A stretch of DNA of 64,000 bases. Source: Aequorivita sp. CIP111184 (lineage in GTDB: Bacteria; Bacteroidota; Bacteroidia; Flavobacteriales; Flavobacteriaceae). Of this stretch, positions 1 to 64,000 are shown piece by piece. The first letter of the stretch is position 1. Each line of letters begins with the position of its first letter. The position numbers and the translations under genes were made by a program. The stretch is from NCBI RefSeq assembly GCF_900489465.1, contig NZ_UEFQ01000016.1, positions 248,001 to 312,000 of the forward strand, in the 5' to 3' direction. The notes under the pieces were generated by a model. It searched no databases and had not been told where the DNA came from. It saw only the letters and a list, made by a program, of their open reading frames with translations.

Positions 1-1207
1 TTTCTGAAATATCCCACAACAATTTGGTGCTGAAATCATAAAAGCTGAAAGTTTCATCGGTAGCGATTGAAACATTATTCTCCGTGTTTTCAATATTCGA
101 AATTTCACTATCCTGAAAAATACGTTTAGTGTAATTTTTATAAATGGGTGATTCCCAAAGATGGTTGATTGATTTTCGTGCAGCAACTTGAATACCGAGT
201 TTTTTTGAAATGGGAAAATCTAAAAATCCATTTCCGTTAATCAAATTGAAACCAATTCCAGCTTCGATTTCCGAGGAAATGGTATTTTTTGAATGCATAT
301 CGATTACACCCGAAACTGCTTCGCCAAAACGGGCGTTAGTTCCGTTTTTATAGATAGTTATATTCTTGGTGATGTCTGGGTTTAGGGCCGAAATGAGCCC
401 AAAAAAATGTCCGCTTTGATACATCTTTATATTGTCCCAAAGCAATAGGTTTTCATCGTGAGTTCCGCCACGAATGTTTATGTTTGAAATGGTTTCATCT
501 ACACTTTCCACGCCTGGAAGAGCTTGTGCAATTTGCAGTACATCGTTTTCTACTTGTCCGGGAAGCAACCCAAAATGTTCTGTTGAAAGCAAAATGGACC
601 CGTCCAGATTTTTATCGATTCCTTTAGTGAAAATATTTTGAATCATAACAGTTTCCAATTCAGCCACCGATGGAACTAAAAGTAGGGCAGAACATTCATT
701 GGATAATTTGGAAGTGTTTTTTTTAATTGAAGAATAACCAACATACGAAATCGTATAGTTTATATTTTTGGTTTGCTCAGGAATATAAAAAAAACCTTCC
801 GCATTTGAGATGGTGTTGAACGAGTTGTTTTCCGAAATAATTGTCGCACCTTCCAATGGCAGCTGCGTTTCAATATCAATAATTCGTCCACAAAGACTGC
901 CTTTATTTTCTTTGGAAGTAATGGTAATATAGCGTTCGTTGATACGATTGTATAGCAGAGGAGTATTTTCAAGAAGATAGGAAAGAATAATTTCTATGGA
1001 TTTTTCAGTTTTTGAAAATGGCTTTAATACAATAAGTTCTACTTCTTCCTTTACGAATGAAAATCGAACATTATATTCCTTTTCCAACGATTTTAAATAG
1101 GGCAAAAGTGTAGTTTCATCAGTTTCTTGAGCAACGGATTTAGTTCCGAAAGCACAGAAAACTAATAGGAAAAAGAGTATTTTGTAGCTACTTGCTATTT
1201 TTGGCAT
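1..1207 (-). CDS. TonB-dependent receptor with STN-like domain, partial
   Basis: The frame opens at ATG 1207 and stays open through the left edge, so about 400 N-terminal residues are seen and the barrel is mostly missing. A signal peptide (about residues 1-27, ending KSVAQE) is followed by a secretin/TonB N-terminal-like domain (about 30-95), a carboxypeptidase-regulatory-like beta domain starting GSLCGRIIDIETQLPLEGA, and a plug domain (about 180-300) with the typical INIRGGTHDENLLLWDN and GEAVSGVIDM motifs. In this family the STN domain touches FecR and passes the ligand signal to the sigma factor. The start overlaps the fecR stop by 20 bp, which implies translational coupling. The ligand cannot be read from the sequence; the nearby lipoproteins may be partners. 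Confidence 0.9.
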   Translation of the reverse strand, partial: MPKIASSYKILFFLLVFCAFGTKSVAQETDETTLLPYLKSLEKEYNVRFSFVKEEVELIVLKPFSKTEKSIEIILSYLLENTPLLYNRINERYITITSKENKGSLCGRIIDIETQLPLEGATIISENNSFNTISNAEGFFYIPEQTKNINYTISYVGYSSIKKNTSKLSNECSALLLVPSVAELETVMIQNIFTKGIDKNLDGSILLSTEHFGLLPGQVENDVLQIAQALPGVESVDETISNINIRGGTHDENLLLWDNIKMYQSGHFFGLISALNPDITKNITIYKNGTNARFGEAVSGVIDMHSKNTISSEIEAGIGFNLINGNGFLDFPISKKLGIQVAARKSINHLWESPIYKNYTKRIFQDSEISNIENTENNVSIATDETFSFYDFSTKLLWDISE

Positions 1208-2114
1208 AAATGCTTACAACTCCGTTTTTATTTATATTATAGTTTAACTGAAGGGGCTCACAAATGGCTTTTAAGGCAAGGTCAAGATTTTCGTGGGTAA
1301 AACTCCCCGTGAATCTTTTTTCGGAATCAATATCTTCCAAAATGACTTTAATAGGATATTGTCTTTCAACTTCATTCAGCACAATTGGCAAAAGTGTGTT
1401 TTCAAAATTACTTTCGTTTGAAAGCCACACAGGCGAAGGGTTTTTGGTAGCTTCGTTAATTGCTAACTTTCCGTTTTTAATTTGTATTTTGCTTCCCGCG
1501 GGCACTTTTACAAGTGTATCATTGAAAGCTACACTAACCAAACCTTCGTAACAAGCGACCTCAAAAAATCCATCTCTCGCAAAAACATTGAACTGCGTTC
1601 CTAAAACACTTACAATACCTTCAACGGTTTTTACACTAAATTTATTTCCTTTTTTCACTTTGAAGTATGCCTCGCCATCCAAAGAGAGCGCGCGGGAATC
1701 AGACCAGTTTTTTTTGTTGTAGATGATTTTTGAACCTGCGTTTAGTACAACTTCTGAATTATCGGGCAATGAAAAAGTCTCGGTTTGCGCGATTTCAGTT
1801 TTTACCGAAGTGTCAAAAGTTGTTGTGTAATAATAGCCAGCCAGTAAAAACGCAAACACTGCAGCCACTTTCCAAACAACTGAAAATATGTTCGGCTTAT
1901 TAAGTTGGTGAACAGGTTTTAGTTGTTTTGAAATAGCTTCAAAGTTTGCTTCGCTGTTCATTTCAGGAACTTCAAAATTAGAACTGGCAGCCGCAATCTG
2001 AACATAGGAAGTATATTCTGGATCGGCTTTTAACAGTTCAAATTCTTCGGGAGTGGCTTCGTTGTTGAGCCATTTGTGCAATAAGTAATTTTTCTCCATA
2101 TTCTTTGTATTCAT
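1188..2114 (-). CDS. FecR-family anti-sigma factor
   Basis: This 308-residue protein has the family layout: a cytoplasmic N-terminal part that would hold the sigma factor, one transmembrane helix at about residues 78-96, a periplasmic FecR domain (about 105-215, with the SLDGEAYFKV and VLGTQFNVFA motifs), and a C-terminal DUF4974/STN-like domain (about 240-305, YPIKVILEDIDSEKRFTGSF). It would receive the signal from the downstream TonB receptor and control the ECF sigma factor encoded just upstream. A second in-frame ATG at 2099 (MEKNYLLHKW) is an equally good start. It would leave a short leader after the predicted ECF promoter at 2122-2147. Confidence 0.93.
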   Translation of the reverse strand: MNTKNMEKNYLLHKWLNNEATPEEFELLKADPEYTSYVQIAAASSNFEVPEMNSEANFEAISKQLKPVHQLNKPNIFSVVWKVAAVFAFLLAGYYYTTTFDTSVKTEIAQTETFSLPDNSEVVLNAGSKIIYNKKNWSDSRALSLDGEAYFKVKKGNKFSVKTVEGIVSVLGTQFNVFARDGFFEVACYEGLVSVAFNDTLVKVPAGSKIQIKNGKLAINEATKNPSPVWLSNESNFENTLLPIVLNEVERQYPIKVILEDIDSEKRFTGSFTHENLDLALKAICEPLQLNYNINKNGVVSIYAKNSK

Positions 2115-2121
2115 AAGTGAA

Positions 2122-2147
2122 ACAGCTGAAGTGTTGCTTACCCTACC
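2122..2147 (-). promoter_or_regulatory. candidate ECF-sigma promoter before fecR
   Basis: Read on the minus strand, GGTAGGG (2147-2141) is followed after exactly 15 bases by CTGT (2125-2122). The same two blocks with the same spacing occur at 2717-2742 and 5146-5171, each pointing at a gene start. The site lies in the 42-bp gap between the sigma gene and fecR. It would let the sigma factor drive fecR and the receptor without driving itself. The functional reading is inference. Confidence 0.6.
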
Positions 2148-2156
2148 TTTAAAATT

Positions 2157-2666
2157 TTAAATATTTCCAATTTCTTTCCGAAGCTTTGCTAAAGCTTGGC
2201 TCATACGCTTTTCCACTGCTTTTACAGAAATATTCAACATTTCCGCGATTTCAGCATATTTTTTTCCTTCTATTCTATTTAGAAGAAAAGCGGTACGTTG
2301 GGCTTCGGTAAGATTTTCAAGTGAATTTTTAAGCTTGTTGTGAAATTCTGTTTCTTCCATTAAAAATTCTGGAGACTGGAAATTGGTGTGGTCGGTTTGA
2401 GTTTTGGCATGTTTTAAAACCACTTTTTTGTGCGCCACTTCATTTAAAAAAGCATTGTTGCAAACGGTGTATAAAAATGATCTTGCTTTTTCTTTCGTTA
2501 TCTTAGCACAGTTTTGCCACAATTTTATAAAAGCCTCCTGCACCAAATCATCAGCTTGCGCGCCATCGCCACATTTAAAATAAATAAAACGCCAAACCGG
2601 CTTTCCATGAGTTTCATAAAGACGGTTGAATGTGTTTTCATTACAAACATTTTCAGGCTCTTTCAT
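2157..2666 (-). CDS. ECF (FecI-like) RNA polymerase sigma factor
   Basis: This is a 169-residue sigma-70 family protein with only regions 2 and 4. Region 2 is at about residues 10-80, with the -10 recognition helix segment GAQADDLVQEAFIKLWQ. Region 4 is at about 115-165, with helix-turn-helix EGKKYAEIAEMLNISVKAVEKRMSQALAKLRKE. It is followed by fecR and a TonB receptor, the standard order for a cell-surface signalling module. It should be held at the membrane by FecR until the receptor binds its ligand. A housekeeping-type -7 box precedes it, while the downstream genes carry a different motif. Confidence 0.95.
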   Translation of the reverse strand: MKEPENVCNENTFNRLYETHGKPVWRFIYFKCGDGAQADDLVQEAFIKLWQNCAKITKEKARSFLYTVCNNAFLNEVAHKKVVLKHAKTQTDHTNFQSPEFLMEETEFHNKLKNSLENLTEAQRTAFLLNRIEGKKYAEIAEMLNISVKAVEKRMSQALAKLRKEIGNI

Positions 2667-2685
2667 AAATGAGTTTGATTGAATT

Positions 2686-2693
2686 CAAATATA
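2686..2693 (-). promoter_or_regulatory. TAnnTTTG -7 box before the sigma gene
   Basis: TATATTTG on the minus strand matches the Bacteroidota housekeeping -7 consensus TAnnTTTG, 20 bases before the sigma factor ATG. No convincing TTTG -33 box is seen at the usual distance, so this rests on one element only. Confidence 0.4.
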
Positions 2694-2716
2694 TTTAAAA
2701 CTTTTTCAAGTTGATG

Positions 2717-2742
2717 GGTAGGGTATATTTTAATTTGTCTGT
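2717..2742 (+). promoter_or_regulatory. candidate ECF-sigma promoter before first repeat lipoprotein
   Basis: GGTAGGG (2717-2723), 15 bases, then CTGT (2739-2742), ending 30 bases before the ATG at 2773. It is identical in both blocks and in spacing to the sites before fecR and before the gene at 5204. The distance to the start codon is nearly the same as for the 5146-5171 site (32 bases). Confidence 0.65.
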
Positions 2743-2772
2743 TATTAATAGAAACCACTCAATATAGATGGT

Positions 2773-4536
2773 ATGAAAAAAATATACTTTATCCATTTTT
2801 TCGTTTTGCTTTTAATGAGCATTACTTTTTTTTCCTGCCAAAAAGAGGAAAAAGAATATATAGATGAAATTCCGGCAGATACAATAAAAGCAAGTTCACC
2901 ATTAACGAGTCTACTTTTACGAACCTCTCAAAATCCAGGCAGTTACGATGATATAATTGATGACAATGGTTGTGCTTCTGTACTTTTGCCAATTACTGTT
3001 TTTGCAAACGGACAACAGCTAGCGATAAATACTTCCGAAGATATTCTTTTGATCCAACAAATTTTCAATCAGTTTCCAAATGATACTGACACCTTAGAGA
3101 TAGCCTTTCCAATCAGCTTACAGTTGTTTGATTTTACACAAGTAATAGTTAACAACCAAAGTGAACTAGATGCACTTGCCGCCACTTGTGGTGTAAATGA
3201 TATTGAAATTGGATGTTTGGATTTTGTATATCCTATTTCTTTTTTCACCTATAATTCAGATCAGCAACAAACGGGTTCTGTTGTTGTTACTACTGATTTA
3301 GAACTTTTTATATTTCTGCAAGGCTTGGGACCTGATGATTTTATTAGTCTAGATTTCCCAATTTCGGTAATTCTCGCCGATGGTTCCACTACGGAAGTGA
3401 ACAGCAACCAACAATTGCAAAACTTGATTGCAGATTGTGTGGCAAATACAAATAATGACCCGATAGATATTTCACAATTTGAAGAAAATCTGACCACGGG
3501 AATTTGGTATGTGGAATACTTTTTTAATGATTATGATGAAACAGATAATTATGCTGGCTTTGAGTTTAGTTTCACTTTAAACGGAACGGCTCAAGCAGTA
3601 AATTCTGGAACAAATGTTCCTGGAACTTGGGCACTTGTTGATAATTTTAAATTCAATCTTTTCTTCGGAACAAATTCACCTTTGGATGAGCTTGATGAAG
3701 ATTGGGAAATACTAGAAGCAACCGCAGATATCATTAAGCTGAAACACATCAGCGGAAGTGATGGTAGCACAGATTATTTAACCTTTGGCCGCAATCCTAA
3801 TATTGGCGGAAACAATACAGAATTAAATCTTTTTATAGAAAACCTGATAACGGGAAGCTGGTTTGTGAACTTGTTGGAAGAAAATGGAACAGACCACACT
3901 GCAAATTTCAATGAATATGAATTTACATTTTTAAGAAATGGTGCTGCAACTGTTATAAGCAACAACAATACAATTAATGGTTTTTGGACTGCGGAAGTTG
4001 ATAGTGGCAATTTGGATTTCATTCTAAATTTTGAAACAACCACTAACGGTAGTTTTGGCGAACTGAACGACGATTGGGATGTGTTGGAAGCCACGCAAAG
4101 TATTATTCGCCTTTCTGACGTAAGTGGAGGCGGTGGCGGAACAGATAATCTTACTTTCGGCCGGGAGCCAAATGGTGGGGGCGGAGGTGGTCCCGATCCA
4201 CAAGAACTTCGTGATATTCTGCAATCGGGAACTTGGTATGTTGAAAAGTATTTGGACGATGGTGATGATGAGACTTCAGATTATTCCGGCTATGATTTTA
4301 CATTCTTTAGCAATCAAAATATTTTTGCCACAAATGGGTCGCAAAATGTGAATGGAATTTGGATTGTAACAGTGACAGGGCAAGAATTAAATTTTGAATT
4401 GGATATGGACAGTCCCATAAATGGCGCTAATGATGATGAGTACAAAGCATTGCAATATTCATCAACTTCGGTAACCTTCGTTACAAAAAATAGTGACGGT
4501 AATATTGAAGACACTTTAATTTTTAAAAAGAACTAA
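2773..4536 (+). CDS. repeat-built lipoprotein (three C-terminal beta-rich repeats)
   Basis: A 587-residue lipoprotein with lipobox SITFFSC at about residue 22, so it should be anchored to the outer membrane. Residues about 65-225 hold two copies of a module with a YPIS/LPIT motif, a Q-rich linker and a second FPIS motif followed by D/N-rich 'vNsnqqL' text. Then come three repeats of about 110 residues (about 237-345, 352-466, 476-587). Each repeat has a GxWyV start, a D-rich acidic turn, GtW in the middle, ELDEDWEIL-like text and an I/V-SGGDGGTDyLTF end, which recalls lipocalin-like beta-barrel repeats. The Gly-rich linkers between repeats are unusual. It heads a transcription unit with the gene at 4586. 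The function is unknown; its position suggests a ligand or partner of the TonB receptor. Confidence 0.85.
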   Translation: MKKIYFIHFFVLLLMSITFFSCQKEEKEYIDEIPADTIKASSPLTSLLLRTSQNPGSYDDIIDDNGCASVLLPITVFANGQQLAINTSEDILLIQQIFNQFPNDTDTLEIAFPISLQLFDFTQVIVNNQSELDALAATCGVNDIEIGCLDFVYPISFFTYNSDQQQTGSVVVTTDLELFIFLQGLGPDDFISLDFPISVILADGSTTEVNSNQQLQNLIADCVANTNNDPIDISQFEENLTTGIWYVEYFFNDYDETDNYAGFEFSFTLNGTAQAVNSGTNVPGTWALVDNFKFNLFFGTNSPLDELDEDWEILEATADIIKLKHISGSDGSTDYLTFGRNPNIGGNNTELNLFIENLITGSWFVNLLEENGTDHTANFNEYEFTFLRNGAATVISNNNTINGFWTAEVDSGNLDFILNFETTTNGSFGELNDDWDVLEATQSIIRLSDVSGGGGGTDNLTFGREPNGGGGGGPDPQELRDILQSGTWYVEKYLDDGDDETSDYSGYDFTFFSNQNIFATNGSQNVNGIWIVTVTGQELNFELDMDSPINGANDDEYKALQYSSTSVTFVTKNSDGNIEDTLIFKKN

Positions 4537-4585
4537 TAAAATCAAAACCCTAATAATTTAAACAATCAAATTAATTTTAATAACT

Positions 4586-5071
4586 ATGAAAACTATGAAA
4601 ACTATGAAAACAAAAATAGCCAGTATGTTTGTAATCATTATGTACATTGTCACTGTTGCGGCTTGTAACAAAGACGACAATAATAATTCGGAACAAAATA
4701 CAACGTTGCAACAGACCGAAACCACTGCCCAGTCGGGCTCTTGGAAGGTTACTTACTTCTTTGATACAGATCAAGATGAAACGAACCATTTTACGGGTTA
4801 TACATTTACTTTCAATGAAAACGGCTCCTTAGTAGCTGTAAATGGAAGTACTACAATTACAGGAACTTGGTCAGTAACTGATAGCAATTCTAGTGACGAT
4901 GATGGTGGTTCGACTAGTCCAGATTTCAATATTTTCTTTGCTTCTCCCCCAGATTTTGAAGACCTATCAGATGATTGGGATATTATTTCAGTGAGCAATT
5001 CAAAAATTGAACTGACTGATGTAAGCGGCGGCAACGGAGGTACAGACTTTTTAACTTTTGAAAAAATCTAA
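4586..5071 (+). CDS. single-repeat lipoprotein
   Basis: A 161-residue lipoprotein (VTVAAC lipobox at about residue 27) carrying one copy (about 48-161) of the same GxWkV ... GTWsV ... LSDDWDI ... DVSGGNGGTDFLTF repeat found three times in each flanking lipoprotein. It looks like a one-domain member of the family, made either by domain loss or as the ancestral unit. Its start has a short tandem MKTMKTMKT. The second or third ATG (4592, 4598) is therefore as good a start as the first. It lies 49 bp after the upstream lipoprotein with no promoter motif between them and ends at a strong terminator, so the two are probably co-transcribed. Confidence 0.85.
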   Translation: MKTMKTMKTKIASMFVIIMYIVTVAACNKDDNNNSEQNTTLQQTETTAQSGSWKVTYFFDTDQDETNHFTGYTFTFNENGSLVAVNGSTTITGTWSVTDSNSSDDDGGSTSPDFNIFFASPPDFEDLSDDWDIISVSNSKIELTDVSGGNGGTDFLTFEKI

Positions 5072-5097
5072 AAATTAATTTTCATCTATTATTTAAG

Positions 5098-5124
5098 ACC
5101 ATCCCACTTAAGGATGGTTTTTTT
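5098..5124 (+). terminator. intrinsic terminator after 4586 gene
   Basis: Perfect stem ACCATCC / GGATGGT with a 7-base loop, followed by a run of seven T. It closes the first lipoprotein unit and separates it from the second unit, which has its own promoter motif at 5146. Confidence 0.88.
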
Positions 5125-5145
5125 ATTTAAATAATTAAAATTTAA

Positions 5146-5171
5146 GGTAGGGTTTTATAAGAGTTGCCTGT
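5146..5171 (+). promoter_or_regulatory. candidate ECF-sigma promoter before second repeat lipoprotein unit
   Basis: GGTAGGG (5146-5152), 15 bases, then CTGT (5168-5171), 32 bases before the ATG at 5204. This is the third copy of the motif in this locus and lies directly after a terminator, where a promoter is needed. Confidence 0.65.
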
Positions 5172-5203
5172 CTTATTTATATAAAACATAAAAAGAAACA
5201 ATC

Positions 5204-6709
5204 ATGAATAAATTAACCAACTTCACCTTTTTAGCTTTCTTATTAATTTTTTTGGTAAGCTCTTGTACAAAAGAAGATTCACAACCTTTTGATGATTCAA
5301 ACACAGATATAGTAGCAGTAAATTCTGAATTGGGAGATTTATTGCTTCGTACTTCAGATAGCAATAGTTCAACTTCAATAGATTGTATAGACCTTGTTTA
5401 TCCACTTACATTTTTTATCTACAATTCAGATCAGCAACAAACCGGATCACAGACGGTTGGTAACGATGGAGAACTACTCGCCTTATTGCTTTCCTTAAAC
5501 CCAGGAACTTATATTGCCTTGCAGTTTCCAGTTTCTGTGATATTACAAGATGGTTCTACCGCACAAGTTAATAGCAATGCCGAATTGGTAACATTAATTT
5601 CGGGTTGCTCATCCAATGGAGGAGGTTTTCCTTCAGATTTTGAAACTATACTAACCACTGGCTCTTGGTTTGTTACATATTTTTTCGATGACACCGATGA
5701 AACAAGTGATTTTGCGGGTTATGAATTTACATTCACAACGGACAATACCGCACAAGCAATAAATACTTCCAATACGGTTGCTGGCACGTGGAGCCTTACA
5801 AATAGTAATACACCTGATCTAAATCTTTTCTTCGGAACCAATACTCCTTTTGATGAGCTTGATGAAGATTGGGATATTATTGAAGCAACCCAAGATATAA
5901 TTAAATTAAAACACATTAGTGGTGGCGACGGTAGTGTTGACTTTTTAACTTACGAACGCACTCCGAACGGCGGTGGAGGCGGTGGAAACACTTCTGAATT
6001 TACTGATAATTTGACAAATAGTGTGTGGTATGTAAACCTATTGGAAGACGATGGGAATAATGAAACTTGTGATTATGTTGCTTATGAATTCAAATTCAAC
6101 GTAAATGAAACAGTTACTGCAACCAGCACGAACAACGCGGTTAACGGTACTTGGGCAGTTACTACTAGCAGTAGTGGAATAGACCTTGTTCTAAATTTTG
6201 AAATAGCCGGAAGTAATGATCCTTTTGAAGATTTAAATGATGATTGGGATGTAACCAGTTTTGATGCCCAAAACGTAAAATTAATTGATGTTAGTGGTGG
6301 TAATGGCGGTACAGATTACCTAAATTTTGGAAGAAACCCTTACGAAGATTGTAATGGTGGAGGAAACACTACAGAGCTTACCAATATTTTAAAAGATGGG
6401 CAATGGTTCGTGCAGAGCTATATAGATGATGGCAATGACGAAACAAACGATTATAATGGTTATAAACTTACCTTTAACACAGATGGAAGTGTGATTGCAG
6501 AAAACAGCAACAATACAATTACGGGAACTTGGAGTGTTGTTAACAGTAGCAACAGTCTTGACGTAATATTAGATTTTGGAAGTGCAATTCCTTTTGACGA
6601 ATTTAATGATGATTGGGATGTTGTTACTTACACTAGTACAAGAGTTGAACTATTTGATATTAGTGGTGGCAACGGTGGTACTGATTACTTGACCTTTCAA
6701 AAATTATAA
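5204..6709 (+). CDS. repeat-built lipoprotein, paralogue of the 2773 gene
   Basis: A 501-residue lipoprotein with lipobox LVSSC at about residue 21. One YPLTFF...QQQTGS...FPVSV module lies at about residues 60-140. Three repeats follow (about 148-262, 268-388, 394-501) with the same GSWFV, GTWsv, DELDEDWDIIEAT and HISGGDGSVDFLTY landmarks as the 2773 product. Compared with that gene it lacks one N-terminal module, and its last repeat is a better match to the consensus. Repeats at the same position in the two proteins look more alike than neighbouring repeats. That suggests duplication of the whole gene after the repeats were built. The role is unknown. Confidence 0.85.
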   Translation: MNKLTNFTFLAFLLIFLVSSCTKEDSQPFDDSNTDIVAVNSELGDLLLRTSDSNSSTSIDCIDLVYPLTFFIYNSDQQQTGSQTVGNDGELLALLLSLNPGTYIALQFPVSVILQDGSTAQVNSNAELVTLISGCSSNGGGFPSDFETILTTGSWFVTYFFDDTDETSDFAGYEFTFTTDNTAQAINTSNTVAGTWSLTNSNTPDLNLFFGTNTPFDELDEDWDIIEATQDIIKLKHISGGDGSVDFLTYERTPNGGGGGGNTSEFTDNLTNSVWYVNLLEDDGNNETCDYVAYEFKFNVNETVTATSTNNAVNGTWAVTTSSSGIDLVLNFEIAGSNDPFEDLNDDWDVTSFDAQNVKLIDVSGGNGGTDYLNFGRNPYEDCNGGGNTTELTNILKDGQWFVQSYIDDGNDETNDYNGYKLTFNTDGSVIAENSNNTITGTWSVVNSSNSLDVILDFGSAIPFDEFNDDWDVVTYTSTRVELFDISGGNGGTDYLTFQKL

Positions 6710-6732
6710 TAGCCTTTTTTATCCCTAAAATT

Positions 6733-6760
6733 AAGTCACGGTTTTCCGTGACTTTTTGTT
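6733..6760. terminator. terminator between converging genes
   Basis: Stem AAGTCACGG / CCGTGACTT with a 4-base TTTT loop and a T-rich tail lies between the lipoprotein gene ending at 6709 and the M28 peptidase gene ending at 6773 on the other strand. The A-rich bases on the left arm may let it serve the minus strand as well. Confidence 0.85.
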
Positions 6761-6772
6761 TTTTTAAAATAT

Positions 6773-8275
6773 TTAATTTCCATATAATGACTTCCCTGCT
6801 TCTTCATATTTATCACCAGCTGTCCATGTTGGTGTTTTTGGTTCGTTGGCAATTAACCTTCCAGCTAGAACATAACTTTGAAAAAATTTCAGCAGATAGT
6901 CATAATCCAATGTATCCGCTTCATCTCCCGCTTGATGATAATATTTTGTTACATCGCCATCAAACGATCTAAAGCCTAACGAAAAAGTTGGTGCTGGAAT
7001 TCCTTTTTCAGCAAAATGAAAATTGTCACTTTGATTAAAAAGACCCATTTCTGGATTTGGGTCATCTATTGCATTTAACCCAAAAGCTGTGGCAGCATCT
7101 TTTATGTTTTTTTCGGCTGAGGTTCTTCCCAAACCAATAATAGTTGCTATGGATGTATCATTATAACCACCATTATCACTATTAAAACAATAAACCATTT
7201 TATTGAGTGGAAGTAAAGGATTTTCTACATAATATTGGCTTCCTAATAAACCTTTTTCTTCGCCGGTAAAAAAAATGAAAAGTGCCGAACGTTTGGTGGG
7301 ATATTTCGTCATGTTTTCAGCCATGCTCAAGACTGTGGTCGTTCCAACAGCATTGTCGCGTGCACCATTGTAGATTTCATCGCCAGTTGCATCTTGTTTG
7401 CCAATACCTATGTGGTCGTAATGGGCTGAATAGATTATGAATTCATTTTTTAATTGTGGATCCGTTCCTTCAACCATTCCAATTACATTCTGGGAAATGA
7501 CAGTCTCGATTTCTTCACCTTCCATCATCAATTTTGAATTTAATTTATCTTTAGATTCAAGCTTTTTTGCCTGAATGTTATTTTCATCATAAACCCATAG
7601 ATAGGCTAGCTCTTTTTTTCCCTCTTTTTTTTCTTTATCCGTTGCAATTTCAATACGGGAAGTATTAAAATTATGATCAATAAATCCCCAAGTGGTTTCA
7701 TTGGTATCCACAAATTCAATTACAGCAACGGCTCCATGTTCTTTTGCTAGTTGTTCCTTTTGTTCAATTAAACCAAATGCAGCTCGGGCATCAGGAATGT
7801 TAGGTCCGCCAGATCTTACAATTACAATTTTTTCAGTTACATCTTTTCCTTTATAATCGTTTTCAAGACCGTAACCTAAATAAATAGCTTCGCCTCTAAA
7901 CTCCATTTTATTTGGTTTTATAACTACTTTTTTCTTAAACTCTTCACCGTCTATTGCTAATAATAAACGTTTTACAGGACTGATTTTATTCAATTTAATT
8001 TCTTGAAAATAACTTTCAGTATTAGAACCTTTTAAGACGTTCTGTGTAACAGGTTTTACTCCATACCCTCTAAGAGAATTGGCAAGATAGGAAGCTGCAA
8101 TTTTGTTTTCAGGCGTTCCAGTTTCTCTTCCTTTTAAAAGGTCATCAGCCAAAAAATATATGTGACCTTCAATCTTATTTTTTGTGATGGTAGCTTCTAC
8201 TTTCTCTTTATCAGATTGGGAATAGAGGGTAATAGTGCTTAGCAGTAACGAGATAAATAAAAGGATATATTTCAT
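6773..8275 (-). CDS. exported M28-family zinc aminopeptidase
   Basis: A 500-residue protein with a signal peptide (about 1-20, TLYSQS). A PA-like insert lies at about residues 105-235. The M28 catalytic domain at about 245-480 shows HYDHIG (first zinc His), NGARDNAVG (bridging Asp), TGEEKGLLGS (catalytic Glu and zinc Glu), FNSDNGG (Asp) and a late KYYHQAGDE His. All the family's metal ligands appear present. It should trim N-terminal residues from peptides in the periplasm or outside the cell. It stands alone between two terminator/promoter regions. A second, less similar M28 enzyme is encoded at 18012. Confidence 0.92.
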   Translation of the reverse strand: MKYILLFISLLLSTITLYSQSDKEKVEATITKNKIEGHIYFLADDLLKGRETGTPENKIAASYLANSLRGYGVKPVTQNVLKGSNTESYFQEIKLNKISPVKRLLLAIDGEEFKKKVVIKPNKMEFRGEAIYLGYGLENDYKGKDVTEKIVIVRSGGPNIPDARAAFGLIEQKEQLAKEHGAVAVIEFVDTNETTWGFIDHNFNTSRIEIATDKEKKEGKKELAYLWVYDENNIQAKKLESKDKLNSKLMMEGEEIETVISQNVIGMVEGTDPQLKNEFIIYSAHYDHIGIGKQDATGDEIYNGARDNAVGTTTVLSMAENMTKYPTKRSALFIFFTGEEKGLLGSQYYVENPLLPLNKMVYCFNSDNGGYNDTSIATIIGLGRTSAEKNIKDAATAFGLNAIDDPNPEMGLFNQSDNFHFAEKGIPAPTFSLGFRSFDGDVTKYYHQAGDEADTLDYDYLLKFFQSYVLAGRLIANEPKTPTWTAGDKYEEAGKSLYGN

Positions 8276-8330
8276 GATAGATTTAAGAAAGATTAATTGA
8301 TGTATAAAGATAGTTTTTGAACTGATATTG

Positions 8331-8338
8331 CAAAATTA
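8331..8338 (-). promoter_or_regulatory. TAnnTTTG -7 box before the M28 gene
   Basis: TAATTTTG on the minus strand fits the Bacteroidota -7 consensus and lies 55 bases before the ATG at 8275. No clear -33 box is visible. Confidence 0.35.
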
Positions 8339-8396
8339 CTTTTCTATAATTATTGTTTAACTTTTAACACAAAAAGATAAACAAAAGTTAAAGTTC

Positions 8397-8427
8397 TTTT
8401 AGTAGGGGGATCCATGCGATAGATTTG
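8397..8427 (+). promoter_or_regulatory. housekeeping-type promoter of the FAS1 gene
   Basis: TAGATTTG (8420-8427) matches TAnnTTTG exactly. TTTT at 8397-8400 differs by one base from the TTTG -33 box and is separated from the -7 box by the ideal 19 bases. The leader to the ATG at 8465 would be about 30 bases. Confidence 0.5.
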
Positions 8428-8464
8428 CGACTTATAAAACCTTAATAAACAAAACAATAAAACG

Positions 8465-9421
8465 ATGAAAAATTTCTTTAAAATTTCTTTAATCCTTTTC
8501 ATTACTTTGGGTATAGTCTCTTGTAGTGATGACGACGATTCAAACACAGATCCGCAAACGAACACGATTGCAGATTTTGTAGTTTCCAATGATGATTACT
8601 CTTCCTTAAAAGCAGCCTTAGATAAAGCTGGTCTTACAGCAACGCTTGCAGGCCAAGGAGAGTTTACTGTTTTTGCTCCAAATAATGCTGCCTTTGCAAC
8701 TTTTTTAAGTGCGAATGGCTTTGCCAGTTTAGATGAAGTTCCAACAGCTTTGCTAACCAATGTGCTATTAAACCATGTTGTGAGTGGTAAAGTAATGGCA
8801 GCAGATTTGAGTACTGGATATATTAACTCTTTGGCAACCGAAGCTTCTTCAGGTGCTAACTTGAGTATGTATGTAAACACTTCCTCTGGTGTAAAATTAA
8901 ATGGAATCTCCACTGTAACTGCAGCAGACATTGATGCAGATAATGGAGTGATTCATGCAGTAAACACTGTAATTGCATTACCATCAGTGGTTACATTCGC
9001 AACTGCTGATCCAACTTTTTCTACATTGGTGGCTGCTTTAACACGTGGAGATCAACCTGACTTTGTAGGTGTCTTATCTACTCCTGCGGGAACTGCTCCA
9101 GCACCTTTTACAGTTTTTGCTCCAACAAATGGTGCTTTTGTAGCACTCTTGGCTGAATTGGGAGCAAGTAGTTTAAACGATATTGATGGTCCTACACTAA
9201 CTGCCGCTTTAAATACACACGTTATTGCGGGTGCAAATGTACGTGCAGCAGATTTGGTAGACGGAACGGTAACAACACTTGGTGCAGACTTAGTGGTTGA
9301 CGCCTCAAATGCTACACTTACTGATGTAAACGAAAGAGTAAGTAATATTATAGTTGTGGATGTTCAAGCCGTAAATGGAGTTGTTCATGCTATCGATAAA
9401 GTGCTTCTTCCCCAATTATAA
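8465..9421 (+). CDS. lipoprotein with two fasciclin (FAS1) domains
   Basis: A 318-residue lipoprotein (lipobox LGIVSC at about residue 20, then an Asp-rich tether). Two FAS1 domains follow, at about 35-172 and 175-318. Each has the FTVFAPnNaAF (H1) and NGVIHAVNtVI / NGVVHAIDKVLLP (H2) signatures. FAS1 domains act in adhesion, between cells or to a surface matrix. The protein should sit on the outer membrane. It is a single-gene unit with its own promoter and a shared terminator behind it. Paired FAS1 lipoproteins are common in Flavobacteria. Confidence 0.93.
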   Translation: MKNFFKISLILFITLGIVSCSDDDDSNTDPQTNTIADFVVSNDDYSSLKAALDKAGLTATLAGQGEFTVFAPNNAAFATFLSANGFASLDEVPTALLTNVLLNHVVSGKVMAADLSTGYINSLATEASSGANLSMYVNTSSGVKLNGISTVTAADIDADNGVIHAVNTVIALPSVVTFATADPTFSTLVAALTRGDQPDFVGVLSTPAGTAPAPFTVFAPTNGAFVALLAELGASSLNDIDGPTLTAALNTHVIAGANVRAADLVDGTVTTLGADLVVDASNATLTDVNERVSNIIVVDVQAVNGVVHAIDKVLLPQL

Positions 9422-9438
9422 AAAGGGTGCTTTATCAG

Positions 9439-9475
9439 AAAAATGCTGTTTTCTTTTATAGAAAGCAGCATTTTT
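9439..9475. terminator. bidirectional terminator
   Basis: AAAAATGCTG (9439-9448) and CAGCATTTTT (9466-9475) form a ten-base stem that can extend inward. With A runs on one side and T runs on the other it can serve both the FAS1 gene and the converging carbonic anhydrase gene. Confidence 0.85.
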
Positions 9476-9489
9476 AATTATAAGAAATT

Positions 9490-10116
9490 TTAATCTAGGT
9501 GATATATCTCCATTATCCCTTTCAGCACTTTGTCAAAATCAATTTTTAAGTCAATCAACTTTCCGGTTTCCATATCCATTACCCAGCCGTGTACTGTTAG
9601 GTTTCGGTTTCGATAAGCTATTTGTACATCTGCGGTTTTAATAACGTTAACGCACTGTTCCTGTACGTTAAGTTCTACAAGCCGACGGTATTTTTCTTCT
9701 TCGGTTTTTAATTGGTTGAGTTCTTGATTGTGCAACCTATAAACATCGCGAATGTTTCGTAACCAAGGATTTAAAATTCCCAAATCCTGACTTTGCATTG
9801 CTGCTTTTACGCCGCCGCAACCGTAATGGCCACAAACAATTATATGGCTTACTTTTAAATGGCTTACCGCATAATTGACTACGCTCATCGCGCTGAGGTC
9901 TAAATTGGAAACCATGTTTGCTATATTTCGCATCACGAAAGCTTCTCCTGGTTTAGCACCCATAATTTCTTCGGCAGTAACGCGGCTGTCACTGCACCCA
10001 ATGTAAAGCACGTCGGGATTTTGGCCTTCGGAAAGATTTTTGAAATAATCAGGATCTGTGCCTAATTTTTCGTTTACCCAGGCTTCATTGTTTTTGAAAA
10101 TTTGATCGATATTCAT
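9490..10116 (-). CDS. can: beta-class carbonic anhydrase
   Basis: A 208-residue cytoplasmic enzyme that interconverts CO2 and bicarbonate. Cys41, His97 and Cys100 are the zinc ligands, with the catalytic Asp43-Arg45 pair in CSDSR and the HYGCGG motif. The length and the motif order (PGEAFVMRNIAN, LKVSHIIVCGH, VHGWVMDMETG) fit the E. coli Can type. No signal peptide is seen. It is a single gene whose stop faces the FAS1 gene. It probably supplies bicarbonate for carboxylations. Confidence 0.95.
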   Translation of the reverse strand: MNIDQIFKNNEAWVNEKLGTDPDYFKNLSEGQNPDVLYIGCSDSRVTAEEIMGAKPGEAFVMRNIANMVSNLDLSAMSVVNYAVSHLKVSHIIVCGHYGCGGVKAAMQSQDLGILNPWLRNIRDVYRLHNQELNQLKTEEEKYRRLVELNVQEQCVNVIKTADVQIAYRNRNLTVHGWVMDMETGKLIDLKIDFDKVLKGIMEIYHLD

Positions 10117-10221
10117 GGTTTTTTCTGAAGTTTTTTTCAGAATTTAAAGATAAGTAAAAGCCTTTGCGCCTACACTGTGAAAATTGAAAATTTAAGTTAT
10201 ATTCTTCCTCAGGCAAGCTGG

Positions 10222-11742
10222 TTAGATTACTTGTCTTGTGTTTTCAATTCCTTCTAAGATCCGTAATCTGCCAGGACCATTTTTTAGGGCAAGTTCATAC
10301 TGTTTTACAGCATCTTCTTTTCTTTTTTGTGAAAGTAACCAATCTGCATAAAGTTCATGCGTAGGTTTTTGAATGGAAGGAGGGCCATAACTATAGCTTA
10401 TGCTGTTTTCAATATCGATGGATTTTATAAAATGTTCCTCTGCCAGTTTTACATTATTATTTAGTACAGCACGAAGCGCCATTAATTGGTTTTGCCTGAT
10501 TTCAGATTCTTTTAAATCCATTTCCGTAGCTTCATCTCGTGTAACTGCAGAACAAAGTTTGGAACTACCTTCCTTTACAACAAAAGATTCCCTTTTTTGG
10601 TCTTGGTCAATAATGCTAAGGACACTATCTAATTTTGAAATATTCCCTTCTTTAAAAGCTTTCATCCCTTCCAAGAAATGATATTGGGAACGAATGGAAA
10701 TATTTAAATCGGTCACGTTTACGGGGATATCTGCTATTGCATCGTCCCATTTATCGGTCTCGGTAAGATAACTTCCTTTTAAAAATACCAAATGTACCCT
10801 TGCCTTTTTGGATGGTTTTTCGGTAGCATATTTTTTCATGTCAAGAACCATTTTTTTTGCTTCTTCCTGATTTCCTTTTTGAAGATAGCCATATTCCAAC
10901 CAATGAAAAGCGTGATATCCACGCGCATCGTTGTCCAATCCTTTATACTCCATTCTATTAATACTTGCTTGGTATGAATCAATATTTGAAGAAATTACAT
11001 CATCCCACATGCCCATTGCTACATAGATGTGTGAAGGCATATGTAATGCGTGGCTGGCATCTGGCGCTACTTTTGAATAGGCATTGGCGGCACCCAAAGC
11101 AAGCGATGCATGGTTTGGATCGTCATAAGAATGTATTAAATAATGCAATGCACCCGGATGGTTTGGATTTTCTTTTAGAATTCCTTGAGCAATTTTTGCG
11201 CCTTTCCCGTAAAGAATATCGTCCCTTCCTTCAGGCACAGAACCTAGTAATGACAATGCATAAAACGCTGCTACTTCTTGATTGGCAGGATATTTTTTAT
11301 ATAAACTTTCCATAAACTCGGAGTAGGCAATATCTCGCTCCTTCTTCTCTATTTTTGGTTGGTAAAGTATATGGACTGCTTCAATTAAATCATTTTCAAG
11401 TTCCGTTGTTTCTTGCTTAGAGTTAATTTTATCAAGCTGCTCCAAAACAATAACTGCATCTTCATAATCCTGTTCCTGCCATAAACTGTGATTATAGGTC
11501 ATGGCTTCACCCCAATATGCCATGGCCATTTCTGGGTCTTCGGTTTTTGCCTTTTGAAATGCTTCACGAGCATCTTCATATTCAAAGGAATGCAGAAGCA
11601 ATAATCCTTTTTCAAAGTGGGGTTGGGCACTTTCCTTTCCTGTGATTGTAATATTTACTACACCCAGATAATTTTTTTTCGTTTCTGGTTGTTTACAGGA
11701 AATTATAAAAAGCAATATAAAAAAGGATGTTATGAATCTCAT
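10222..11742 (-). CDS. TPR lipoprotein with conserved His motif
   Basis: A 506-residue lipoprotein (LFIISC lipobox at about residue 16) built mostly from tetratricopeptide repeats. It starts with a repeat of the form FEKGLLLLHSFEYEDAREAF (about 43-62). It contains HYLIH at about 199-203 and HALHMPSHIY at about 230-239. Both histidine clusters recur at matching places in the 567-residue protein at 19716 (HHYWIH and HIVHMPGHIY). TPR arrays usually bind peptides or partner proteins. The histidines could bind a metal, but this is inference. Its start is 112 bp from the end of the DUF6090 gene, in the same direction. Confidence 0.85.
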   Translation of the reverse strand: MRFITSFFILLFIISCKQPETKKNYLGVVNITITGKESAQPHFEKGLLLLHSFEYEDAREAFQKAKTEDPEMAMAYWGEAMTYNHSLWQEQDYEDAVIVLEQLDKINSKQETTELENDLIEAVHILYQPKIEKKERDIAYSEFMESLYKKYPANQEVAAFYALSLLGSVPEGRDDILYGKGAKIAQGILKENPNHPGALHYLIHSYDDPNHASLALGAANAYSKVAPDASHALHMPSHIYVAMGMWDDVISSNIDSYQASINRMEYKGLDNDARGYHAFHWLEYGYLQKGNQEEAKKMVLDMKKYATEKPSKKARVHLVFLKGSYLTETDKWDDAIADIPVNVTDLNISIRSQYHFLEGMKAFKEGNISKLDSVLSIIDQDQKRESFVVKEGSSKLCSAVTRDEATEMDLKESEIRQNQLMALRAVLNNNVKLAEEHFIKSIDIENSISYSYGPPSIQKPTHELYADWLLSQKRKEDAVKQYELALKNGPGRLRILEGIENTRQVI

Positions 11743-11854
11743 AATTAATAATTTAGATAGGTGCTTAAAGGTAACAATTTCAATTCAATTTTAATTTTAA
11801 CCTTTTCTTATTTGGCTATTAGCCACTTAAGTTATTTGATTGTGGTTTATTTTT

Positions 11855-12655
11855 TTACTGCTTTTTTTCCAATTCCACATCCAACGAATATAAAAGTTGT
11901 GAGGCCATTTCTTTTAAAAGAGCAACACGCTTTTTGCTGTAATTGGCAAGAATACTTCGGTATTTTATTCGATTTAGGAGTTTTAATTGGTTTTCCGGTT
12001 TTGCCAATAGGTTTTCAGCTGTAGTTTTTACCATATCATTTTCGAAAGGTTGAAGACCAAGTTCTGAAACTAAAATTAATAACTCATCTGAATAGGCAGC
12101 AGACGAGAAAGCAGTTAGGTTCATAATATCTGGAATCATCAAATTGTCAATAAGGTTGGTGTTATTGTTTTGAATATTATCAGAAGCACGCTCGGTGATT
12201 TGATAAAATGCCACGATTTCCTTTTTAAGGTTTGGGTTGCGAAAAATATTGATCTGCCCGGTATTGTTGAGTTCTTGAAAGGTTGTATTATTTATCCGAA
12301 GTGTGTATCTAATAGTTAAATCGTTGATTTTAGAATTGATACTGTCCAGGTTTTTGAAACCCCCGTTGGATTTAATGTGTTGTAAAATATCATCAACGTC
12401 TCTAATAATAATAGATTCAATTTTTAAGTTGAGGTTAAATGTTATTATTTGTGAAGCAACATCTTCACGCAGGTTTTTTAAATAGGCAATTTCTTTGGTG
12501 TTTTGTTTGCGTTGGTCATTCCAATTATTGATGCTCAAAGCAATCAAAATCCCAATCACTACGAGGATTATTTCGCCTATGGCGTATTTGAAATATTTGG
12601 TTGTTTTGCCTTCGTTGAGAAGGTTTTGTCTAATATGTCTAAAAAACTTTATCAT
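11855..12655 (-). CDS. DUF6090 membrane protein
   Basis: A 266-residue protein. The N-terminal segment (residues 1-50) has FFRHIRQNLLNEGKTTKYFKYA, then a transmembrane helix IGEIILVVIGILIALSINNWN that marks DUF6090. The rest is a helical, charged domain with coiled-coil-like heptads (about 50-130) and no recognisable enzyme motif. The topology suggests a short cytoplasmic head and a large periplasmic part. The start codon overlaps the stop of the amino-acid permease gene by 4 bp (ATGA), so the two are translated from one message. The function of the family is unknown. Two full paralogues lie at 16483 and 17210. Confidence 0.88.
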   Translation of the reverse strand: MIKFFRHIRQNLLNEGKTTKYFKYAIGEIILVVIGILIALSINNWNDQRKQNTKEIAYLKNLREDVASQIITFNLNLKIESIIIRDVDDILQHIKSNGGFKNLDSINSKINDLTIRYTLRINNTTFQELNNTGQINIFRNPNLKKEIVAFYQITERASDNIQNNNTNLIDNLMIPDIMNLTAFSSAAYSDELLILVSELGLQPFENDMVKTTAENLLAKPENQLKLLNRIKYRSILANYSKKRVALLKEMASQLLYSLDVELEKKQ

Positions 12656-13953
12656 ATAGTTTTCTTTTTTAGAAATTTAATAGCGAAAAATATAAGCGTT
12701 AATACACCTAAAACTATTGCTGTTCCAATCATTTCATTTGCCGAAAGACTTGATAAAAAGTAAAGGATTGTTGCAATAGCTATGATAGGGACAGTCCAAC
12801 CCCCTGGAATTTTAAATCCTCCAGTATATTTTTCCTCAGAATTACGCAACTTAATTACAGATAACGCTACACCTAAATAAAGCATTAACATTGCGCTACT
12901 GGCTATAACAGCCAATTGTTCAAAACTGCCAGTAACAGCCAAAATAAAACCGATGGTTGCATATATAATAATGGCGATGTGCGGAGTAGCAAATGATTTG
13001 TGAATTTTTGAAAAAGCATTTATTGGGATTACCTTATCTCTGGCAAGCGCATAAACTATTCTTGGACTATTCAGAATAGTACCGCTCATATAGCCAAACA
13101 TGGAAATAACTGCGCCAACAATTAAAAGCATATATCCAAAAGGACCAAAAACAACTCTGGCAGTTTCAGCAAGTGGAGCCGCCTTAAAACTTGGTAAAGC
13201 ATCGCCTAAAACACCTTGAGAAACTGTTTGAATTAGTATATAAACAACCACAACGGTAACAATACTTATTAAAATAGCTCTAGGAATATTGCGTTTTGGG
13301 TTAATAACTTCACCGCCTACAATGATGCCAGTTTCACAACCTTGAAAGGCAAAAAATAAAATAAGTGAGGTTTCACCTAATGTTTTAACACTTGGAAAAT
13401 GGTCAAAATATAAATTGCTCATCGAGACATCCTTAAAACCAATAAAGACTAATAAAAGCAATGGTATAAGTTTAACTATGGTATTGAACTTCACTAAACC
13501 CATACCTTGTTTTAAGCCAATTACATTGATATAAACCAAACCGGAAAAAAGAATAAATAAAAATAAAAATCGAGGCCATCCATTTTCAAATATGGGATAT
13601 GCTGAAGCAACAACATTTACTAAAGCATTAGAAACAGCCGCATCTGCAAACAAATTACTGCCAACAGCAAAAATACCAGCAACAAAGCCAGCATAATCAC
13701 CAAAAGCAGTTTCAATATAGGTGTAGGGGCCGCCGGTATTGGTTACTTTACTGCCAGCCTCTGCAAAACAAAGCATAACCATAGCCATTAACAATCCGCA
13801 AAATAAATATGCAATGATGCTGGATGCACCCATATAACTGGCAACAATTGCAGGTAACACGAAAATACCTGAGCCAATAATAATATTAATGATATTAGCT
13901 GATAAACCTAGCGCACCAACTCTTCTTTTTAATCCTTCATCTTTTTGTATCAT
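12652..13953 (-). CDS. APC-family amino-acid permease
   Basis: A 433-residue integral membrane protein with about 12 helices. It begins RRVGALGLSANIINIIIGSGIFVLP, where the GSGIF signature after the first half-helix contacts the substrate backbone in APC transporters. It also has GGPYTYIETAFG in helix 3 and FFAFQGCETGIIVGGEVINPKRNIPRA in helix 6. It should import amino acids or a related cation. It is translationally coupled to the DUF6090 gene and 31 bp from the hydrolase gene behind it. A likely link is uptake of amino acids released by the exported peptidases around it. Confidence 0.93.
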   Translation of the reverse strand: MIQKDEGLKRRVGALGLSANIINIIIGSGIFVLPAIVASYMGASSIIAYLFCGLLMAMVMLCFAEAGSKVTNTGGPYTYIETAFGDYAGFVAGIFAVGSNLFADAAVSNALVNVVASAYPIFENGWPRFLFLFILFSGLVYINVIGLKQGMGLVKFNTIVKLIPLLLLVFIGFKDVSMSNLYFDHFPSVKTLGETSLILFFAFQGCETGIIVGGEVINPKRNIPRAILISIVTVVVVYILIQTVSQGVLGDALPSFKAAPLAETARVVFGPFGYMLLIVGAVISMFGYMSGTILNSPRIVYALARDKVIPINAFSKIHKSFATPHIAIIIYATIGFILAVTGSFEQLAVIASSAMLMLYLGVALSVIKLRNSEEKYTGGFKIPGGWTVPIIAIATILYFLSSLSANEMIGTAIVLGVLTLIFFAIKFLKKKTI

Positions 13954-13984
13954 TGGTTGTTAGTTAGTTGATTTCACACCCACC

Positions 13985-15034
13985 TTATTTGAATTCTCCT
14001 ATATTCACATCTATAATAAATTTTATCAATCCAGTGAAATAAGTTTGCGGGTCATCATATTGTGAAACGTGTCCTGCACTACAGGTGAGGCTTCTACCGC
14101 GTTGCACTTGGGTGCTCATCCATTCCATATATTTTGGATCCATAGTGTCGTATTTTCCACCAATCATTAAGGTTGGAACAGTCAATTCCTTCAATCTATC
14201 GGAAACATCCCAGCCTTTTAATGTAGCATTTCCAGTTACACCAAATTCGCTATGGCCCTGCATATAGATATAAATATTTGGGTTAAGGTGCGAAAAGCCG
14301 CGATTGATGAACTCTGGCCATTCATCCAAAGGTTTGCGAAGGATGTGTTCTGTGTAATAATTATTCATCACCAACTCGGTATATCGGGGATTTGAGAAAT
14401 CTTCCTTCGCCTCCAATTCCTTAATTTCTTTATAAATTTCTGGAGGAAGTTGGGCTCCCAATACTTCAGCATATTTTTCGTATTCCGGAATGCTCGCCAT
14501 CATATTTGAAATAATTAACCCTTTTAAATTGTCCTGATATTTCAGGGCATATTCCATGGCTAAAATTCCACCCCACGATTGACCGAGCAAGTAAAAGTTG
14601 TCTTTGTCGAGGTTTAATGCTTTGCGAACCTGCTCCACTTCTTCCACAAAATGTTCTGTGGTCCAAAGGGTGGAGTCGTTGGGTTTGTCGCTGTAATAAC
14701 TGTCTAGCTGATCGTAATAGATGTATTCAATCTCTTCATTTGGAAGGTAGCCATCAAAATTCTCAAAAAATTCATGAGTACCGCCGGGACCACCGTGAAG
14801 TAACAAAACCTTCATTTTTGGGTTGTTGCCTACGCGTTTTGTCCACACGTTGAAAGTACCTTTTGCTGTTGTGATTGGAATCATTTTAATACCGCCCGTA
14901 TTTTGGTCTTCGCTATTTGAATAGTCGAAATATGTCGATTTACAATCTGTTTCCGTTGTTACGAATTGTTGTTTTTCGGCGCAGCTTAAAAGAAGGCTTG
15001 CCGAAATAATTAGAAAGAAAATTGTGTTTTTCAT
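13985..15034 (-). CDS. proline iminopeptidase-like alpha/beta hydrolase, lipoprotein
   Basis: A 349-residue S33-type hydrolase with a lipoprotein signal (SLLLSC at about residue 18). HGGPGGTHEFF is the oxyanion-hole motif, GQSWGG holds the nucleophile Ser, GGKYDTMDP the acid Asp and SAGHVSQ the catalytic His. Members cleave N-terminal proline or act on amino-acid amides; the exact substrate is not settled by sequence. An outer-membrane or periplasmic site fits the other peptidases in this region. It is followed closely by the permease gene in the same direction. Confidence 0.9.
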   Translation of the reverse strand: MKNTIFFLIISASLLLSCAEKQQFVTTETDCKSTYFDYSNSEDQNTGGIKMIPITTAKGTFNVWTKRVGNNPKMKVLLLHGGPGGTHEFFENFDGYLPNEEIEYIYYDQLDSYYSDKPNDSTLWTTEHFVEEVEQVRKALNLDKDNFYLLGQSWGGILAMEYALKYQDNLKGLIISNMMASIPEYEKYAEVLGAQLPPEIYKEIKELEAKEDFSNPRYTELVMNNYYTEHILRKPLDEWPEFINRGFSHLNPNIYIYMQGHSEFGVTGNATLKGWDVSDRLKELTVPTLMIGGKYDTMDPKYMEWMSTQVQRGRSLTCSAGHVSQYDDPQTYFTGLIKFIIDVNIGEFK

Positions 15035-15060
15035 TATTATTTGGTTTTAGTTGAATTTTC

Positions 15061-15114
15061 ACCACAGAGGACAGAGTGTACAGAGATTTCTTGTGTTCTC
15101 TGTGCCTCTGTGGT
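15061..15114. repeat. intergenic palindromic CACAGAG element
   Basis: ACCACAGAGGACAGAG (15061-15076) and CTCTGTGCCTCTGTGGT (15098-15114) are reverse complements apart from one extra C, with a loop of 21 bases that holds further CAGAG and CTCTGTG units. It lies between the hydrolase start (15034) and the end of the dipeptidase gene (15129). From memory, CACAGAG-type palindromes are scattered between genes in several bacterial phyla. It may act as a transcript-end hairpin for the dipeptidase gene. No T run follows. Confidence 0.75.
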
Positions 15115-15128
15115 ATTATATGAATCTT

Positions 15129-16322
15129 TTATTCATTCGCTTTTAAAACCCGAAGCAGATTTCCACCGAGGATTTTATCGATATCCTTTTCGCTATAGCC
15201 TTTTTCAACCAAAGCTTTTGTAATTAAAGGATAATTGGTAACGTCATCCAATTGTTTTGGCGGCAGAAAAATTCCATCAAAATCGGAGCCTATGCCCACA
15301 TAATCCACACCCACTAAATTGATGACGTATTCTATATGCTGAATTACCAGTTCAAAAGGTGCGCGAAGCTGTTGGGATTCATCTGCATATTTTATGTAGA
15401 TACTTTCTTGTGCGAAAAACGGATTCACCCCAGCTTGCATTAGTGAATCTATTTCAGATTTGTGTTTATCGAGGAAAGCACTTTCCCGTTTATCAACAGT
15501 CGGGTCTATAAACCCTGAATTAAAGTTTATTTGAATTACCCCATCATTTTTGGCAATGGCTTTTATTTGATCGTCCTTTAAATTCCGCTTGTGCGGACAA
15601 AGGGCATAAACTGAACTATGCGAAGCGATAACAGGTTTTGTAGTCGTAGCAATTACATCGTAAAACGTTTGCTCACCAACGTGCGAAATATCTACCAGCA
15701 TCCCTAAACTGTTCATTTTTTGGACTACTTCTTTCCCAAAAGCGGTAAGCCCTTTTTTTCCTTCGGAATTTTTTGCGCCATCGGGATTGGTTTCATCGGA
15801 AGCACTTGTTGCCCAAGGAGTGGAGTTGTTCCAAGTTAAAGTAATGTAGCGAACGCCGCGATTGTAAAGTGCTTTAAGTTTGCCCAAATCGTTCTCAAAT
15901 TGATGGCCGCCTTCCACGCCAACTAACGCAGCGATTTTACGATTTTTTACTGCTTTTAAAAGCTCTATGGAATTGGCGACTTTCACGATTTTATCAGAAT
16001 TCCGTTTTATTACAGCATCCAAACTATCTATTTGGCGGTTGGCGAAGGCATACGGATCTATCTGTTCGCCATCGCTCCAAACAGAGAAGAATTGAACATC
16101 TACGCCACCTTCTTTCATCCTGTTGAGGTCGCTGTGAGTTTTGCCTTTTAAGTCGGTATCGAAAATAAAATTCTTTTCCATTGTTTGGGTAAGAAAATCG
16201 TTGTGGGTGTCCACTAATATGGCTTTATTGTGAATTTTTTGATAATCTTGGGAGAAAATTGCCAAAGAATAAAGTGAAATAATACCTGTCAGGAGAAGTG
16301 TTTTCATATTATCGGTTTTCAT
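15129..16322 (-). CDS. exported membrane-dipeptidase-like metallopeptidase (M19)
   Basis: A 397-residue protein with a signal peptide (SLYSLAIFSQ), related to renal dipeptidase and bacterial PepM19 enzymes, which hydrolyse dipeptides including D-amino-acid ones. VDTHNDF carries the HxD zinc ligands, GVEGGHQFEND the bridging Glu, DISHVGEQT and SHSSVYALCPHKRNL the two zinc His residues, and GIGSDFDG the late Asp. A second start at residue 6 (MKTLLL) gives a more typical signal peptide. It is followed by the palindromic element and belongs to the local set of exported peptidases. Confidence 0.92.
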   Translation of the reverse strand: MKTDNMKTLLLTGIISLYSLAIFSQDYQKIHNKAILVDTHNDFLTQTMEKNFIFDTDLKGKTHSDLNRMKEGGVDVQFFSVWSDGEQIDPYAFANRQIDSLDAVIKRNSDKIVKVANSIELLKAVKNRKIAALVGVEGGHQFENDLGKLKALYNRGVRYITLTWNNSTPWATSASDETNPDGAKNSEGKKGLTAFGKEVVQKMNSLGMLVDISHVGEQTFYDVIATTTKPVIASHSSVYALCPHKRNLKDDQIKAIAKNDGVIQINFNSGFIDPTVDKRESAFLDKHKSEIDSLMQAGVNPFFAQESIYIKYADESQQLRAPFELVIQHIEYVINLVGVDYVGIGSDFDGIFLPPKQLDDVTNYPLITKALVEKGYSEKDIDKILGGNLLRVLKANE

Positions 16323-16355
16323 AAAGTTGTTGGTTGTTAAGATATTAAATGTTTA

Positions 16356-16490
16356 TCAATCTTTTATTTGCAATGCAATCAAAACCCCAATGACCACAAG
16401 GATGATTTCGCCGATGGCGTATTTTAGGTATTTTGTGGTTTTGCCTTCATTGAGAAGGTTTTTGCGGGTGTTTCTAAAGAGTTTAATCAT
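16356..16490 (-). pseudogene. DUF6090 stub, 44 codons
   Basis: The frame reads MIKLFRNTRKNLLNEGKTTK and then the DUF6090 helix IGEIILVVIGVLIALQ, and stops after IKD. That is where the family's NNWN motif and large domain should begin. The start overlaps the end of the intact paralogue upstream (ATGATTAA, 8 bp). At DNA level it is very close to the 5' ends of the full copies. It is either a decayed copy cut down to its first 44 codons or a small membrane protein in its own right. I favour a remnant. Confidence 0.75.
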
Positions 16491-17208
16491 TACTTCGTAT
16501 ATAAATGTTTATTAAAGGGAGAAGTGTTTTAATATTTTTCAATCCATCAGTAAGCATTATAACTGTACTTTCTTCATTACCAATATTAACTTTAAGTGAT
16601 GTTTTAAAATAATCATCATTTTTAAGTTTAACATAGTCTAATGGAATTCCATATGCTTCATACTGCCAATCGGAAAAATGACTGCGGACATAGGGAAGGA
16701 ATGTGTTTACAAACTCAAATAAATCATCATTTGTGTCTGTTTCAATAAGATTTATTGAAATCTCATAATATTCAATAAGCTTGTTTCGCAAGTTTAAGTC
16801 TTCAATTCTTTCTAAACCTATATGTTTTAATAAGCTGTATCCATTTGGGATTAATTTAATTTTTCTGGCAATCATTATTCTTCCCAAGTCTTTATTAATA
16901 GTGCTATCCAATGGCCTATCATTATTGAGTAATTGTATCACTCGGTTTTGAATTTCTATATCTTCAAGCTTTAATTTAAGGGTATTGGATATGGCAAGAC
17001 TATCACCTATTAAATTATTCCTTACTTCTGAAAGTGCTTTTAGTATTTGTTTTTCTTGTTTTCTATTTTCATTCCAATTATTGATGCTCAAAGCAATCAA
17101 AATCCCTATAACCACGAGGATTATTTCGCCTATTACGTATTTTAAATACTTGCCTGTTTTTCCTGTTTTCATGAGATTTCTTCGGATATTTCTAAAATTT
17201 TTGATCAT
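16483..17208 (-). CDS. DUF6090 membrane protein
   Basis: A 241-residue protein with the DUF6090 N-terminus (FRNIRRNLMKTGKTGKYLKY), a membrane helix IGEIILVVIGILIALSINNWN at about residues 27-47, then a diverged helical domain. It shares little with the other two full copies beyond residue 50. The gap to the upstream paralogue is a single base and its stop overlaps the start of the stub, so the three form a tight head-to-tail array. The function is unknown. Confidence 0.87.
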   Translation of the reverse strand: MIKNFRNIRRNLMKTGKTGKYLKYVIGEIILVVIGILIALSINNWNENRKQEKQILKALSEVRNNLIGDSLAISNTLKLKLEDIEIQNRVIQLLNNDRPLDSTINKDLGRIMIARKIKLIPNGYSLLKHIGLERIEDLNLRNKLIEYYEISINLIETDTNDDLFEFVNTFLPYVRSHFSDWQYEAYGIPLDYVKLKNDDYFKTSLKVNIGNEESTVIMLTDGLKNIKTLLPLINIYIRSND

Positions 17209-17209
17209 A

Positions 17210-17953
17210 TTATTCAGGCTTGGTTGCTTTAATTATTTCATCTATCAATTTGTCGGTTTCTTCAAGCCTCACAACAACTTCTTTGTGTAACCATAATGAA
17301 TTGTCCAATAAATTTTCAAATGCTACGTCTTGGAATAATGGATAATAATTGGGTTTTACTTTAGATTTTCCTCCCCAACGAGGGTTTGCATTTGAATCCA
17401 TTTCTTTAAATGAAATGTATGGGAGTAAATATGGTAAGAAGAGTTCGTTAACCCACGAATCAAGTTTTTCAAATCTAATTTTACGAATTTTTTCCAAAGA
17501 GTTCCATTGATAAAGTAGCGTACTTATGGTGTCGTCCTTAAGAAGATTTGGTCGTCCATTTTGAACAACATTATTAACTGCATTATTGGCAAAAGCTATT
17601 TCGTTTGCTGGGAACGATTGAAAGAGTAGGCTATCTAGATTATGCTTTAAAAGTTCTTCTTCAGTGATACCTATTAAATTCATTAATGCTATGCTGGAAT
17701 TTATAGCTTGCTCTTCAGCTATTCTATTGTTCTCAATTACTTTTTTATTCTCTTTAAATTCTACGTGCAGTTTTGTAATCAACGCTTTTCTTTCTAAGGA
17801 ATCTAATCTGTTTTGATTCCAATTATTAATTGAAAGCGCAATCAAAATACCAATAACCACGAGGATTATTTCGCCAATGGCGTATTTTAGGTAGCGCGAA
17901 GTTTTACCTTCTGCGATTAGGTTTTTGCGGATGTTTCGGAAGAGTTTTGTCAT
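17210..17953 (-). CDS. DUF6090 membrane protein
   Basis: A 247-residue protein with N-terminus LFRNIRKNLIAEGKTSRYLKYA, the family membrane helix at about residues 27-47 ending SINNWNQNR, and a helical domain with Glu/Lys-rich heptads at about 50-90. It is first in the array of DUF6090 genes and 58 bp after the M28 peptidase gene. The large domain is not similar to known enzymes by eye. Confidence 0.87.
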   Translation of the reverse strand: MTKLFRNIRKNLIAEGKTSRYLKYAIGEIILVVIGILIALSINNWNQNRLDSLERKALITKLHVEFKENKKVIENNRIAEEQAINSSIALMNLIGITEEELLKHNLDSLLFQSFPANEIAFANNAVNNVVQNGRPNLLKDDTISTLLYQWNSLEKIRKIRFEKLDSWVNELFLPYLLPYISFKEMDSNANPRWGGKSKVKPNYYPLFQDVAFENLLDNSLWLHKEVVVRLEETDKLIDEIIKATKPE

Positions 17954-18011
17954 TAATTAGTTCTTTTCATTGAGCACATTTTTATGCTTCTATATTACTA
18001 TCCAATAATCT

Positions 18012-19565
18012 TTATTCTTCCCTCGGCAAAAGTTCATCCAACTGTGCAATTTGATACACAAGTGCTGCAATAACAGTGGCATTAACCATCATATCACGCT
18101 CCGGAACATATTCTAAAACATCTAAATTGGTGTGGTGCGTTACGCTGCTATAGTTTAACGGATCTTGAATAATTTGAAATCCTGGAATTTTGAAATAATC
18201 GAAAACATCATGATCTGTAAAGTTTGTGTTTTCAATGGTTAGATTGTTCACATCTAAATGCTCATAAGGTTTCAACATTTCAGCGAAAATCGGTCTTACA
18301 GCTTCGTTGCCTTGCAAGTATATTCCTCGCATTTGCCCAGCACCATTATCCATATTTATGTATGCCGAAATTTTTTCGACTTCTTTTTTGCGAGTCGTTT
18401 CCTTTATTTTTCCAAAATGATTTTCTGCATACGCTTTTGAACCTACTAGTCCTTGCTCTTCACCGCCCCAAAGTGCAATTCTAATCGTTCTTTTTGGTTT
18501 TAAGCCCGAAGCTTTTATAATGCGCATCACTTCCATCATTACTGCTGAACCTGCGCCATTATCTGTTGCGCCAGATGCTGAATGCCAAGAATCAAAATGG
18601 GCACCGATCATCACCACTTCGTCTTTTAATTTAGGGTCAGAACCTGTTATTTCTGCAATAATATTTACATTGTTTTCAGGTGTTAAATACAATTCAGAAT
18701 CTAAATGGAATCTAATTTTTGGATTGATTTTTTTATTTATTAATCGACTTAACTTTCCGAAATTCTCTGGAGAAATGGCGAAATAGGGGATTGGTTTATC
18801 ATCATTTTTTTTATAATTATAAGTGCCACCAGGGTGGATAATACCCGGGAAAAAAGGTGTTGTTCCTAAAGTACTTATTGCACCTTCTTCTTTTAAAAAT
18901 TCAAAAAATGCATCCTCTTTTTGTGCAAATTTTTCAAAAAGAAAATCAAAGTCTTTGACTAAATCTAGATTTCCTGCAGATGACCCTAAAGGTTTCTCTA
19001 CCACAGGTGTTATAGATTTTTCAGCTTCTTCAATTTGGTCTTTCGTAAATTGTTTTGAAAGTGGATCAAACAACATGTTTTGTTTTGGAGCAGCTCCCAT
19101 CAAAATTGTTTTCCCTCTTAATTTTCCGCTCCATTGTTTTTTTACTTTTTCCATATCATCATGGCTTTCAATCCAAATCAAATCGCCTGTTTGTAAGCCA
19201 TTTGAGCTTTCCGTCCATGCATACGGATAGGCTTGAATTTTCATATAAGCAGGTGCAATCATTTCTACATTAAATGATTTTACTTCCCAACCCATACAAT
19301 CGTCGCAATAGTTTTCAAAATACACTTTGTCAACACCCCAATTTTCCATGGTTTTCTTTGCCCATTCGGCTGCGGTAAAATATTGATCGGTTCCCGTTAA
19401 TCGCGGGCCATAAACATCTGATAGGTCCCCAATTAAATTCATGACTTCCGATTTTTGAAAACCTTCGGTGTTAATTTTTGAAAGGGCTTGTGGAAGTGTT
19501 TGGCTGTTTGCGGTGAATCCTAAAAAAAGGAATGCTGTAATAAGAATTTTAGATATTGTTTTCAT
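18012..19565 (-). CDS. exported M28-family carboxypeptidase-like peptidase
   Basis: A 517-residue protein with a signal peptide (FLGFTANSQ). The N-terminal pro-like part has the LTGTDQYFTAAEWAKKTMENWG motif of PGCP/plasma glutamate carboxypeptidase-like M28 enzymes. A PA-like insert follows at about 110-270. The catalytic domain at about 305-510 has GAHFDSWH (zinc His), GATDNGAGS (bridging Asp), WGGEEQGLVGS (catalytic Glu), INMDNGAG (Asp) and SVTHHTNLD (zinc His). It is distinct from the M28 enzyme at 6773, with a longer pro-part and insert. It probably releases amino acids from peptides outside the cytoplasm. Confidence 0.92.
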   Translation of the reverse strand: MKTISKILITAFLFLGFTANSQTLPQALSKINTEGFQKSEVMNLIGDLSDVYGPRLTGTDQYFTAAEWAKKTMENWGVDKVYFENYCDDCMGWEVKSFNVEMIAPAYMKIQAYPYAWTESSNGLQTGDLIWIESHDDMEKVKKQWSGKLRGKTILMGAAPKQNMLFDPLSKQFTKDQIEEAEKSITPVVEKPLGSSAGNLDLVKDFDFLFEKFAQKEDAFFEFLKEEGAISTLGTTPFFPGIIHPGGTYNYKKNDDKPIPYFAISPENFGKLSRLINKKINPKIRFHLDSELYLTPENNVNIIAEITGSDPKLKDEVVMIGAHFDSWHSASGATDNGAGSAVMMEVMRIIKASGLKPKRTIRIALWGGEEQGLVGSKAYAENHFGKIKETTRKKEVEKISAYINMDNGAGQMRGIYLQGNEAVRPIFAEMLKPYEHLDVNNLTIENTNFTDHDVFDYFKIPGFQIIQDPLNYSSVTHHTNLDVLEYVPERDMMVNATVIAALVYQIAQLDELLPREE

Positions 19566-19715
19566 AATTTGATTTTAGCTTTGAATTTAATTTCCTTTCC
19601 TTTTGTAATTTTAGAATACAAGTGTTTACCTTTTTTGTTTACTATTAAAATGGTTGATAGTTTTTGAAAATATTTAAAGGTTTTCTCAAGCTTCTTGCGA
19701 ACAAATTTTTCCGCT

Positions 19716-21419
19716 TCAGAGTTTTCCATAAATACCATCATCGGCATACTTTGCCGCCGTCAATAGCAATTTTGAATATTCTTTTGCTTTGGCAGTATCT
19801 CCTTTTTGTTCATACACAATTCGCAACGCGTTATACACATAAGCACTTTTTGGAAATCTTTTTAAAAGTTCCTGATAGGTGTCAACGGCATCATCATATT
19901 TTTCGGCTTTTATCTGTGCCGCTGCTATACTCATAGCTACTGGTCTTGCATACAAAGGAGGTTCACCATAACCGAGGTCTAGTTCGTTTTTATGTGCTTT
20001 TTTAAGGAGTGTCATTGCCTGCTCATAATTTCCCTGATGGCTCGCGATGCAGCCTTGCAATTCCAAACTTGCCGTATTTACTGTGTTTTGATAGTCTTCA
20101 TTGAGTGTGCTCTCCTTATCCATTTGTTTGGCATTTCGCCATAACAATGCATCTAAACTATTGGAAGCATTTATTGCTGCTGACACATCTTTTTTATTAA
20201 GTGCAGCCATACCTTTTGTAAATAAGGTCAGTGCTTTTTTGAATTCCATGTTTTCATTACTGAATACAGAATCTTTATCTACTATCTGTTCAAACTCTAC
20301 CGTTGCTTGTTCCCAATTACCAAACGCCATTTCCATCTTTCCGGGAGCCAATAAACCTTGACGGAAAAACCTGCCATCGTAGATATCTTTTCGGTTTTTG
20401 GAAATGGGCATTTTTTTGAGTCGTTCTGCGTAGTATAAAGCTTCTTTGTGCCTGCCGTCGTGCACACAATTATTGATGAGGTAATTTATATTGTGTATGT
20501 AATTCCAGTTATCGACTTCCTCTATACCTTCATTTTTCATATAGGTAGAATCTACTTTTACTGCCGCTACAAAGGCATCGTGGGCTTTTTTGTAATTGCC
20601 TACCCGATTGTAAATGTGGCCGGGCATGTGCACGATGTGGCCAGAATCGGGTGCAAGGGCCGTGAGTGCATCGGCACTGGCGAGTGCTTCTTCGGGGCAG
20701 CAATTTTCTTTTAAATGAATCCAATAATGATGAAAGGCGTGGCTATTGGGGGCAGCACGTTGTACATCTTTTAATAGAAACTCACTGTACATTTGACCTT
20801 CCATCGGTTTCATATCCGTATCAAAACCATTCATTTTATTGAGGGCTAGAAAAAGTTTCGCTTCTACATCATCCGGAAATTTATGGATAATAAGTTCCCA
20901 TCTTTTAGAGATTTCGGGATAGGCTTCATATTTCAATGAATCTTTCAATAGCGCAATCTCGCCATATAGTCTTTCGTGTTCATTGGCTTTTGGCAGCAAT
21001 TTTTTTATTTGCTTTACGGCATCTTCCATATTGGATGTAAAAATGCTGTCTTTGTTGGGTGTAGGCATTTGCAATAATCCCCAATAGGGCATTATCGCAG
21101 TAGAATCATTGCGAATGGCTTCTTTAAATGCGCGATAGGCTTCAAAATCCCAAAAATCGTGCAGTAGCGATATGCCTTGATTGAAATAAGCCTGTGTTTT
21201 TTCAGATGTGGTTTCAATCTTTAATGTTGAATTACCTATGCCGTTCATAAGCTTTGGCGGTGGAAGATTGTGCACATAAATTATTTCTTTCCGAGACATC
21301 ATCATGTGAGCCAAGTGATTATGGTTTCCCTCTGAAGAATCGTCAGGTTTATGATGTTCGTGCTGGGCAAAAATTGACAATGGCAATAGGGCTACTGTAA
21401 TCAGAAAAAGATATTTCAT
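19716..21419 (-). CDS. exported TPR protein with conserved His motif
   Basis: A 567-residue protein with a signal peptide (LLPLSIFAQ) followed by a His-rich mature start (HEHHKPDDSSEGNHNHLAH), then TPR repeats to the end. FNQGISLLHDFWDFEAYRAF (about 75-94) matches the first repeat of the 506-residue lipoprotein at 10222. HHYWIH and HIVHMPGHIY (about 260-269) repeat that protein's histidine clusters. The last repeats (about 500-560) are regular TPRs. The His-rich N-terminus suggests metal contact. The two proteins flank the peptidase/DUF6090 region on either side. Confidence 0.87.
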   Translation of the reverse strand: MKYLFLITVALLPLSIFAQHEHHKPDDSSEGNHNHLAHMMMSRKEIIYVHNLPPPKLMNGIGNSTLKIETTSEKTQAYFNQGISLLHDFWDFEAYRAFKEAIRNDSTAIMPYWGLLQMPTPNKDSIFTSNMEDAVKQIKKLLPKANEHERLYGEIALLKDSLKYEAYPEISKRWELIIHKFPDDVEAKLFLALNKMNGFDTDMKPMEGQMYSEFLLKDVQRAAPNSHAFHHYWIHLKENCCPEEALASADALTALAPDSGHIVHMPGHIYNRVGNYKKAHDAFVAAVKVDSTYMKNEGIEEVDNWNYIHNINYLINNCVHDGRHKEALYYAERLKKMPISKNRKDIYDGRFFRQGLLAPGKMEMAFGNWEQATVEFEQIVDKDSVFSNENMEFKKALTLFTKGMAALNKKDVSAAINASNSLDALLWRNAKQMDKESTLNEDYQNTVNTASLELQGCIASHQGNYEQAMTLLKKAHKNELDLGYGEPPLYARPVAMSIAAAQIKAEKYDDAVDTYQELLKRFPKSAYVYNALRIVYEQKGDTAKAKEYSKLLLTAAKYADDGIYGKL

Positions 21420-21540
21420 GCTATATTTAGTTTTAGTTAGTTAATTATTCCCCATATACAATTCAAATTTTAAGATTTGAATGATTTTGCTTTATTGGTT
21501 TAAAATTTATATTCATAAAAAAATAGTTGCTGAAACTAGT

Positions 21541-21585
21541 TTAGGAAAAAATCTTTTGACGAATGTTTCGGAAGAGTTTTATCAT
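21541..21585 (-). pseudogene. DUF6090 micro-relic, 14 codons
   Basis: ATG 21585 opens MIKLFRNIRQKIFS and a stop. Ten of these residues repeat the start of the DUF6090 copies, and the DNA matches the first bases of the 17210 copy almost perfectly. Nothing of the membrane helix remains. It lies 122 bp behind the start of the TPR gene. This is a fragment left by deletion or by copying of the 5' end, not a gene. Confidence 0.6.
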
Positions 21586-21612
21586 ATTTTACTTTTGCTA
21601 TATTAAAGTAAT

Positions 21613-21647
21613 AAAAAAGTCAGCTTAAATAGTAAGCTGACTTTTTT
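21613..21647 (-). terminator. strong terminator after the 21657 gene
   Basis: Perfect 15-base arms, AAAAAAGTCAGCTTA and TAAGCTGACTTTTTT, with a 5-base loop. It lies 10 bases beyond the stop of the minus-strand NTF2-like gene and marks the end of the gene series from 27113 downward. Confidence 0.92.
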
Positions 21648-21656
21648 GAAGCGTTT

Positions 21657-22064
21657 TTATTCGTTTTCCGCTTTGGCCAATTTTTTGGTATCTGCATACT
21701 GCTGAAATTTCACAATCTTACCTTCCTCCAAAGACCAGAAATGCGCAACTTGAGCATTATAAGCTTTTCCTGTTTCTTTATTTTTAGCATCATACCTTAA
21801 AGTTGCTAACACTTTATTATCACTCATATCGTGAAGGGTAATATCTGTTAAACTGAAATATTCATGATTAGCTCCAAGACGTGCAAAAACTCCATTTAAA
21901 ATAGCTTCTGGGCCTATATACGGATTGCCGTCTGCCAAAGAATTACTTTCGGCTTCATTCCATTCAATTTTGGGGTTCATTGCTCCAAGAACTGTTGGCA
22001 TATCGCCTGTTGCGAATGCTTTATATAAATTGTCAATGACTTGGATGTTTTGATTTGTGCTCAT
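21657..22064 (-). CDS. NTF2/SnoaL-like protein
   Basis: A 135-residue single-domain protein of the SnoaL/NTF2 cone fold. It shows IQVIDNLYKAFATGDMPTVLGAMNPKIEWNEAE at the start and a late VAHFWSLEEGKIVKFQQYADT strand motif. No signal peptide is present, so it is cytoplasmic, unlike the other NTF2-like proteins of this series. Such proteins bind small hydrophobic molecules, and some are isomerases or hydrolases. Nothing here fixes the substrate. It is the last gene before a strong terminator, 19 bp after the RidA-like gene. Confidence 0.88.
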   Translation of the reverse strand: MSTNQNIQVIDNLYKAFATGDMPTVLGAMNPKIEWNEAESNSLADGNPYIGPEAILNGVFARLGANHEYFSLTDITLHDMSDNKVLATLRYDAKNKETGKAYNAQVAHFWSLEEGKIVKFQQYADTKKLAKAENE

Positions 22065-22083
22065 AATTTTTGATTTTAGTTTA

Positions 22084-22608
22084 TTAATTTGTTTTATGTA
22101 CTTCTAATTCTATTTCAATCATAAATTCTGGGATTGCCAATTCTTTTACGCCAAGCCACGAACCTGTTGGAAAGTGGTTTTTGTAGATTTCAGATCTGTA
22201 GGCAGCAAACTCTAAAAACTTTGGCATATCTGTAGTAAATACATCTTCCTTAACCACATCATCAAAAGTGCAACCGTAGTGTTTTAGAATTTTGTCCAAA
22301 TCTGAATAGCAATTTTTCATTTGTTGCTCAAAATCCCCCACGGCTGTTGGATTGCCTTCATCGTCCATACTCACGGCACCAGAGATTTTTATACTATTTC
22401 CAATCTTTACCGCATGTGAATAACCATAGGCTTTTTCAACTTCGGGACGTAGTAGGAAATAGTCTGGGGTTTCATCGACAACAGTAACTTCAATAGGTTC
22501 TGATTTTTCTACAGTTTTTTCTGTTTTGGTTTTTTCGTCGCAACTTGATAGTGACATTACTGCTAGCAAAGCAATTGCTAATGTTGTAATTTTTGTTGTT
22601 TTACTCAT
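22084..22608 (-). CDS. RidA-family lipoprotein lacking the catalytic arginine
   Basis: I take ATG 22608 as the start because it opens a clean lipoprotein signal (MSKTTKITTLAIALLAVMSL then SSC). An upstream in-frame ATG at 22659 would add 17 charged residues. After a Glu/Thr/Lys linker the RidA (YjgF) domain covers about residues 45-174 with KIGNSIKISGAVSMDDEGN and KILKHYGCTFDDVVKEDVFTTDM. At the place of the E. coli FPARSCVEV motif it reads FPTGSWLGV, so the arginine needed for imine hydrolysis is Gly. It is probably not an enamine/imine deaminase. Export as a lipoprotein is also unusual. Confidence 0.88.
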   Translation of the reverse strand: MSKTTKITTLAIALLAVMSLSSCDEKTKTEKTVEKSEPIEVTVVDETPDYFLLRPEVEKAYGYSHAVKIGNSIKISGAVSMDDEGNPTAVGDFEQQMKNCYSDLDKILKHYGCTFDDVVKEDVFTTDMPKFLEFAAYRSEIYKNHFPTGSWLGVKELAIPEFMIEIELEVHKTN

Positions 22609-22691
22609 AGAGTTTTTATTGCTTTTTCTGTATTCGTGATTTTTCTTTGAAGAGTTCATTTTTGATTGTTTAATAGTTATATTCTTTATTT

Positions 22692-23228
22692 TTAAATACC
22701 ATATTTAATCTGCTTGTTATATTCTTCAGCATCAAAAGTGCCTTTAGATTCTTTTATTAAACCGTTGTGATCAAACTCCCAAAGTTCAAAACCGCTGATA
22801 TTTACTTTCTTTCCAGTGCCGTTCGGACCTGTGTTAGTTCCTGTCAACGTCCAATGAAATTCAATACCTTTTGATGTTTTTAATAATTTGTCAAAAGCAA
22901 CAATCATATCGTCAGGAAAGGCATCCATAAAAGCTTTGGCAGATTGGGCAATGGCTGCCCTGCCAACAGCGGGAGTGCCGTTATTAATATTTAATGAACC
23001 ATCTTCAGCATAAAACAAAGCCACTTTTTTTGGATTTTGGCTACACCAAGCTTCGGCGTAGTCTTTGGCAAATTCATTGATATCAAACATAGTATCGTTA
23101 TTTATTTTTGAAGAAATTATTCCTGTAATTGCAGATTCGGCACTTCCATGCGGATCTTCATTTTGTGCCTGCACAGCAACTATGCATATAAAAATGAAGG
23201 GCAGTAGTAATGTTATTTTTGATTTCAT
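22692..23228 (-). CDS. exported NTF2/SnoaL-like protein
   Basis: A 178-residue protein with a signal peptide (FIFICIVAVQAQ). The NTF2-like domain at about 50-175 has INEFAKDYAEAWCSQNPKKVALFYAEDGSL, typical of the SgcJ/EcaC-type polyketide-cyclase-like group, and GTNTGPNGTGKKVNISGFELWEFD. It should work in the periplasm or on the surface. It is one of four NTF2-like genes in this series. The next gene downstream is the RidA-like lipoprotein. Confidence 0.87.
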   Translation of the reverse strand: MKSKITLLLPFIFICIVAVQAQNEDPHGSAESAITGIISSKINNDTMFDINEFAKDYAEAWCSQNPKKVALFYAEDGSLNINNGTPAVGRAAIAQSAKAFMDAFPDDMIVAFDKLLKTSKGIEFHWTLTGTNTGPNGTGKKVNISGFELWEFDHNGLIKESKGTFDAEEYNKQIKYGI

Positions 23229-23310
23229 AGTATTTGATATTTATTAGCTATGAGTTTTATCCTTAGTCTTACGTCTTAAAGCGAACCGGTCTTATATCTT
23301 ATGTCTTTTT

Positions 23311-23646
23311 TTAATAAATAATATTGTCCAGAATCCTACCCAGATTACTTTCAGCCATCGGTATCTTCCGGTCTGCGGCAAATATTTTCTGAATTTCATT
23401 TTTAAGTTCACAGATTTCCAGTTCTGAATAATGATGCCTTTCCAAAGCATCCTGAATTTTTTCAAGACTTTCATCTTCATCGTCATTTTGAAATTCCCCG
23501 TACATTTTATCGAAAATTTCTGTGGAAGTTTTTGTCTTTATAAATGAGATTTCCTCTTCAGCTTCTACTTTATCGGCCTTTGCGCAAAGAATTAGTATAT
23601 AGGTTTTCAATTCTTCCTTACTCCATTTTGTTTCGTCTGTTTTCAT
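23311..23646 (-). CDS. small acidic helical protein, possibly TerB-like
   Basis: A 111-residue cytoplasmic protein, strongly helical and acidic (for example EFQNDDEDESLEKIQDAL). WSKEELKTYILILCAKADKVEAEEEISFI resembles the first helices of TerB-like proteins, and FAADRKIPMAESNLGRILDNII resembles their end. Full TerB proteins are somewhat longer and have Asp/Glu metal sites that I cannot place with certainty. The neighbours are NTF2-like and unknown exported proteins, and a terminator lies upstream of it, so it may have its own promoter. The function is unknown. Confidence 0.7.
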   Translation of the reverse strand: MKTDETKWSKEELKTYILILCAKADKVEAEEEISFIKTKTSTEIFDKMYGEFQNDDEDESLEKIQDALERHHYSELEICELKNEIQKIFAADRKIPMAESNLGRILDNIIY

Positions 23647-23681
23647 AACTATGTTATTTAGATGAATACTTTAAAATGAAA

Positions 23682-23714
23682 AATGTACGGCACGGCAATG
23701 CCATACCGTACATT
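23682..23714 (-). terminator. terminator after the 23728 gene
   Basis: AATGTACGG (23682-23690) and CCGTACATT (23706-23714) enclose an inner GGCA/TGCC stem. On the minus strand the hairpin is followed by TTTTTCATTTT, 13 bases beyond the stop at 23728. Confidence 0.87.
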
Positions 23715-23727
23715 CTCTTTTAAAAGT

Positions 23728-24498
23728 TTACTTTTGTGGAGCTGCTTTTACATCACCACTAATACCGCTCAAATCTGGCCGGAAAACCCAAATTTCGGTT
23801 TCGCCACCATTGGTTAAGTCCATCCAGTCTTTTAAAAACTGGGCCCAACTTCCGGCACCGTTCATCTCGTCATATTTTTTTGCTATGCTATTGTCTTGGC
23901 CCAACCAAGCAGATTTATCAAAAAATGAAATGACTGCTAGGTCTCTTCCTTCTTTGGTGCTTGCAAATTCGTTAGTATAGATACCCCAAATTTCATTGGG
24001 AGATTTTGCGGCGTACACTTTATTGACTTTTTCAACGAGTTTCATGGCATCTTCAAATTTGCCTCTTTTTATGTCCCAATAATCTACTGACATTTTGTTT
24101 ATTGTAAAGTCCTTTGGAAACCTAGAGATTTCACTTCGTGCACGCCAATAGCTTTCTGTACCACTATTTGCAGTGGTGTAAGGAGCAATATTTTTATCCC
24201 AATCAGCATCATGACCTTCCTTTTGGGCAGGTCCGTCGTCTAATGAACTCCAAGGAAATGGTCCCATACTCCAGTGATAGCTTCCGGTATTTGGACCATT
24301 CATTATCCAATAGACTCGTACTCCGTAGGGTCCTTCGCCGTGGTACTTTTTGTTGTGCTCCATTAACCCTTTTTCAAATTGGCTTATTTGTCCAGGGTTT
24401 GGAATTAAGTTCGCTGTTTCGAATACACCGTATTCGGTACTGTTTTGCGATATTGCCAAAAATGGCAGTAAAAGCATAATAAAAATTAATTTTTTCAT
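23728..24498 (-). CDS. exported protein of unknown function
   Basis: A 256-residue protein with a signal peptide (LPFLAISQ). It has two halves that each open with text like a dimeric alpha/beta-barrel unit: YGVFETANLIPNPGQISQFEKGLMEHNKKY near residue 22, and SVDYWDIKRGKFEDAMKLVEKVNKVY near residue 147. It is rich in Trp and Tyr (YHWSMGPFPWSSLDDG), which suggests a ligand pocket. I recognise no named family. It sits between the double NTF2-like gene and the small acidic protein and is closed by a clear terminator. Confidence 0.8.
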   Translation of the reverse strand: MKKLIFIMLLLPFLAISQNSTEYGVFETANLIPNPGQISQFEKGLMEHNKKYHGEGPYGVRVYWIMNGPNTGSYHWSMGPFPWSSLDDGPAQKEGHDADWDKNIAPYTTANSGTESYWRARSEISRFPKDFTINKMSVDYWDIKRGKFEDAMKLVEKVNKVYAAKSPNEIWGIYTNEFASTKEGRDLAVISFFDKSAWLGQDNSIAKKYDEMNGAGSWAQFLKDWMDLTNGGETEIWVFRPDLSGISGDVKAAPQK

Positions 24499-24586
24499 AA
24501 TGTTTAATTTGTGTCTCCGTATTTAAGGGAAACGGGTTAGTGTTAAATCGTTTTGCTTGATTAAACGGGGAGTTATTAAGAGATTT

Positions 24587-25519
24587 TTAATCCAATAATT
24601 TCGCGTTGTAATAAGCTGTTTCGGAAGTGATTTTTCCCTCTTCATTAAAATCTTGTATATAATGAATGGGGAAGACAATTGCTTTTTTGTCAGCTTTGCG
24701 AATAAAATTTATATTCCACCAAGACATAACCACGCGGGCATCGCCCATTTCGTAGTGTAAATAGTCTGGATAACCTACCATATCTATACTGGCAACGTCA
24801 TATTTTTCTAAAATCTGTTTGTCAATGGCTTTTTGTTCTGTTAATGAAATACCTTGGTTATCAGCTGAGCTTGAATCTGTGAACCGTGCATCTTTATCAT
24901 AAAAACTATACGCTTTTTCCCAATCATTGTTCTCAATGGCATACATCATTTTGCGAACGGAATTTATGTTTTCGTGGTGGTTGTAGATAGTGCCGTTTTT
25001 CCTATCGGAATAACTTTGGCGAATTTCTGAACCAACATCGTCGTTGCTATAAGTTATAATGGTTTGTATTTTATTATTTTTATTCACTACAAACAATCGG
25101 TGCATAGGTTGATTAATCTTTACCCCAGTTTTTTTGTGGACACCTTTCATATCTTCCCAGGTTTGTACCCACACCATATCTTTAAAATTATCGTCTTTAT
25201 ATTCTAAAGCATCGGGATAGGCGCCTTTTGAACGACTTATGGAAAAATAATCAAGGTTGTCGTGCCAGCTTTTGGCCGAATTAGAGAATGCAGCTTTGTC
25301 CTGCCCTTTGTCATTTGGGTTGATGCTCGTGCCGTTATAAGCCATAAAATCATCAGCCAGATAACTGGCTACCTTGTCAGTATCTCCACTAACAAAGGCT
25401 TGGGTCATGGCCTCCACGGCGGTAATGGCGGGATGATCACTGTAAATAGTTCCGTTCTTTTTTTGTGCTGTGGCAATGAATGCTATTAGCATCATTACCG
25501 ATAGAATTGTTGTTTTCAT
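24587..25519 (-). CDS. exported protein with two NTF2-like domains
   Basis: A 310-residue protein with a signal peptide (LIAFIATAQ). Two SnoaL/NTF2-like domains follow in tandem. The first is at about 25-165 (DHPAITAVEAMTQAFVSGDTDKVASYLADDF) and the second at about 178-310 (HENINSVRKMMYAIENNDWEKAYSFYDKDARF). The halves share the NGTIY(S/N)xH lead-in (KKNGTIYSDH and RKNGTIYNHH), which shows internal duplication. The substrate is unknown. It lies between the epimerase gene and the exported protein at 23728. Confidence 0.87.
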   Translation of the reverse strand: MKTTILSVMMLIAFIATAQKKNGTIYSDHPAITAVEAMTQAFVSGDTDKVASYLADDFMAYNGTSINPNDKGQDKAAFSNSAKSWHDNLDYFSISRSKGAYPDALEYKDDNFKDMVWVQTWEDMKGVHKKTGVKINQPMHRLFVVNKNNKIQTIITYSNDDVGSEIRQSYSDRKNGTIYNHHENINSVRKMMYAIENNDWEKAYSFYDKDARFTDSSSADNQGISLTEQKAIDKQILEKYDVASIDMVGYPDYLHYEMGDARVVMSWWNINFIRKADKKAIVFPIHYIQDFNEEGKITSETAYYNAKLLD

Positions 25520-25556
25520 TTTTATATATTTATTTGGTTAATATTCCTTTTGATTT

Positions 25557-26495
25557 TTACTTTGAATAATTGTTTAAAGTTTCTTGTACGGGTCTAAATT
25601 GCATCCCCAATTCTTTTTGCGCCAATCCATTTTTATAAACAATAAATGGGTTGTTTTTTGGTGATTCGTGGTTCAGCATTAAGCTCAAGTCTGAAACCGG
25701 ATAGCTTTGACTGCTCAACAAATAATTTTTACCGTGCAATCCTGAAGTGGTTGCAGCTTTAAAAATTCCTTCGGCTACATCTTGTACGTCTACAATGGCA
25801 AAATTTACATTGATATCATAAAGCATTTGTACAAAAGGGTTTGGGGCGATTTTATTTTTGAATAGGAACTGAAGTCCCGTAGATGTTGAATCTTCTCGAG
25901 TAGAAAGTGCTTTCCCCATTACCCCAACTGGTGAAACGGAAGTGATTTCAAAAGAAAGGTTTGGGTTTTCTTTTATGAATTTTTCTACCGTTTGGTTCGC
26001 AATAAATTTTGCTTGAGCATACGGATGACTTTCTGCACTGGTAAATTTTAGATCGTTTTCATCGAAAAAATCAGTGTTTTTTTTGGTGCCCGCAGGCATC
26101 GGAAAGTTTGTATTATAAGCCGCGACCGAAGCGATTATAACAACCTTTTCAATTAAAGGGGTTTCGCTTGCCGCCGTTAAAAAGTTCTCCGTTCCTTTAA
26201 TCGTGGGATCGAAAAGTTCTGTTTGCGGATCTTTCACATCAAGCTGAAATGGGGTTCCTCCGTGAATTACAATTTCACAATCACTTATAAAGTCTTTTAA
26301 AACCTCTAAATCTTCCACCTTTAATGCGCTGATGTTTAGATTGTCTGAATTCTCGAGATTGAAAAGATGCTTGTATTTTTCACTTTTTTTAATATCAGTA
26401 ACCGATACTTTCACATTGTATCCTTCTTCTAAAAACTTCTTTGTTATATAGCTTCCTATAAAGCCTGAACCACCTATAATGCCTACTGTTTTCAT
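25557..26495 (-). CDS. NAD-dependent epimerase/dehydratase-family protein (extended SDR)
   Basis: A 312-residue Rossmann-fold protein with the nucleotide-binding motif GIIGGSGFIGSYI at residues 4-16, YAQAKFIA as the catalytic Tyr-x3-Lys, and a dihydroflavonol-reductase-like layout (VIHGGTPFQLDVKDP, VVIIASVAAYNTN). It should reduce or oxidise a small carbonyl or alcohol substrate using NAD(P)H in the cytoplasm. Its neighbours on both sides are exported NTF2-like proteins. Joint action on a small organic molecule is possible but not shown. Confidence 0.9.
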   Translation of the reverse strand: MKTVGIIGGSGFIGSYITKKFLEEGYNVKVSVTDIKKSEKYKHLFNLENSDNLNISALKVEDLEVLKDFISDCEIVIHGGTPFQLDVKDPQTELFDPTIKGTENFLTAASETPLIEKVVIIASVAAYNTNFPMPAGTKKNTDFFDENDLKFTSAESHPYAQAKFIANQTVEKFIKENPNLSFEITSVSPVGVMGKALSTREDSTSTGLQFLFKNKIAPNPFVQMLYDINVNFAIVDVQDVAEGIFKAATTSGLHGKNYLLSSQSYPVSDLSLMLNHESPKNNPFIVYKNGLAQKELGMQFRPVQETLNNYSK

Positions 26496-26516
26496 ATTTT
26501 TTCTTTTAAGATAAGA

Positions 26517-26558
26517 CCTAACGGGTTGATTACATCCTCACTTGCAATGCCCGTTAGG
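26517..26558. other. intergenic hairpin between 26568 and 25557 genes
   Basis: CCTAACGGG (26517-26525) and CCCGTTAGG (26550-26558) are perfect reverse complements with a 24-base loop. On the minus strand the hairpin follows the stop at 26568 and is followed by a T-containing but broken tail (TCTTATCTT). It could be a weak terminator, an attenuator or an mRNA-end stabiliser. Confidence 0.65.
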
Positions 26559-26567
26559 CCTTGGTAA

Positions 26568-27113
26568 TTACTGTTCTCCCTCTCCGTCAGGGACTGTGCT
26601 TCCGTCCATTTCACTTTTTTGTACTTCGTGCATAGATTGAATATCCAGCATTATTTTTGAGAGGTCCCAATAACCAAATTCTTTTACAACTTTTCCATCC
26701 ACAAATTGTGCGGTAATATGCGTGGGAATGGTGTATGTTTTGTTATTGGCAGCAAGCGTTCCTTTCCATAGACCCCAAAAGTTTACCCATGTTTGACCTT
26801 TATCGGTTACTACCATCTCATATTCAGATTCTCCATCCACATAGTCCCAACTTGAAAAAAGTGAGGCGTCGTCTTTATTGCTAGCAACCAATTCTGTTAG
26901 TGTTTGCCCTTCAGCTTCAACCACATTATTCATTATTTTTGCGGTATCTGCATAATGACTAACCATTGCTTCCCAATCTTGCTTATCATAAGCTTCAATC
27001 ACTTTTTTGTAGGTGTCTATTTCTGGCGATTGTTGAGTGTAACGCTTTTCTTGTTGTTGGCAAGCGGTCAATAAAAGGACTGTTGCAAGTCCTAGAAGAA
27101 ATAGTTTTTTCAT
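26568..27113 (-). CDS. NTF2-like lipoprotein
   Basis: A 181-residue lipoprotein (VLLLTAC lipobox at about residue 18) with an NTF2-like domain at about 32-155. Its helix is ETYKKVIEAYDKQDWEAMVSHYADTAKI-like, and its strands include GQTWVNFWGLWKGTLAANNKTYTIPTHITAQFVDGKVVKEFGYWD. The acidic C-terminus (DGEGEQ) is short. A broken copy of this gene lies just upstream at 27186-27425. The ligand is unknown. Confidence 0.88.
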   Translation of the reverse strand: MKKLFLLGLATVLLLTACQQQEKRYTQQSPEIDTYKKVIEAYDKQDWEAMVSHYADTAKIMNNVVEAEGQTLTELVASNKDDASLFSSWDYVDGESEYEMVVTDKGQTWVNFWGLWKGTLAANNKTYTIPTHITAQFVDGKVVKEFGYWDLSKIMLDIQSMHEVQKSEMDGSTVPDGEGEQ

Positions 27114-27185
27114 AATTTTAAATATTTAAATTGGTTAGTTAATTTAATTTATACAGCTTAAATGAAATTTGGGTGGCGTTACAAA

Positions 27186-27425
27186 TCAGGGCAGATTTTT
27201 TGAAATCTTTTCTGAGCGTATTTTTAATTCTTCCAAGTCTGAGGTAATTTTTGACATATTCAAAAGCCCGAGTTCTATAACAATCTTTTGCCTCATTACA
27301 AAAGGATCATTTACTAGGTTATATGCTTCAATCTCTCGCGATTGTTGGATATGCCACTTTTCTTGTGTTTGGCAAGCAGAAATTGAAAGGAGTATTACAA
27401 GCCCCATAAACAGTTATCTTTTCAT
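27186..27425 (-). pseudogene. broken duplicate of the NTF2-like lipoprotein
   Basis: From ATG 27425 the frame reads MKR, stop (TAA, 27416-27414), LFMGLVILLSISACQTQEKW and so on, which lines up with the start of the 26568 product (MKKLFLLGLATVLLLTACQQQEKR). After QQSREIEAYN it jumps directly to text like the C-terminal VVKEFGYWDLSKIMLDI, so about 100 central codons are gone. An early stop plus an internal deletion make it a decayed tandem duplicate. A 73-codon open frame from ATG 27407 remains but lacks a normal signal-peptide start. Confidence 0.82.
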
Positions 27426-27571
27426 GATTTTGAAAGATTTAAATGGTTGTTTAATTGAAAAATGCTGTGGGGGAGATCTAAGTAACTGATAATCAAAGAA
27501 AATAGAAAGCGTTTTAGGACGAGCACACTATATTTGTGTCCCAAGAGAGTAATTTGTTTATCGAAGAGTAA

Positions 27572-28342
27572 TTATATGGTTTGCAGCCGTTTCAAAAGTT
27601 CAGTGCGCATTGTCTTGCTCATCGGGATGGCTTTTTTTGAAATAACTACGTGCGTGCCCGCAACTTCGTCTATTTGGGAAAGATTGATAATATACGAACG
27701 GTGAATTCTGAGAAAATGGTTCTGAGGAAGCTTTTCATCAATATCCTTTAAAGTCATAACCAAAAGATATTCCCGGCCTTGCGAAAAAATACGGCAGTAG
27801 TTGCGTTCGGCCTCAATGTAGTAAATGTCTTTAATGTCTATTTTTAACATTTTCTCATTATGGCGAACGAAAATACGGTCGTTCAATATAAAGTCCGTGG
27901 CATTTCCGTTAGTTACAACTGCGCTATTTCCATTTTCGGTTTTGCCATTTTCTGAAACGTTTTCTAATAAAATTCTATTCACGGTAAGTTCAATCGCGCG
28001 TTGCAAATCCAATTTTTTAAAGGGCTTCGATATAAAAGCGTATGGATGAGTTTCCTTAGCACGGTTAAAATGGAATTCGTCTGAATTAGCCGTTAAATAG
28101 ATTATCGGAATTTTGTGATATTTTTGAATTTCCTGGGCAGTTTCAATACCGTCCATTTCGCCTTTCAAACTGATGTCCAAAAGCACAATGTCCGGTTTGT
28201 CTATTTGTATATGAGCGATGGCTTCTTCGCCACGGGGCAAAATTCCTGTTATTTCATAGCCCAGCTCGCTTAGTTGCAACGAAATATTGGCGGCAATAAT
28301 CATTTCATCTTCAACGATCAATATTTTTATTGCATTCTCCAT
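27572..28342 (-). CDS. LytTR-type response regulator
   Basis: A 256-residue protein with a receiver domain (about 5-125, acidic pair Glu11-Asp12, phospho-acceptor Asp56, Lys in SKPFKK) and a LytTR DNA-binding domain (about 150-250, with IYYIEAERNYCRIFSQGREYLL and FLRIHRSYIINLSQID). A linker of about 25 residues joins them. Its ATG overlaps the stop of the kinase gene by one base (TAATG), so regulator and kinase are a pair. Targets cannot be read off. The adjoining minus-strand NTF2-like series is the nearest candidate. Confidence 0.95.
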   Translation of the reverse strand: MENAIKILIVEDEMIIAANISLQLSELGYEITGILPRGEEAIAHIQIDKPDIVLLDISLKGEMDGIETAQEIQKYHKIPIIYLTANSDEFHFNRAKETHPYAFISKPFKKLDLQRAIELTVNRILLENVSENGKTENGNSAVVTNGNATDFILNDRIFVRHNEKMLKIDIKDIYYIEAERNYCRIFSQGREYLLVMTLKDIDEKLPQNHFLRIHRSYIINLSQIDEVAGTHVVISKKAIPMSKTMRTELLKRLQTI

Positions 28343-30222
28343 TAAGCAATTTTAAAATTTTTAAAGTTGAAAAATACTGCGGTGCCATTTTTATAATCTT
28401 CGGAAATCGTGCCGTTTAATTGTTGCGTGAGCAGTTGTATCAACTGTGTGCCAAAACCTGTTCCTTTTGGTTTTGAACCTTCCGTTTTGCCAATACCGTT
28501 ATCTGAAACTTTTAATAATAGATCGTTATCTTTTTTGGTAAGGCTAATGCTTATTTGTCCTTTTACTCCGTCGGGGAACGCGTATTTTAGGGCATTTGTT
28601 AAAAGTTCGTTTACAATAAGCCCAATGGGAACGGCGGTGTCTACGTCCAGATTTAAATCGTCCATGGCGCATTCAATTTTAACCTTTTCTTCAGCATTAA
28701 AAGTGTCCAGCACGCCTTCGCTTAAATTCATAAAGTAATCCTTCATTTCAATACTACCCAAGTTTTCACCCTGATACAACTTTTGGTGAATAATGCCCAT
28801 ACTCTGTACTCGGTTTTGGCTGGAGAGCATAGCTTCTTTGCTGGCACCATCTTCAAGTTTAGCGGATTGGAGGGCGATGAGGCTTTTCACCATTTCAAGA
28901 TTATTTTTTACGCGGTGGTGGATTTCTTTTAGCAGCAATTCATTCTGTTTGTTTTTAGTATCCAATTCAATATTTAAAAGGGAAAGAGCTTTTCGTTTTT
29001 TGCGAATATTTTTCAACGTAAAATACATTCCGAAGAGAATAACAGTAAGCAATCCAGCGATGCCTATATAGAGAATTTGTGTTTTTCGTTGTTGTGAGAT
29101 TTTTGCCTCTTTGTCTAAAATTTCTAAATCTTTTTGAGCGGTTTCATATTTTACTTGCAATTCGCTATCCTTCCGCGCTATGATTGTATTAAGGTATTCA
29201 GAATGACCTTGTTCGTATAGCTCGTGATATTTTAAGGCATTTTTATACTCACCTAATTCACTGTAAATATTGGAAACGTGCATATAGTTTTCCCAAAGAT
29301 TTTTGGTGTTACCAATGCGTTTCATAATTTCTATTGCCTTTAAATTGTAGGGTAATGCTTCGGCATATTTTCCCTGTAAAATATAAACGTGACCAATGTT
29401 TGCGGTAGGGGGCATCATATAACGGATAAATCCAATTTTCTCTGCACCTTCATAACAACGGTTATAATCTGCAATTGCTTCGGGGTATTTTTCCATGTAT
29501 TTATAGATATTCCCTCGACCATTATAGCAAGCCAAAAGCGGTGGCCCGTTTTCACCAATTTTTTTATACAAATCAATTGCTCGATTCATATTAGATAAAC
29601 TTTCGTTAAGATTGCCTAAAAACAATTGGTTTTCGGAAAGCCGACGGTAGGAGAGTGCCATATCTTCCTCGTAACCATATTTTTCTTGAATCACGATGGC
29701 TTTTTTACAATAATCCGCGCCTTCAGCATAACTGTCTGAATAATAAAGAAGGTCGCTAATTTTAGTGTAGCATTGCGCAACACCACGCTGATCGTTTATT
29801 TTTTCATAAAGCGCCAAAGCTTTATAAACTGTTTCAGAGCCTTTGTCATATTCCGCAGTGCCGCTGTAATTGGAAACTAATAAAAGGTAAGTGTCTGCCA
29901 AAGATTTGGTCATTTCCCGTTTTTTGTAAAGCGAAATGGCCTTCTGCAAATAAACTATGGAAGAATCCAACACGGTATGGTTTTCGTGCCACTTTGCTAA
30001 ACCGATGTAAGCATTTCCAAGAGCTTCAAAATCCTTGCTTTTTTTGGAAAGTTGAATTGTCTTTTTGAAATTGTTGTATTCCAAAAGCGTGTCTTTCTCT
30101 TTTTCAAGTTTTTTTTCTAAATAGGAATTTTTAAGAGTGTCCTCTTGTGTTTGAGAAGAAGCTTTGGGGAGACTACTCCACGAAACGCAAGCTAATACTG
30201 CAAAGAGTAATAGTCGTTTCAT
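28342..30222 (-). CDS. TPR sensor histidine kinase (HisKA_2 type)
   Basis: A 626-residue protein: signal peptide (about 1-24), periplasmic TPR array (about 40-345), one membrane helix at about 380-400 (ILYIGIAGLLTVILFGMYF), a coiled linker, then a HisKA_2 dimerisation domain with the phospho-acceptor His in KEIHHRVKNNLEMVKSL. An HATPase domain follows, with NELLTNALKYAFP (N box), DNGIG (G1) and GTGFGTQLI (G2). The TPR array probably binds a peptide or partner in the periplasm. It pairs with the LytTR regulator overlapping its stop codon. Confidence 0.94.
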   Translation of the reverse strand: MKRLLLFAVLACVSWSSLPKASSQTQEDTLKNSYLEKKLEKEKDTLLEYNNFKKTIQLSKKSKDFEALGNAYIGLAKWHENHTVLDSSIVYLQKAISLYKKREMTKSLADTYLLLVSNYSGTAEYDKGSETVYKALALYEKINDQRGVAQCYTKISDLLYYSDSYAEGADYCKKAIVIQEKYGYEEDMALSYRRLSENQLFLGNLNESLSNMNRAIDLYKKIGENGPPLLACYNGRGNIYKYMEKYPEAIADYNRCYEGAEKIGFIRYMMPPTANIGHVYILQGKYAEALPYNLKAIEIMKRIGNTKNLWENYMHVSNIYSELGEYKNALKYHELYEQGHSEYLNTIIARKDSELQVKYETAQKDLEILDKEAKISQQRKTQILYIGIAGLLTVILFGMYFTLKNIRKKRKALSLLNIELDTKNKQNELLLKEIHHRVKNNLEMVKSLIALQSAKLEDGASKEAMLSSQNRVQSMGIIHQKLYQGENLGSIEMKDYFMNLSEGVLDTFNAEEKVKIECAMDDLNLDVDTAVPIGLIVNELLTNALKYAFPDGVKGQISISLTKKDNDLLLKVSDNGIGKTEGSKPKGTGFGTQLIQLLTQQLNGTISEDYKNGTAVFFNFKNFKIA

Positions 30223-30557
30223 TGTTGTGATGATTGGTTGTTAGTTGCTTATAAATATAGGCAGATTAATTTTATAATCAAATGCTAAAAATATATAAAC
30301 TAGGTTTTTACATTTTTTAAATTTTGGTTTTGATTGTTTTTTAAATAAAAATTCCTGTGGAGAAAATTAAACGTACCTTCGCCGCTTATTAAAACCGTCT
30401 TCTTAGTTTTAATGGTTTTTAAAAAGACCGAATTCTAAAAGCGCCGCGATATACTATCTCCAAGCGCAGCGGTCTAAAAAAATACAAAGTGAAAAGTTTT
30501 CGGATTCTAAAATTAGAAGAATCTAAAAGCGAAGCGCTCCAATAATCTAAATACAAT
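30223..30557. promoter_or_regulatory. intergenic region with structured helicase leader
   Basis: No gene is seen here. Three hairpins lie in the last 135 bases before the helicase ATG: AGACCG/CGGTCT (30425-30475, with an inner GCGC pair), GATTCT/AGAATC (30503-30523) and AGCG/CGCT (30528-30538). TACCTTCG at 30374-30381 is one base off the TAnnTTTG -7 box and would give a leader of about 170 bases. Long structured leaders are usual for cold-inducible RNA helicase genes. The first 140 bases would also hold the promoter of the kinase gene on the minus strand. Confidence 0.5.
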
Positions 30558-31829
30558 ATGTCATTTAAATCCCTTGGGTTGTCCGATGCCCTGCTGAAAG
30601 CTATCAGCAAAAAAGGATACGAAACGCCTTCGGCAATTCAACAAAAAGCAATCCCATTAATACTGGAAGGAAAAGATGTGCTGGCCTCGGCCCAAACCGG
30701 AAGCGGAAAAACAGCCGGTTTTGCCTTGCCAATGTTACAAATATTAAGCGATCAACCTCCCTTGCGCCAACGTCCCGTTCGCGCTTTAATACTTACTCCA
30801 ACCCGTGAGCTCGCTGCACAAGTGCAAGATGAGTTTAAGGATTACAGTGAATTTACAGATCTGCGTTCCACCGTTATTTTTGGTGGTGTGGGTGCCAATC
30901 CACAAATTAAAGCTTTGCGAAATGGAGTGGATATTTTAGTAGCTACGCCCGGCCGTCTTTTGGATCTGGTCGATCAACGTGCCCTTACACTTTCAAAAGT
31001 AGAAATCCTTGTTTTGGATGAAGCCGATAGAATGCTCGATATGGGTTTTCTGCGCGATATTAAAAAGATATTGGCGTTGCTTCCTTCCAAAAGACAGAAC
31101 TTACTTTTCTCTGCGACCTTTTCAAAAGAAATAAAAAAACTAGCAGGCGATTTTTTACACCATCCAGTATTGGTTGAAGCTACGCCTGAAAATACTACAG
31201 TTGAAAAAATTGAACAAACTGTTTACCGGGTCGATAAAGCCCAAAAAACGGATCTGATTATAAAACTTATTTCCGAAGGAAATTGGCAACAGGTTTTGGT
31301 TTTTACAAGAACCAAGCACGGTGCCAATCGTTTAAGTGAAAAACTTGAAAAGGCAAAAATTACTTCTGCAGCAATCCACGGAAACAAAAGCCAAGGCGCA
31401 CGAACAAGAGCGTTGTCTGGTTTTAAGGAAGGAAAAGTACGCGTTTTGGTGGCAACCGATATTGCAGCCCGTGGACTTGATATTCCCTTATTGCCGCACG
31501 TTATCAATTTTGAGTTGCCAAATATTTCTGAAGATTACGTTCACCGAATTGGAAGAACAGGTAGGGCTGGAGCTAGTGGCGAAGCACTTTCTTTGGTAAG
31601 TTTAGACGAAGTTGGTTATTTAAAGGATATTGAAAAATTGATAGGCGAACGCCTTCAGCCCAAAATCCTTCCAGAATTTCAGCTCACAGAAACCATGGCC
31701 GATGTAAAAGCTGCCGAGGAAGAAAAGAAACAACAAAAAGCGCAGCGACACAGTCGGGGGCGGAACGCGGGCACTAAGGTAAATACACACACTAAAACCA
31801 AAAGTAACCGAGGAAGGAACAAAAGATAA
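30558..31829 (+). CDS. rhlE: RhlE-type DEAD-box RNA helicase
   Basis: A 423-residue ATP-dependent RNA helicase. Motifs in order: Q motif ([14 protein letters not shown]), AQTGSGKT (I), PTRELA (Ia), TPGRL (Ib), DEAD (II), SAT (III), [11 protein letters not shown] (V) and HRIGRTGR (VI). The C-terminal tail (about 375-423) is Lys/Arg-rich and low in complexity, and probably binds RNA. It takes part in RNA unwinding, ribosome assembly or RNA decay, often at low temperature. The gene stands alone behind a structured leader and converges on the DUF5996 gene with a 21-bp gap. The subfamily name is by overall similarity. Confidence 0.94.
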
Positions 31830-31850
31830 TCCACGGCTGGTGAATTGTAT

Positions 31851-32777
31851 TTATAATTTATCCAAATCTGGTACTCGAAGTTCCTCAATATCCCAATTTG
31901 CGCATTTTGCTCCGGCTTGATAAGCACTTTCCAAGAAATCTAAAACAGCCTTTCTTGGGTTGCTTGAACATTTAACTGTTTCATAGCTTAACAACGCCAT
32001 GGGGCTGCCGTTGCTATCTTGCCATTTTGCGCCTTCAGGTTGTAGGGTTTCGTTATCAATGCCTTTAGGGGAAGGATAAGTGTAGGTGTAGTACATAGGT
32101 TCTGGCATATTTTTGTCACCAACCCAGAATCCAAAACTAATCTGTTCATGCGAGTAAGTATCTTTTTCCAAAACTCTGGCAGAAGCGTCCATAGGTGGTA
32201 GTTTCTTTCCTGAAAATCTTGTTACTACCAAATCCAGATGATGCCAATAGATATGAACGGGGCAGGATTTTCTATAAAACCTGCCACTAAATTCTTGGAA
32301 AATGCTGTTATTCCATTGCATAATTTTCCAGAAATTTTCTATATAATTCCAATCAAAATGATGGTACTCTGTTATGCTGTTGAACGGTTTTTCAATATTA
32401 ACATCAAAAGGTTTTTCAACAAAATCGATGCTTAGGCCCGTACCCATTAATTTGGAAGTATATTCCTTATAAAAATCTGCAATGGTGGGGTTTTGCGCAA
32501 GAGAAATAACAATTTCCGCTCCCGCGCTTTGTGATATTATAACAGCTCTTCTGGGAATATTCAACTCTATTTCAACACCACCCACTCCTTCGTTTACTGG
32601 AATATTGAACGTGCTAAATCCTTTTGGTGAAACGTAAAGGGTTATATTCCACCAATGATTTTTCCTTGGACTAGAAGCAAGCCTTGTTTTTCCTATAATT
32701 TGAAGAATTATATGAATTGTGATTCGTGTTTCAATCCAACTTTCGAAAGGCAAATTAGGTATTTTTTCAGATTTCAT
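31851..32777 (-). CDS. DUF5996 family protein
   Basis: A 308-residue cytoplasmic protein with the DUF5996 landmarks: LPFESWIETRITIHIILQIIGKTRL at the start, NHWWNITLYVSPKGFST, PVHIYWHHLDLVVTRFSGK in the middle, and HEQISFGFWVGD followed by YYTYTYPSP near residue 230. The family has no proven function; its many Trp and His residues suggest a binding pocket. It is a single-gene unit, divergent from the gene at 32980. Confidence 0.87.
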   Translation of the reverse strand: MKSEKIPNLPFESWIETRITIHIILQIIGKTRLASSPRKNHWWNITLYVSPKGFSTFNIPVNEGVGGVEIELNIPRRAVIISQSAGAEIVISLAQNPTIADFYKEYTSKLMGTGLSIDFVEKPFDVNIEKPFNSITEYHHFDWNYIENFWKIMQWNNSIFQEFSGRFYRKSCPVHIYWHHLDLVVTRFSGKKLPPMDASARVLEKDTYSHEQISFGFWVGDKNMPEPMYYTYTYPSPKGIDNETLQPEGAKWQDSNGSPMALLSYETVKCSSNPRKAVLDFLESAYQAGAKCANWDIEELRVPDLDKL

Positions 32778-32979
32778 GAGAGCTATTTTAATTGGATTAA
32801 TTGTCAGCTATTTCAAAGATACTCAAAAAAAATATTGGCTTTTAAGTGAAACAGGTCAAGTATAAGAAGTTAAATTTCAGCGTATTAATATTTAATAAAT
32901 ATAAAGTAGCAACATATTTATTTCTATTATTCATCACAATTAAAACTGTTACTATCTTTATAACCATTCAAATTCTTTT

Positions 32980-34155
32980 ATGCCCAAAAATATTCCTCAG
33001 CGTTTCTCTTTCTATCCATCGGTAGATGAAATCCCACATTTACTTTGGAACGATTTGGTTAGCGAGCAGCATGTTTTTTTAACTTTCCCTTATTTAAAGG
33101 CTTTGGAAGAAACCTTAAAAGGCGCTCTAAAACCAATTTATATTCTGGCTTACAATGCAGACGAAAAACCGATCTTAGCAGGTGTATTTCAAATAGCCAC
33201 TTTTATCTATAAAAAAGCTACACAACAAAATGTGTTCATCAAACTTTTTCAAGATTGCAGAAATGTGGATGATAGTTTTTCAATAAGAGGATTGGTGTGC
33301 GGAAATATTTTTGCTACGGGGGAACATGGGTTTGCGTATTCAGAAAAAATTTCAAAACAAAAAGCACTCGAGCTACTTGCCAAAGCCGCAAAACAAATTC
33401 AAAAAGATCCGCGATGGGAAGATTTGTTTAAAGTGATTCTCTTTAAGGAGTTTTGGCCAGCTTCATTAAAAAACGCTAGTGTTTTGGAAAACTATAAATA
33501 CCGTTCTTTTCAGGCCGATGTAAATATGGTATTGAAGCTTCACCCTTCTTGGAAAACATTTGCCCACTATCTGCAAAGTATGAAAGCGAAGTATCGTACC
33601 AAAGCAAATAGTGCCTATAAAAAATCAGATAGCCTTTCCGTTCGTTCTCTAACTTCCGAAGAAATAATACTATATGAGAGTCAGCTTTACCAATTATTTT
33701 CCAATGTTCTCAATAAGTCTGAATATCGTTATGGTGAAAATTATCCTGCTTCCTTTTCAGTTTTAAAAGAAAATTTGGGCAATCTGTTTATTTGCAAAGG
33801 AGTGTTTTTGGATGATAATTTAATAGCATTTAGCACCGCTTTTATAAATGGCAATACTTTGGAAGCCAATTATGTGGGAATTGATTATAAGTACAATACG
33901 AAGTATGCAGTTTACGAAAGGCTTTTGTACGATTATGTAGAAGAGGCAATCGCTTTAAAAGTATCGCAATTACACTTGGGTCGCACGAGCGAACTTATTA
34001 AAAGTGCTTTGGGTGCCGTGCCGGTTGAAATGACTTTATATGCGCGCCACACTTCAAAACTTAAAAATGTACTATTGAAACCTGTTTTAGAAAATATTGA
34101 ACCCAATACCTTTGAGTTGCGGAGACCTTTTGGGGAGAAGTTTTTAAATAATTAG
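32980..34155 (+). CDS. GNAT/FemAB-like acyltransferase-fold protein
   Basis: A 391-residue cytoplasmic protein with two acetyltransferase-like halves. The C-terminal half has GVFLDDNLIAFSTAFINGNTLEANYVGIDYKYNTKYAVYERLLYDYVEEAI, then LHLGRTSELIKSALGAVPVEM, as in GNAT_6/FemAB-type proteins that transfer amino acids or acyl groups. Family members are often unannotated in Flavobacteria. TATCTTTA at 32953-32960 is one base off a -7 box. The substrate is unknown. It is upstream of the GtrA-like gene in the same direction but 180 bp apart. Confidence 0.75.
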   Translation: MPKNIPQRFSFYPSVDEIPHLLWNDLVSEQHVFLTFPYLKALEETLKGALKPIYILAYNADEKPILAGVFQIATFIYKKATQQNVFIKLFQDCRNVDDSFSIRGLVCGNIFATGEHGFAYSEKISKQKALELLAKAAKQIQKDPRWEDLFKVILFKEFWPASLKNASVLENYKYRSFQADVNMVLKLHPSWKTFAHYLQSMKAKYRTKANSAYKKSDSLSVRSLTSEEIILYESQLYQLFSNVLNKSEYRYGENYPASFSVLKENLGNLFICKGVFLDDNLIAFSTAFINGNTLEANYVGIDYKYNTKYAVYERLLYDYVEEAIALKVSQLHLGRTSELIKSALGAVPVEMTLYARHTSKLKNVLLKPVLENIEPNTFELRRPFGEKFLNN

Positions 34156-34312
34156 TTGATTTTTTATTAAGTTCTTCCAAAATTCAGAACTATACAGCCC
34201 AAAACCCACCACCTCAGCCATTCACAAACCCACAGATTCACAAACTCAAAGATTCGCCAAAAAAATGTCTACGGACTAAAGCTTACAGCCTACAGCTCAT
34301 AAACTTTATCAT

Positions 34313-34320
34313 TAACTTTG
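34313..34320 (+). promoter_or_regulatory. TAnnTTTG -7 box before the GtrA-like gene
   Basis: TAACTTTG matches the -7 consensus exactly, 15 bases before the ATG at 34336. The preceding stretch (34190-34300) is a low-complexity run of short repeats of CACA, ACAG and TCAAA type without a clear -33 box. Confidence 0.45.
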
Positions 34321-34335
34321 TCCGCAATTTAAAAT

Positions 34336-34806
34336 ATGAAAAACGGTATCACCAAATTTATTGACGCCTTCTATTTTTTGTTTCGGCGCTGGTTTCCTTT
34401 AAAAACATACCGTTACGCGGTTTGTGGAGGAAGTAATCTAGTGTTTGATATCTGCCTGTATTTTATTTTTTATAATTTTATTTTCGACAAACAGAATCTC
34501 GATCTTTATTTTGTGGTACTGAGTCCGCATATCGCTTCTCTCTTTTTTGTGTTTCCCATTACTTTTACTACTGGATTTCTACTTCAAAAGTTTATCACAT
34601 TTGAAGCTTCAAATTTGCCGTGGAAGGTTCAGTTTTTTAGATATTTTATTGTTGGAATGGGCGCATTGTTGCTTAGTTATATTTGTATGAAAATATTGGT
34701 GGACCTGCTAGAATTTTACCCCACGCCTTCCAGGTTTTTAACAGTAATTATAACGGTTGCCTATAGCTATTTGCTTCAGAATAAATTCAGTTTTAAGGTT
34801 GCTTAA
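34336..34806 (+). CDS. GtrA-like membrane protein
   Basis: A 156-residue protein with four membrane helices. It starts with a short cytoplasmic segment then YRYAVCGGSNLVFDICLYFIFYNFIF, matching the GtrA opening RFxxVGxxxxxxD. It closes with FLTVIITVAYSYLLQNKFSFKV, the typical NFxxxrxxvF-like end. GtrA proteins flip lipid-linked sugars across the inner membrane for glycan modification. No glycosyltransferase is nearby, so its partner must be elsewhere. Confidence 0.88.
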   Translation: MKNGITKFIDAFYFLFRRWFPLKTYRYAVCGGSNLVFDICLYFIFYNFIFDKQNLDLYFVVLSPHIASLFFVFPITFTTGFLLQKFITFEASNLPWKVQFFRYFIVGMGALLLSYICMKILVDLLEFYPTPSRFLTVIITVAYSYLLQNKFSFKVA

Positions 34807-34896
34807 GTAACAAATGCTGAAAGAGATCCGTACTATTATAAAAACCTTCACAGTAGTTACGATTCATTTTAATTAATTTTATAAAAAAAGATAAAA

Positions 34897-35844
34897 ATGG
34901 AAAAAAGAAAACTCGGAAAATCAGGATTGATAGTAGCGCCTTTAACTTTTGGTGGCAATGTATTTGGATGGACGGTTGATAAAAAACAGTCTTTTAAACT
35001 TTTGGACGCTTTTGTGGATGCGGACTTTAACTTTATTGACACTGCAGACACTTATTCTTGGTGGGCAGATGGCAATAAGGGAGGAGAGAGCGAGGCGATC
35101 ATTGGCGATTGGTTTACCGAAAGGAAAAATCGCGACAAAATTATTCTTTCAACCAAAGTAGGTTCCAAAAACAATGAACATCCCGTAAACGTAAGTAAAA
35201 AGTTTATTCTTAAAAGTGTGGAAGATTCCCTTCGGCGTTTAAAAACAGATTATATAGATCTTTACCAAACCCATTTTGATGACGAAAGTACGCCAGTTGA
35301 AGAAACCCTCTCCGCCTATCAGCAATTAATAAAGGAGGGAAAAGTGCGCGTTATCGGCACTAGCAACATGTCTCCCGAACGAATTCGGGAATCGTTAAAA
35401 GCTTCAGAAAAAGAAGGCTTGCCAAAATACCAAACTTTGCAGCCACTATACAATTTGATGGAGCGCGAAAAATATGAAACGGATTTGCGCGGTATTGTTG
35501 AAGAAAATAATATGGGCGTTTTGAGTTATTTCTCTTTGGCCTCTGGCTTTCTTACAGGAAAATATCGAAGCAAAGACGATCTCGATAAAAGTCAGCGAGG
35601 TGATGGTGTTGATAAATATCTTAATAAAAAAGGATTTAAAGTTTTGGAAAGCTTAGATAAAATCTCGGAAAAGTACAATACCGCGCAAGCTGCAATTTCA
35701 TTAGCTTGGCTGATTGCCCGGCCAACTATAACTGCTCCCATTGTAAGTGCTACGAATTTGAAACAAATGGAGTCTATCATTAAAGCACCGCAGTTAAAAC
35801 TAGATGAAGACGATATGGAACTTTTGAATAATGCGAGTGCTTAA
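34897..35844 (+). CDS. aldo/keto reductase
   Basis: A 315-residue TIM-barrel NAD(P)H oxidoreductase. GGNVFGWTVDKKQSF, FIDTADTYSWWADG (catalytic Asp-Tyr), STKVGSK (Lys) and DYIDLYQTHFDD (His) give the full tetrad. GKVRVIGTSNMS and TITAPIVSATNLKQM form the NADPH site. It resembles the YajO/AKR11-12-like general aldehyde reductases. It reduces aldehydes or ketones in the cytoplasm and acts as a detoxifying enzyme in many relatives. It is a monocistronic unit. Confidence 0.93.
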   Translation: MEKRKLGKSGLIVAPLTFGGNVFGWTVDKKQSFKLLDAFVDADFNFIDTADTYSWWADGNKGGESEAIIGDWFTERKNRDKIILSTKVGSKNNEHPVNVSKKFILKSVEDSLRRLKTDYIDLYQTHFDDESTPVEETLSAYQQLIKEGKVRVIGTSNMSPERIRESLKASEKEGLPKYQTLQPLYNLMEREKYETDLRGIVEENNMGVLSYFSLASGFLTGKYRSKDDLDKSQRGDGVDKYLNKKGFKVLESLDKISEKYNTAQAAISLAWLIARPTITAPIVSATNLKQMESIIKAPQLKLDEDDMELLNNASA

Positions 35845-36206
35845 ATGAATTCATTTTAGATTGCTTTAATATTTAACTGCGGAACAAAACTTGAAATAGT
35901 TTAGATTATTCTATAAAGCAAAACTCTATCGAAATGATTCTATTTATATATGAATTATTTGGGGTAAAAGCTAATTCTTAATAATCCCTTCTTAGAAATT
36001 GAAGTGACACTATACGCTAAAAGCTTATATCGCAAACACTTTCCCAATCCTCCCTACACTAGCCACAACTAGATATTTTTAGCTTCTTTTCATTCAACTT
36101 TAAATAAAGGTTAAGTCTACTTGATGATATCGGTTTGCTCTGTTCTTGCCTTAAAAACATAAGTATATTCGCAAAAAAATTAATCTTTTTAAATGATTTA
36201 CAAGAA
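35845..36206. other. intergenic region, no gene seen
   Basis: These 362 bases hold no supported gene. A TTG-started extension of the next gene (from 36135) would run without a signal peptide and is not believable. TATATTCG near 36163 is one base off a TAnnTTTG -7 box and could drive the large nuclease gene. No terminator hairpin is evident behind the reductase gene. Confidence 0.5.
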
Positions 36207-39200
36207 ATGAAACAACTCAACTATTTAATTATTTTTTTAGTTCTATCTACTTTTTCCAATTTGCTAATTGCACAAAATGTGATTGGATTTGAGGATTTTG
36301 ATGGAAATGAAATCAATTTAACCAATACAGCTAACGTTTCCGATTACGGCATGGCTGGAGGTACTGGTGGCGATGTTTTTGGTCGCGTAAACGGTCAAGC
36401 TGGCGGAGTGGGAATGCCCTTTGATGTTGCCGATGATACTGCTTTCGATGTTAGTGGTGCTGGTGCAGGAACAAGTTTTCCGGCTGATCAGCTTGGTATA
36501 GCCGGTCAAAACACAACAGCCTTTTTTGCCCTAAATGATATGGATGCCATAGGCGTAAACAATGCCGTTTGGACCTTTTCGGGATGGGGTTCAGCAGTTG
36601 TAAGTGATATAACTATCGATATTGCAGCTATGGGTAATTTTGAATCTGCTTCCAGTGATGGGTTCATTATTGAAGCAGCAATCGAGGGAGGTGCTTTTCA
36701 GGAAATATTTAGAGCTGCAACCAATGAAGCTGCTACAAAAACATATCGTCCTTTTGATGGTGGTTTTGTATTTTCGGATGACGATCCCTTGGAATTATTT
36801 ATTGATGGAAACACAACCGCTGTTGGTTTCTTAGATAAATCTGATGCAACAACAGGTAATTTTGATACTTATACCTCTCAACTTCTAAACGGCCAAGTAG
36901 CTACTGAAATTCAAGTTAGAATTCGCTGGGAAGGCACTCCAAGTGGCTCCGAACCTATGGGGATTGATAATATTACTGTTAACGGTACCATCAGTGGAGG
37001 TACTCCACAATTAGTGATTTCAGAAATTATGTACAATCCATCAAGCGCTGAAGATGATTGGGAATGGATAGAAGTTTACAATGCAGGAGCGGTTGCTGTT
37101 GATTTTACAGGTTTTGTAATTGATGATAATAACGGTGTTGCCCATACAGTAGCAAATATTGCTGGTGGTACAATCGCTGCTGGTGCTTCAGCGGTTTTAT
37201 ACAATGCGGATGATATTTCTGCCGCTGATTTTACAGATGCTTGGGGCAATGTTGTTCTTATTCCAGTTACCGATTGGACTGCGATGGCATTAAACAATGG
37301 AGGTGATACTATTGGAATTTGGGAAAACTTTGCTGATTATTCAGGAGATCATCAAGCCCAATTGAATACTATTGAACAAGTAATTTATGACGATGCCAGC
37401 GGGTGGCCCAGTGATGATGGGAACGGTTCCATATTTTTGAATGACCTTAATGCAGACAATAATGATGGAACAAATTGGACTTTGAGTACCGATGGAGCTA
37501 CAACCCCTTTGTTTACTGCTTATATTAGTAATGTCTTGGGAGGTAATTCAGGAGCTGATATAGGTTCGCCAGGGTTAATAACAGGTGGAGTTCAGCCTTT
37601 GCTTATCAGTGAAGTTGTAGTAACACCAACTGCGGGTGAATTTATTGAAATATATAATCCAAATACAACCGCCATAGATTTAAGCAATGTATATATCACA
37701 GATGCAACCTTTGCCGGGGGAGGTACGTATTACTATAATATTGTAACTGGCACCAATGCGGGTGGAGGAAGCTTTGGCGATTTCTTGGCACGTTTTCCTG
37801 ATGGAGCAACTATTGCTCCTGGGGTATATCAAACCATCGCGCTTGCGGGCTCAGATAATTTTTTCGCAACCTATGCAATCAATCCAGATTATGAACTTTT
37901 TGAGGACAATGCAACTGCAGATGGTATTCCAGATATGCGCGAAGGTCTTCCAGGTGCAATAAACAACCAAGGTGGTTTGACCAATGGAGGCGAAGTGGCT
38001 ATACTTTTTTATTGGGATGGAACAACAGATTTGGTTACCGATCTTGATTATGTTATCTGGGGCGATACAGCCGAAGCTGTAGATAAATCAGGAATCACTA
38101 TTGATGGCCCCGATGCCGATAATGTTGGTTCTACATATAATAACGATACCCCTATTGCAACACAGCAATTGGTAAGTGCTTCTGCTCATGCTAGTGGGCA
38201 ATCTTTCCAAAGACAAGATCTTTTTGAGGGAATGGAAATAACTACTGGAGGAAACGGTGCTAATGGCCACGATGAAACTTCGGAAGACTTAATGAATACT
38301 TGGTGTACTTCTGCTACCACTGCTGGAACTGAAAGCTCTTGTGGTATGGTTCCTGTTGCCGAATATAAAATACACGAAGTGCAGGGTGCTTCCTTAAGTT
38401 CGCCTTTAGCGGGACAGATGGTGAAAGTTTCTGCTATTGTTACCGCAAATTACCAAGCTACAGATCAGTTGAGCGGTTTTTTCATTCAGGAAGAAGACGT
38501 AGACATGGATGCGGATAATAATACTTCAGAAGGTGTGTTTGTGTATTGCAACACTTGTGCAGACGCAGTTAATATAGGTGATTTGGTAGAAGTTACTGGT
38601 CTTGCTGAAGAATTTTTCGGAATGACACAAATTGATGTTACGGAACCAGGAAGCATGGTTACTGTTATCAGTAACGCCAATATACTTCCAACGGAAACTG
38701 CTATCACTCTACCTGCAGTGTCAAGCACAGAAGCTGAAAGCACTTTTGAAAATGTGGAAGGAATGATTATTAATGTTACTACAAACCTAGTGGTAAGTGA
38801 GTATTTTGAGTTAGCTCGCTATGGAACATTGGTACTTTCTGCAAATGAAAGGGTACATCAGTTTACACATTCTAACGACCCAGATCCTGCTGCATATGCT
38901 CTTTTTCTAGATGATTTAAACAAAAATAGAATTCTTCTAGATGACGACAATAATATTCAAAATGATGCTACTGTGGGTAGTTCGGATGAACCTTATTTTT
39001 GGCCCCGTAATGGTTTAAGCAATACAAACTTAATACGCGGTGGAGACCAAATTAGCAATCTTAAGGGAATTATGCACTGGTCTTTTTCTGGACAAAGTGG
39101 TACCGATGCTTGGCGCATACGACCAGTTGTGGATGTCTTTAATTACGATTTCACGTCTGATAATCCAAGACAAATTGCTCCGCCTGTAGTTGGTGGCACC

Positions 39201-41198
39201 TTTAAAGTAGCTAGTTTCAACGTTCTTAATTATTTCACCACTATTAATTCCCGCGGAGCAGATTCTTCTGCAGAATTGGATCGTCAACGTGAAAAAATAG
39301 CTTCTGCTATTTGTGCATTGAATGCAGATATTGTTGGACTGATAGAAATTGAAAACAACGGAACTTTGGCGATAAACGATCTTTTAAACGGTCCCGGTGG
39401 AGTCAACGAAACTTGCTCAGCAAGCTATGCAGCTGTTGACACAGGTGTTGTTGGTACAGATGAAATTGCCGTAGCGTTTATTTACAATACTGCAACAGTT
39501 TCTTTGGAAGGTGCGCACGCTATTTTGGATAGTTCTATTGATCCTCGTTTTCTCGACAATAAAAACCGCCCAGCTTTGGCGCAAACGTTTAAGGAAACTG
39601 CATCTGGAGCTAAAATAACGGTAGTAGTAAACCACTTTAAATCGAAAGGTTCTTCGTGTAATGATGTGGGTGACCCAGATTTAAATGATGGCTCTGGAAA
39701 TTGCAACATCACGCGTACCGATGCTGCTGCTGCCTTGGTAGATTGGTTGGCAACAGATCCAACAAATAGTGGCGATCCAGATTTCCTGATTATTGGTGAT
39801 TTAAATTCATACAAAAGCGAAACTCCTATTGATGCTATTAAAGCCGGCTCTGATGATACTGAAGGTACTTCTGATGATTTCACGGATCTTTTGGAGAACT
39901 TCGTTGGTCTAGATGCCTATAGCTATGTTTTTGATGGTCAGTTGGGTTATTTGGATTACGGTTTGGCAAGTACTAACTTATTATCACAAGTAACTGGTGC
40001 TACTGCTTGGAATATAAACGCCGATGAGGTAAGTGTGTTCGATTATAACGATGATATTCAAGATGCAGGCGAATCGTCTTTTGAGCGTGAATCAAATGCG
40101 CTTCCTATTTATGAAGCCAATATGTTTAGGGCATCAGATCACGATCCTATTTTAGTGGGAATGAATCTAGACCCTGCTAATAATGCTCCTGTTGTTCTTT
40201 GCCCAACAAATATTACCAAAACTGTAGATGCGGGTGTTTGCGGCGCAGTTGTTACTTTCCCAGATGCAACGGCTACAGATGTAGATGGCGATTTGGATAC
40301 GGTTGTGCAGACTGACGGTTTGAGCTCGGGAAGTGAATTCCCGGTGGGAACTTCAACAATTGAGTTTACAGCGACCGACGGAAATGGAAATGCTACTGTT
40401 TGTTCATTTACAATTACTGTAGAAGACAATATTGCTCCGGAGCTAGTTTGTATGGATATTACGGTTGAATTGGGTGCAGATGGAACGGCTACTATTTTGC
40501 CGGAAGACGTAATTGCAAGCAGTTTTGATGCTTGTGGTATAGCTACTTTAGCAATAGATGTTAATGAAGTTAGCTGTGCAGATATAGGAACTCCTGTTTC
40601 TGTAATTGTTTTTACAGAAGATGTAAATGGAAATTTAGCACAGTGTGCTGCAACAGTTATTGTAGTAGATACCTTAGCTCCTGAAGTAAGCTGCCCTAAC
40701 AATTTAACGGTAGATTCAGGTGCTGGAAACTTGTTTTATGAAGTTCCTGATTATTTTGCAACAGGAGATGCTACTGCTCTAGATAATTGTACAGATCCAG
40801 TAACTATTTATACTCAAGATCCTGCTGAAGGCGAATTGCTTGCAGATGGTGTGTATCAAGTTACGTTAACTGCTGAAGACGAATACGGAAACACAGGCGA
40901 ATGTACATTTGAATTGACCGTGGAATCTGTTTTGGGAGTTCAGGATAATACACTTGAAAATTCTGTAAGTATCTTCCCAAATCCAGCTACTACTAAAGTA
41001 ATCATTGCAAAGCGTAAAGCAATTTCACTGAATGCTGTGCTTATATATGATATTACTGGAAGGCTAATAAACACTGTTGATCTGAAAAACATGGGTCAAA
41101 AAGAAACGATTGACATAGCCCATTTACAATCGGGAATATATCTTTTGCAGATTAATGGTGAAAAAACTACTATCACAAAACAGTTGATTAAAGAATAG
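36207..41198 (+). CDS. giant T9SS-exported multidomain extracellular nuclease
   Basis: A 1663-residue protein. I start it at ATG 36207 because it opens a proper signal peptide (FLVLSTFSNLLIAQ). Order of domains: a beta-rich N-terminal part (about 20-265); two lamin-tail domains (about 268-455 and 461-690, each beginning LVISEIMYNP or LLISEVVVTP); an OB-fold segment (about 718-880); an endonuclease/exonuclease/phosphatase domain of ExeM/NucH type (about 995-1318) with SFNVLNYF, IVGLIEIEN, VVNHFKSK, IIGDLNSY and SDHDPI holding the catalytic Asn, Glu, His, Asp-Asn and Asp-His; one HYR domain and further HYR-like Ig domains (about 1328-1575); and a C-terminal type IX sorting domain (SIFPNPATTKVII to the end). 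It should degrade extracellular DNA at the cell surface or in the medium. Confidence 0.93.
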   Translation: MKQLNYLIIFLVLSTFSNLLIAQNVIGFEDFDGNEINLTNTANVSDYGMAGGTGGDVFGRVNGQAGGVGMPFDVADDTAFDVSGAGAGTSFPADQLGIAGQNTTAFFALNDMDAIGVNNAVWTFSGWGSAVVSDITIDIAAMGNFESASSDGFIIEAAIEGGAFQEIFRAATNEAATKTYRPFDGGFVFSDDDPLELFIDGNTTAVGFLDKSDATTGNFDTYTSQLLNGQVATEIQVRIRWEGTPSGSEPMGIDNITVNGTISGGTPQLVISEIMYNPSSAEDDWEWIEVYNAGAVAVDFTGFVIDDNNGVAHTVANIAGGTIAAGASAVLYNADDISAADFTDAWGNVVLIPVTDWTAMALNNGGDTIGIWENFADYSGDHQAQLNTIEQVIYDDASGWPSDDGNGSIFLNDLNADNNDGTNWTLSTDGATTPLFTAYISNVLGGNSGADIGSPGLITGGVQPLLISEVVVTPTAGEFIEIYNPNTTAIDLSNVYITDATFAGGGTYYYNIVTGTNAGGGSFGDFLARFPDGATIAPGVYQTIALAGSDNFFATYAINPDYELFEDNATADGIPDMREGLPGAINNQGGLTNGGEVAILFYWDGTTDLVTDLDYVIWGDTAEAVDKSGITIDGPDADNVGSTYNNDTPIATQQLVSASAHASGQSFQRQDLFEGMEITTGGNGANGHDETSEDLMNTWCTSATTAGTESSCGMVPVAEYKIHEVQGASLSSPLAGQMVKVSAIVTANYQATDQLSGFFIQEEDVDMDADNNTSEGVFVYCNTCADAVNIGDLVEVTGLAEEFFGMTQIDVTEPGSMVTVISNANILPTETAITLPAVSSTEAESTFENVEGMIINVTTNLVVSEYFELARYGTLVLSANERVHQFTHSNDPDPAAYALFLDDLNKNRILLDDDNNIQNDATVGSSDEPYFWPRNGLSNTNLIRGGDQISNLKGIMHWSFSGQSGTDAWRIRPVVDVFNYDFTSDNPRQIAPPVVGGTFKVASFNVLNYFTTINSRGADSSAELDRQREKIASAICALNADIVGLIEIENNGTLAINDLLNGPGGVNETCSASYAAVDTGVVGTDEIAVAFIYNTATVSLEGAHAILDSSIDPRFLDNKNRPALAQTFKETASGAKITVVVNHFKSKGSSCNDVGDPDLNDGSGNCNITRTDAAAALVDWLATDPTNSGDPDFLIIGDLNSYKSETPIDAIKAGSDDTEGTSDDFTDLLENFVGLDAYSYVFDGQLGYLDYGLASTNLLSQVTGATAWNINADEVSVFDYNDDIQDAGESSFERESNALPIYEANMFRASDHDPILVGMNLDPANNAPVVLCPTNITKTVDAGVCGAVVTFPDATATDVDGDLDTVVQTDGLSSGSEFPVGTSTIEFTATDGNGNATVCSFTITVEDNIAPELVCMDITVELGADGTATILPEDVIASSFDACGIATLAIDVNEVSCADIGTPVSVIVFTEDVNGNLAQCAATVIVVDTLAPEVSCPNNLTVDSGAGNLFYEVPDYFATGDATALDNCTDPVTIYTQDPAEGELLADGVYQVTLTAEDEYGNTGECTFELTVESVLGVQDNTLENSVSIFPNPATTKVIIAKRKAISLNAVLIYDITGRLINTVDLKNMGQKETIDIAHLQSGIYLLQINGEKTTITKQLIKE

Positions 41199-41220
41199 AT
41201 ATTTATTTAATGTTAATTAT

Positions 41221-41249
41221 AACCGTCCACATGTTGTGGGCGGTTTTTT
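41221..41249 (+). terminator. terminator of the nuclease gene
   Basis: AACCGTCCACA / TGTGGGCGGTT with one G-T pair and a 3-base loop, followed by a T run, 23 bases beyond the stop. Confidence 0.9.
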
Positions 41250-41258
41250 ATTAAAAAC

Positions 41259-41299
41259 AAACCCCCAACAATTTCTTTTACAAGAAATAGTGGGGGTTT
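41259..41299 (-). terminator. terminator of the nitroreductase gene
   Basis: AAACCCCCA at 41259 pairs with TGGGGGTTT ending at 41299, and the inner arms TTTCTT/AAGAAA extend the stem. On the minus strand a TTTGTTTTT tail follows. It lies back to back with the nuclease terminator. Confidence 0.82.
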
Positions 41300-41378
41300 T
41301 ACAAAGGAACAATTTAATCAAAATTACTTAACCAAAAATGCTATCCTTTTCAATCTAAACTAACTATTAACCTAACTT

Positions 41379-42011
41379 CTAATTTAATTCTGTAAGGAAC
41401 TCTTCTCTCGGGGTGCGTACCTTTTTCATATTTACCAGCCAGTCTCCCGCCTCATCGCGATACCCTAAGGTCAATATTAAAACACTTTTTAAACCTTGTT
41501 CTCCCAATCCCAATAATTCATCAACCGCTTCAGGGGTAAATCCTTCCATTGGGGTTGCATCTATCTTCTGTTCGGCTGCGGCTGCGATTGCCATAGCAAA
41601 AGAAATATAAGCCTGCTTTGCTGCGTGGTCTGCTTGCCAATCTTGACTTAATGGTTCATACATTCCCCAAAGTTTTTCTTTATAGGCATCCATGGTTTCA
41701 TGTGGTAATCCACGTTCATCCATGGTATAGTTGAAAACAGATTCTATTCTGTCTAAAGTGTATCCATCCCAAGCTGCAAAAACTAATACGTGTGAAGCAT
41801 CTACAATCTGACTTTGATCCCAAGCCACAGGTTTTATTTTCTGCAACAGGTCTTTATTTGTGATTACAAAAATTTTATAAGGCTGAAGCCCAGAGGAGGA
41901 AGGAGCCAATCGTGCCGCTTCTAAGATATAATCCAGTTTTTCCTGCGGAATGGTTTTACCATTCATCTTTTTAGCTGCGTAACGCCACTTTAAATCTTCT
42001 AATAAATTCAT
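41379..42011 (-). CDS. nitroreductase-family NAD(P)H-dependent oxidoreductase
   Basis: A 210-residue flavoprotein of the NfsB/nitroreductase fold. RYAAKKMNGKTIPQEKLDYILEAARLAPSSSGLQPYKIFVITN gives the FMN-binding Arg and Ser residues, and GLGEQGLKSVLILTLGYRDEAGDWL gives the C-terminal flavin motif. It reduces nitro compounds or quinones using NAD(P)H. It is 11 bp behind the DJ-1-like gene, so the two are an operon, and they face the Crp-type regulator region. Confidence 0.93.
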   Translation of the reverse strand: MNLLEDLKWRYAAKKMNGKTIPQEKLDYILEAARLAPSSSGLQPYKIFVITNKDLLQKIKPVAWDQSQIVDASHVLVFAAWDGYTLDRIESVFNYTMDERGLPHETMDAYKEKLWGMYEPLSQDWQADHAAKQAYISFAMAIAAAAEQKIDATPMEGFTPEAVDELLGLGEQGLKSVLILTLGYRDEAGDWLVNMKKVRTPREEFLTELN

Positions 42012-42022
42012 ATGTGAATTTT

Positions 42023-42829
42023 TTATTGTTGATGGTTTAATTTTTCCAATAATTTTTCGGCAACTAGTTCTGAAGATGCTGGATTTTGACCTGTAATTAA
42101 AAGACCATCTTCAACAGCATACACAGCCCAATCATCACCTTTGGAATATTCACCTCCATTTTTCTTCAACATATCTTCTACCAAAAACGGAACAACATCA
42201 GTAAGTTGTACGGCCTCTTCTTCACTATTTGTGAAACCAGTAACTTTTTTACCTTTTACTAAAGGTGAACCATCAGCTGATTTTGTATTTTTAAAAATTG
42301 CAGGGGCGTGACAAACGGCCGCTACTGGCTTGTTATTGTTATAGAAAGATTCTATAAGTGCAACGGAGTTTTTGTCTTCAGCTAAATCCCATAATGGCCC
42401 GTGGCCTCCTGGATAGAAAACAGCATCATATCCTGCTTGGTCAACTGTTTCTAGTTTCACAGTATTTGCAAGGATTGCTTGTGTTTCTTTATCGTCGTTA
42501 AATCTAACAGTTGCTGGCGTTTGGGCGTCTGGAGTTGCGCTTTTTGGGTCTATAGGTGGTTGTCCGCCTTTTGGGGATGCAATAGTAATCTCAACTCCTT
42601 TATCCTTTAATAAATAATAAGGGGCAGCAAATTCCTCAATCCAAAATCCTGTTTTCTCGCCAGTGTTTCCTAATTCAGAATGGCTTGTCAATACAAATAA
42701 TACCTTTTTCATCTTTTCGTTTTTTAATGTTGTTTGTTCTTCATTTCTTGATTTATCTTCTTGCTTATTTTCGCAGGAAGTAAACAAAGCAGTGATTATC
42801 ACCGCTAGAAGTATCATTTTTTGTTTCAT
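42023..42829 (-). CDS. DJ-1/PfpI-family protein with lipoprotein signal
   Basis: A 268-residue protein. Residues 1-40 form a lipoprotein signal (IITALFTSC) and a charged linker. The class I glutamine amidotransferase-like domain starts at MKKVLFVLTSHS. It has the nucleophile in AAVCHAPAIF, GFWIEEFAAPYYLL near the start and FYPGGHGPLWDL as the Glu/His-side motif. This resembles Hsp31-like glyoxalase III enzymes that detoxify methylglyoxal without glutathione. Domain starts of cytoplasmic relatives fit a second ATG at 42714, but the in-frame lipoprotein signal looks real. It is co-transcribed with the nitroreductase gene. Confidence 0.88.
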   Translation of the reverse strand: MKQKMILLAVIITALFTSCENKQEDKSRNEEQTTLKNEKMKKVLFVLTSHSELGNTGEKTGFWIEEFAAPYYLLKDKGVEITIASPKGGQPPIDPKSATPDAQTPATVRFNDDKETQAILANTVKLETVDQAGYDAVFYPGGHGPLWDLAEDKNSVALIESFYNNNKPVAAVCHAPAIFKNTKSADGSPLVKGKKVTGFTNSEEEAVQLTDVVPFLVEDMLKKNGGEYSKGDDWAVYAVEDGLLITGQNPASSELVAEKLLEKLNHQQ

Positions 42830-42896
42830 AATAACTATTGAAGTGCTGAAATCAGTATGACATATAGACTATAATTGCAGCTACTTTTGTTGAATA

Positions 42897-42904
42897 CAAA
42901 GTTA
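42897..42904 (-). promoter_or_regulatory. TAnnTTTG -7 box of the DJ-1-like/nitroreductase operon
   Basis: TAACTTTG on the minus strand fits the -7 consensus and gives a leader of about 60 bases to the ATG at 42829. The Crp-type regulator gene ends 42 bases upstream and may act here. Confidence 0.42.
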
Positions 42905-42945
42905 GGTGCCATAACTGACAAAAAAATTGACCTATGGTAATTAAG

Positions 42946-43536
42946 CTATCCTTGCACCAATTCCTTACGGATACGGCTCAGGCTTTGGGTTGTGACACCC
43001 AAATATGAAGCAATGTGGTAGTTTTTAACGTTTTGTTCTATGTTTGGGTAGGTGTTGATAAAATTTAAATAACGCTCCGTAGCCGATTGTGATAGGTTAG
43101 CAATAATCCTTTTTTGAAAGGAAGCAAAAGCGCGTTCCATCTTCTTTCGGAAGTAAGATTCAATTCTCGGCATGGCCTTATATAGTAATTCCATATCAAC
43201 TTTGGATATTTTAAAGAGCGTGGCATCCTGTATGCATTCAATATGCATTGAGGCTGTGCTGCTATTGAAGAAAGCAGTATAATCGCTTATCCACCAATCT
43301 TGTATCGCAAATTGTACAGTGTGTTCCTTGCCGTCAGGAGCTATATAATATGTGCGTAAGCATCCCTCGGCCACATAATATTGGTCATATACATGTTGGC
43401 CTGCTTCCAACAGCAAGCTGTGTTTGGGAAGGTGTAATTTTTCAAAACTGCGCACCAATAGTTGACTTTCTTCTTGGGTGAAAGAAAGGTCTTTAAAAAT
43501 GGTAGTTATTATTTCCAAATCTCTCGTCATTGGCAA
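42946..43536 (-). CDS. Crp/Fnr-family transcriptional regulator
   Basis: A 196-residue protein with a cyclic-nucleotide-binding-type sensor domain (about 20-115, LLEAGQHVYDQYYVAEGCLRTYYIAPDGKEHTVQFA) and a C-terminal region (about 140-196) ending YHIASYLGVTTQSLSRIRKEL, a helix-turn-helix. There is no Fnr-type cysteine cluster. In Bacteroidota such short proteins often regulate a neighbouring detoxification gene. The operon downstream (42023, 41379) in the same direction is the obvious candidate. Confidence 0.9.
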   Translation of the reverse strand: MPMTRDLEIITTIFKDLSFTQEESQLLVRSFEKLHLPKHSLLLEAGQHVYDQYYVAEGCLRTYYIAPDGKEHTVQFAIQDWWISDYTAFFNSSTASMHIECIQDATLFKISKVDMELLYKAMPRIESYFRKKMERAFASFQKRIIANLSQSATERYLNFINTYPNIEQNVKNYHIASYLGVTTQSLSRIRKELVQG

Positions 43537-43620
43537 ATGTTACTTTGATGCCATAAAAATACAGTAATCAATAGAGATATAAGGATAACTAGATTAATTA
43601 CATCCAGAAATATTAATTTT

Positions 43621-44010
43621 TCAACTGACTTTGTTTTCAGAAATTCGCTGCTTTCTAACCTGCACAATAAGGGCAACGGTGTACATAATAGCGGCAAAAA
43701 ACCATAAATATTTAATCTTTTCTTTCCCCATAAAATAGTAATCAAAAGCAACACTGGCCGCCACAAGAATATTGAGAATAAGTATAATGTAGTTTAGTGT
43801 TATGCGTTTTTTTGGCGAAAACTTTTTCAGCAACATAAAAAGATTGAAAAGCGCAGTAATAAACTGGAGAATGGCAAGCGCATTTTTACCTTCTTCTAAA
43901 AGGCTTAATCCGCCTAACAAAAAAATAAAAGCATTTATCAGAAAGCTGAATATGAATAGTTTGGCTTTTAGTTTTGGTTTCATTCTACCAAAATAAAACA
44001 TTTTTTTCAT
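43621..44010 (-). CDS. small membrane protein, last gene of the ars operon
   Basis: A 129-residue protein with four predicted membrane helices (about 18-38, 42-62, 70-92, 98-120) and Lys-rich ends and loops (FSPKKRITLNY). A start at codon 10 (MKPKLKAK, 43983) is also possible. I recognise no family. It lies 30 bp behind acr3 in the same direction, so it is probably transcribed from the arsenic promoter. Whether it helps arsenic export is unknown. Confidence 0.75.
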   Translation of the reverse strand: MKKMFYFGRMKPKLKAKLFIFSFLINAFIFLLGGLSLLEEGKNALAILQFITALFNLFMLLKKFSPKKRITLNYIILILNILVAASVAFDYYFMGKEKIKYLWFFAAIMYTVALIVQVRKQRISENKVS

Positions 44011-44040
44011 CCAAATCCAAAAAGGAGATTTGGAGTATTA

Positions 44041-45090
44041 TTAAAATGTTTGCTTCCTGAAATACTTCTTCCGCAACCAAAATGATACCCTTACCAATAA
44101 AATCAAAGCAGGAACTTCAACCAAAGGACCAATAACCCCAGTAAAAGCTTGCCCTGAATTCAACCCAAAAACTGCTATGGCTACGGCAATTGCCAATTCA
44201 AAATTATTTCCAGCCGCAGTAAATGCTATGGAGGCAGTTTTGTCATAAGGCGTACCCATTGCTTTTGAAAAGAAGAACCCAATAAGGAACATTAGGGTGA
44301 AATAAATTAACAACGGTACTGCAATGAGCAACACATCCATTGGGATTTCTACGATCAATTCTCCTTTCAATGAAAACATCACAACAATGGTAAATAGCAA
44401 AGCTATAAGCGTAATGGGTGAAATGGCAGGAATGAATTTAGTTGTGTACCATTCTTCACCTTTCCACGGCACTAAAATGAACCTACTTAAAATGCCGAGG
44501 ACAAAAGGAATACCTAAATAAATTGCCACACTTTCGGCTATGGTTGCTATGGAAATATCTACAATAGCGCCTTCAAACCCAAAATAGGGAGGTAATACGG
44601 TAATAAAAAGCCAAGCGTAAAAACTATAGGCAAACACCTGAAAAATACTGTTGAGCGCAACCAACCCTGCGCCATATTCGCTACTTCCTTCGGCAAGATC
44701 GTTCCATACCAAAACCATCGCTATGCAACGGGCAAGTCCAATTAAAATAAGACCTACCATATATTCTGGATAATCCCTAAGGAAGGTTATTGCTAGTACA
44801 AACATGAGTACTGGTCCAATAATCCAATTTAAAATTAAGGAGATGGAAAGTACTTTTACATCCTTAAACACTTTTGGCAATAGCGCATAATTTACTTTGG
44901 CGAGAGGCGGATACATCATTAAAATCAGCCCAATTGCAATGGGAATATTTGTAGTGCCACTACTGAATGAATTTATAATGTCTGGAAATGAAGGAACAAA
45001 ATAACCGATTCCAACACCCAAAAACATTGCAATGAAAATCCAAAGGGTTAGGTAACTATCTAAAAAACTTAATTTTTTGGGAGCTGCCAT
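44041..45090 (-). CDS. acr3: Acr3-family arsenite efflux permease
   Basis: A 349-residue inner-membrane protein with ten predicted helices. It opens with [26 protein letters not shown]. It carries the family signature [31 protein letters not shown], including the conserved cysteine, and [27 protein letters not shown] near helix 9. It exports As(III) using the proton gradient. The gap to the arsenate reductase gene is one base. Confidence 0.96.
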
Positions 45091-45091
45091 T

Positions 45092-45703
45092 TTATAAATT
45101 TATTTTTGAGAATACATACTTCATTTCGGTCGCAATCTGCTCGCTGCGTTCCTTATAAACGTTCTCTTTTTGCGGAGTTCCATCTGAAATTTTTGGGTCT
45201 TTATACATTATGGAAATTCGTTTTTCCGATCCAGCAACAAATGGGCAACCAGCATCAGCCTGAGAGCAGGTCATTACTGCAGCAAAGCCACTTTTGGGGT
45301 TGGAATCGTCGTCATATTTTTTTGAAAAACCCAATATAGGTTCTTTGTCAATAGAATATTTAATGAGATAAACTGGGTTTTCTGCTGAGGTTTCTTTGGA
45401 AATTTGAAAGCCGGCATTTTTCAAAGTTTTCACTACCATTGGATAAACGGCTGTGGCTTCAGTACCACCAGAAAAGCAATTAATGTTTGGCACATCAAAA
45501 TAATCCGCCATAGTCTGTGCCCAGATCTGTGCTAAATGACTTCGCCGCGAATTGTGCGTACAGATAAAGTTGAGAAAAATCGGTTGATTTTGCGTTGATT
45601 TACTTTTTATATAATCAATCAAAGGCTTAAGCAACCCTTTTCGTTCTTCAGACAGGGTTGCCGTGTCCAGCTTTTCGATATAATTTTTTAGTTCTTTGAA
45701 CAT
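45092..45703 (-). CDS. arsC: arsenate reductase (low-molecular-weight phosphatase type)
   Basis: I place the start at ATG 45703 ([12 protein letters not shown]). The longer frame to 45751 would overlap arsM and begins with unlikely text. The 203-residue protein has the PTP loop with Cys48-x5-Arg54 ([12 protein letters not shown]), [11 protein letters not shown] with two further cysteines for the thiol relay, and the late YKDPK Asp. It reduces arsenate to arsenite, which Acr3 then exports. The reductant is probably thioredoxin, as in the S. aureus ArsC fold. It lies between arsM and acr3. Confidence 0.92.
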
Positions 45704-45720
45704 TTCTGATTTATTATTTC

Positions 45721-46611
45721 CTAGCAGCAGCCTGACTTTGGAGAACAACAAGACTCTTCATTCTGCAAATCAGCCATTTTTAATTTTGCTTTTTCCTCTT
45801 TATTTCCCGCCTTTTCGGCATAAACAGTGATGCTGAAAATTCCTGTTGCAGCTTTGTTGAAAGTTTTCACTTCTTCCGAAGAAAGATATTTTTCAAGAAT
45901 ATCATCTGGAATTACAATAGGCTTCTCCTTTTGGATTTGTATATTTTGAAAACCTGAATCTTTTATAAATTGTAAGTATTCTGTTTTTTGAACAGCACCT
46001 GCAACACAACCTGCATACATTTCGGCATCTTCTTTTAAAGCATCGGGAAGATTTCCAACCAAAACAATATCGGATATACTAAAATGTCCGCCAGGTTTTA
46101 AAACTCGATATATTTCAGCGATTACTTTCTGCTTATTGGGAACGAGATTTAACACACAATTACTTACTATTACATCAGCAACGTCATTACTAACCGGCAT
46201 TGCGTCAATATCCCCTTCACGGAATTCTACATTGTTATAGCCTAACTTTTCTGCATTTGCACGGGCTTTTTGCACCATTATTGGTGTAAAATCTACACCT
46301 ATTACCTTTCCTTCACTTCCTGTCTCGTGGCGAGCTACAAAGCAATCATTACCAGCGCCAGACCCCAAATCGATCACGGTATCGCCTTTTTTTATTTTTG
46401 CAAATTGTGTTGGCAAGCCACAGCCCAATCCCAGATCTGCATCTTCTACATAACCGCCAGTTTCGGAATAGTCATCCATCATGATGTTATAAACTTTATT
46501 GGAAGGTGTTGTTGCACCACAACAGGAGGAAGCATTCTCTGCTTTGCCTTGTTCGGCAATTTTAGCGTATCTCTCTTTTACGATTTCTTTTAATTCTTGT
46601 TCGTTTTTCAT
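45721..46611 (-). CDS. arsM: arsenite S-adenosylmethionine methyltransferase
   Basis: A 296-residue class I methyltransferase. An N-terminal CCG pair at residues 30-31 and Cys64 in GLGCGLPTQFAKI, with the later VSNCVLNLV and YAGCVAGA cysteines, give the As(III)-binding thiols. VIDLGSGAGNDCFVAR is the SAM motif I. It methylates arsenite to mono- and dimethyl forms. The C-terminus ends in five cysteines (ESCCSPKSGCC), more than needed for catalysis, which may hold or pass on As(III). It lies between arsR and arsC, the second gene of the operon. Confidence 0.95.
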   Translation of the reverse strand: MKNEQELKEIVKERYAKIAEQGKAENASSCCGATTPSNKVYNIMMDDYSETGGYVEDADLGLGCGLPTQFAKIKKGDTVIDLGSGAGNDCFVARHETGSEGKVIGVDFTPIMVQKARANAEKLGYNNVEFREGDIDAMPVSNDVADVIVSNCVLNLVPNKQKVIAEIYRVLKPGGHFSISDIVLVGNLPDALKEDAEMYAGCVAGAVQKTEYLQFIKDSGFQNIQIQKEKPIVIPDDILEKYLSSEEVKTFNKAATGIFSITVYAEKAGNKEEKAKLKMADLQNEESCCSPKSGCC

Positions 46612-46645
46612 TTTGAATGTTTTTTTACAATTAATATAAAATGTT

Positions 46646-46975
46646 TTAACAACAATTTTCTTTTGAAATATCTTGGTCCAAAAACTGTAACATTACAGCT
46701 TTCATTTTCGTCCAATTCTCAGTGTGGATGCAATAACAGATGCTGGTGCCTTCAATATTCCCCTTTATCAAACCAAGTGTTTTAAGTTCTTTTAAATGTT
46801 GGCTTATGGTAGGTTGGGCTAAGCCAATCTCTTCTACCAAATCTCCGCAGATGCAAGCATTTATCTTAAATAAATGTTGAAGAATAGCCACTCGGGCAGG
46901 ATGCCCAAACGCCTTAGCAAAGGTCGATACTTGATTCTGTTGATCCGTAAATATTTCTGTTTTGGTAATTCCCAT
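46646..46975 (-). CDS. arsR: ArsR-family repressor
   Basis: A 109-residue winged helix protein. The metal-sensing CxC (Cys41-x-Cys43) is in the first DNA-binding helix (INACICGDLVEEIG), followed by the recognition helix AQPTISQHLKELKTLGLI. It should bind DNA in its apo form and leave on As(III) binding. Further cysteines (CYC near residue 83 and a final CC) may serve as extra ligands. It is the first gene of the operon and its operator is directly before its start codon. Confidence 0.95.
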   Translation of the reverse strand: MGITKTEIFTDQQNQVSTFAKAFGHPARVAILQHLFKINACICGDLVEEIGLAQPTISQHLKELKTLGLIKGNIEGTSICYCIHTENWTKMKAVMLQFLDQDISKENCC

Positions 46976-46976
46976 T

Positions 46977-47008
46977 ATCGTTATATATATTTATTGCAAT
47001 ATTACGAT
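46977..47008 (-). promoter_or_regulatory. candidate ArsR operator and ars promoter
   Basis: ATCGTTATAT (46977-46986) and ATATTACGAT (46999-47008) are reverse complements at 9 of 10 positions, with a 12-base spacer. The site ends two bases before the arsR ATG. On the minus strand TAATATTG inside it is one base off the TAnnTTTG -7 box. Repressor binding would cover the promoter. ArsR operators in other bacteria are imperfect palindromes with a 12-2-12-like layout; this one is similar in size. Confidence 0.72.
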
Positions 47009-47057
47009 TAAAGAATGAGTTGAATAGAAGAAATCTAAAAAAAATGTATAAAAAATT

Positions 47058-48353
47058 TTATTGATTGTCTTTTGGTTCTTCTTTCTTATAAAACCATTCA
47101 ATTATAAAGCAGATGCAGATTATTCCCACTGAAATGGCTGCGCCCAAAAAGTTTGAGGAGGTTTGTTGTACAATTAAAACAATAAAGGCAATGGCTGACA
47201 GTAAAGCGCCGATCAAGCTAATAGTTTTAATGGCATTTATGGCTTCCGCTTTGCGGAAACTCACATAATTTACTACTGCGAAAATTAATAGAAAGCCAGC
47301 ACTTCCCGATGTTGAAATACTTACGAGGTTCAGAAAATTTGCCATCAGTAATGTAAGTATTACCGTAATTAGTAATCCTATAGGTTTGTTCCAAAATTGG
47401 TCTGTAAAGGAATGGGGCAGTTCATCGTCTTCTGCAAGTTCATAACTTACCCTACTGCCGCCGTAAAGTGTAGCATTTATAGCCGAAAAAGTTGAAATAA
47501 GCGCAGCAACCGTCATAATGGTAAAGCCAATTTGCCCGATCATAGGCTTGGCGGCGGCGGCCAAAACGTAATCTTTTGCGGTGGCAATTTTATTAAAGCT
47601 TAAGGAACCCACCGTTACTAAGGCTATAATTATATAGAGCAAAACCACAAAGCCAACAGAAATAAAATACGCTCGGGGTACATTTTTCTTTTGGTTTTCC
47701 ATATCGGGAACGGCATTGGCGATAAGTTCAAAACCTTCGTAGGCTACAAATATTACCATCCCACCTGTAAGAAGTTGCAACGGACTCTCCCAGTTTGCTG
47801 GATTCAGCTGACTGATGTTTGCATTTCCAAACAAGCCATAAACTCCAATCCCTGCAAAAGCCAATAAAATAAAAAGTTTTATGAAAACGGCAAGGCTTTC
47901 AATTTTACCAACAACTTTTAAGCTGTAATAATTTATAAGGGTTGCCAATAAAATAACACTGCTCACAAAAATATGAGTGTCTATAGACTTGGTGCCAGTA
48001 ATAGAAATTAAATTGGGAGCATACGAACCAAACGCACTGGCATAAAGAGAGAGCATAATTATGTAGCTTATCCACAAGACGTTGTTGATGCCACCACTAA
48101 AAATACCTTTGCCAAATCCTTCATTTACAAACCGCACGGTTCCGCCTCTGTCTGGAAATGATAAAGATAGTTTGGAATAGCTATAAGCTGTAAACAAGGC
48201 TATAATTCCCGCAAACAGAAAGGCTACTGGAGTTCCTCCTTTTGCAAGTGAAACGGCCAAACCCAAAACCGCAAAAATTCCACCTCCTACCATTCCGCCA
48301 ATACCTATAGCTATTGCGTCTTTTAGTTTTATAGTGTCTTTGGATTTTTTCAA
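47058..48353 (-). CDS. APC-family amino-acid permease
   Basis: A 431-residue membrane protein with about 12 helices. LKDAIAIGIGGMVGGGIFAVLGLAV has the GGGIF unwound-helix motif of APC transporters, and ALFTAYSYSKLSLSFPDRGGTVRFVNEGFG matches helix 3. LLTGGMVIFVAYEGFELIANAVPDMENQKKNVPRA matches helix 6. Its substrate is unknown. It is distinct from the permease at 12652. The 8-bp gap to the GNAT gene shows they are an operon. Confidence 0.92.
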   Translation of the reverse strand: MKKSKDTIKLKDAIAIGIGGMVGGGIFAVLGLAVSLAKGGTPVAFLFAGIIALFTAYSYSKLSLSFPDRGGTVRFVNEGFGKGIFSGGINNVLWISYIIMLSLYASAFGSYAPNLISITGTKSIDTHIFVSSVILLATLINYYSLKVVGKIESLAVFIKLFILLAFAGIGVYGLFGNANISQLNPANWESPLQLLTGGMVIFVAYEGFELIANAVPDMENQKKNVPRAYFISVGFVVLLYIIIALVTVGSLSFNKIATAKDYVLAAAAKPMIGQIGFTIMTVAALISTFSAINATLYGGSRVSYELAEDDELPHSFTDQFWNKPIGLLITVILTLLMANFLNLVSISTSGSAGFLLIFAVVNYVSFRKAEAINAIKTISLIGALLSAIAFIVLIVQQTSSNFLGAAISVGIICICFIIEWFYKKEEPKDNQ

Positions 48354-48361
48354 ATTGACTT

Positions 48362-48820
48362 TTATTTTCTTAAAAGCTTTTCAAAACAAACACTTTTTTC
48401 CACCCCAGCGTATTGGCCATAGTTATCCATAAATTTATAACCACTTTTTTTATAAAGCGAAATTGCTTCGGGCTGTTTTATGCCTGTTTCCAAAATACAT
48501 TTTTTGTTGTCCAATTCCATCGCCCAAGTTTCAAGTTCTTGAAGAATTTTCAATGCAATTCCTTTCCCGCGTTGGTCTAGGGGAACAAACATGCGTTTCA
48601 CTTCCATAACATTTAGTTCAAATTGTTTGATGGCGCCGCAACCAACTGCGCAGTTGCTTTCGTTATATGCAACAACTGTATATTTAATGGAATCTAATTT
48701 GTTGAATTGGTCGTAAAAAGGATGGTCTTCCCCATCGCGAATAGCGAGGTCTGCGTCGAGATGTTTTACCAACTCAATAAAATCCTTGTTTGTTGAATCT
48801 GTTCGTTTTAATTGAATCAT
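48362..48820 (-). CDS. GNAT-family N-acetyltransferase
   Basis: A 152-residue single-domain acetyltransferase. VAYNESNCAVGCGAIKQFELNVMEVKRMFVPLDQRGKGIALKILQELE holds strand 4 and the acetyl-CoA loop (QRGKGIA), and EAISLYKKSGYKFMDNYGQYAG is the C-terminal motif B region. It acetylates an amino group on a small molecule or protein. It is just upstream of the permease gene, in the same direction, so both may serve one amino acid or amine. Confidence 0.92.
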   Translation of the reverse strand: MIQLKRTDSTNKDFIELVKHLDADLAIRDGEDHPFYDQFNKLDSIKYTVVAYNESNCAVGCGAIKQFELNVMEVKRMFVPLDQRGKGIALKILQELETWAMELDNKKCILETGIKQPEAISLYKKSGYKFMDNYGQYAGVEKSVCFEKLLRK

Positions 48821-48960
48821 TTACCGTAATTGTGAATTGGTTGGTTTGGTCTATTTAAATAAACGCTACTTAGAATCTAAAGATAATAAAGGTTTTTTAT
48901 CTTAGCCAATTCCTAAAATATTTAAAATTTAATATTATTGTTTCCTTCCAAAATTTTTTT

Positions 48961-51093
48961 ATGAAATACTACATAGCCTTTCTTCTTTCCTTTTTATTTT
49001 TCCTAAATGTTAATGCACAGCAAAAGGAACTGACCCTCAAAGATGCCGTGATGGAACAATACGGAAAGTTTTATCCTCAAAATATTAAAGGTTTTCAGTG
49101 GATTCCTGGGACAACTTCATATACTTTTCTTGAAAATAGAACTACACTTAAAAAAGGATATGCAGATAATAAAAACGAAACTGAAGATCTTTCAATCGCT
49201 GAAGTAAATAAAGCCCTAAGTTCTGATTTGAAAAATTTCTCTGAGTTGAGTTGGAAAAATAGCGATGCTTTCTATTTGACGGATAACAATTCCTATTACT
49301 TGTATGATTACTCACAAAAGAAAGGGCAACTAATTTCAAAAATTGACGCTTCCGCAGAAAACAGTACACTTCAAAAAGAAACTGGAAACATAGCATATAC
49401 AGTCGATAACAACTTATATATTCAGAAAACTGATGGTTCGACTGTAACTGTCACCAAAAATTCGGATACAAATATTGTTTCGGGCCAAGCTATTGCTCGC
49501 AGCGAATTTGGGATTACAAATGGTATTTTCTGGTCACCTAAAGGAAATTTTTTAGCCTTTTACCAAAAAGATGAAACCGAGGTTTCAGATTATCCACTGG
49601 TAAACATCAATCCAACTCCGGGAGAATTAAATTCAATTAAGTATCCAATGGCTGGGCAGAAAAGTGAGCGTCCGAAAGTTGGTATTTATAATTTAGCGAC
49701 ACAACAAACAGTTTTTATCTCTCCTACTGGAAATGTTGACGATTACCTTACAAATCTATCTTGGGCGCCCGATGAAAAAAATTTGCTAATTGCCGAGCTG
49801 AATCGCGATCAAAACCATATGAAACTCCAGCTTTTCGATGCCACAACGGGAAAGTTGGTCCGCACAATTCTTGAAGAGAGGAATGATAGGTGGGTAGAGC
49901 CAGAACATCCGGCCTATTTTTATTCCAATTCTTCCGAAGACTTTATTTGGATGAGTGAAAAAGATGGTTTTATGAACCTATATCTGTGCAATACCACAAA
50001 AGGTTTCGTGAAACAGCTTACCAAAAATAAATGGGTAGCCGAAGAAATAGTGGGAAACAACAGCAAGGGAACTGAGGTTTATTTCTCTGGAACGGGCGAA
50101 TCTCCTTTAGATACTAAAATGTATTCCGTGAGCATTTCTAACGGAAAACAAGCCTGTTTAACCCAAACTAGCGGCACTCACAATGCCAGTATGTCTACAG
50201 ATGGAAAATATATTTTTGATCAATACTCAAATCATGAAACACCAAGCGTTGCGCAGGTATTGGATAACAGAGGAAAAACAATCCAAACTTTTGTAAAAGC
50301 AGAAAGCCCAATGGCAGAATATAAAATTGGAATAACCGAGATTGGAAAATTAAAGTCGCATGATGGTTTTGATCTTTATACGCGTTTAATAAAACCGTCC
50401 AATTTCGACCCAACGAAAAAATATCCAGTTTTAGTTTATGTTTACGGAGGCACGCATGCACAATTGATCACAAACGCTTGGAACGACGGCGCATCGCTCT
50501 GGATGAAATGGATGGCAGAACAAGGCTATCTCGTTTTCACTTTAGATGGAAGAGGTTCGGCAAACAGAGGTTTTGCTTTTGAAAGCGTAATCCACAGACA
50601 ATTGGGCACTGAGGAATTGAAAGACCAATTAGTAGGTGTGGAATATTTAAAATCACTTCCCTATGTTGATTCAGATCGCTTGGCAATGCATGGCTGGAGT
50701 TTTGGAGGGTTTATGACAGTATCGATGATGTTGCGTAATCCTGGAGTTTTCACTACTGGTGTTGCTGGGGGACCAGTAACCGATTGGAAATATTACGAAG
50801 TAATGTACGGTGAGCGCTATATGGATACACCGCAGCAAAATCCAAAAGGCTACGAAATTGCAAGCTTACTGAACAAAACCCAAAACTTAACAGGGAAATT
50901 ATTGACAATCCATGGATCGATAGACCCCGTTGTAGTCATGCAGCACGATTTATCTCTGATCAAATCTTTTGTCGAGAATGAAAAGCAAATGGACTTCTTC
51001 GTATATCCAATGCACGAACACAATGTACGCGGCAAGGATCGGGTACATTTAATGACAAAAGTACTTAACTACGTGATTGAGAATAATAAATAA
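48961..51093 (+). CDS. exported DPP-IV-like prolyl oligopeptidase (S9)
   Basis: A 710-residue protein with a signal peptide (FLLSFLFFLNVNAQ). An N-terminal eight-bladed beta-propeller (about 35-450, with EDFIWMSEKDGFMNLYL) is followed by an alpha/beta hydrolase domain. That domain has the catalytic Ser in GWSFGGFM, Asp in HGSIDPVV and His in MHEHNVRG. It removes X-Pro dipeptides from the N-termini of peptides. It belongs with the other exported peptidases in the window but is a single transcription unit. Confidence 0.95.
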   Translation: MKYYIAFLLSFLFFLNVNAQQKELTLKDAVMEQYGKFYPQNIKGFQWIPGTTSYTFLENRTTLKKGYADNKNETEDLSIAEVNKALSSDLKNFSELSWKNSDAFYLTDNNSYYLYDYSQKKGQLISKIDASAENSTLQKETGNIAYTVDNNLYIQKTDGSTVTVTKNSDTNIVSGQAIARSEFGITNGIFWSPKGNFLAFYQKDETEVSDYPLVNINPTPGELNSIKYPMAGQKSERPKVGIYNLATQQTVFISPTGNVDDYLTNLSWAPDEKNLLIAELNRDQNHMKLQLFDATTGKLVRTILEERNDRWVEPEHPAYFYSNSSEDFIWMSEKDGFMNLYLCNTTKGFVKQLTKNKWVAEEIVGNNSKGTEVYFSGTGESPLDTKMYSVSISNGKQACLTQTSGTHNASMSTDGKYIFDQYSNHETPSVAQVLDNRGKTIQTFVKAESPMAEYKIGITEIGKLKSHDGFDLYTRLIKPSNFDPTKKYPVLVYVYGGTHAQLITNAWNDGASLWMKWMAEQGYLVFTLDGRGSANRGFAFESVIHRQLGTEELKDQLVGVEYLKSLPYVDSDRLAMHGWSFGGFMTVSMMLRNPGVFTTGVAGGPVTDWKYYEVMYGERYMDTPQQNPKGYEIASLLNKTQNLTGKLLTIHGSIDPVVVMQHDLSLIKSFVENEKQMDFFVYPMHEHNVRGKDRVHLMTKVLNYVIENNK

Positions 51094-51159
51094 TAAGCAG
51101 AACACATGGACGCTGTTTAAACATTTTGAATTTTAATAGACCCAAAGAAGCAATTATTA

Positions 51160-52491
51160 TCATTCCTTTTTTTCCAGAGGAGAATGGTCAAACTTTCCCT
51201 TTACGGTATTAAAACGAAGAATCCCAAAACCAATAATAGCTGAAATAAAGGAGCCGATCAAAATCCCAATCTTGGCAGAATCTATATATTCTGGACTGCT
51301 GTTAAAAGCGAGGCTGGCTATAAATATGGCCATTGTGAAGCCAATTCCCGCCAAAAATGAAACCCCTATTATTTGTTTGTTGCTAATATCTTCTGGCACA
51401 TCGATGATCTTAAATTTTCTCGCCAAAAAGATAACTGTTGAAATACCGATACTTTTCCCCAAAATCAAACAGACCATAATATTCACTATTAAAGCAGTTT
51501 CCAATCCGCCATCACTATTTATAGCGACTCCGGCATTTGCAAGTGCAAAAATTGGTATTATTAAGTAAGCTACCCAATTGTGAAGTTTATGTTCCAAATG
51601 CTGTAAGGGTGATCTATATTTATCGGCCCAACCATCTAAATCATCTATGAGTTCCAATTGTTTAGGTGAAAGCACAGGTTTTTGAAGAATGGTACTCTCT
51701 TTTATTTTACCCACTATACTTTCCAATTGATTGGTAAACTCGTGGGTGCTTATTTTTTGTCTAACGGGAATGGCAAATGCCATCAAGATTCCAGCCAGGG
51801 TAGGATGTAGTCCCGCTTTTAAAAACAACAACCAAACTATAAATCCGGAAACTATGGTTAAAAATTCGAAATATAAACCCCTATAACTTAAGAAATAGAT
51901 AATAGCCAATAATCCAAAGGCGGAACCTAATAAAACTAAATCCAAACTGCTACTATAAAAAATTGCAATTACCAATACCGCACCCAAATCGTCAACAATG
52001 GCGAAGGCCGTGAGAAATATTTTTAGACTTAAAGGCACCCGATTTCCAAGAACTTTTAAAATTGCCAACGAAAAAGCAATGTCTGTTGCCATTGGAATTC
52101 CCCAGCCTTTGAGTGTGTCTGGATTTTGATTCAGAATAACATATATAAGAACCGGAAGTACAATTCCGCCGATGGCCCCAAACAAGGGAAACATAATTTT
52201 TTTGGTCGAATTGAGCTCTCCAATTAAAAACTCTCTTTTGATCTCCAATCCAATCAAAAAGAAGAAAATAGCCATCAGCCCATCATTTACCCAAAGGATC
52301 AACGGTTTTTTAAGTTCAAAACTATCTGAGATAAACCCAATTTCATATTGCCAAAATGATTGATAACTTTCCGAAAAAGCTGAATTGGCCCATACCAAAG
52401 CAATGATTGTTGTTGCCAATAACAGAATTCCACTGGAACTTTGAAGGTTGACGAATTTTTGAAAAGGGGAGAGTAGTTTTTCTTTTATCAT
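51160..52491 (-). CDS. nhaA: Na+/H+ antiporter
   Basis: The ATG at 52491 opens MIKEKLLSPFQKFV; a TTG-started frame 21 bases earlier adds nothing and is not used. The 443-residue protein has 12 helices. The NhaA motifs LWVNDGLMAIFFFLIGLEIKREFLIGEL, GWGIPMATDIAFSLAIL and TAFAIVDDLGAVLVIAIFYS are present, with the paired Asp (DD) needed for ion binding. It exchanges Na+ for H+ at alkaline pH and in salt, which fits a marine habitat. It stands alone. Confidence 0.96.
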   Translation of the reverse strand: MIKEKLLSPFQKFVNLQSSSGILLLATTIIALVWANSAFSESYQSFWQYEIGFISDSFELKKPLILWVNDGLMAIFFFLIGLEIKREFLIGELNSTKKIMFPLFGAIGGIVLPVLIYVILNQNPDTLKGWGIPMATDIAFSLAILKVLGNRVPLSLKIFLTAFAIVDDLGAVLVIAIFYSSSLDLVLLGSAFGLLAIIYFLSYRGLYFEFLTIVSGFIVWLLFLKAGLHPTLAGILMAFAIPVRQKISTHEFTNQLESIVGKIKESTILQKPVLSPKQLELIDDLDGWADKYRSPLQHLEHKLHNWVAYLIIPIFALANAGVAINSDGGLETALIVNIMVCLILGKSIGISTVIFLARKFKIIDVPEDISNKQIIGVSFLAGIGFTMAIFIASLAFNSSPEYIDSAKIGILIGSFISAIIGFGILRFNTVKGKFDHSPLEKKE

Positions 52492-52635
52492 ATATTTTTT
52501 TCGAACTGACAATATACGAAACCTTCAAACATTTTTTTTTAGTTAAACATTTTTAAATCATATTTAGAAACAAGAAACGTATCATACCACTGTGGAATAC
52601 TGAGCGCTGATAACAGAATACTGCCTACTTTTTTT

Positions 52636-52643
52636 TATCTTTG
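52636..52643 (+). promoter_or_regulatory. TAnnTTTG -7 box before ffh
   Basis: TATCTTTG matches the -7 consensus exactly, 25 bases before the ATG at 52669, after a T8 tract. No clear -33 box is seen. Confidence 0.5.
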
Positions 52644-52668
52644 CCCCTCGTAAAAAGAAAGCAAGAAT

Positions 52669-53997
52669 ATGTTCGATAATTTAAGCGATAAGCTGGACAA
52701 AGCACTGCACGTACTGAAAGGTCACGGCAGCATTACAGAAGTAAACGTAGCCGAAACTCTAAAAGAAGTGCGTCGCGCTCTTTTGGATGCCGATGTTAAC
52801 TTCAAAACTGCCAAGGAATTTACCAATACTGTAAAGGAAAAGGCACTGGGCCAAAACGTACTTACTACGTTGCAACCAGGCCAATTAATGGTGAAATTGG
52901 TGAAAGATGAACTTACCGAATTGATGGGTGGGGAAACTGCCGGAATCAATTTAAGCGGCACGCCAACGGTAATATTAATGTCTGGTCTTCAGGGTAGTGG
53001 TAAAACCACTTTCTCTGGAAAACTTGCCAATTATTTAAAAACGAAAAAAGCAAAAAAACCGCTTCTTGTTGCTTGTGATATTTACCGTCCTGCGGCAATA
53101 AATCAATTACACGTAGTGGGAGACCAAATTGGTGTTGAGGTTTACAGTGAACCCGAAAATAAAAACCCAGTTCAAATTGCCCAAAACGCAATAACCCACG
53201 CTAAGCAAAACGGCTTTAATGTTGTGATTGTAGATACTGCTGGTCGTCTCGCCATAGATGAAGCGATGATGGCTGAAATTGCAAATGTTCACAAAGCAAT
53301 CAATCCACAGGAAACACTATTTGTGGTTGATGCAATGACGGGACAGGATGCTGTAAATACTGCAAAAACTTTTAATGAAAGGTTGAATTTTGACGGTGTT
53401 GTACTTACAAAATTAGATGGTGATACTCGTGGGGGTGCCGCAATTTCCATTAAAAGTGTTGTTGATAAGCCTATTAAATTCATTGGTACCGGTGAAAAGA
53501 TGGATGCCATTGACGTGTTTCACCCAGCCCGTATGGCCGACCGTATTTTGGGGATGGGAGACGTTGTTTCGCTTGTTGAAAGAGCACAAGAACAATTTGA
53601 TGAAGAGGAAGCCAGAAAACTTCAGAAAAAAATTGCGAAAAACCAATTCGGGTTTGATGATTTCCTTAACCAAATTCAGCAGGTTAAGAAAATGGGAAGC
53701 ATGAAAGATCTGGTGGGAATGATTCCTGGCGCCGGAAAAGCACTAAAAGATGTTGATATTGATGATGACGCCTTCAAAGGAATTGAAGCAATAATCCATT
53801 CAATGACACCAACTGAAAGAACACAACCATCAGTAATAAACGGTAGTCGCAAAAAACGAATTGCTTCAGGTAGTGGAACGAGTGTTCAGCAAGTAAATCA
53901 ATTGCTAAAACAATTCGATCAAATGAGCAAAATGATGAAGATGATGCAAGGCGGCGGCGGAAGAAAGATGATGCAGGCAATGGGGAAGATGAGGTAA
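52669..53997 (+). CDS. ffh: signal recognition particle protein Ffh
   Basis: A 442-residue GTPase that with 4.5S RNA delivers nascent membrane proteins to FtsY. The N domain (about 1-85) is followed by the G domain: GLQGSGKTTFSGKLA (G1), DIYRPAA (G2), DTAGRLAID (G3), TKLDGD (G4). The methionine-rich M domain (about 305-442) ends in MMKMMQGGGGRKMMQAMGK. The length is normal. folD follows at 59 bp in the same direction. Confidence 0.98.
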   Translation: MFDNLSDKLDKALHVLKGHGSITEVNVAETLKEVRRALLDADVNFKTAKEFTNTVKEKALGQNVLTTLQPGQLMVKLVKDELTELMGGETAGINLSGTPTVILMSGLQGSGKTTFSGKLANYLKTKKAKKPLLVACDIYRPAAINQLHVVGDQIGVEVYSEPENKNPVQIAQNAITHAKQNGFNVVIVDTAGRLAIDEAMMAEIANVHKAINPQETLFVVDAMTGQDAVNTAKTFNERLNFDGVVLTKLDGDTRGGAAISIKSVVDKPIKFIGTGEKMDAIDVFHPARMADRILGMGDVVSLVERAQEQFDEEEARKLQKKIAKNQFGFDDFLNQIQQVKKMGSMKDLVGMIPGAGKALKDVDIDDDAFKGIEAIIHSMTPTERTQPSVINGSRKKRIASGSGTSVQQVNQLLKQFDQMSKMMKMMQGGGGRKMMQAMGKMR

Positions 53998-54056
53998 GTT
54001 TTTAAGATGTCATTTCGAGCACAATCGAGAGTTTTTAATATTTAATTGTAGGAAGT

Positions 54057-54935
54057 ATGACCATTTTAGATGGAAAAAAAATAAGTAACGACATAAAAAA
54101 CGAAATTGCTGCCGAAGTCGATAAGATGAAAGCCAATGGCGAAAAAGTACCACATCTTGCAGCGATCATTGTGGGAAATGATGGCGCTAGCCTTACATAC
54201 GTTGGAAGCAAGGTTAAGGCCTGCGAACGGGTTGGTTTCGAATCAACATTGGTTAAAATGCCAGATACTACCAGCGAATTAGAATTATTAAAAAAGATTA
54301 AAGAACTTAACGAAGACGACAATATTGACGGTTTCATCGTTCAGCTTCCATTACCTCCACAAATTGATACACAAAAAGTTTTGCTTACGGTAGACCCTTC
54401 AAAAGATGTGGATGGTTTCCATCCTGAAAACTTTGGAAAAATGGCTTTAGATATGAGTACTTTCATTCCAGCTACACCTTTTGGTATTCTGGAATTATTG
54501 CAAAGATATAATGTAGATACTAAGGGAAAACACACCGTAGTTATTGGAAGAAGCCATATTGTTGGTCGCCCCATGAGTATTTTAATGAGCCGAAAAGGAT
54601 GGCCTGGAAATAGTACCGTAACTTTAACACACAGCAATACAAAAAACATTGCTCAAATAACTACGCAAGCAGATATCATTATTTCAGCATTGGGAGTTCC
54701 AAACTTTTTAAAAGCTGAAATGGTAAAGGATGATGTAGTTATTATTGACGTAGGGATTACTAGAGTAGAAGATCCAACCCATCCAAAAGGATATGTTATT
54801 ACAGGAGATGTTGATTTTGAAAACGTTAGTAAAAAGGCTTCCTATATAACTCCCGTCCCTGGTGGAGTAGGACCGATGACCATTGCAATGCTTCTGAAAA
54901 ATACACTCTTGGCAAGGGAACAACGAAAAGTTTAA
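54057..54935 (+). CDS. folD: bifunctional methylenetetrahydrofolate dehydrogenase/cyclohydrolase
   Basis: A 292-residue cytoplasmic enzyme that interconverts methylene-, methenyl- and formyl-tetrahydrofolate. YVGSKVKACERVGFES holds the active-site Lys region, QLPLPPQID the substrate site, GRSHIVGRPMSILM the NADP site and PVPGGVGPMTIAML the C-terminal signature. It is downstream of ffh and its stop overlaps the stop of the DUF1232 gene on the other strand by 4 bp. Confidence 0.97.
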   Translation: MTILDGKKISNDIKNEIAAEVDKMKANGEKVPHLAAIIVGNDGASLTYVGSKVKACERVGFESTLVKMPDTTSELELLKKIKELNEDDNIDGFIVQLPLPPQIDTQKVLLTVDPSKDVDGFHPENFGKMALDMSTFIPATPFGILELLQRYNVDTKGKHTVVIGRSHIVGRPMSILMSRKGWPGNSTVTLTHSNTKNIAQITTQADIIISALGVPNFLKAEMVKDDVVIIDVGITRVEDPTHPKGYVITGDVDFENVSKKASYITPVPGGVGPMTIAMLLKNTLLAREQRKV

Positions 54936-55372
54936 GCTTTTTCAGTATTTCCCAATCTCCAATCCAAATATTTATGGAGGTCAGTTTCTATCCAGCCCAT
55001 ACTGATGGAGAGAACAGCCAAGTCATCAATATACCCAATTCCTGGAATGAAATCTGGAACTAAATCAAAAGGGTTAAATACGTATAGTAAAGCAACAACA
55101 ATTGAAGCAATAGTAAACCACGGAACGCTTGTGTAATTACCCTTCTTAACATCTTTCAACATTGCAAACATAATTTTTCCGAGTTCGGCATATTTGCGCA
55201 AAGGACTCGCATTGCTCAGTTTTTCTGAAATAGCTTCTTCATTGTCCATCACTATTTCAACATCTTCATCCTTAATTTTAGTCACTTTTTCCTCAACGTA
55301 ATTTTGGTTGACTTTGGAGTCCATCATCGCGATGTTTGAAGAGTCTTTATTTTTCTTTTTTCCGAAAATCAT
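54932..55372 (-). CDS. DUF1232 (YkvA-like) membrane protein
   Basis: A 146-residue protein with one or two membrane helices. The DUF1232 core is at about 92-125: VVALLYVFNPFDLVPDFIPGIGYIDDLAVLSI. The first 70 residues are charged and probably cytoplasmic. Members are widespread and unexplained. It converges on folD. Confidence 0.9.
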   Translation of the reverse strand: MIFGKKKNKDSSNIAMMDSKVNQNYVEEKVTKIKDEDVEIVMDNEEAISEKLSNASPLRKYAELGKIMFAMLKDVKKGNYTSVPWFTIASIVVALLYVFNPFDLVPDFIPGIGYIDDLAVLSISMGWIETDLHKYLDWRLGNTEKA

Positions 55373-55475
55373 AATCTTTATTTTTATTTAAAAGTAATGA
55401 ATGGAAATTCGAATACATTTAAAATTATGTTATAAATACTGATGAAGCTACAAATAAATTATTGGGGAAATAAAT

Positions 55476-56516
55476 TCACACTGCTTGTTCATCGTTGGTT
55501 ATATCTTCTTTCCCGTATTCTTTCCTGTAGTTACGAACAATCACCATAAAAAGACTTATAAGCAATGGGCCAAAGATTAACCCTAAAAAACCAAATAGCG
55601 GTACTCCTACAATCACCCCAACAAGTGTAATAAGTGGGTGAACATTATCAAGCTTTTTAAGTACGTAAAGGCGAATTATATTATCCGTTGAGCCCACAAC
55701 TACAAAACCATAAATAAGAATTCCCCAGGCCTGAAAACTATGGCCTGTTGAAAGCGTGAGCACAAAAACAGGTAGTATTCCAATCAATGTCCCAACAAAG
55801 GGAATCATGCTACCAATGGTTACAATAACGAACCAAAAGAAAGGGTCTTCAATTCCGAAAATAAGAAAACCAATAAGAGCCACAACCCCTTGGGCTAATG
55901 CCACCAAAGGAATTCCCAGCGCATTGGAACGAACCATTGTCTGCACTTCAGAACCTATTTCTTTTAAATTTTCACGATTCATAGGGATGTACTCCTTCAA
56001 AGACTCTCTTAAATCGGTACGATTTATAAACATATAATAGAGCATAAAATACATCAAACCAATTGCAATAAAAGCATTAAAAGTACCACCAGCTAAATTT
56101 TGGAGATTTTCAGAAAGCCACCCTGTTATTGCTCCAGGATCAATTTGTGAATTGAGATCATATCCTATCTTATCTTCCATTTTGCCCAACTGTTCCTTTA
56201 GCGCATTAACTACTTCTTCAGAGTTCTGAACGGCTTTTCCAATTTTGTTAGTGAGCATTAAAATTATTCCGGCAATAGGTATAAGAATTAAAAAAAAGGA
56301 GATTACCATTAAAACCGTTGCTGCCAAGGACGGGTTCCATTTTTTCTTATTAACCAATGTTGCCATCCATTTACGCATAAGAACATAGATGGTTACAGCA
56401 CCCAAAACTCCAGTGAGATATGGAAGGAGTTCTCTAAAAATGAGACTGCCCATTAATAAAATGAGCAAGATTACAAATATTTGACGTATTAACTGAGCGG
56501 GTATATGTTTGATCAT
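55476..56516 (-). CDS. AI-2E-family transporter-like permease
   Basis: A 346-residue inner-membrane protein with about eight helices, of the family named after the AI-2 exporter TqsA but containing many Na+/H+-linked or unknown permeases. Its C-terminal helices contain FVGTLIGILPVFVLTL and LVGVIVGVPLFGFLGLIFGPLL, the usual signature. Its ATG overlaps the stop of the VOC gene by 4 bp. The substrate is unknown. Confidence 0.9.
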   Translation of the reverse strand: MIKHIPAQLIRQIFVILLILLMGSLIFRELLPYLTGVLGAVTIYVLMRKWMATLVNKKKWNPSLAATVLMVISFFLILIPIAGIILMLTNKIGKAVQNSEEVVNALKEQLGKMEDKIGYDLNSQIDPGAITGWLSENLQNLAGGTFNAFIAIGLMYFMLYYMFINRTDLRESLKEYIPMNRENLKEIGSEVQTMVRSNALGIPLVALAQGVVALIGFLIFGIEDPFFWFVIVTIGSMIPFVGTLIGILPVFVLTLSTGHSFQAWGILIYGFVVVGSTDNIIRLYVLKKLDNVHPLITLVGVIVGVPLFGFLGLIFGPLLISLFMVIVRNYRKEYGKEDITNDEQAV

Positions 56517-56941
56517 TTAGCGAATAATTGAGTTAGATCTTCAAATGCTTTAAATTCTAATGCATTTCCTGCCGGATCTTTAAAAAACATTGTGGCCTGT
56601 TCGCCTACCTGTCCTTCAAAGCGGATATATGGGGCTATGATGAAGGTAATGTTTTTTTGAATTAGTTTTTCCGAAAAATCCCTAAAGGTTTTCATATCTA
56701 ACACTACTCCGAAATGTGGTATCGGCACTTCTTTGCCGTCAACAGGATTTATAATTTCTTTTAATTTGGGGTTTTCTTCTTTCAAGTGAATAACAAGCTG
56801 GTGCCCAAAAAAGTCAAAATCTACCCAATGGTCACTACTTCTCCCTTCAGGAAGTTCAAGGACATCTCTATAAAATTTTCTGTTATCTTCCAAATTGTCC
56901 ACTGGAATTGCTAGGTGGAACGGTCTCAATTGATTGCTCAT
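56513..56941 (-). CDS. VOC-family (glyoxalase-like) protein
   Basis: A 142-residue protein with paired beta-alpha-beta3 units: FHLAIPVDNLEDNRKFYRDVLELPEGRSSDHWVDFDFFGHQLVIHL, and IPHFGVVLDMKTFRDFSEKLIQK ... TMFFKDPAGNALEFKAFED. His at HLAIP, His in GHQLVIH, His in PHFGV and Glu in LEFKAF are likely metal ligands. It acts on a small molecule in the cytoplasm. It is coupled to both neighbours by overlapping codons. Confidence 0.9.
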   Translation of the reverse strand: MSNQLRPFHLAIPVDNLEDNRKFYRDVLELPEGRSSDHWVDFDFFGHQLVIHLKEENPKLKEIINPVDGKEVPIPHFGVVLDMKTFRDFSEKLIQKNITFIIAPYIRFEGQVGEQATMFFKDPAGNALEFKAFEDLTQLFAK

Positions 56942-57159
56942 TAATTGTTTCTTAAAGGTAGGATTAGTTCTTTCTTTTTCATTTTTGAACGACCCTCAAT
57001 GCCAACGTTTTTTGCTTGTTCGTATAGCTCTTTTTTGGTCCATTTGTTATAAGGCTTAGCTTCACCGTCTTTTATTTCCAGAATTGGGAGCGTTTGCAAT
57101 GAGAGCAGACTATTTTTTGCTATATCTTTTATCCCGCAATGCCTCCTACTGGTCTTCAT
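56941..57159 (-). CDS. small Rho-N/SAP-like protein
   Basis: A 72-residue basic protein. Residues about 38-70 (YNKWTKKELYEQAKNVGIEGRSKMKKKELILPLRN) resemble a Rho N-terminal or SAP-like helix-extended-loop-helix motif, which binds nucleic acid. Its stop overlaps the VOC ATG by one base (TAATG), so it begins an operon of three genes. The role is unknown. Confidence 0.75.
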   Translation of the reverse strand: MKTSRRHCGIKDIAKNSLLSLQTLPILEIKDGEAKPYNKWTKKELYEQAKNVGIEGRSKMKKKELILPLRNN

Positions 57160-57204
57160 TTATGATTCTTTGATTTGGCATAGTAATAATAATTTTTAAA
57201 CATG

Positions 57205-57230
57205 AAACCCTCTAAAAAAACAGAGGGTTT
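57205..57230 (-). terminator. terminator after the 57242 gene
   Basis: AAACCCTCT / AGAGGGTTT with an 8-base A-rich loop, 11 bases beyond the stop of the small membrane protein on the minus strand. It separates that gene from the operon that starts at 57159. Confidence 0.8.
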
Positions 57231-57241
57231 AAAATTAATAT

Positions 57242-57427
57242 TTATGTTTGATCTGTATCTTTTCTATTTTTAAGAAGGCCAATACCTGCAAAGAAGAATA
57301 CTATACCCAATATAATCAACGCCCAAGGGCTCATCCCAACGTTGAAACTTCCAAATGCGCCAAGAACGCCCATTACTAAACCAATACCTCCTGCAATGGT
57401 TAAAATGAAACCTAAAATCTTAATCAT
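57242..57427 (-). CDS. small two-helix membrane protein
   Basis: A 61-residue protein, almost all hydrophobic: two helices (about 3-25 and 31-52) joined by a Gly-rich turn, with a charged tail KNRKDTDQT. It resembles the short DUF-type or stress-linked membrane proteins of Flavobacteria. It has its own terminator, which supports a real gene. The function is unknown. Confidence 0.78.
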   Translation of the reverse strand: MIKILGFILTIAGGIGLVMGVLGAFGSFNVGMSPWALIILGIVFFFAGIGLLKNRKDTDQT

Positions 57428-57517
57428 AATTCAATTATTTTGATGGTTAATTGGATTAAAATTAAAGGAAAGCATTCATATGATAATGAATGTTAACAAA
57501 ACCTTTGCAGGCGAAAA

Positions 57518-58090
57518 TTATTTAGCTGAAGGTTCCCAACCTATCATAAAATATTTAAATGGAGCGTTATCAGGAATTTGGCTTGCTTCAACTTTTAAAT
57601 CCATGTTGTAGCGAAGCTCTTCCGGAAGACTTTTTTTGTCAATAGTTAAATATACATCTGTTTCTTTCAAAAATATTACAACAGCATTAATAGTAGTTTC
57701 AATATTGTCTATGGTGTAATTTGCCTTAACATCCTTCCAAGTACTTGCAGGGTTTAGACCTTTTTCAGTTTTATATCTGGAATCAAAAACTTGTATGTTT
57801 TTTATAGTTGAATTAGGGTCTGTTTCATCTTCTGGACCTAATAACAATAGTTTTGTTCCACCTTTCCCTTTTTCATATATTTCAACTTCGCCCTGTGTTT
57901 CCAAAGCATTGGGAGAAGAGTTTATTTTTACAATAGAATCTGATGCAAAGATGGAATCGATTTGCTTGATTTTTATTTCATTGTTCAATTTTCCAATTGA
58001 GCCATTTTTAATTAAAAAAGGATCGCTGTCCTTTCCGCATTGTACAAAAGCAAGTGAAACTATTCCAATTATTAAAAGTGTCTTTTTCAT
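57518..58090 (-). CDS. lipoprotein of unknown function
   Basis: A 190-residue lipoprotein (lipobox LAFVQC at about residue 18). The mature part is mostly beta-strand with Lys- and Glu-rich loops and ends YFMIGWEPSAK. I recognise no family. The gap of 44 bp to the HerA-type ATPase gene upstream, in the same direction, suggests joint transcription, although the two products work in different compartments. Confidence 0.78.
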   Translation of the reverse strand: MKKTLLIIGIVSLAFVQCGKDSDPFLIKNGSIGKLNNEIKIKQIDSIFASDSIVKINSSPNALETQGEVEIYEKGKGGTKLLLLGPEDETDPNSTIKNIQVFDSRYKTEKGLNPASTWKDVKANYTIDNIETTINAVVIFLKETDVYLTIDKKSLPEELRYNMDLKVEASQIPDNAPFKYFMIGWEPSAK

Positions 58091-58134
58091 TTATATTATT
58101 TAGTTATTGAATTATTAAATTTTTTTTTAAAAAA

Positions 58135-59664
58135 TCACCGCATCATTTTTCCTAAAATTCCCAATACACTACGAATTACAGTCGGGCTGGAAAGTGTTTT
58201 TATCCAAGGATTTGAAGTGCTCCTGCGCCTTGATGAACTGCGGCTAGAAGTAGTTTTTCTTGCAGCCTCTTTTTCGTTTTGAGCTTTTTCTTTTGCTTCT
58301 TCTTTGTTGGCTATCTCTATTTTTTCAGTCAACATTTCATAAGCACTTTCGCGGTCAGTTACTTCGTTGTATTTAGGGATAAGTTTTGAAGTTATCAATA
58401 AATCTTTTAATTCTCCATCGGTCAAAATATCCATGCGGCTCATGGGGGCACGTAACATTGTTCGTGCTAAGGGAGTAGGGATTCCTTTCTCATTCAAAGC
58501 ACTTACCAAAGCTTCCCCAATTCCCAAAGCTGTTAATACTTCGTCTGTTTTATAATAGTCTGAAAGCGGATAGTTTTCCGCTGTCAATTTGATGGCTTTT
58601 CGGTCTTTTGCCGTAAATGCTCTTAGTGCATGTTGAATTTTCAACCCCAACTGACTTAAAACAGCATCAGGAACATCTGTGGGATCTTGGGTTACAAAAT
58701 AAAGCCCGACCCCTTTGGAGCGTATTAATTTTACAATGCTTTCTATTTGGTTGAGCAGTGCGCTGCTGGCTTCGTTGAAAATTAAATGAGCTTCATCAAT
58801 AAAGATCACTAATTCCGGTCTGCCGCTATCTCCTTGCTCTGGAAAGGTTGCGTAAATTTCGGCCAAAAGGCTCAACATAAATGTAGAAAAAAGCTTCGGG
58901 CGGTCCTGAATATCTGTCAAACGAAGGATGTTGATATAACCCATCCCGTTTTCGTCTACTCGAAGCAAATCGTCTGTATCAAATGATTTTTCACCGAAAA
59001 AGAGATCGGCGCCTTGTTGTTCCAATTCTACCACTTTCCGAAGAATGGCACCTGTTGACGAAGAAGAAATGCGTCCATAAGCATCAGCAAACTCCTTTTT
59101 ACCCTCATCGGTGGTGTATTGCAATATTTTTTTGAAATCTTTTAAATCGAGAAGGGGCATTTTGTTGTCGTCGCAATACTTAAAAATTACAGAAACAATA
59201 CCCGATTGTGCGTCACTCAAATCAAGTATTCGCGAGAGCAAAACTGGTCCAAATTCACTCACGGTAGCGCGAAGACGAACGCCTTCTTGGTCTGAAAGTG
59301 AAAGTATTTCGCATGGAAATTTTTTAGCTTCATACGGAAAGCCGATGGCTGCGTGACGTTCTTCAATTTTCGCATTGTTGGCTCCCGGTTCGGCAATTCC
59401 ACTCAAATCACCTTTTATATCCATCAAAAGTACTGGAATCCCTTTTTCAGAAAGGTTTTCGGCAATTATCTGTAGCGTTTTTGTTTTCCCAGTTCCAGTT
59501 GCACCGGCAATCAGTCCGTGGCGGTTTAGAGTTTTTAGGGGAATTTTTACGTAGGCATCTTTTACAGTTTCGCCATCAAGCATCGCGGCACCAAGGTTTA
59601 TGAAATCCCCTTTTGTGGTATAGCCGCCGTTTATATAATCGAAAAAAGCTTGCTTGTCTGCCAT
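58135..59664 (-). CDS. HerA-type (DUF853) ATPase
   Basis: A 509-residue FtsK/HerA-like P-loop ATPase. Walker A GATGTGKT is at residues 54-61, Walker B is VIFIDEAHLIF, and a RSKGVGLYFVTQDP sensor segment follows. The C-terminus is Ser/Arg-rich (about 465-490). Family members (YjgR type) are hexameric translocases of unknown substrate. No NurA nuclease, the usual HerA partner, is nearby. The promoter box lies 15 bases before the start. Confidence 0.92.
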   Translation of the reverse strand: MADKQAFFDYINGGYTTKGDFINLGAAMLDGETVKDAYVKIPLKTLNRHGLIAGATGTGKTKTLQIIAENLSEKGIPVLLMDIKGDLSGIAEPGANNAKIEERHAAIGFPYEAKKFPCEILSLSDQEGVRLRATVSEFGPVLLSRILDLSDAQSGIVSVIFKYCDDNKMPLLDLKDFKKILQYTTDEGKKEFADAYGRISSSSTGAILRKVVELEQQGADLFFGEKSFDTDDLLRVDENGMGYINILRLTDIQDRPKLFSTFMLSLLAEIYATFPEQGDSGRPELVIFIDEAHLIFNEASSALLNQIESIVKLIRSKGVGLYFVTQDPTDVPDAVLSQLGLKIQHALRAFTAKDRKAIKLTAENYPLSDYYKTDEVLTALGIGEALVSALNEKGIPTPLARTMLRAPMSRMDILTDGELKDLLITSKLIPKYNEVTDRESAYEMLTEKIEIANKEEAKEKAQNEKEAARKTTSSRSSSRRRSTSNPWIKTLSSPTVIRSVLGILGKMMR

Positions 59665-59679
59665 CTTTTAAATTTTATT

Positions 59680-59687
59680 CAAAAGTA
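59680..59687 (-). promoter_or_regulatory. TAnnTTTG -7 box before the HerA-type gene
   Basis: TACTTTTG on the minus strand fits the -7 consensus, 15 bases before the ATG at 59664. The leader would be about 8 bases. Confidence 0.4.
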
Positions 59688-59736
59688 GCAATTGTAAAGA
59701 AGTCAGCGAAATATCCTAAAGAATTTATGAAAAGTA

Positions 59737-60480
59737 TTATTGTACCAACACCACCCCAATATTCATAAAATCTGCCTTTAGGTTAGCAGCACCGCTGTTG
59801 TCTAAATAATATTGCACATCTATAATATCGTTTGCGCTAAATGCTGCCTGAAATACGCCGGAAGTGCCCCAATACTCACTGGCACTGGGTATGTAGGCAA
59901 ATCCTCTTGAAAAATAACCGTATCTAAGGGTGGTGTTTCTGAAGATGGCAATTATAAATTTTCTAGCGCTACCAGATGTTCCGCCATCAAAATTTTGAAC
60001 GCTTAATCCTGCGGAAAATTGATAAACACCATCTACTTTAACTTTAATCTTACCATCTCCCATTACCTCAAAAACATCCGTATCTATACTTTTAATCTCG
60101 CTAGCTGCTGCCCCAATTATAAAATTATTAAAGGTGCTATTCCCTTTAATTGTTTCTGACCCCGAGAAATCACGGTAGAGTGTCAATGATGAAAGGGTGG
60201 CGCGTAATTGATTTTTCCACGTTGTGCCGTTGAAAACGAAAATTGTATTGGTTGTAATATTAAAAATTGTAGCTCCTTTTAATGGTGTTGGTATGGCTAG
60301 CATTTGTGCGTTGTTCATTCTTGGAGGAACAAAGGCTGCCGTAGTACTTTCAATTTCAAAAGCAGAGCCGTCATCGGGGCTTGTTGTTCCTATACCCACT
60401 TGGGCGTGTGCTTTAATAACGAAACTAAAAATTAAAATAAAAAATAATAATCTTTGAACAAATTGAGGAGGGGATATCAT
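59737..60480 (-). CDS. exported C1q/TNF-like surface protein
   Basis: A 247-residue protein with a signal peptide (IFSFVIKAHAQ), then VGIGTTSPDDGSAFEIESTTAAFVPPRM, the linker found in many flavobacterial surface proteins. The second half (about 100-247) is a jelly-roll-like beta domain ending INIGVVLVQ-like, with YQFSAGLSVQNFDGGTSGSARKF and NDIIDVQYYLDNSG as in C1q-like folds. It is probably cell-surface or secreted. It is a single gene divergent from queE. Confidence 0.8.
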   Translation of the reverse strand: MISPPQFVQRLLFFILIFSFVIKAHAQVGIGTTSPDDGSAFEIESTTAAFVPPRMNNAQMLAIPTPLKGATIFNITTNTIFVFNGTTWKNQLRATLSSLTLYRDFSGSETIKGNSTFNNFIIGAAASEIKSIDTDVFEVMGDGKIKVKVDGVYQFSAGLSVQNFDGGTSGSARKFIIAIFRNTTLRYGYFSRGFAYIPSASEYWGTSGVFQAAFSANDIIDVQYYLDNSGAANLKADFMNIGVVLVQ

Positions 60481-60691
60481 CTTTGGGGAGAACTTTAAGG
60501 GAATTTGGTTTTTAAAATAAAATGGAAAAATATAATTATCAAATAAATAAAAGAAAGACGTGTTCTCTTTTCATTCAAGTTTTCGACTATTATACATTTA
60601 AATCAGATTATCTGTATATGGAGGCTAAACGACTCAGTAATTTTAAGGTATTTAATTAAAACTTTGGCGAGTATATAAACTTCTCTTTTTC

Positions 60692-60699
60692 TACCTTTG
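60692..60699 (+). promoter_or_regulatory. TAnnTTTG -7 box directly before queE
   Basis: TACCTTTG ends six bases before the ATG at 60706. Transcription normally starts about seven bases after this box, so the mRNA would begin at or next to the start codon. TTTG at 60663-60666 could be the -33 box, but the spacing of 25 is longer than usual. Confidence 0.5.
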
Positions 60700-60705
60700 C
60701 AGCCT

Positions 60706-61335
60706 ATGAAAGAGGAAACTAAAATGTTAGTTGAAAAGGGAGAAATGCTTCCATTAATGGAAGAATTCTATACCATTCAAGGAGAAGGATTTCATAAAGG
60801 TACGGCCGCTTATTTTATAAGAGTTGGCGGTTGTGATGTGGGTTGCCATTGGTGCGATGTTAAGGAAAGTTGGAATGCAAAATTGCATCCGCCAACAGCA
60901 ATTGGAGAAATTGTTGAAAATGCTGCAAAACATTCAAAAACTATTGTGATTACGGGGGGAGAACCACTTACTTGGGATATGAAACCTCTGACCGAAATGC
61001 TCAAAAAACAGGGAATGCAGACGCACGTAGAAACTTCTGGCGCCTATAAACTAACCGGAATTTGGGATTGGATTTGCCTATCACCAAAAAAAATGAAGTT
61101 GCCTACAGAAGAAGTTTATAAAGCCGCGAATGAATTGAAGGTAATTGTTTTCAATAAGGATGATTTCCGATTTGCGGAAGAACAGGCCTCAAAAGTAAAC
61201 AAAGATTGTATCTTATACTTACAGCCCGAATGGAGTAAACGCGAAAAAATGAGCCCACTGATTGTAGATTATGTAATGCAAAACCCCCAATGGAAAGTTT
61301 CATTACAAACACATAAATATCTTAATATTCCTTAA
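60706..61335 (+). CDS. queE: 7-carboxy-7-deazaguanine synthase
   Basis: A 209-residue radical-SAM enzyme. I start it at ATG 60706 (MKEETKMLVEK); a TTG 9 bases earlier is not needed. The [4Fe-4S] motif is CDVGCHWC, the canonical CxxxCxxC. GEGFHKGTAAYFIRVGG and VITGGEPLTW bind substrate and SAM. It ring-contracts carboxy-tetrahydropterin to CDG, the second committed step to queuosine and 7-deaza bases. queC and queD are not in the window. Confidence 0.94.
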   Translation: MKEETKMLVEKGEMLPLMEEFYTIQGEGFHKGTAAYFIRVGGCDVGCHWCDVKESWNAKLHPPTAIGEIVENAAKHSKTIVITGGEPLTWDMKPLTEMLKKQGMQTHVETSGAYKLTGIWDWICLSPKKMKLPTEEVYKAANELKVIVFNKDDFRFAEEQASKVNKDCILYLQPEWSKREKMSPLIVDYVMQNPQWKVSLQTHKYLNIP

Positions 61336-61341
61336 ATATAT

Positions 61342-61884
61342 TTAAGGTTTTTTAAAGGGAATTTCTACGTAATGGTCGTCCCAACCTATCATCAAGATTG
61401 TTCCTTTGCTGTCTGTTTTAAAAATCATTGACAGCGATTCAATTGGTGCGGCCGCTTGTTCACATGGAACAGTAATTCTAGCAACATCTTTTTCTTTTTT
61501 ATAGCTGAAAGCGCCCCAAACATTAGTGTCGCTATTTACAATAATGGTCCAATTTTCTTCATCCGGAATTGTGTAAAGTGTATATGTTCCGGGTTTTAAA
61601 AGTGTATTTCCAAATTTTAAAGGGGTATAAATAGTTAATTCCGTAGCTTCATTAGCGCCAGTGCGCCATACTTCGCCATAAGGTACTAATCCTCCAAAAA
61701 TATCACGACCTTTTTTCTGTGGGCGACTATAAATAACTCTAGCCAAGGGTAAACTTTTTTTATCAACACGTGCCATAGAAAGATCCATTGGGGAGGAATC
61801 CATATCTGGAAAACTCTGTGCTTGTAAATTTTGAAAAGCCAAAGAAGAAAAAGCAATAAAAACTATTAAGATTATTTTTTTCAT
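61342..61884 (-). CDS. exported DUF2911 protein
   Basis: A 180-residue protein with a signal peptide (FSSLAFQNLQAQ). The DUF2911 domain (about 40-180) shows RVIYSRPQKKGRDIFGGLVPYGEVWRTGANEATELTIYTPLKFGNTLLKPGTYTLYTIPDEENWTIIVN. The fold is an eight-stranded beta barrel of unproven role. It converges on queE with a 6-bp gap. Confidence 0.9.
   Translation of the reverse strand: MKKIILIVFIAFSSLAFQNLQAQSFPDMDSSPMDLSMARVDKKSLPLARVIYSRPQKKGRDIFGGLVPYGEVWRTGANEATELTIYTPLKFGNTLLKPGTYTLYTIPDEENWTIIVNSDTNVWGAFSYKKEKDVARITVPCEQAAAPIESLSMIFKTDSKGTILMIGWDDHYVEIPFKKP

Positions 61885-64000
<2,116 letters not shown>

Follow-up and report, generated by a model that had tools for sequence, protein, structure and literature searches.

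The promoter of the ferric citrate (fec) system of Escherichia coli lies before fecA, and fecIR is not FecI-dependent. Genes for an ECF sigma factor, for FecR and for a TonB-dependent receptor stand together in the FecI-FecR-FecA system as reviewed in PMC9249621, and they do so at the locus analysed here. FecI-like ECF sigma factors are described as exceptions to autoregulation, and the textbook ECF promoter as having AAC in its -35 box and CGT in its -10 box (PMC8103513). In Bacteroidetes, few ECF sigma promoters have been defined. A 2020 report (PMC7366714) stated that not one ECF sigma factor of Bacteroides thetaiotaomicron had a known motif at that time; some motifs have since been proposed for this organism (PMC12596196), in which PM2 is linked to oxidative stress (PMC7366714, PMC12596196). 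Prediction of ECF-controlled promoters has been called challenging and in need of start-site data (PMC3878776).

We analysed a 64,000-nucleotide stretch (the window) of the genome of Aequorivita sp. CIP111184, in which a FecI-type sigma gene is bracketed by copies of a two-part motif (Table 1). This motif is very probably the core promoter, composed of -35 and -10 boxes, recognised by the product of the sigma gene that lies between copies 1 and 2.

Table 1. Features of the sigma locus, in window coordinates.
Feature	Position	Strand	Remarks
TonB-dependent receptor, first part	1..1207	-	Pfam CarbopepD_reg_2, Plug, TonB barrel
fecR (anti-sigma/regulator)	1188..2099 (probable start)	-	Pfam FecR and FecR_C above cut-off
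Motif copy 1	2122-2147	-	GGTAGGGTAAGCAACACTTCAGCTGT; before fecR; profile score 19.8; place and direction as in relatives
ECF sigma factor, FecI-type	2157..2666	-	169 aa; Pfam Sigma70_r2 and Sigma70_r4_2 above cut-off; TIGR02985
Housekeeping -7 box, TAnnTTTG	2686..2693	-	TATATTTG; before the sigma gene; read from the sequence
Motif copy 2	2717-2742	+	GGTAGGGTATATTTTAATTTGTCTGT; before lipoprotein gene 2773, divergent from the sigma gene; profile score 32.9; divergent copy kept in relatives
Lipoprotein 1	2773..4536	+	587 aa; repeats related to those of the 4586 and 5204 products
Lipoprotein 2	4586..5071	+	161 aa; one repeat; no motif copy of its own
Motif copy 3	5146-5171	+	GGTAGGGTTTTATAAGAGTTGCCTGT; before lipoprotein gene 5204; profile score 24.5
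Lipoprotein 3	5204..6709	+	501 aa; weak DUF4923 lipocalin-like match (17.8 bits, below the cut-off of 22.8)

Three exact copies lie in a single locus

The preliminary description had reported three copies of GGTAGGG-N15-CTGT, with identical blocks and equal spacing, found only before fecR and the lipoprotein genes at 2773 and 5204, with gaps of 30 and 32 bases between the lipoprotein copies and the ATG. The gaps are correct, and our scan of the host genome (3,536,078 bases, 3.54 Mb, in 44 contigs, possibly incomplete) confirmed the count: the motif is not scattered, and all three exact copies fall within the sigma locus. The reversed pattern, used as a control, had 0 matches in the host genome. 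Given the dinucleotide composition of the window, 0.34 exact matches are expected by chance per host genome and 0.006 per window, and the Poisson probability of at least three in the window is about 4e-8. An equivalent of copy 3 precedes all four orthologues checked, 30-34 bases from the ATG.

When two mismatches were allowed, 11 matches were found in the window where 5.5 were expected, a number reached by 2 of 100 shuffles; loose matches thus carry little information. A looser pattern gave 15 matches in the host genome and 19 in its reversed control, and further host targets could therefore not be named. Elsewhere in the window the best profile score was 8.8 (at 45696), against 19.8 to 32.9 for the three copies. 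Two candidates for additional targets were dropped: (i) a fasciclin-like gene at 8465, considered through AGTAGGGGGATCC (8401), where profile scores do not exceed 8.8, and (ii) two host paralogues of the lipoprotein genes, at C16:206168 and C42:39471, with scores of at most 4 in their loci. For lipoprotein 1, no Pfam or NCBIfam family was found at E 0.01, and neither collection yielded a function for the lipoproteins.

The motif is longer than first described and flanks related sigma genes

Judged from sites in relatives, the motif is longer than GGTAGGG-N15-CTGT, about GGTAGGGT(A/T)-N13-(C/T)TGTTnTA. At 132 sites in 80 named loci, the -35 box reads GGTAGG(G/A) and the -10 box mostly (C/T)TGTT, some of these letters having been fixed by the search pattern itself, and 125 of the 136 pairings found have a 15-base spacer. 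CTGT is too strict, because the divergent copy has TTGT instead in six of six other Aequorivita. Besides its greater length, the motif can have C or T as its first -10 base, and base 7 varies between sub-clades.

As the preliminary description had suggested, we searched related genomes, 299 of them from the family. The extended motif had 43 matches in 31 genomes and 0 in the reversed control; the host's own three sites fail this stricter form. Outside the family, the extended motif was absent from all 192 genomes sampled from the class. The short pattern matched in 151 of the 299 genomes, and its reversed control matched many times as well, so this pattern also arises by chance in family genomes.

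The strict form flanks the sigma gene in 64 of the 80 named loci, which were gathered by sigma-protein similarity, are mutually related and come partly from the same genomes as regions chosen for holding the motif. Its density is 2.8 per kb-strand at the sigma flanks versus 0.009 elsewhere in these loci, a difference of about 300-fold. With a loosened form, defined after inspection of the strict-form misses, a copy is present in 76 of the 80 loci, and the remaining four have none even by this pattern. Commonness of the short pattern and of its reverse in the family is what a chance origin of the copies would produce. We rejected that origin, whose probability we regard as negligible: three copies share one locus where 0.34 are expected per genome, and both the excess of the extended form over its reverse and the density at the flanks contradict it.

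The setting of the motif is conserved as well. The fecR gene is next after the sigma gene in 78 of 80 loci and a receptor gene is present in 79. The distance from motif to ATG lies within 5-45 bases at 59 of 61 sites on the fecR side and 52 of 60 on the divergent side. At L042, L043 and the Aquimarina-like loci, another gene occupies the divergent position. Both boxes persist down to sigma proteins that are only about 55% identical. This persistence also bears on whether the copies are alike merely through joint duplication of promoter regions and lipoprotein genes, with no shared function. The lipoprotein genes are indeed paralogues, but fecR is unrelated to them and the spacers of the copies differ wholly; plain duplication is very improbable, and we rejected it.

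Among the genes sampled, the motif is restricted to this sigma clade. Of the more distantly related ECF sigma genes, none of 23 in five other genomes and none of eight in the host has it, and two of seven same-clade sigma genes in those five genomes are without it. The host has one sigma factor of this clade (TIGR02985 score 127.4 bits, just above the cut-off of 126.4), and the eight other ECF genes found there are 24-33% identical to it. In 4 of 20 regions (L046, L049, L053 and L054), no sigma gene lies near the exact copy, an arrangement that would suit the operator of another regulator, such as a one- or two-component activator acting with the housekeeping sigma factor. We consider an operator unlikely, because two asymmetric blocks that keep a single spacing and a short, fixed distance to start codons are a better fit to a promoter, the copies bracket this sigma gene and not distant ECF genes, and base 7 is tracked by sigma residues (see below). 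Those predictions of an ECF sigma promoter, as originally proposed, that could be computed were borne out: conserved place, direction and spacing, a core-promoter distance to the gene, and distant ECF genes that lack the motif. Some relatives, at the loci and clade members without a copy, do not conform.

fecR, the receptor gene and the promoter of the sigma gene

The fecR gene probably starts at ATG 2099 and not at 2114; the start codon of relatives matches ATG 2099 (MEKNYLLHKW here, MDKNYILHKY in L035). Copy 1 is 22 bases from the ATG with this start and 7 bases with the other. Because the end of fecR and the receptor gene share positions 1188-1207, copy 1 is plausibly the promoter of both. 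The receptor gene extends beyond the window and encodes 853 aa in full (L033:2646-5207). A search for an N-terminal signalling domain in the receptor gave no STN match; FecR_C matched residues 37-96 below its threshold (15.3 bits versus 24.4).

The window and six of six other Aequorivita loci inspected carry the housekeeping -7 box that had been noted before the sigma gene. In 39 of the 80 named loci, TAnnTTTG occurs no more than 100 bases from the ATG of the sigma gene, versus 6% of shuffles. A motif directed at the sigma gene itself was found in 2 of 80 loci by score and in 3 of 80 by pattern, and in the window there is none. With so few self-directed sites, these loci depart from the autoregulation of classical ECF sigma factors, and any feedback would run through FecR and the receptor.

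A possible link between the sigma factor and base 7 of the -35 box

Base 7 is G in most clade members and A in one sub-clade. It is identical at both promoters of one locus in 54 of 56 cases and follows the identity of sigma residues 148 and 156, in the helix of region 4.2; the tree, with two independent pairs, offers too little for a test of this covariation. No such residue stood out clearly for the second -10 base or for base 1 of the -35 box. G-type and A-type cassettes lie side by side in three genome stretches (L036, L037 and L040). We tentatively suggest that the clade may form a naturally occurring series of specificities, with sigma factor and promoters changing together; the side-by-side cassettes would then be insulated duplicate circuits. 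If the covariation of base 7 and helix holds, such loci would supply ready-made orthogonal sigma-promoter pairs.

Discussion

The fixed two-part signal marks genes that a single envelope-sensing sigma factor probably activates. We propose the following chain. A ligand would bind the TonB-dependent receptor, the receptor would signal to FecR, and FecR would release or activate the sigma factor. RNA polymerase with this sigma factor would then transcribe fecR, together with the receptor gene, and two lipoprotein operons, each from a start about 20-30 bases ahead, while the sigma gene would be transcribed from its housekeeping promoter and, in most loci, would not itself be a target. Because this signal also stands beside related sigma genes across many genera of a single family, a poorly mapped group of switches becomes directly testable; the regularity of the motif would allow candidate targets of the whole FecI-type clade to be listed from sequence in many genera, and three promoters in one genome make a clean test case.

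Like the textbook ECF promoter, the motif has two boxes at a fixed spacing, but neither AAC nor CGT appears in it (132 sites, 80 loci). The candidates for SigW-1 of B. thetaiotaomicron have, as here, a TGTT box near -10 (PMC7366714, PMC12596196); in the text passages compared, these reports mention no GGTAGGG-type -35 box for the non-canonical promoters PM2 and SigW-1/SigH-1. SM6 of Flavobacterium psychrophilum (PMC9723704) is likewise a promoter motif ascribed to ECF sigma factors in the same family, but its -10 box is described there as CGT, and the genes under its control as those of type IX secretion. The Bacteroides ECF sigma/anti-sigma pairs linked to SusC-like porins (PMC3878776) are, as here, coupled to a TonB-dependent porin; unlike in those systems, no polysaccharide genes were noticed beside the Aequorivita sigma gene. 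Compared with FecI-FecR-FecA, the other proposed targets are lipoproteins and not an iron transporter, and the proposed sigma promoter lies between the sigma gene and fecR, so that the regulator and the receptor would themselves be targets.

The motif in the host genome

The preliminary description had placed exact copies of GGTAGGG-N15-CTGT, the proposed promoter of the FecI-type ECF sigma factor, only before fecR and two lipoprotein genes. A pattern scan of the host genome (3,536,078 bases) bore this out, since the three copies in the window, each with 0 mismatches, are the only exact ones, against a chance expectation of 0.34 per genome and 0.006 per window (dinucleotide model, window composition) and 0 matches in the reversed-pattern control. 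The looser RGTAGGR-N16-TGT gave 15 matches in the host genome versus 19 in its reversed control, and looser forms are therefore uninformative at genome scale. With a weight matrix trained on 132 sites in relatives, including one whose sigma is 99% identical, the three window sites scored 32.9, 24.5 and 19.8; the lowest training site scored 16.3 and the next-best position in the window 8.8.

Coordinates of motif copies and associated features (L, loci of relatives; C, host contigs)
Feature	Position	Strand	Remark
Motif before fecR	2122-2147	-
Motif before lipoprotein gene 2773	2717-2742	+
Motif before lipoprotein gene 5204	5146-5171	+
Stretch ahead of fasciclin-like lipoprotein gene	8401-8465		AGTAGGGGG, like half of the motif; no weight-matrix site >8
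Lipoprotein relative	C16:206168-206545		no motif copy nearby
Lipoprotein relative	C42:39471-39863		no motif copy nearby
Second sigma-fecR-receptor cassette	L036:2351-2866		adjoins first; GGTAGGA-N15-TTGTT in place of GGTAGGG-N15-CTGTT
Second sigma-fecR-receptor cassette	L037:14669-15184		as L036
Second sigma-fecR-receptor cassette	L040:15733-16248		as L036
Extended motif in L138, L139, L146 (three family genomes)	1501		74-112 bases ahead of gene for Tat-signal protein with many GYYGDG-like repeats

The window sigma protein is 99% identical to one from an uncultured Aequorivita and 85-91% identical to five more Aequorivita records. Its gene is one of nine for ECF sigma factors that a protein search located in the host. 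The other eight are 24-33% identical and none (0/8) adjoins the motif, so that one FecI-type sigma of the clade faces three motif copies.

Conservation and geometry of the proposed promoter

In 299 family genomes, the short pattern revealed divergent pairs about 570-615 bases apart; 151 genomes held some match, chance matches among them. Twenty regions were fetched on the criterion of holding the motif: 11 have a motif pair around a related sigma gene, four an exact copy before fecR only, one exact copies on the divergent side only, and four no sigma nearby. At L046, L049, L053 and L054, exact copies precede exported-protein genes, and the fetched sequence contains no relative of sigma, fecR or the receptor.

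Sixteen sigma proteins, 15 from the fetched regions, were aligned and genome contigs were scanned for relatives. We analysed the best 80 of at least 551 matching loci, which are not 80 independent events because several share genomes with the fetched regions and the set contains close kin. FecR follows sigma in 78 of these 80 and a related receptor is present in 79. The expectation that the motif would accompany related sigma genes held: the strict form GGTAGG(A/G)-N15-NTGTT occurs downstream (the fecR side) in 46 of the best 80 loci, and on the divergent side in 55; 37 loci have it on both sides and 64 on one side or more, with a density of 2.8 per kb-strand in the flanks versus 0.009 in the rest of these loci (18 matches). 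A pattern loosened after the 16 misses had been read, to permit A at the first base, alternatives at bases 6-7 and G in the second -10 position, raised these counts to 62, 70, 56 and 76, with none at L111, L112, L121 and L134; GGTAGTA with a 14-base spacer, seen by eye at L112 and L121, was left out.

When GTAGG-to-TGTT spacers of 8 to 24 were tried in the flanks of the best 80 loci, 125 of 136 pairings had 15 bases and any other spacer occurred at most three times. The next long open frame begins a median of 22 bases from the motif on the fecR side (5-45 bases in 59/61) and 27.5 on the divergent side (52/60). In spacing and distance to open frames, the motif looks like a core promoter. The majority letters are (G/A)GTAGGGT(A/T), 13 bases, (C/T)TGTT, n, T, A. 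The CTGT block as first described was too narrow, since the divergent copy reads TTGT in 6/6 other Aequorivita loci.

Specificity for the sigma clade

Five other family genomes gave 87 listed ECF matches, 30 with loci; the motif is present in 5/7 clade members (46-72% identical) and 0/23 more distant ECF genes. The extended motif GGTAGGGTA-N13-CTGTTNTA, a stricter form that the host's own sites fail, has 43 matches in 31 of the 299 family genomes and 0 in the reversed control. Of 198 genomes drawn from the class, two contain it, both within the family; the 192 outside the family have none (in a scan for the motif itself).

Across the 56 loci with both promoters, we compared the two with 2000 shuffles, kinship ignored throughout. 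Agreement was found at position 7 in 54 loci (shuffled mean 36.7; reached in 0/2000), position 8 in 53 (35.0; 0/2000), the first -10 base in 39 (29.6; 2/2000), the second -10 base in 54 (48.5; 2/2000) and position 1 in 46 (39.3; 9/2000). The region 4.2 helix reads the -35 box. Residues 148 and 156 fall in this helix by alignment to Bacillus SigW (5wuq). Position 7 had an unambiguous letter in 78 of 84 sigma rows and was mixed in two. Residue 148 is V (55) or I (6) with G and T (13), R (3) or V (1) with A; residue 156 is S or H in 60/61 with G and Y in 17/17 with A. Position 7 tracks residues outside the helix (e.g., 38) equally strongly, as any clade marker would, and the A group requires three changes on the tree, which offers only two independent pairs. 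G-type and A-type cassettes occur together at L036, L037 and L040.

Proposed target genes and the sigma gene's own promoter

In 53 of the best 80 loci the divergent gene encodes a member of this lipoprotein family, and the third promoter precedes 4/4 orthologues checked of lipoprotein 3 (5204..6709), 30-34 bases ahead of the ATG. The divergent gene of Aquimarina-like loci encodes a different protein, of about 520-530 aa; a protein of this size outside the lipoprotein family, with an N-terminal hydrophobic stretch, was noted at L042, L043, L089, Aquimarina-like L104, L105, L107, L116, L127, L131 and L132. Elsewhere, genes preceded by the extended motif also encode exported proteins, including Tat-signal proteins that carry GYYGDG repeats.

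The sigma gene itself would seldom be a target: a motif site aims at it in 2/80 best loci by score and 3/80 by pattern, and in L137. L137, L095 and L103 are exceptional in having a copy pointing at the sigma gene, and these loci may have acquired autoregulation. Upstream of the sigma gene, 39/80 best loci have a housekeeping TAnnTTTG box no more than 100 bases away, versus 6% of shuffles. In the seven Aequorivita loci, some 50 bases separate the start of the divergent motif from the sigma ATG, and the motif stands back to back with this box, so that the two promoters might interfere with each other.

Comparison with FecI/FecR systems

Among the papers that the literature searches listed, we recognised none that describes the motif; an earlier prediction for the group, in the ECF reclassification (doi 10.1093/nar/gkaa1229), is possible. 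The locus is best read as a relay of the FecI/FecR type: the sigma factor would drive transcription of its own regulator (FecR), the receptor and surface lipoproteins, and feedback would raise the amounts of FecR and receptor rather than that of sigma.
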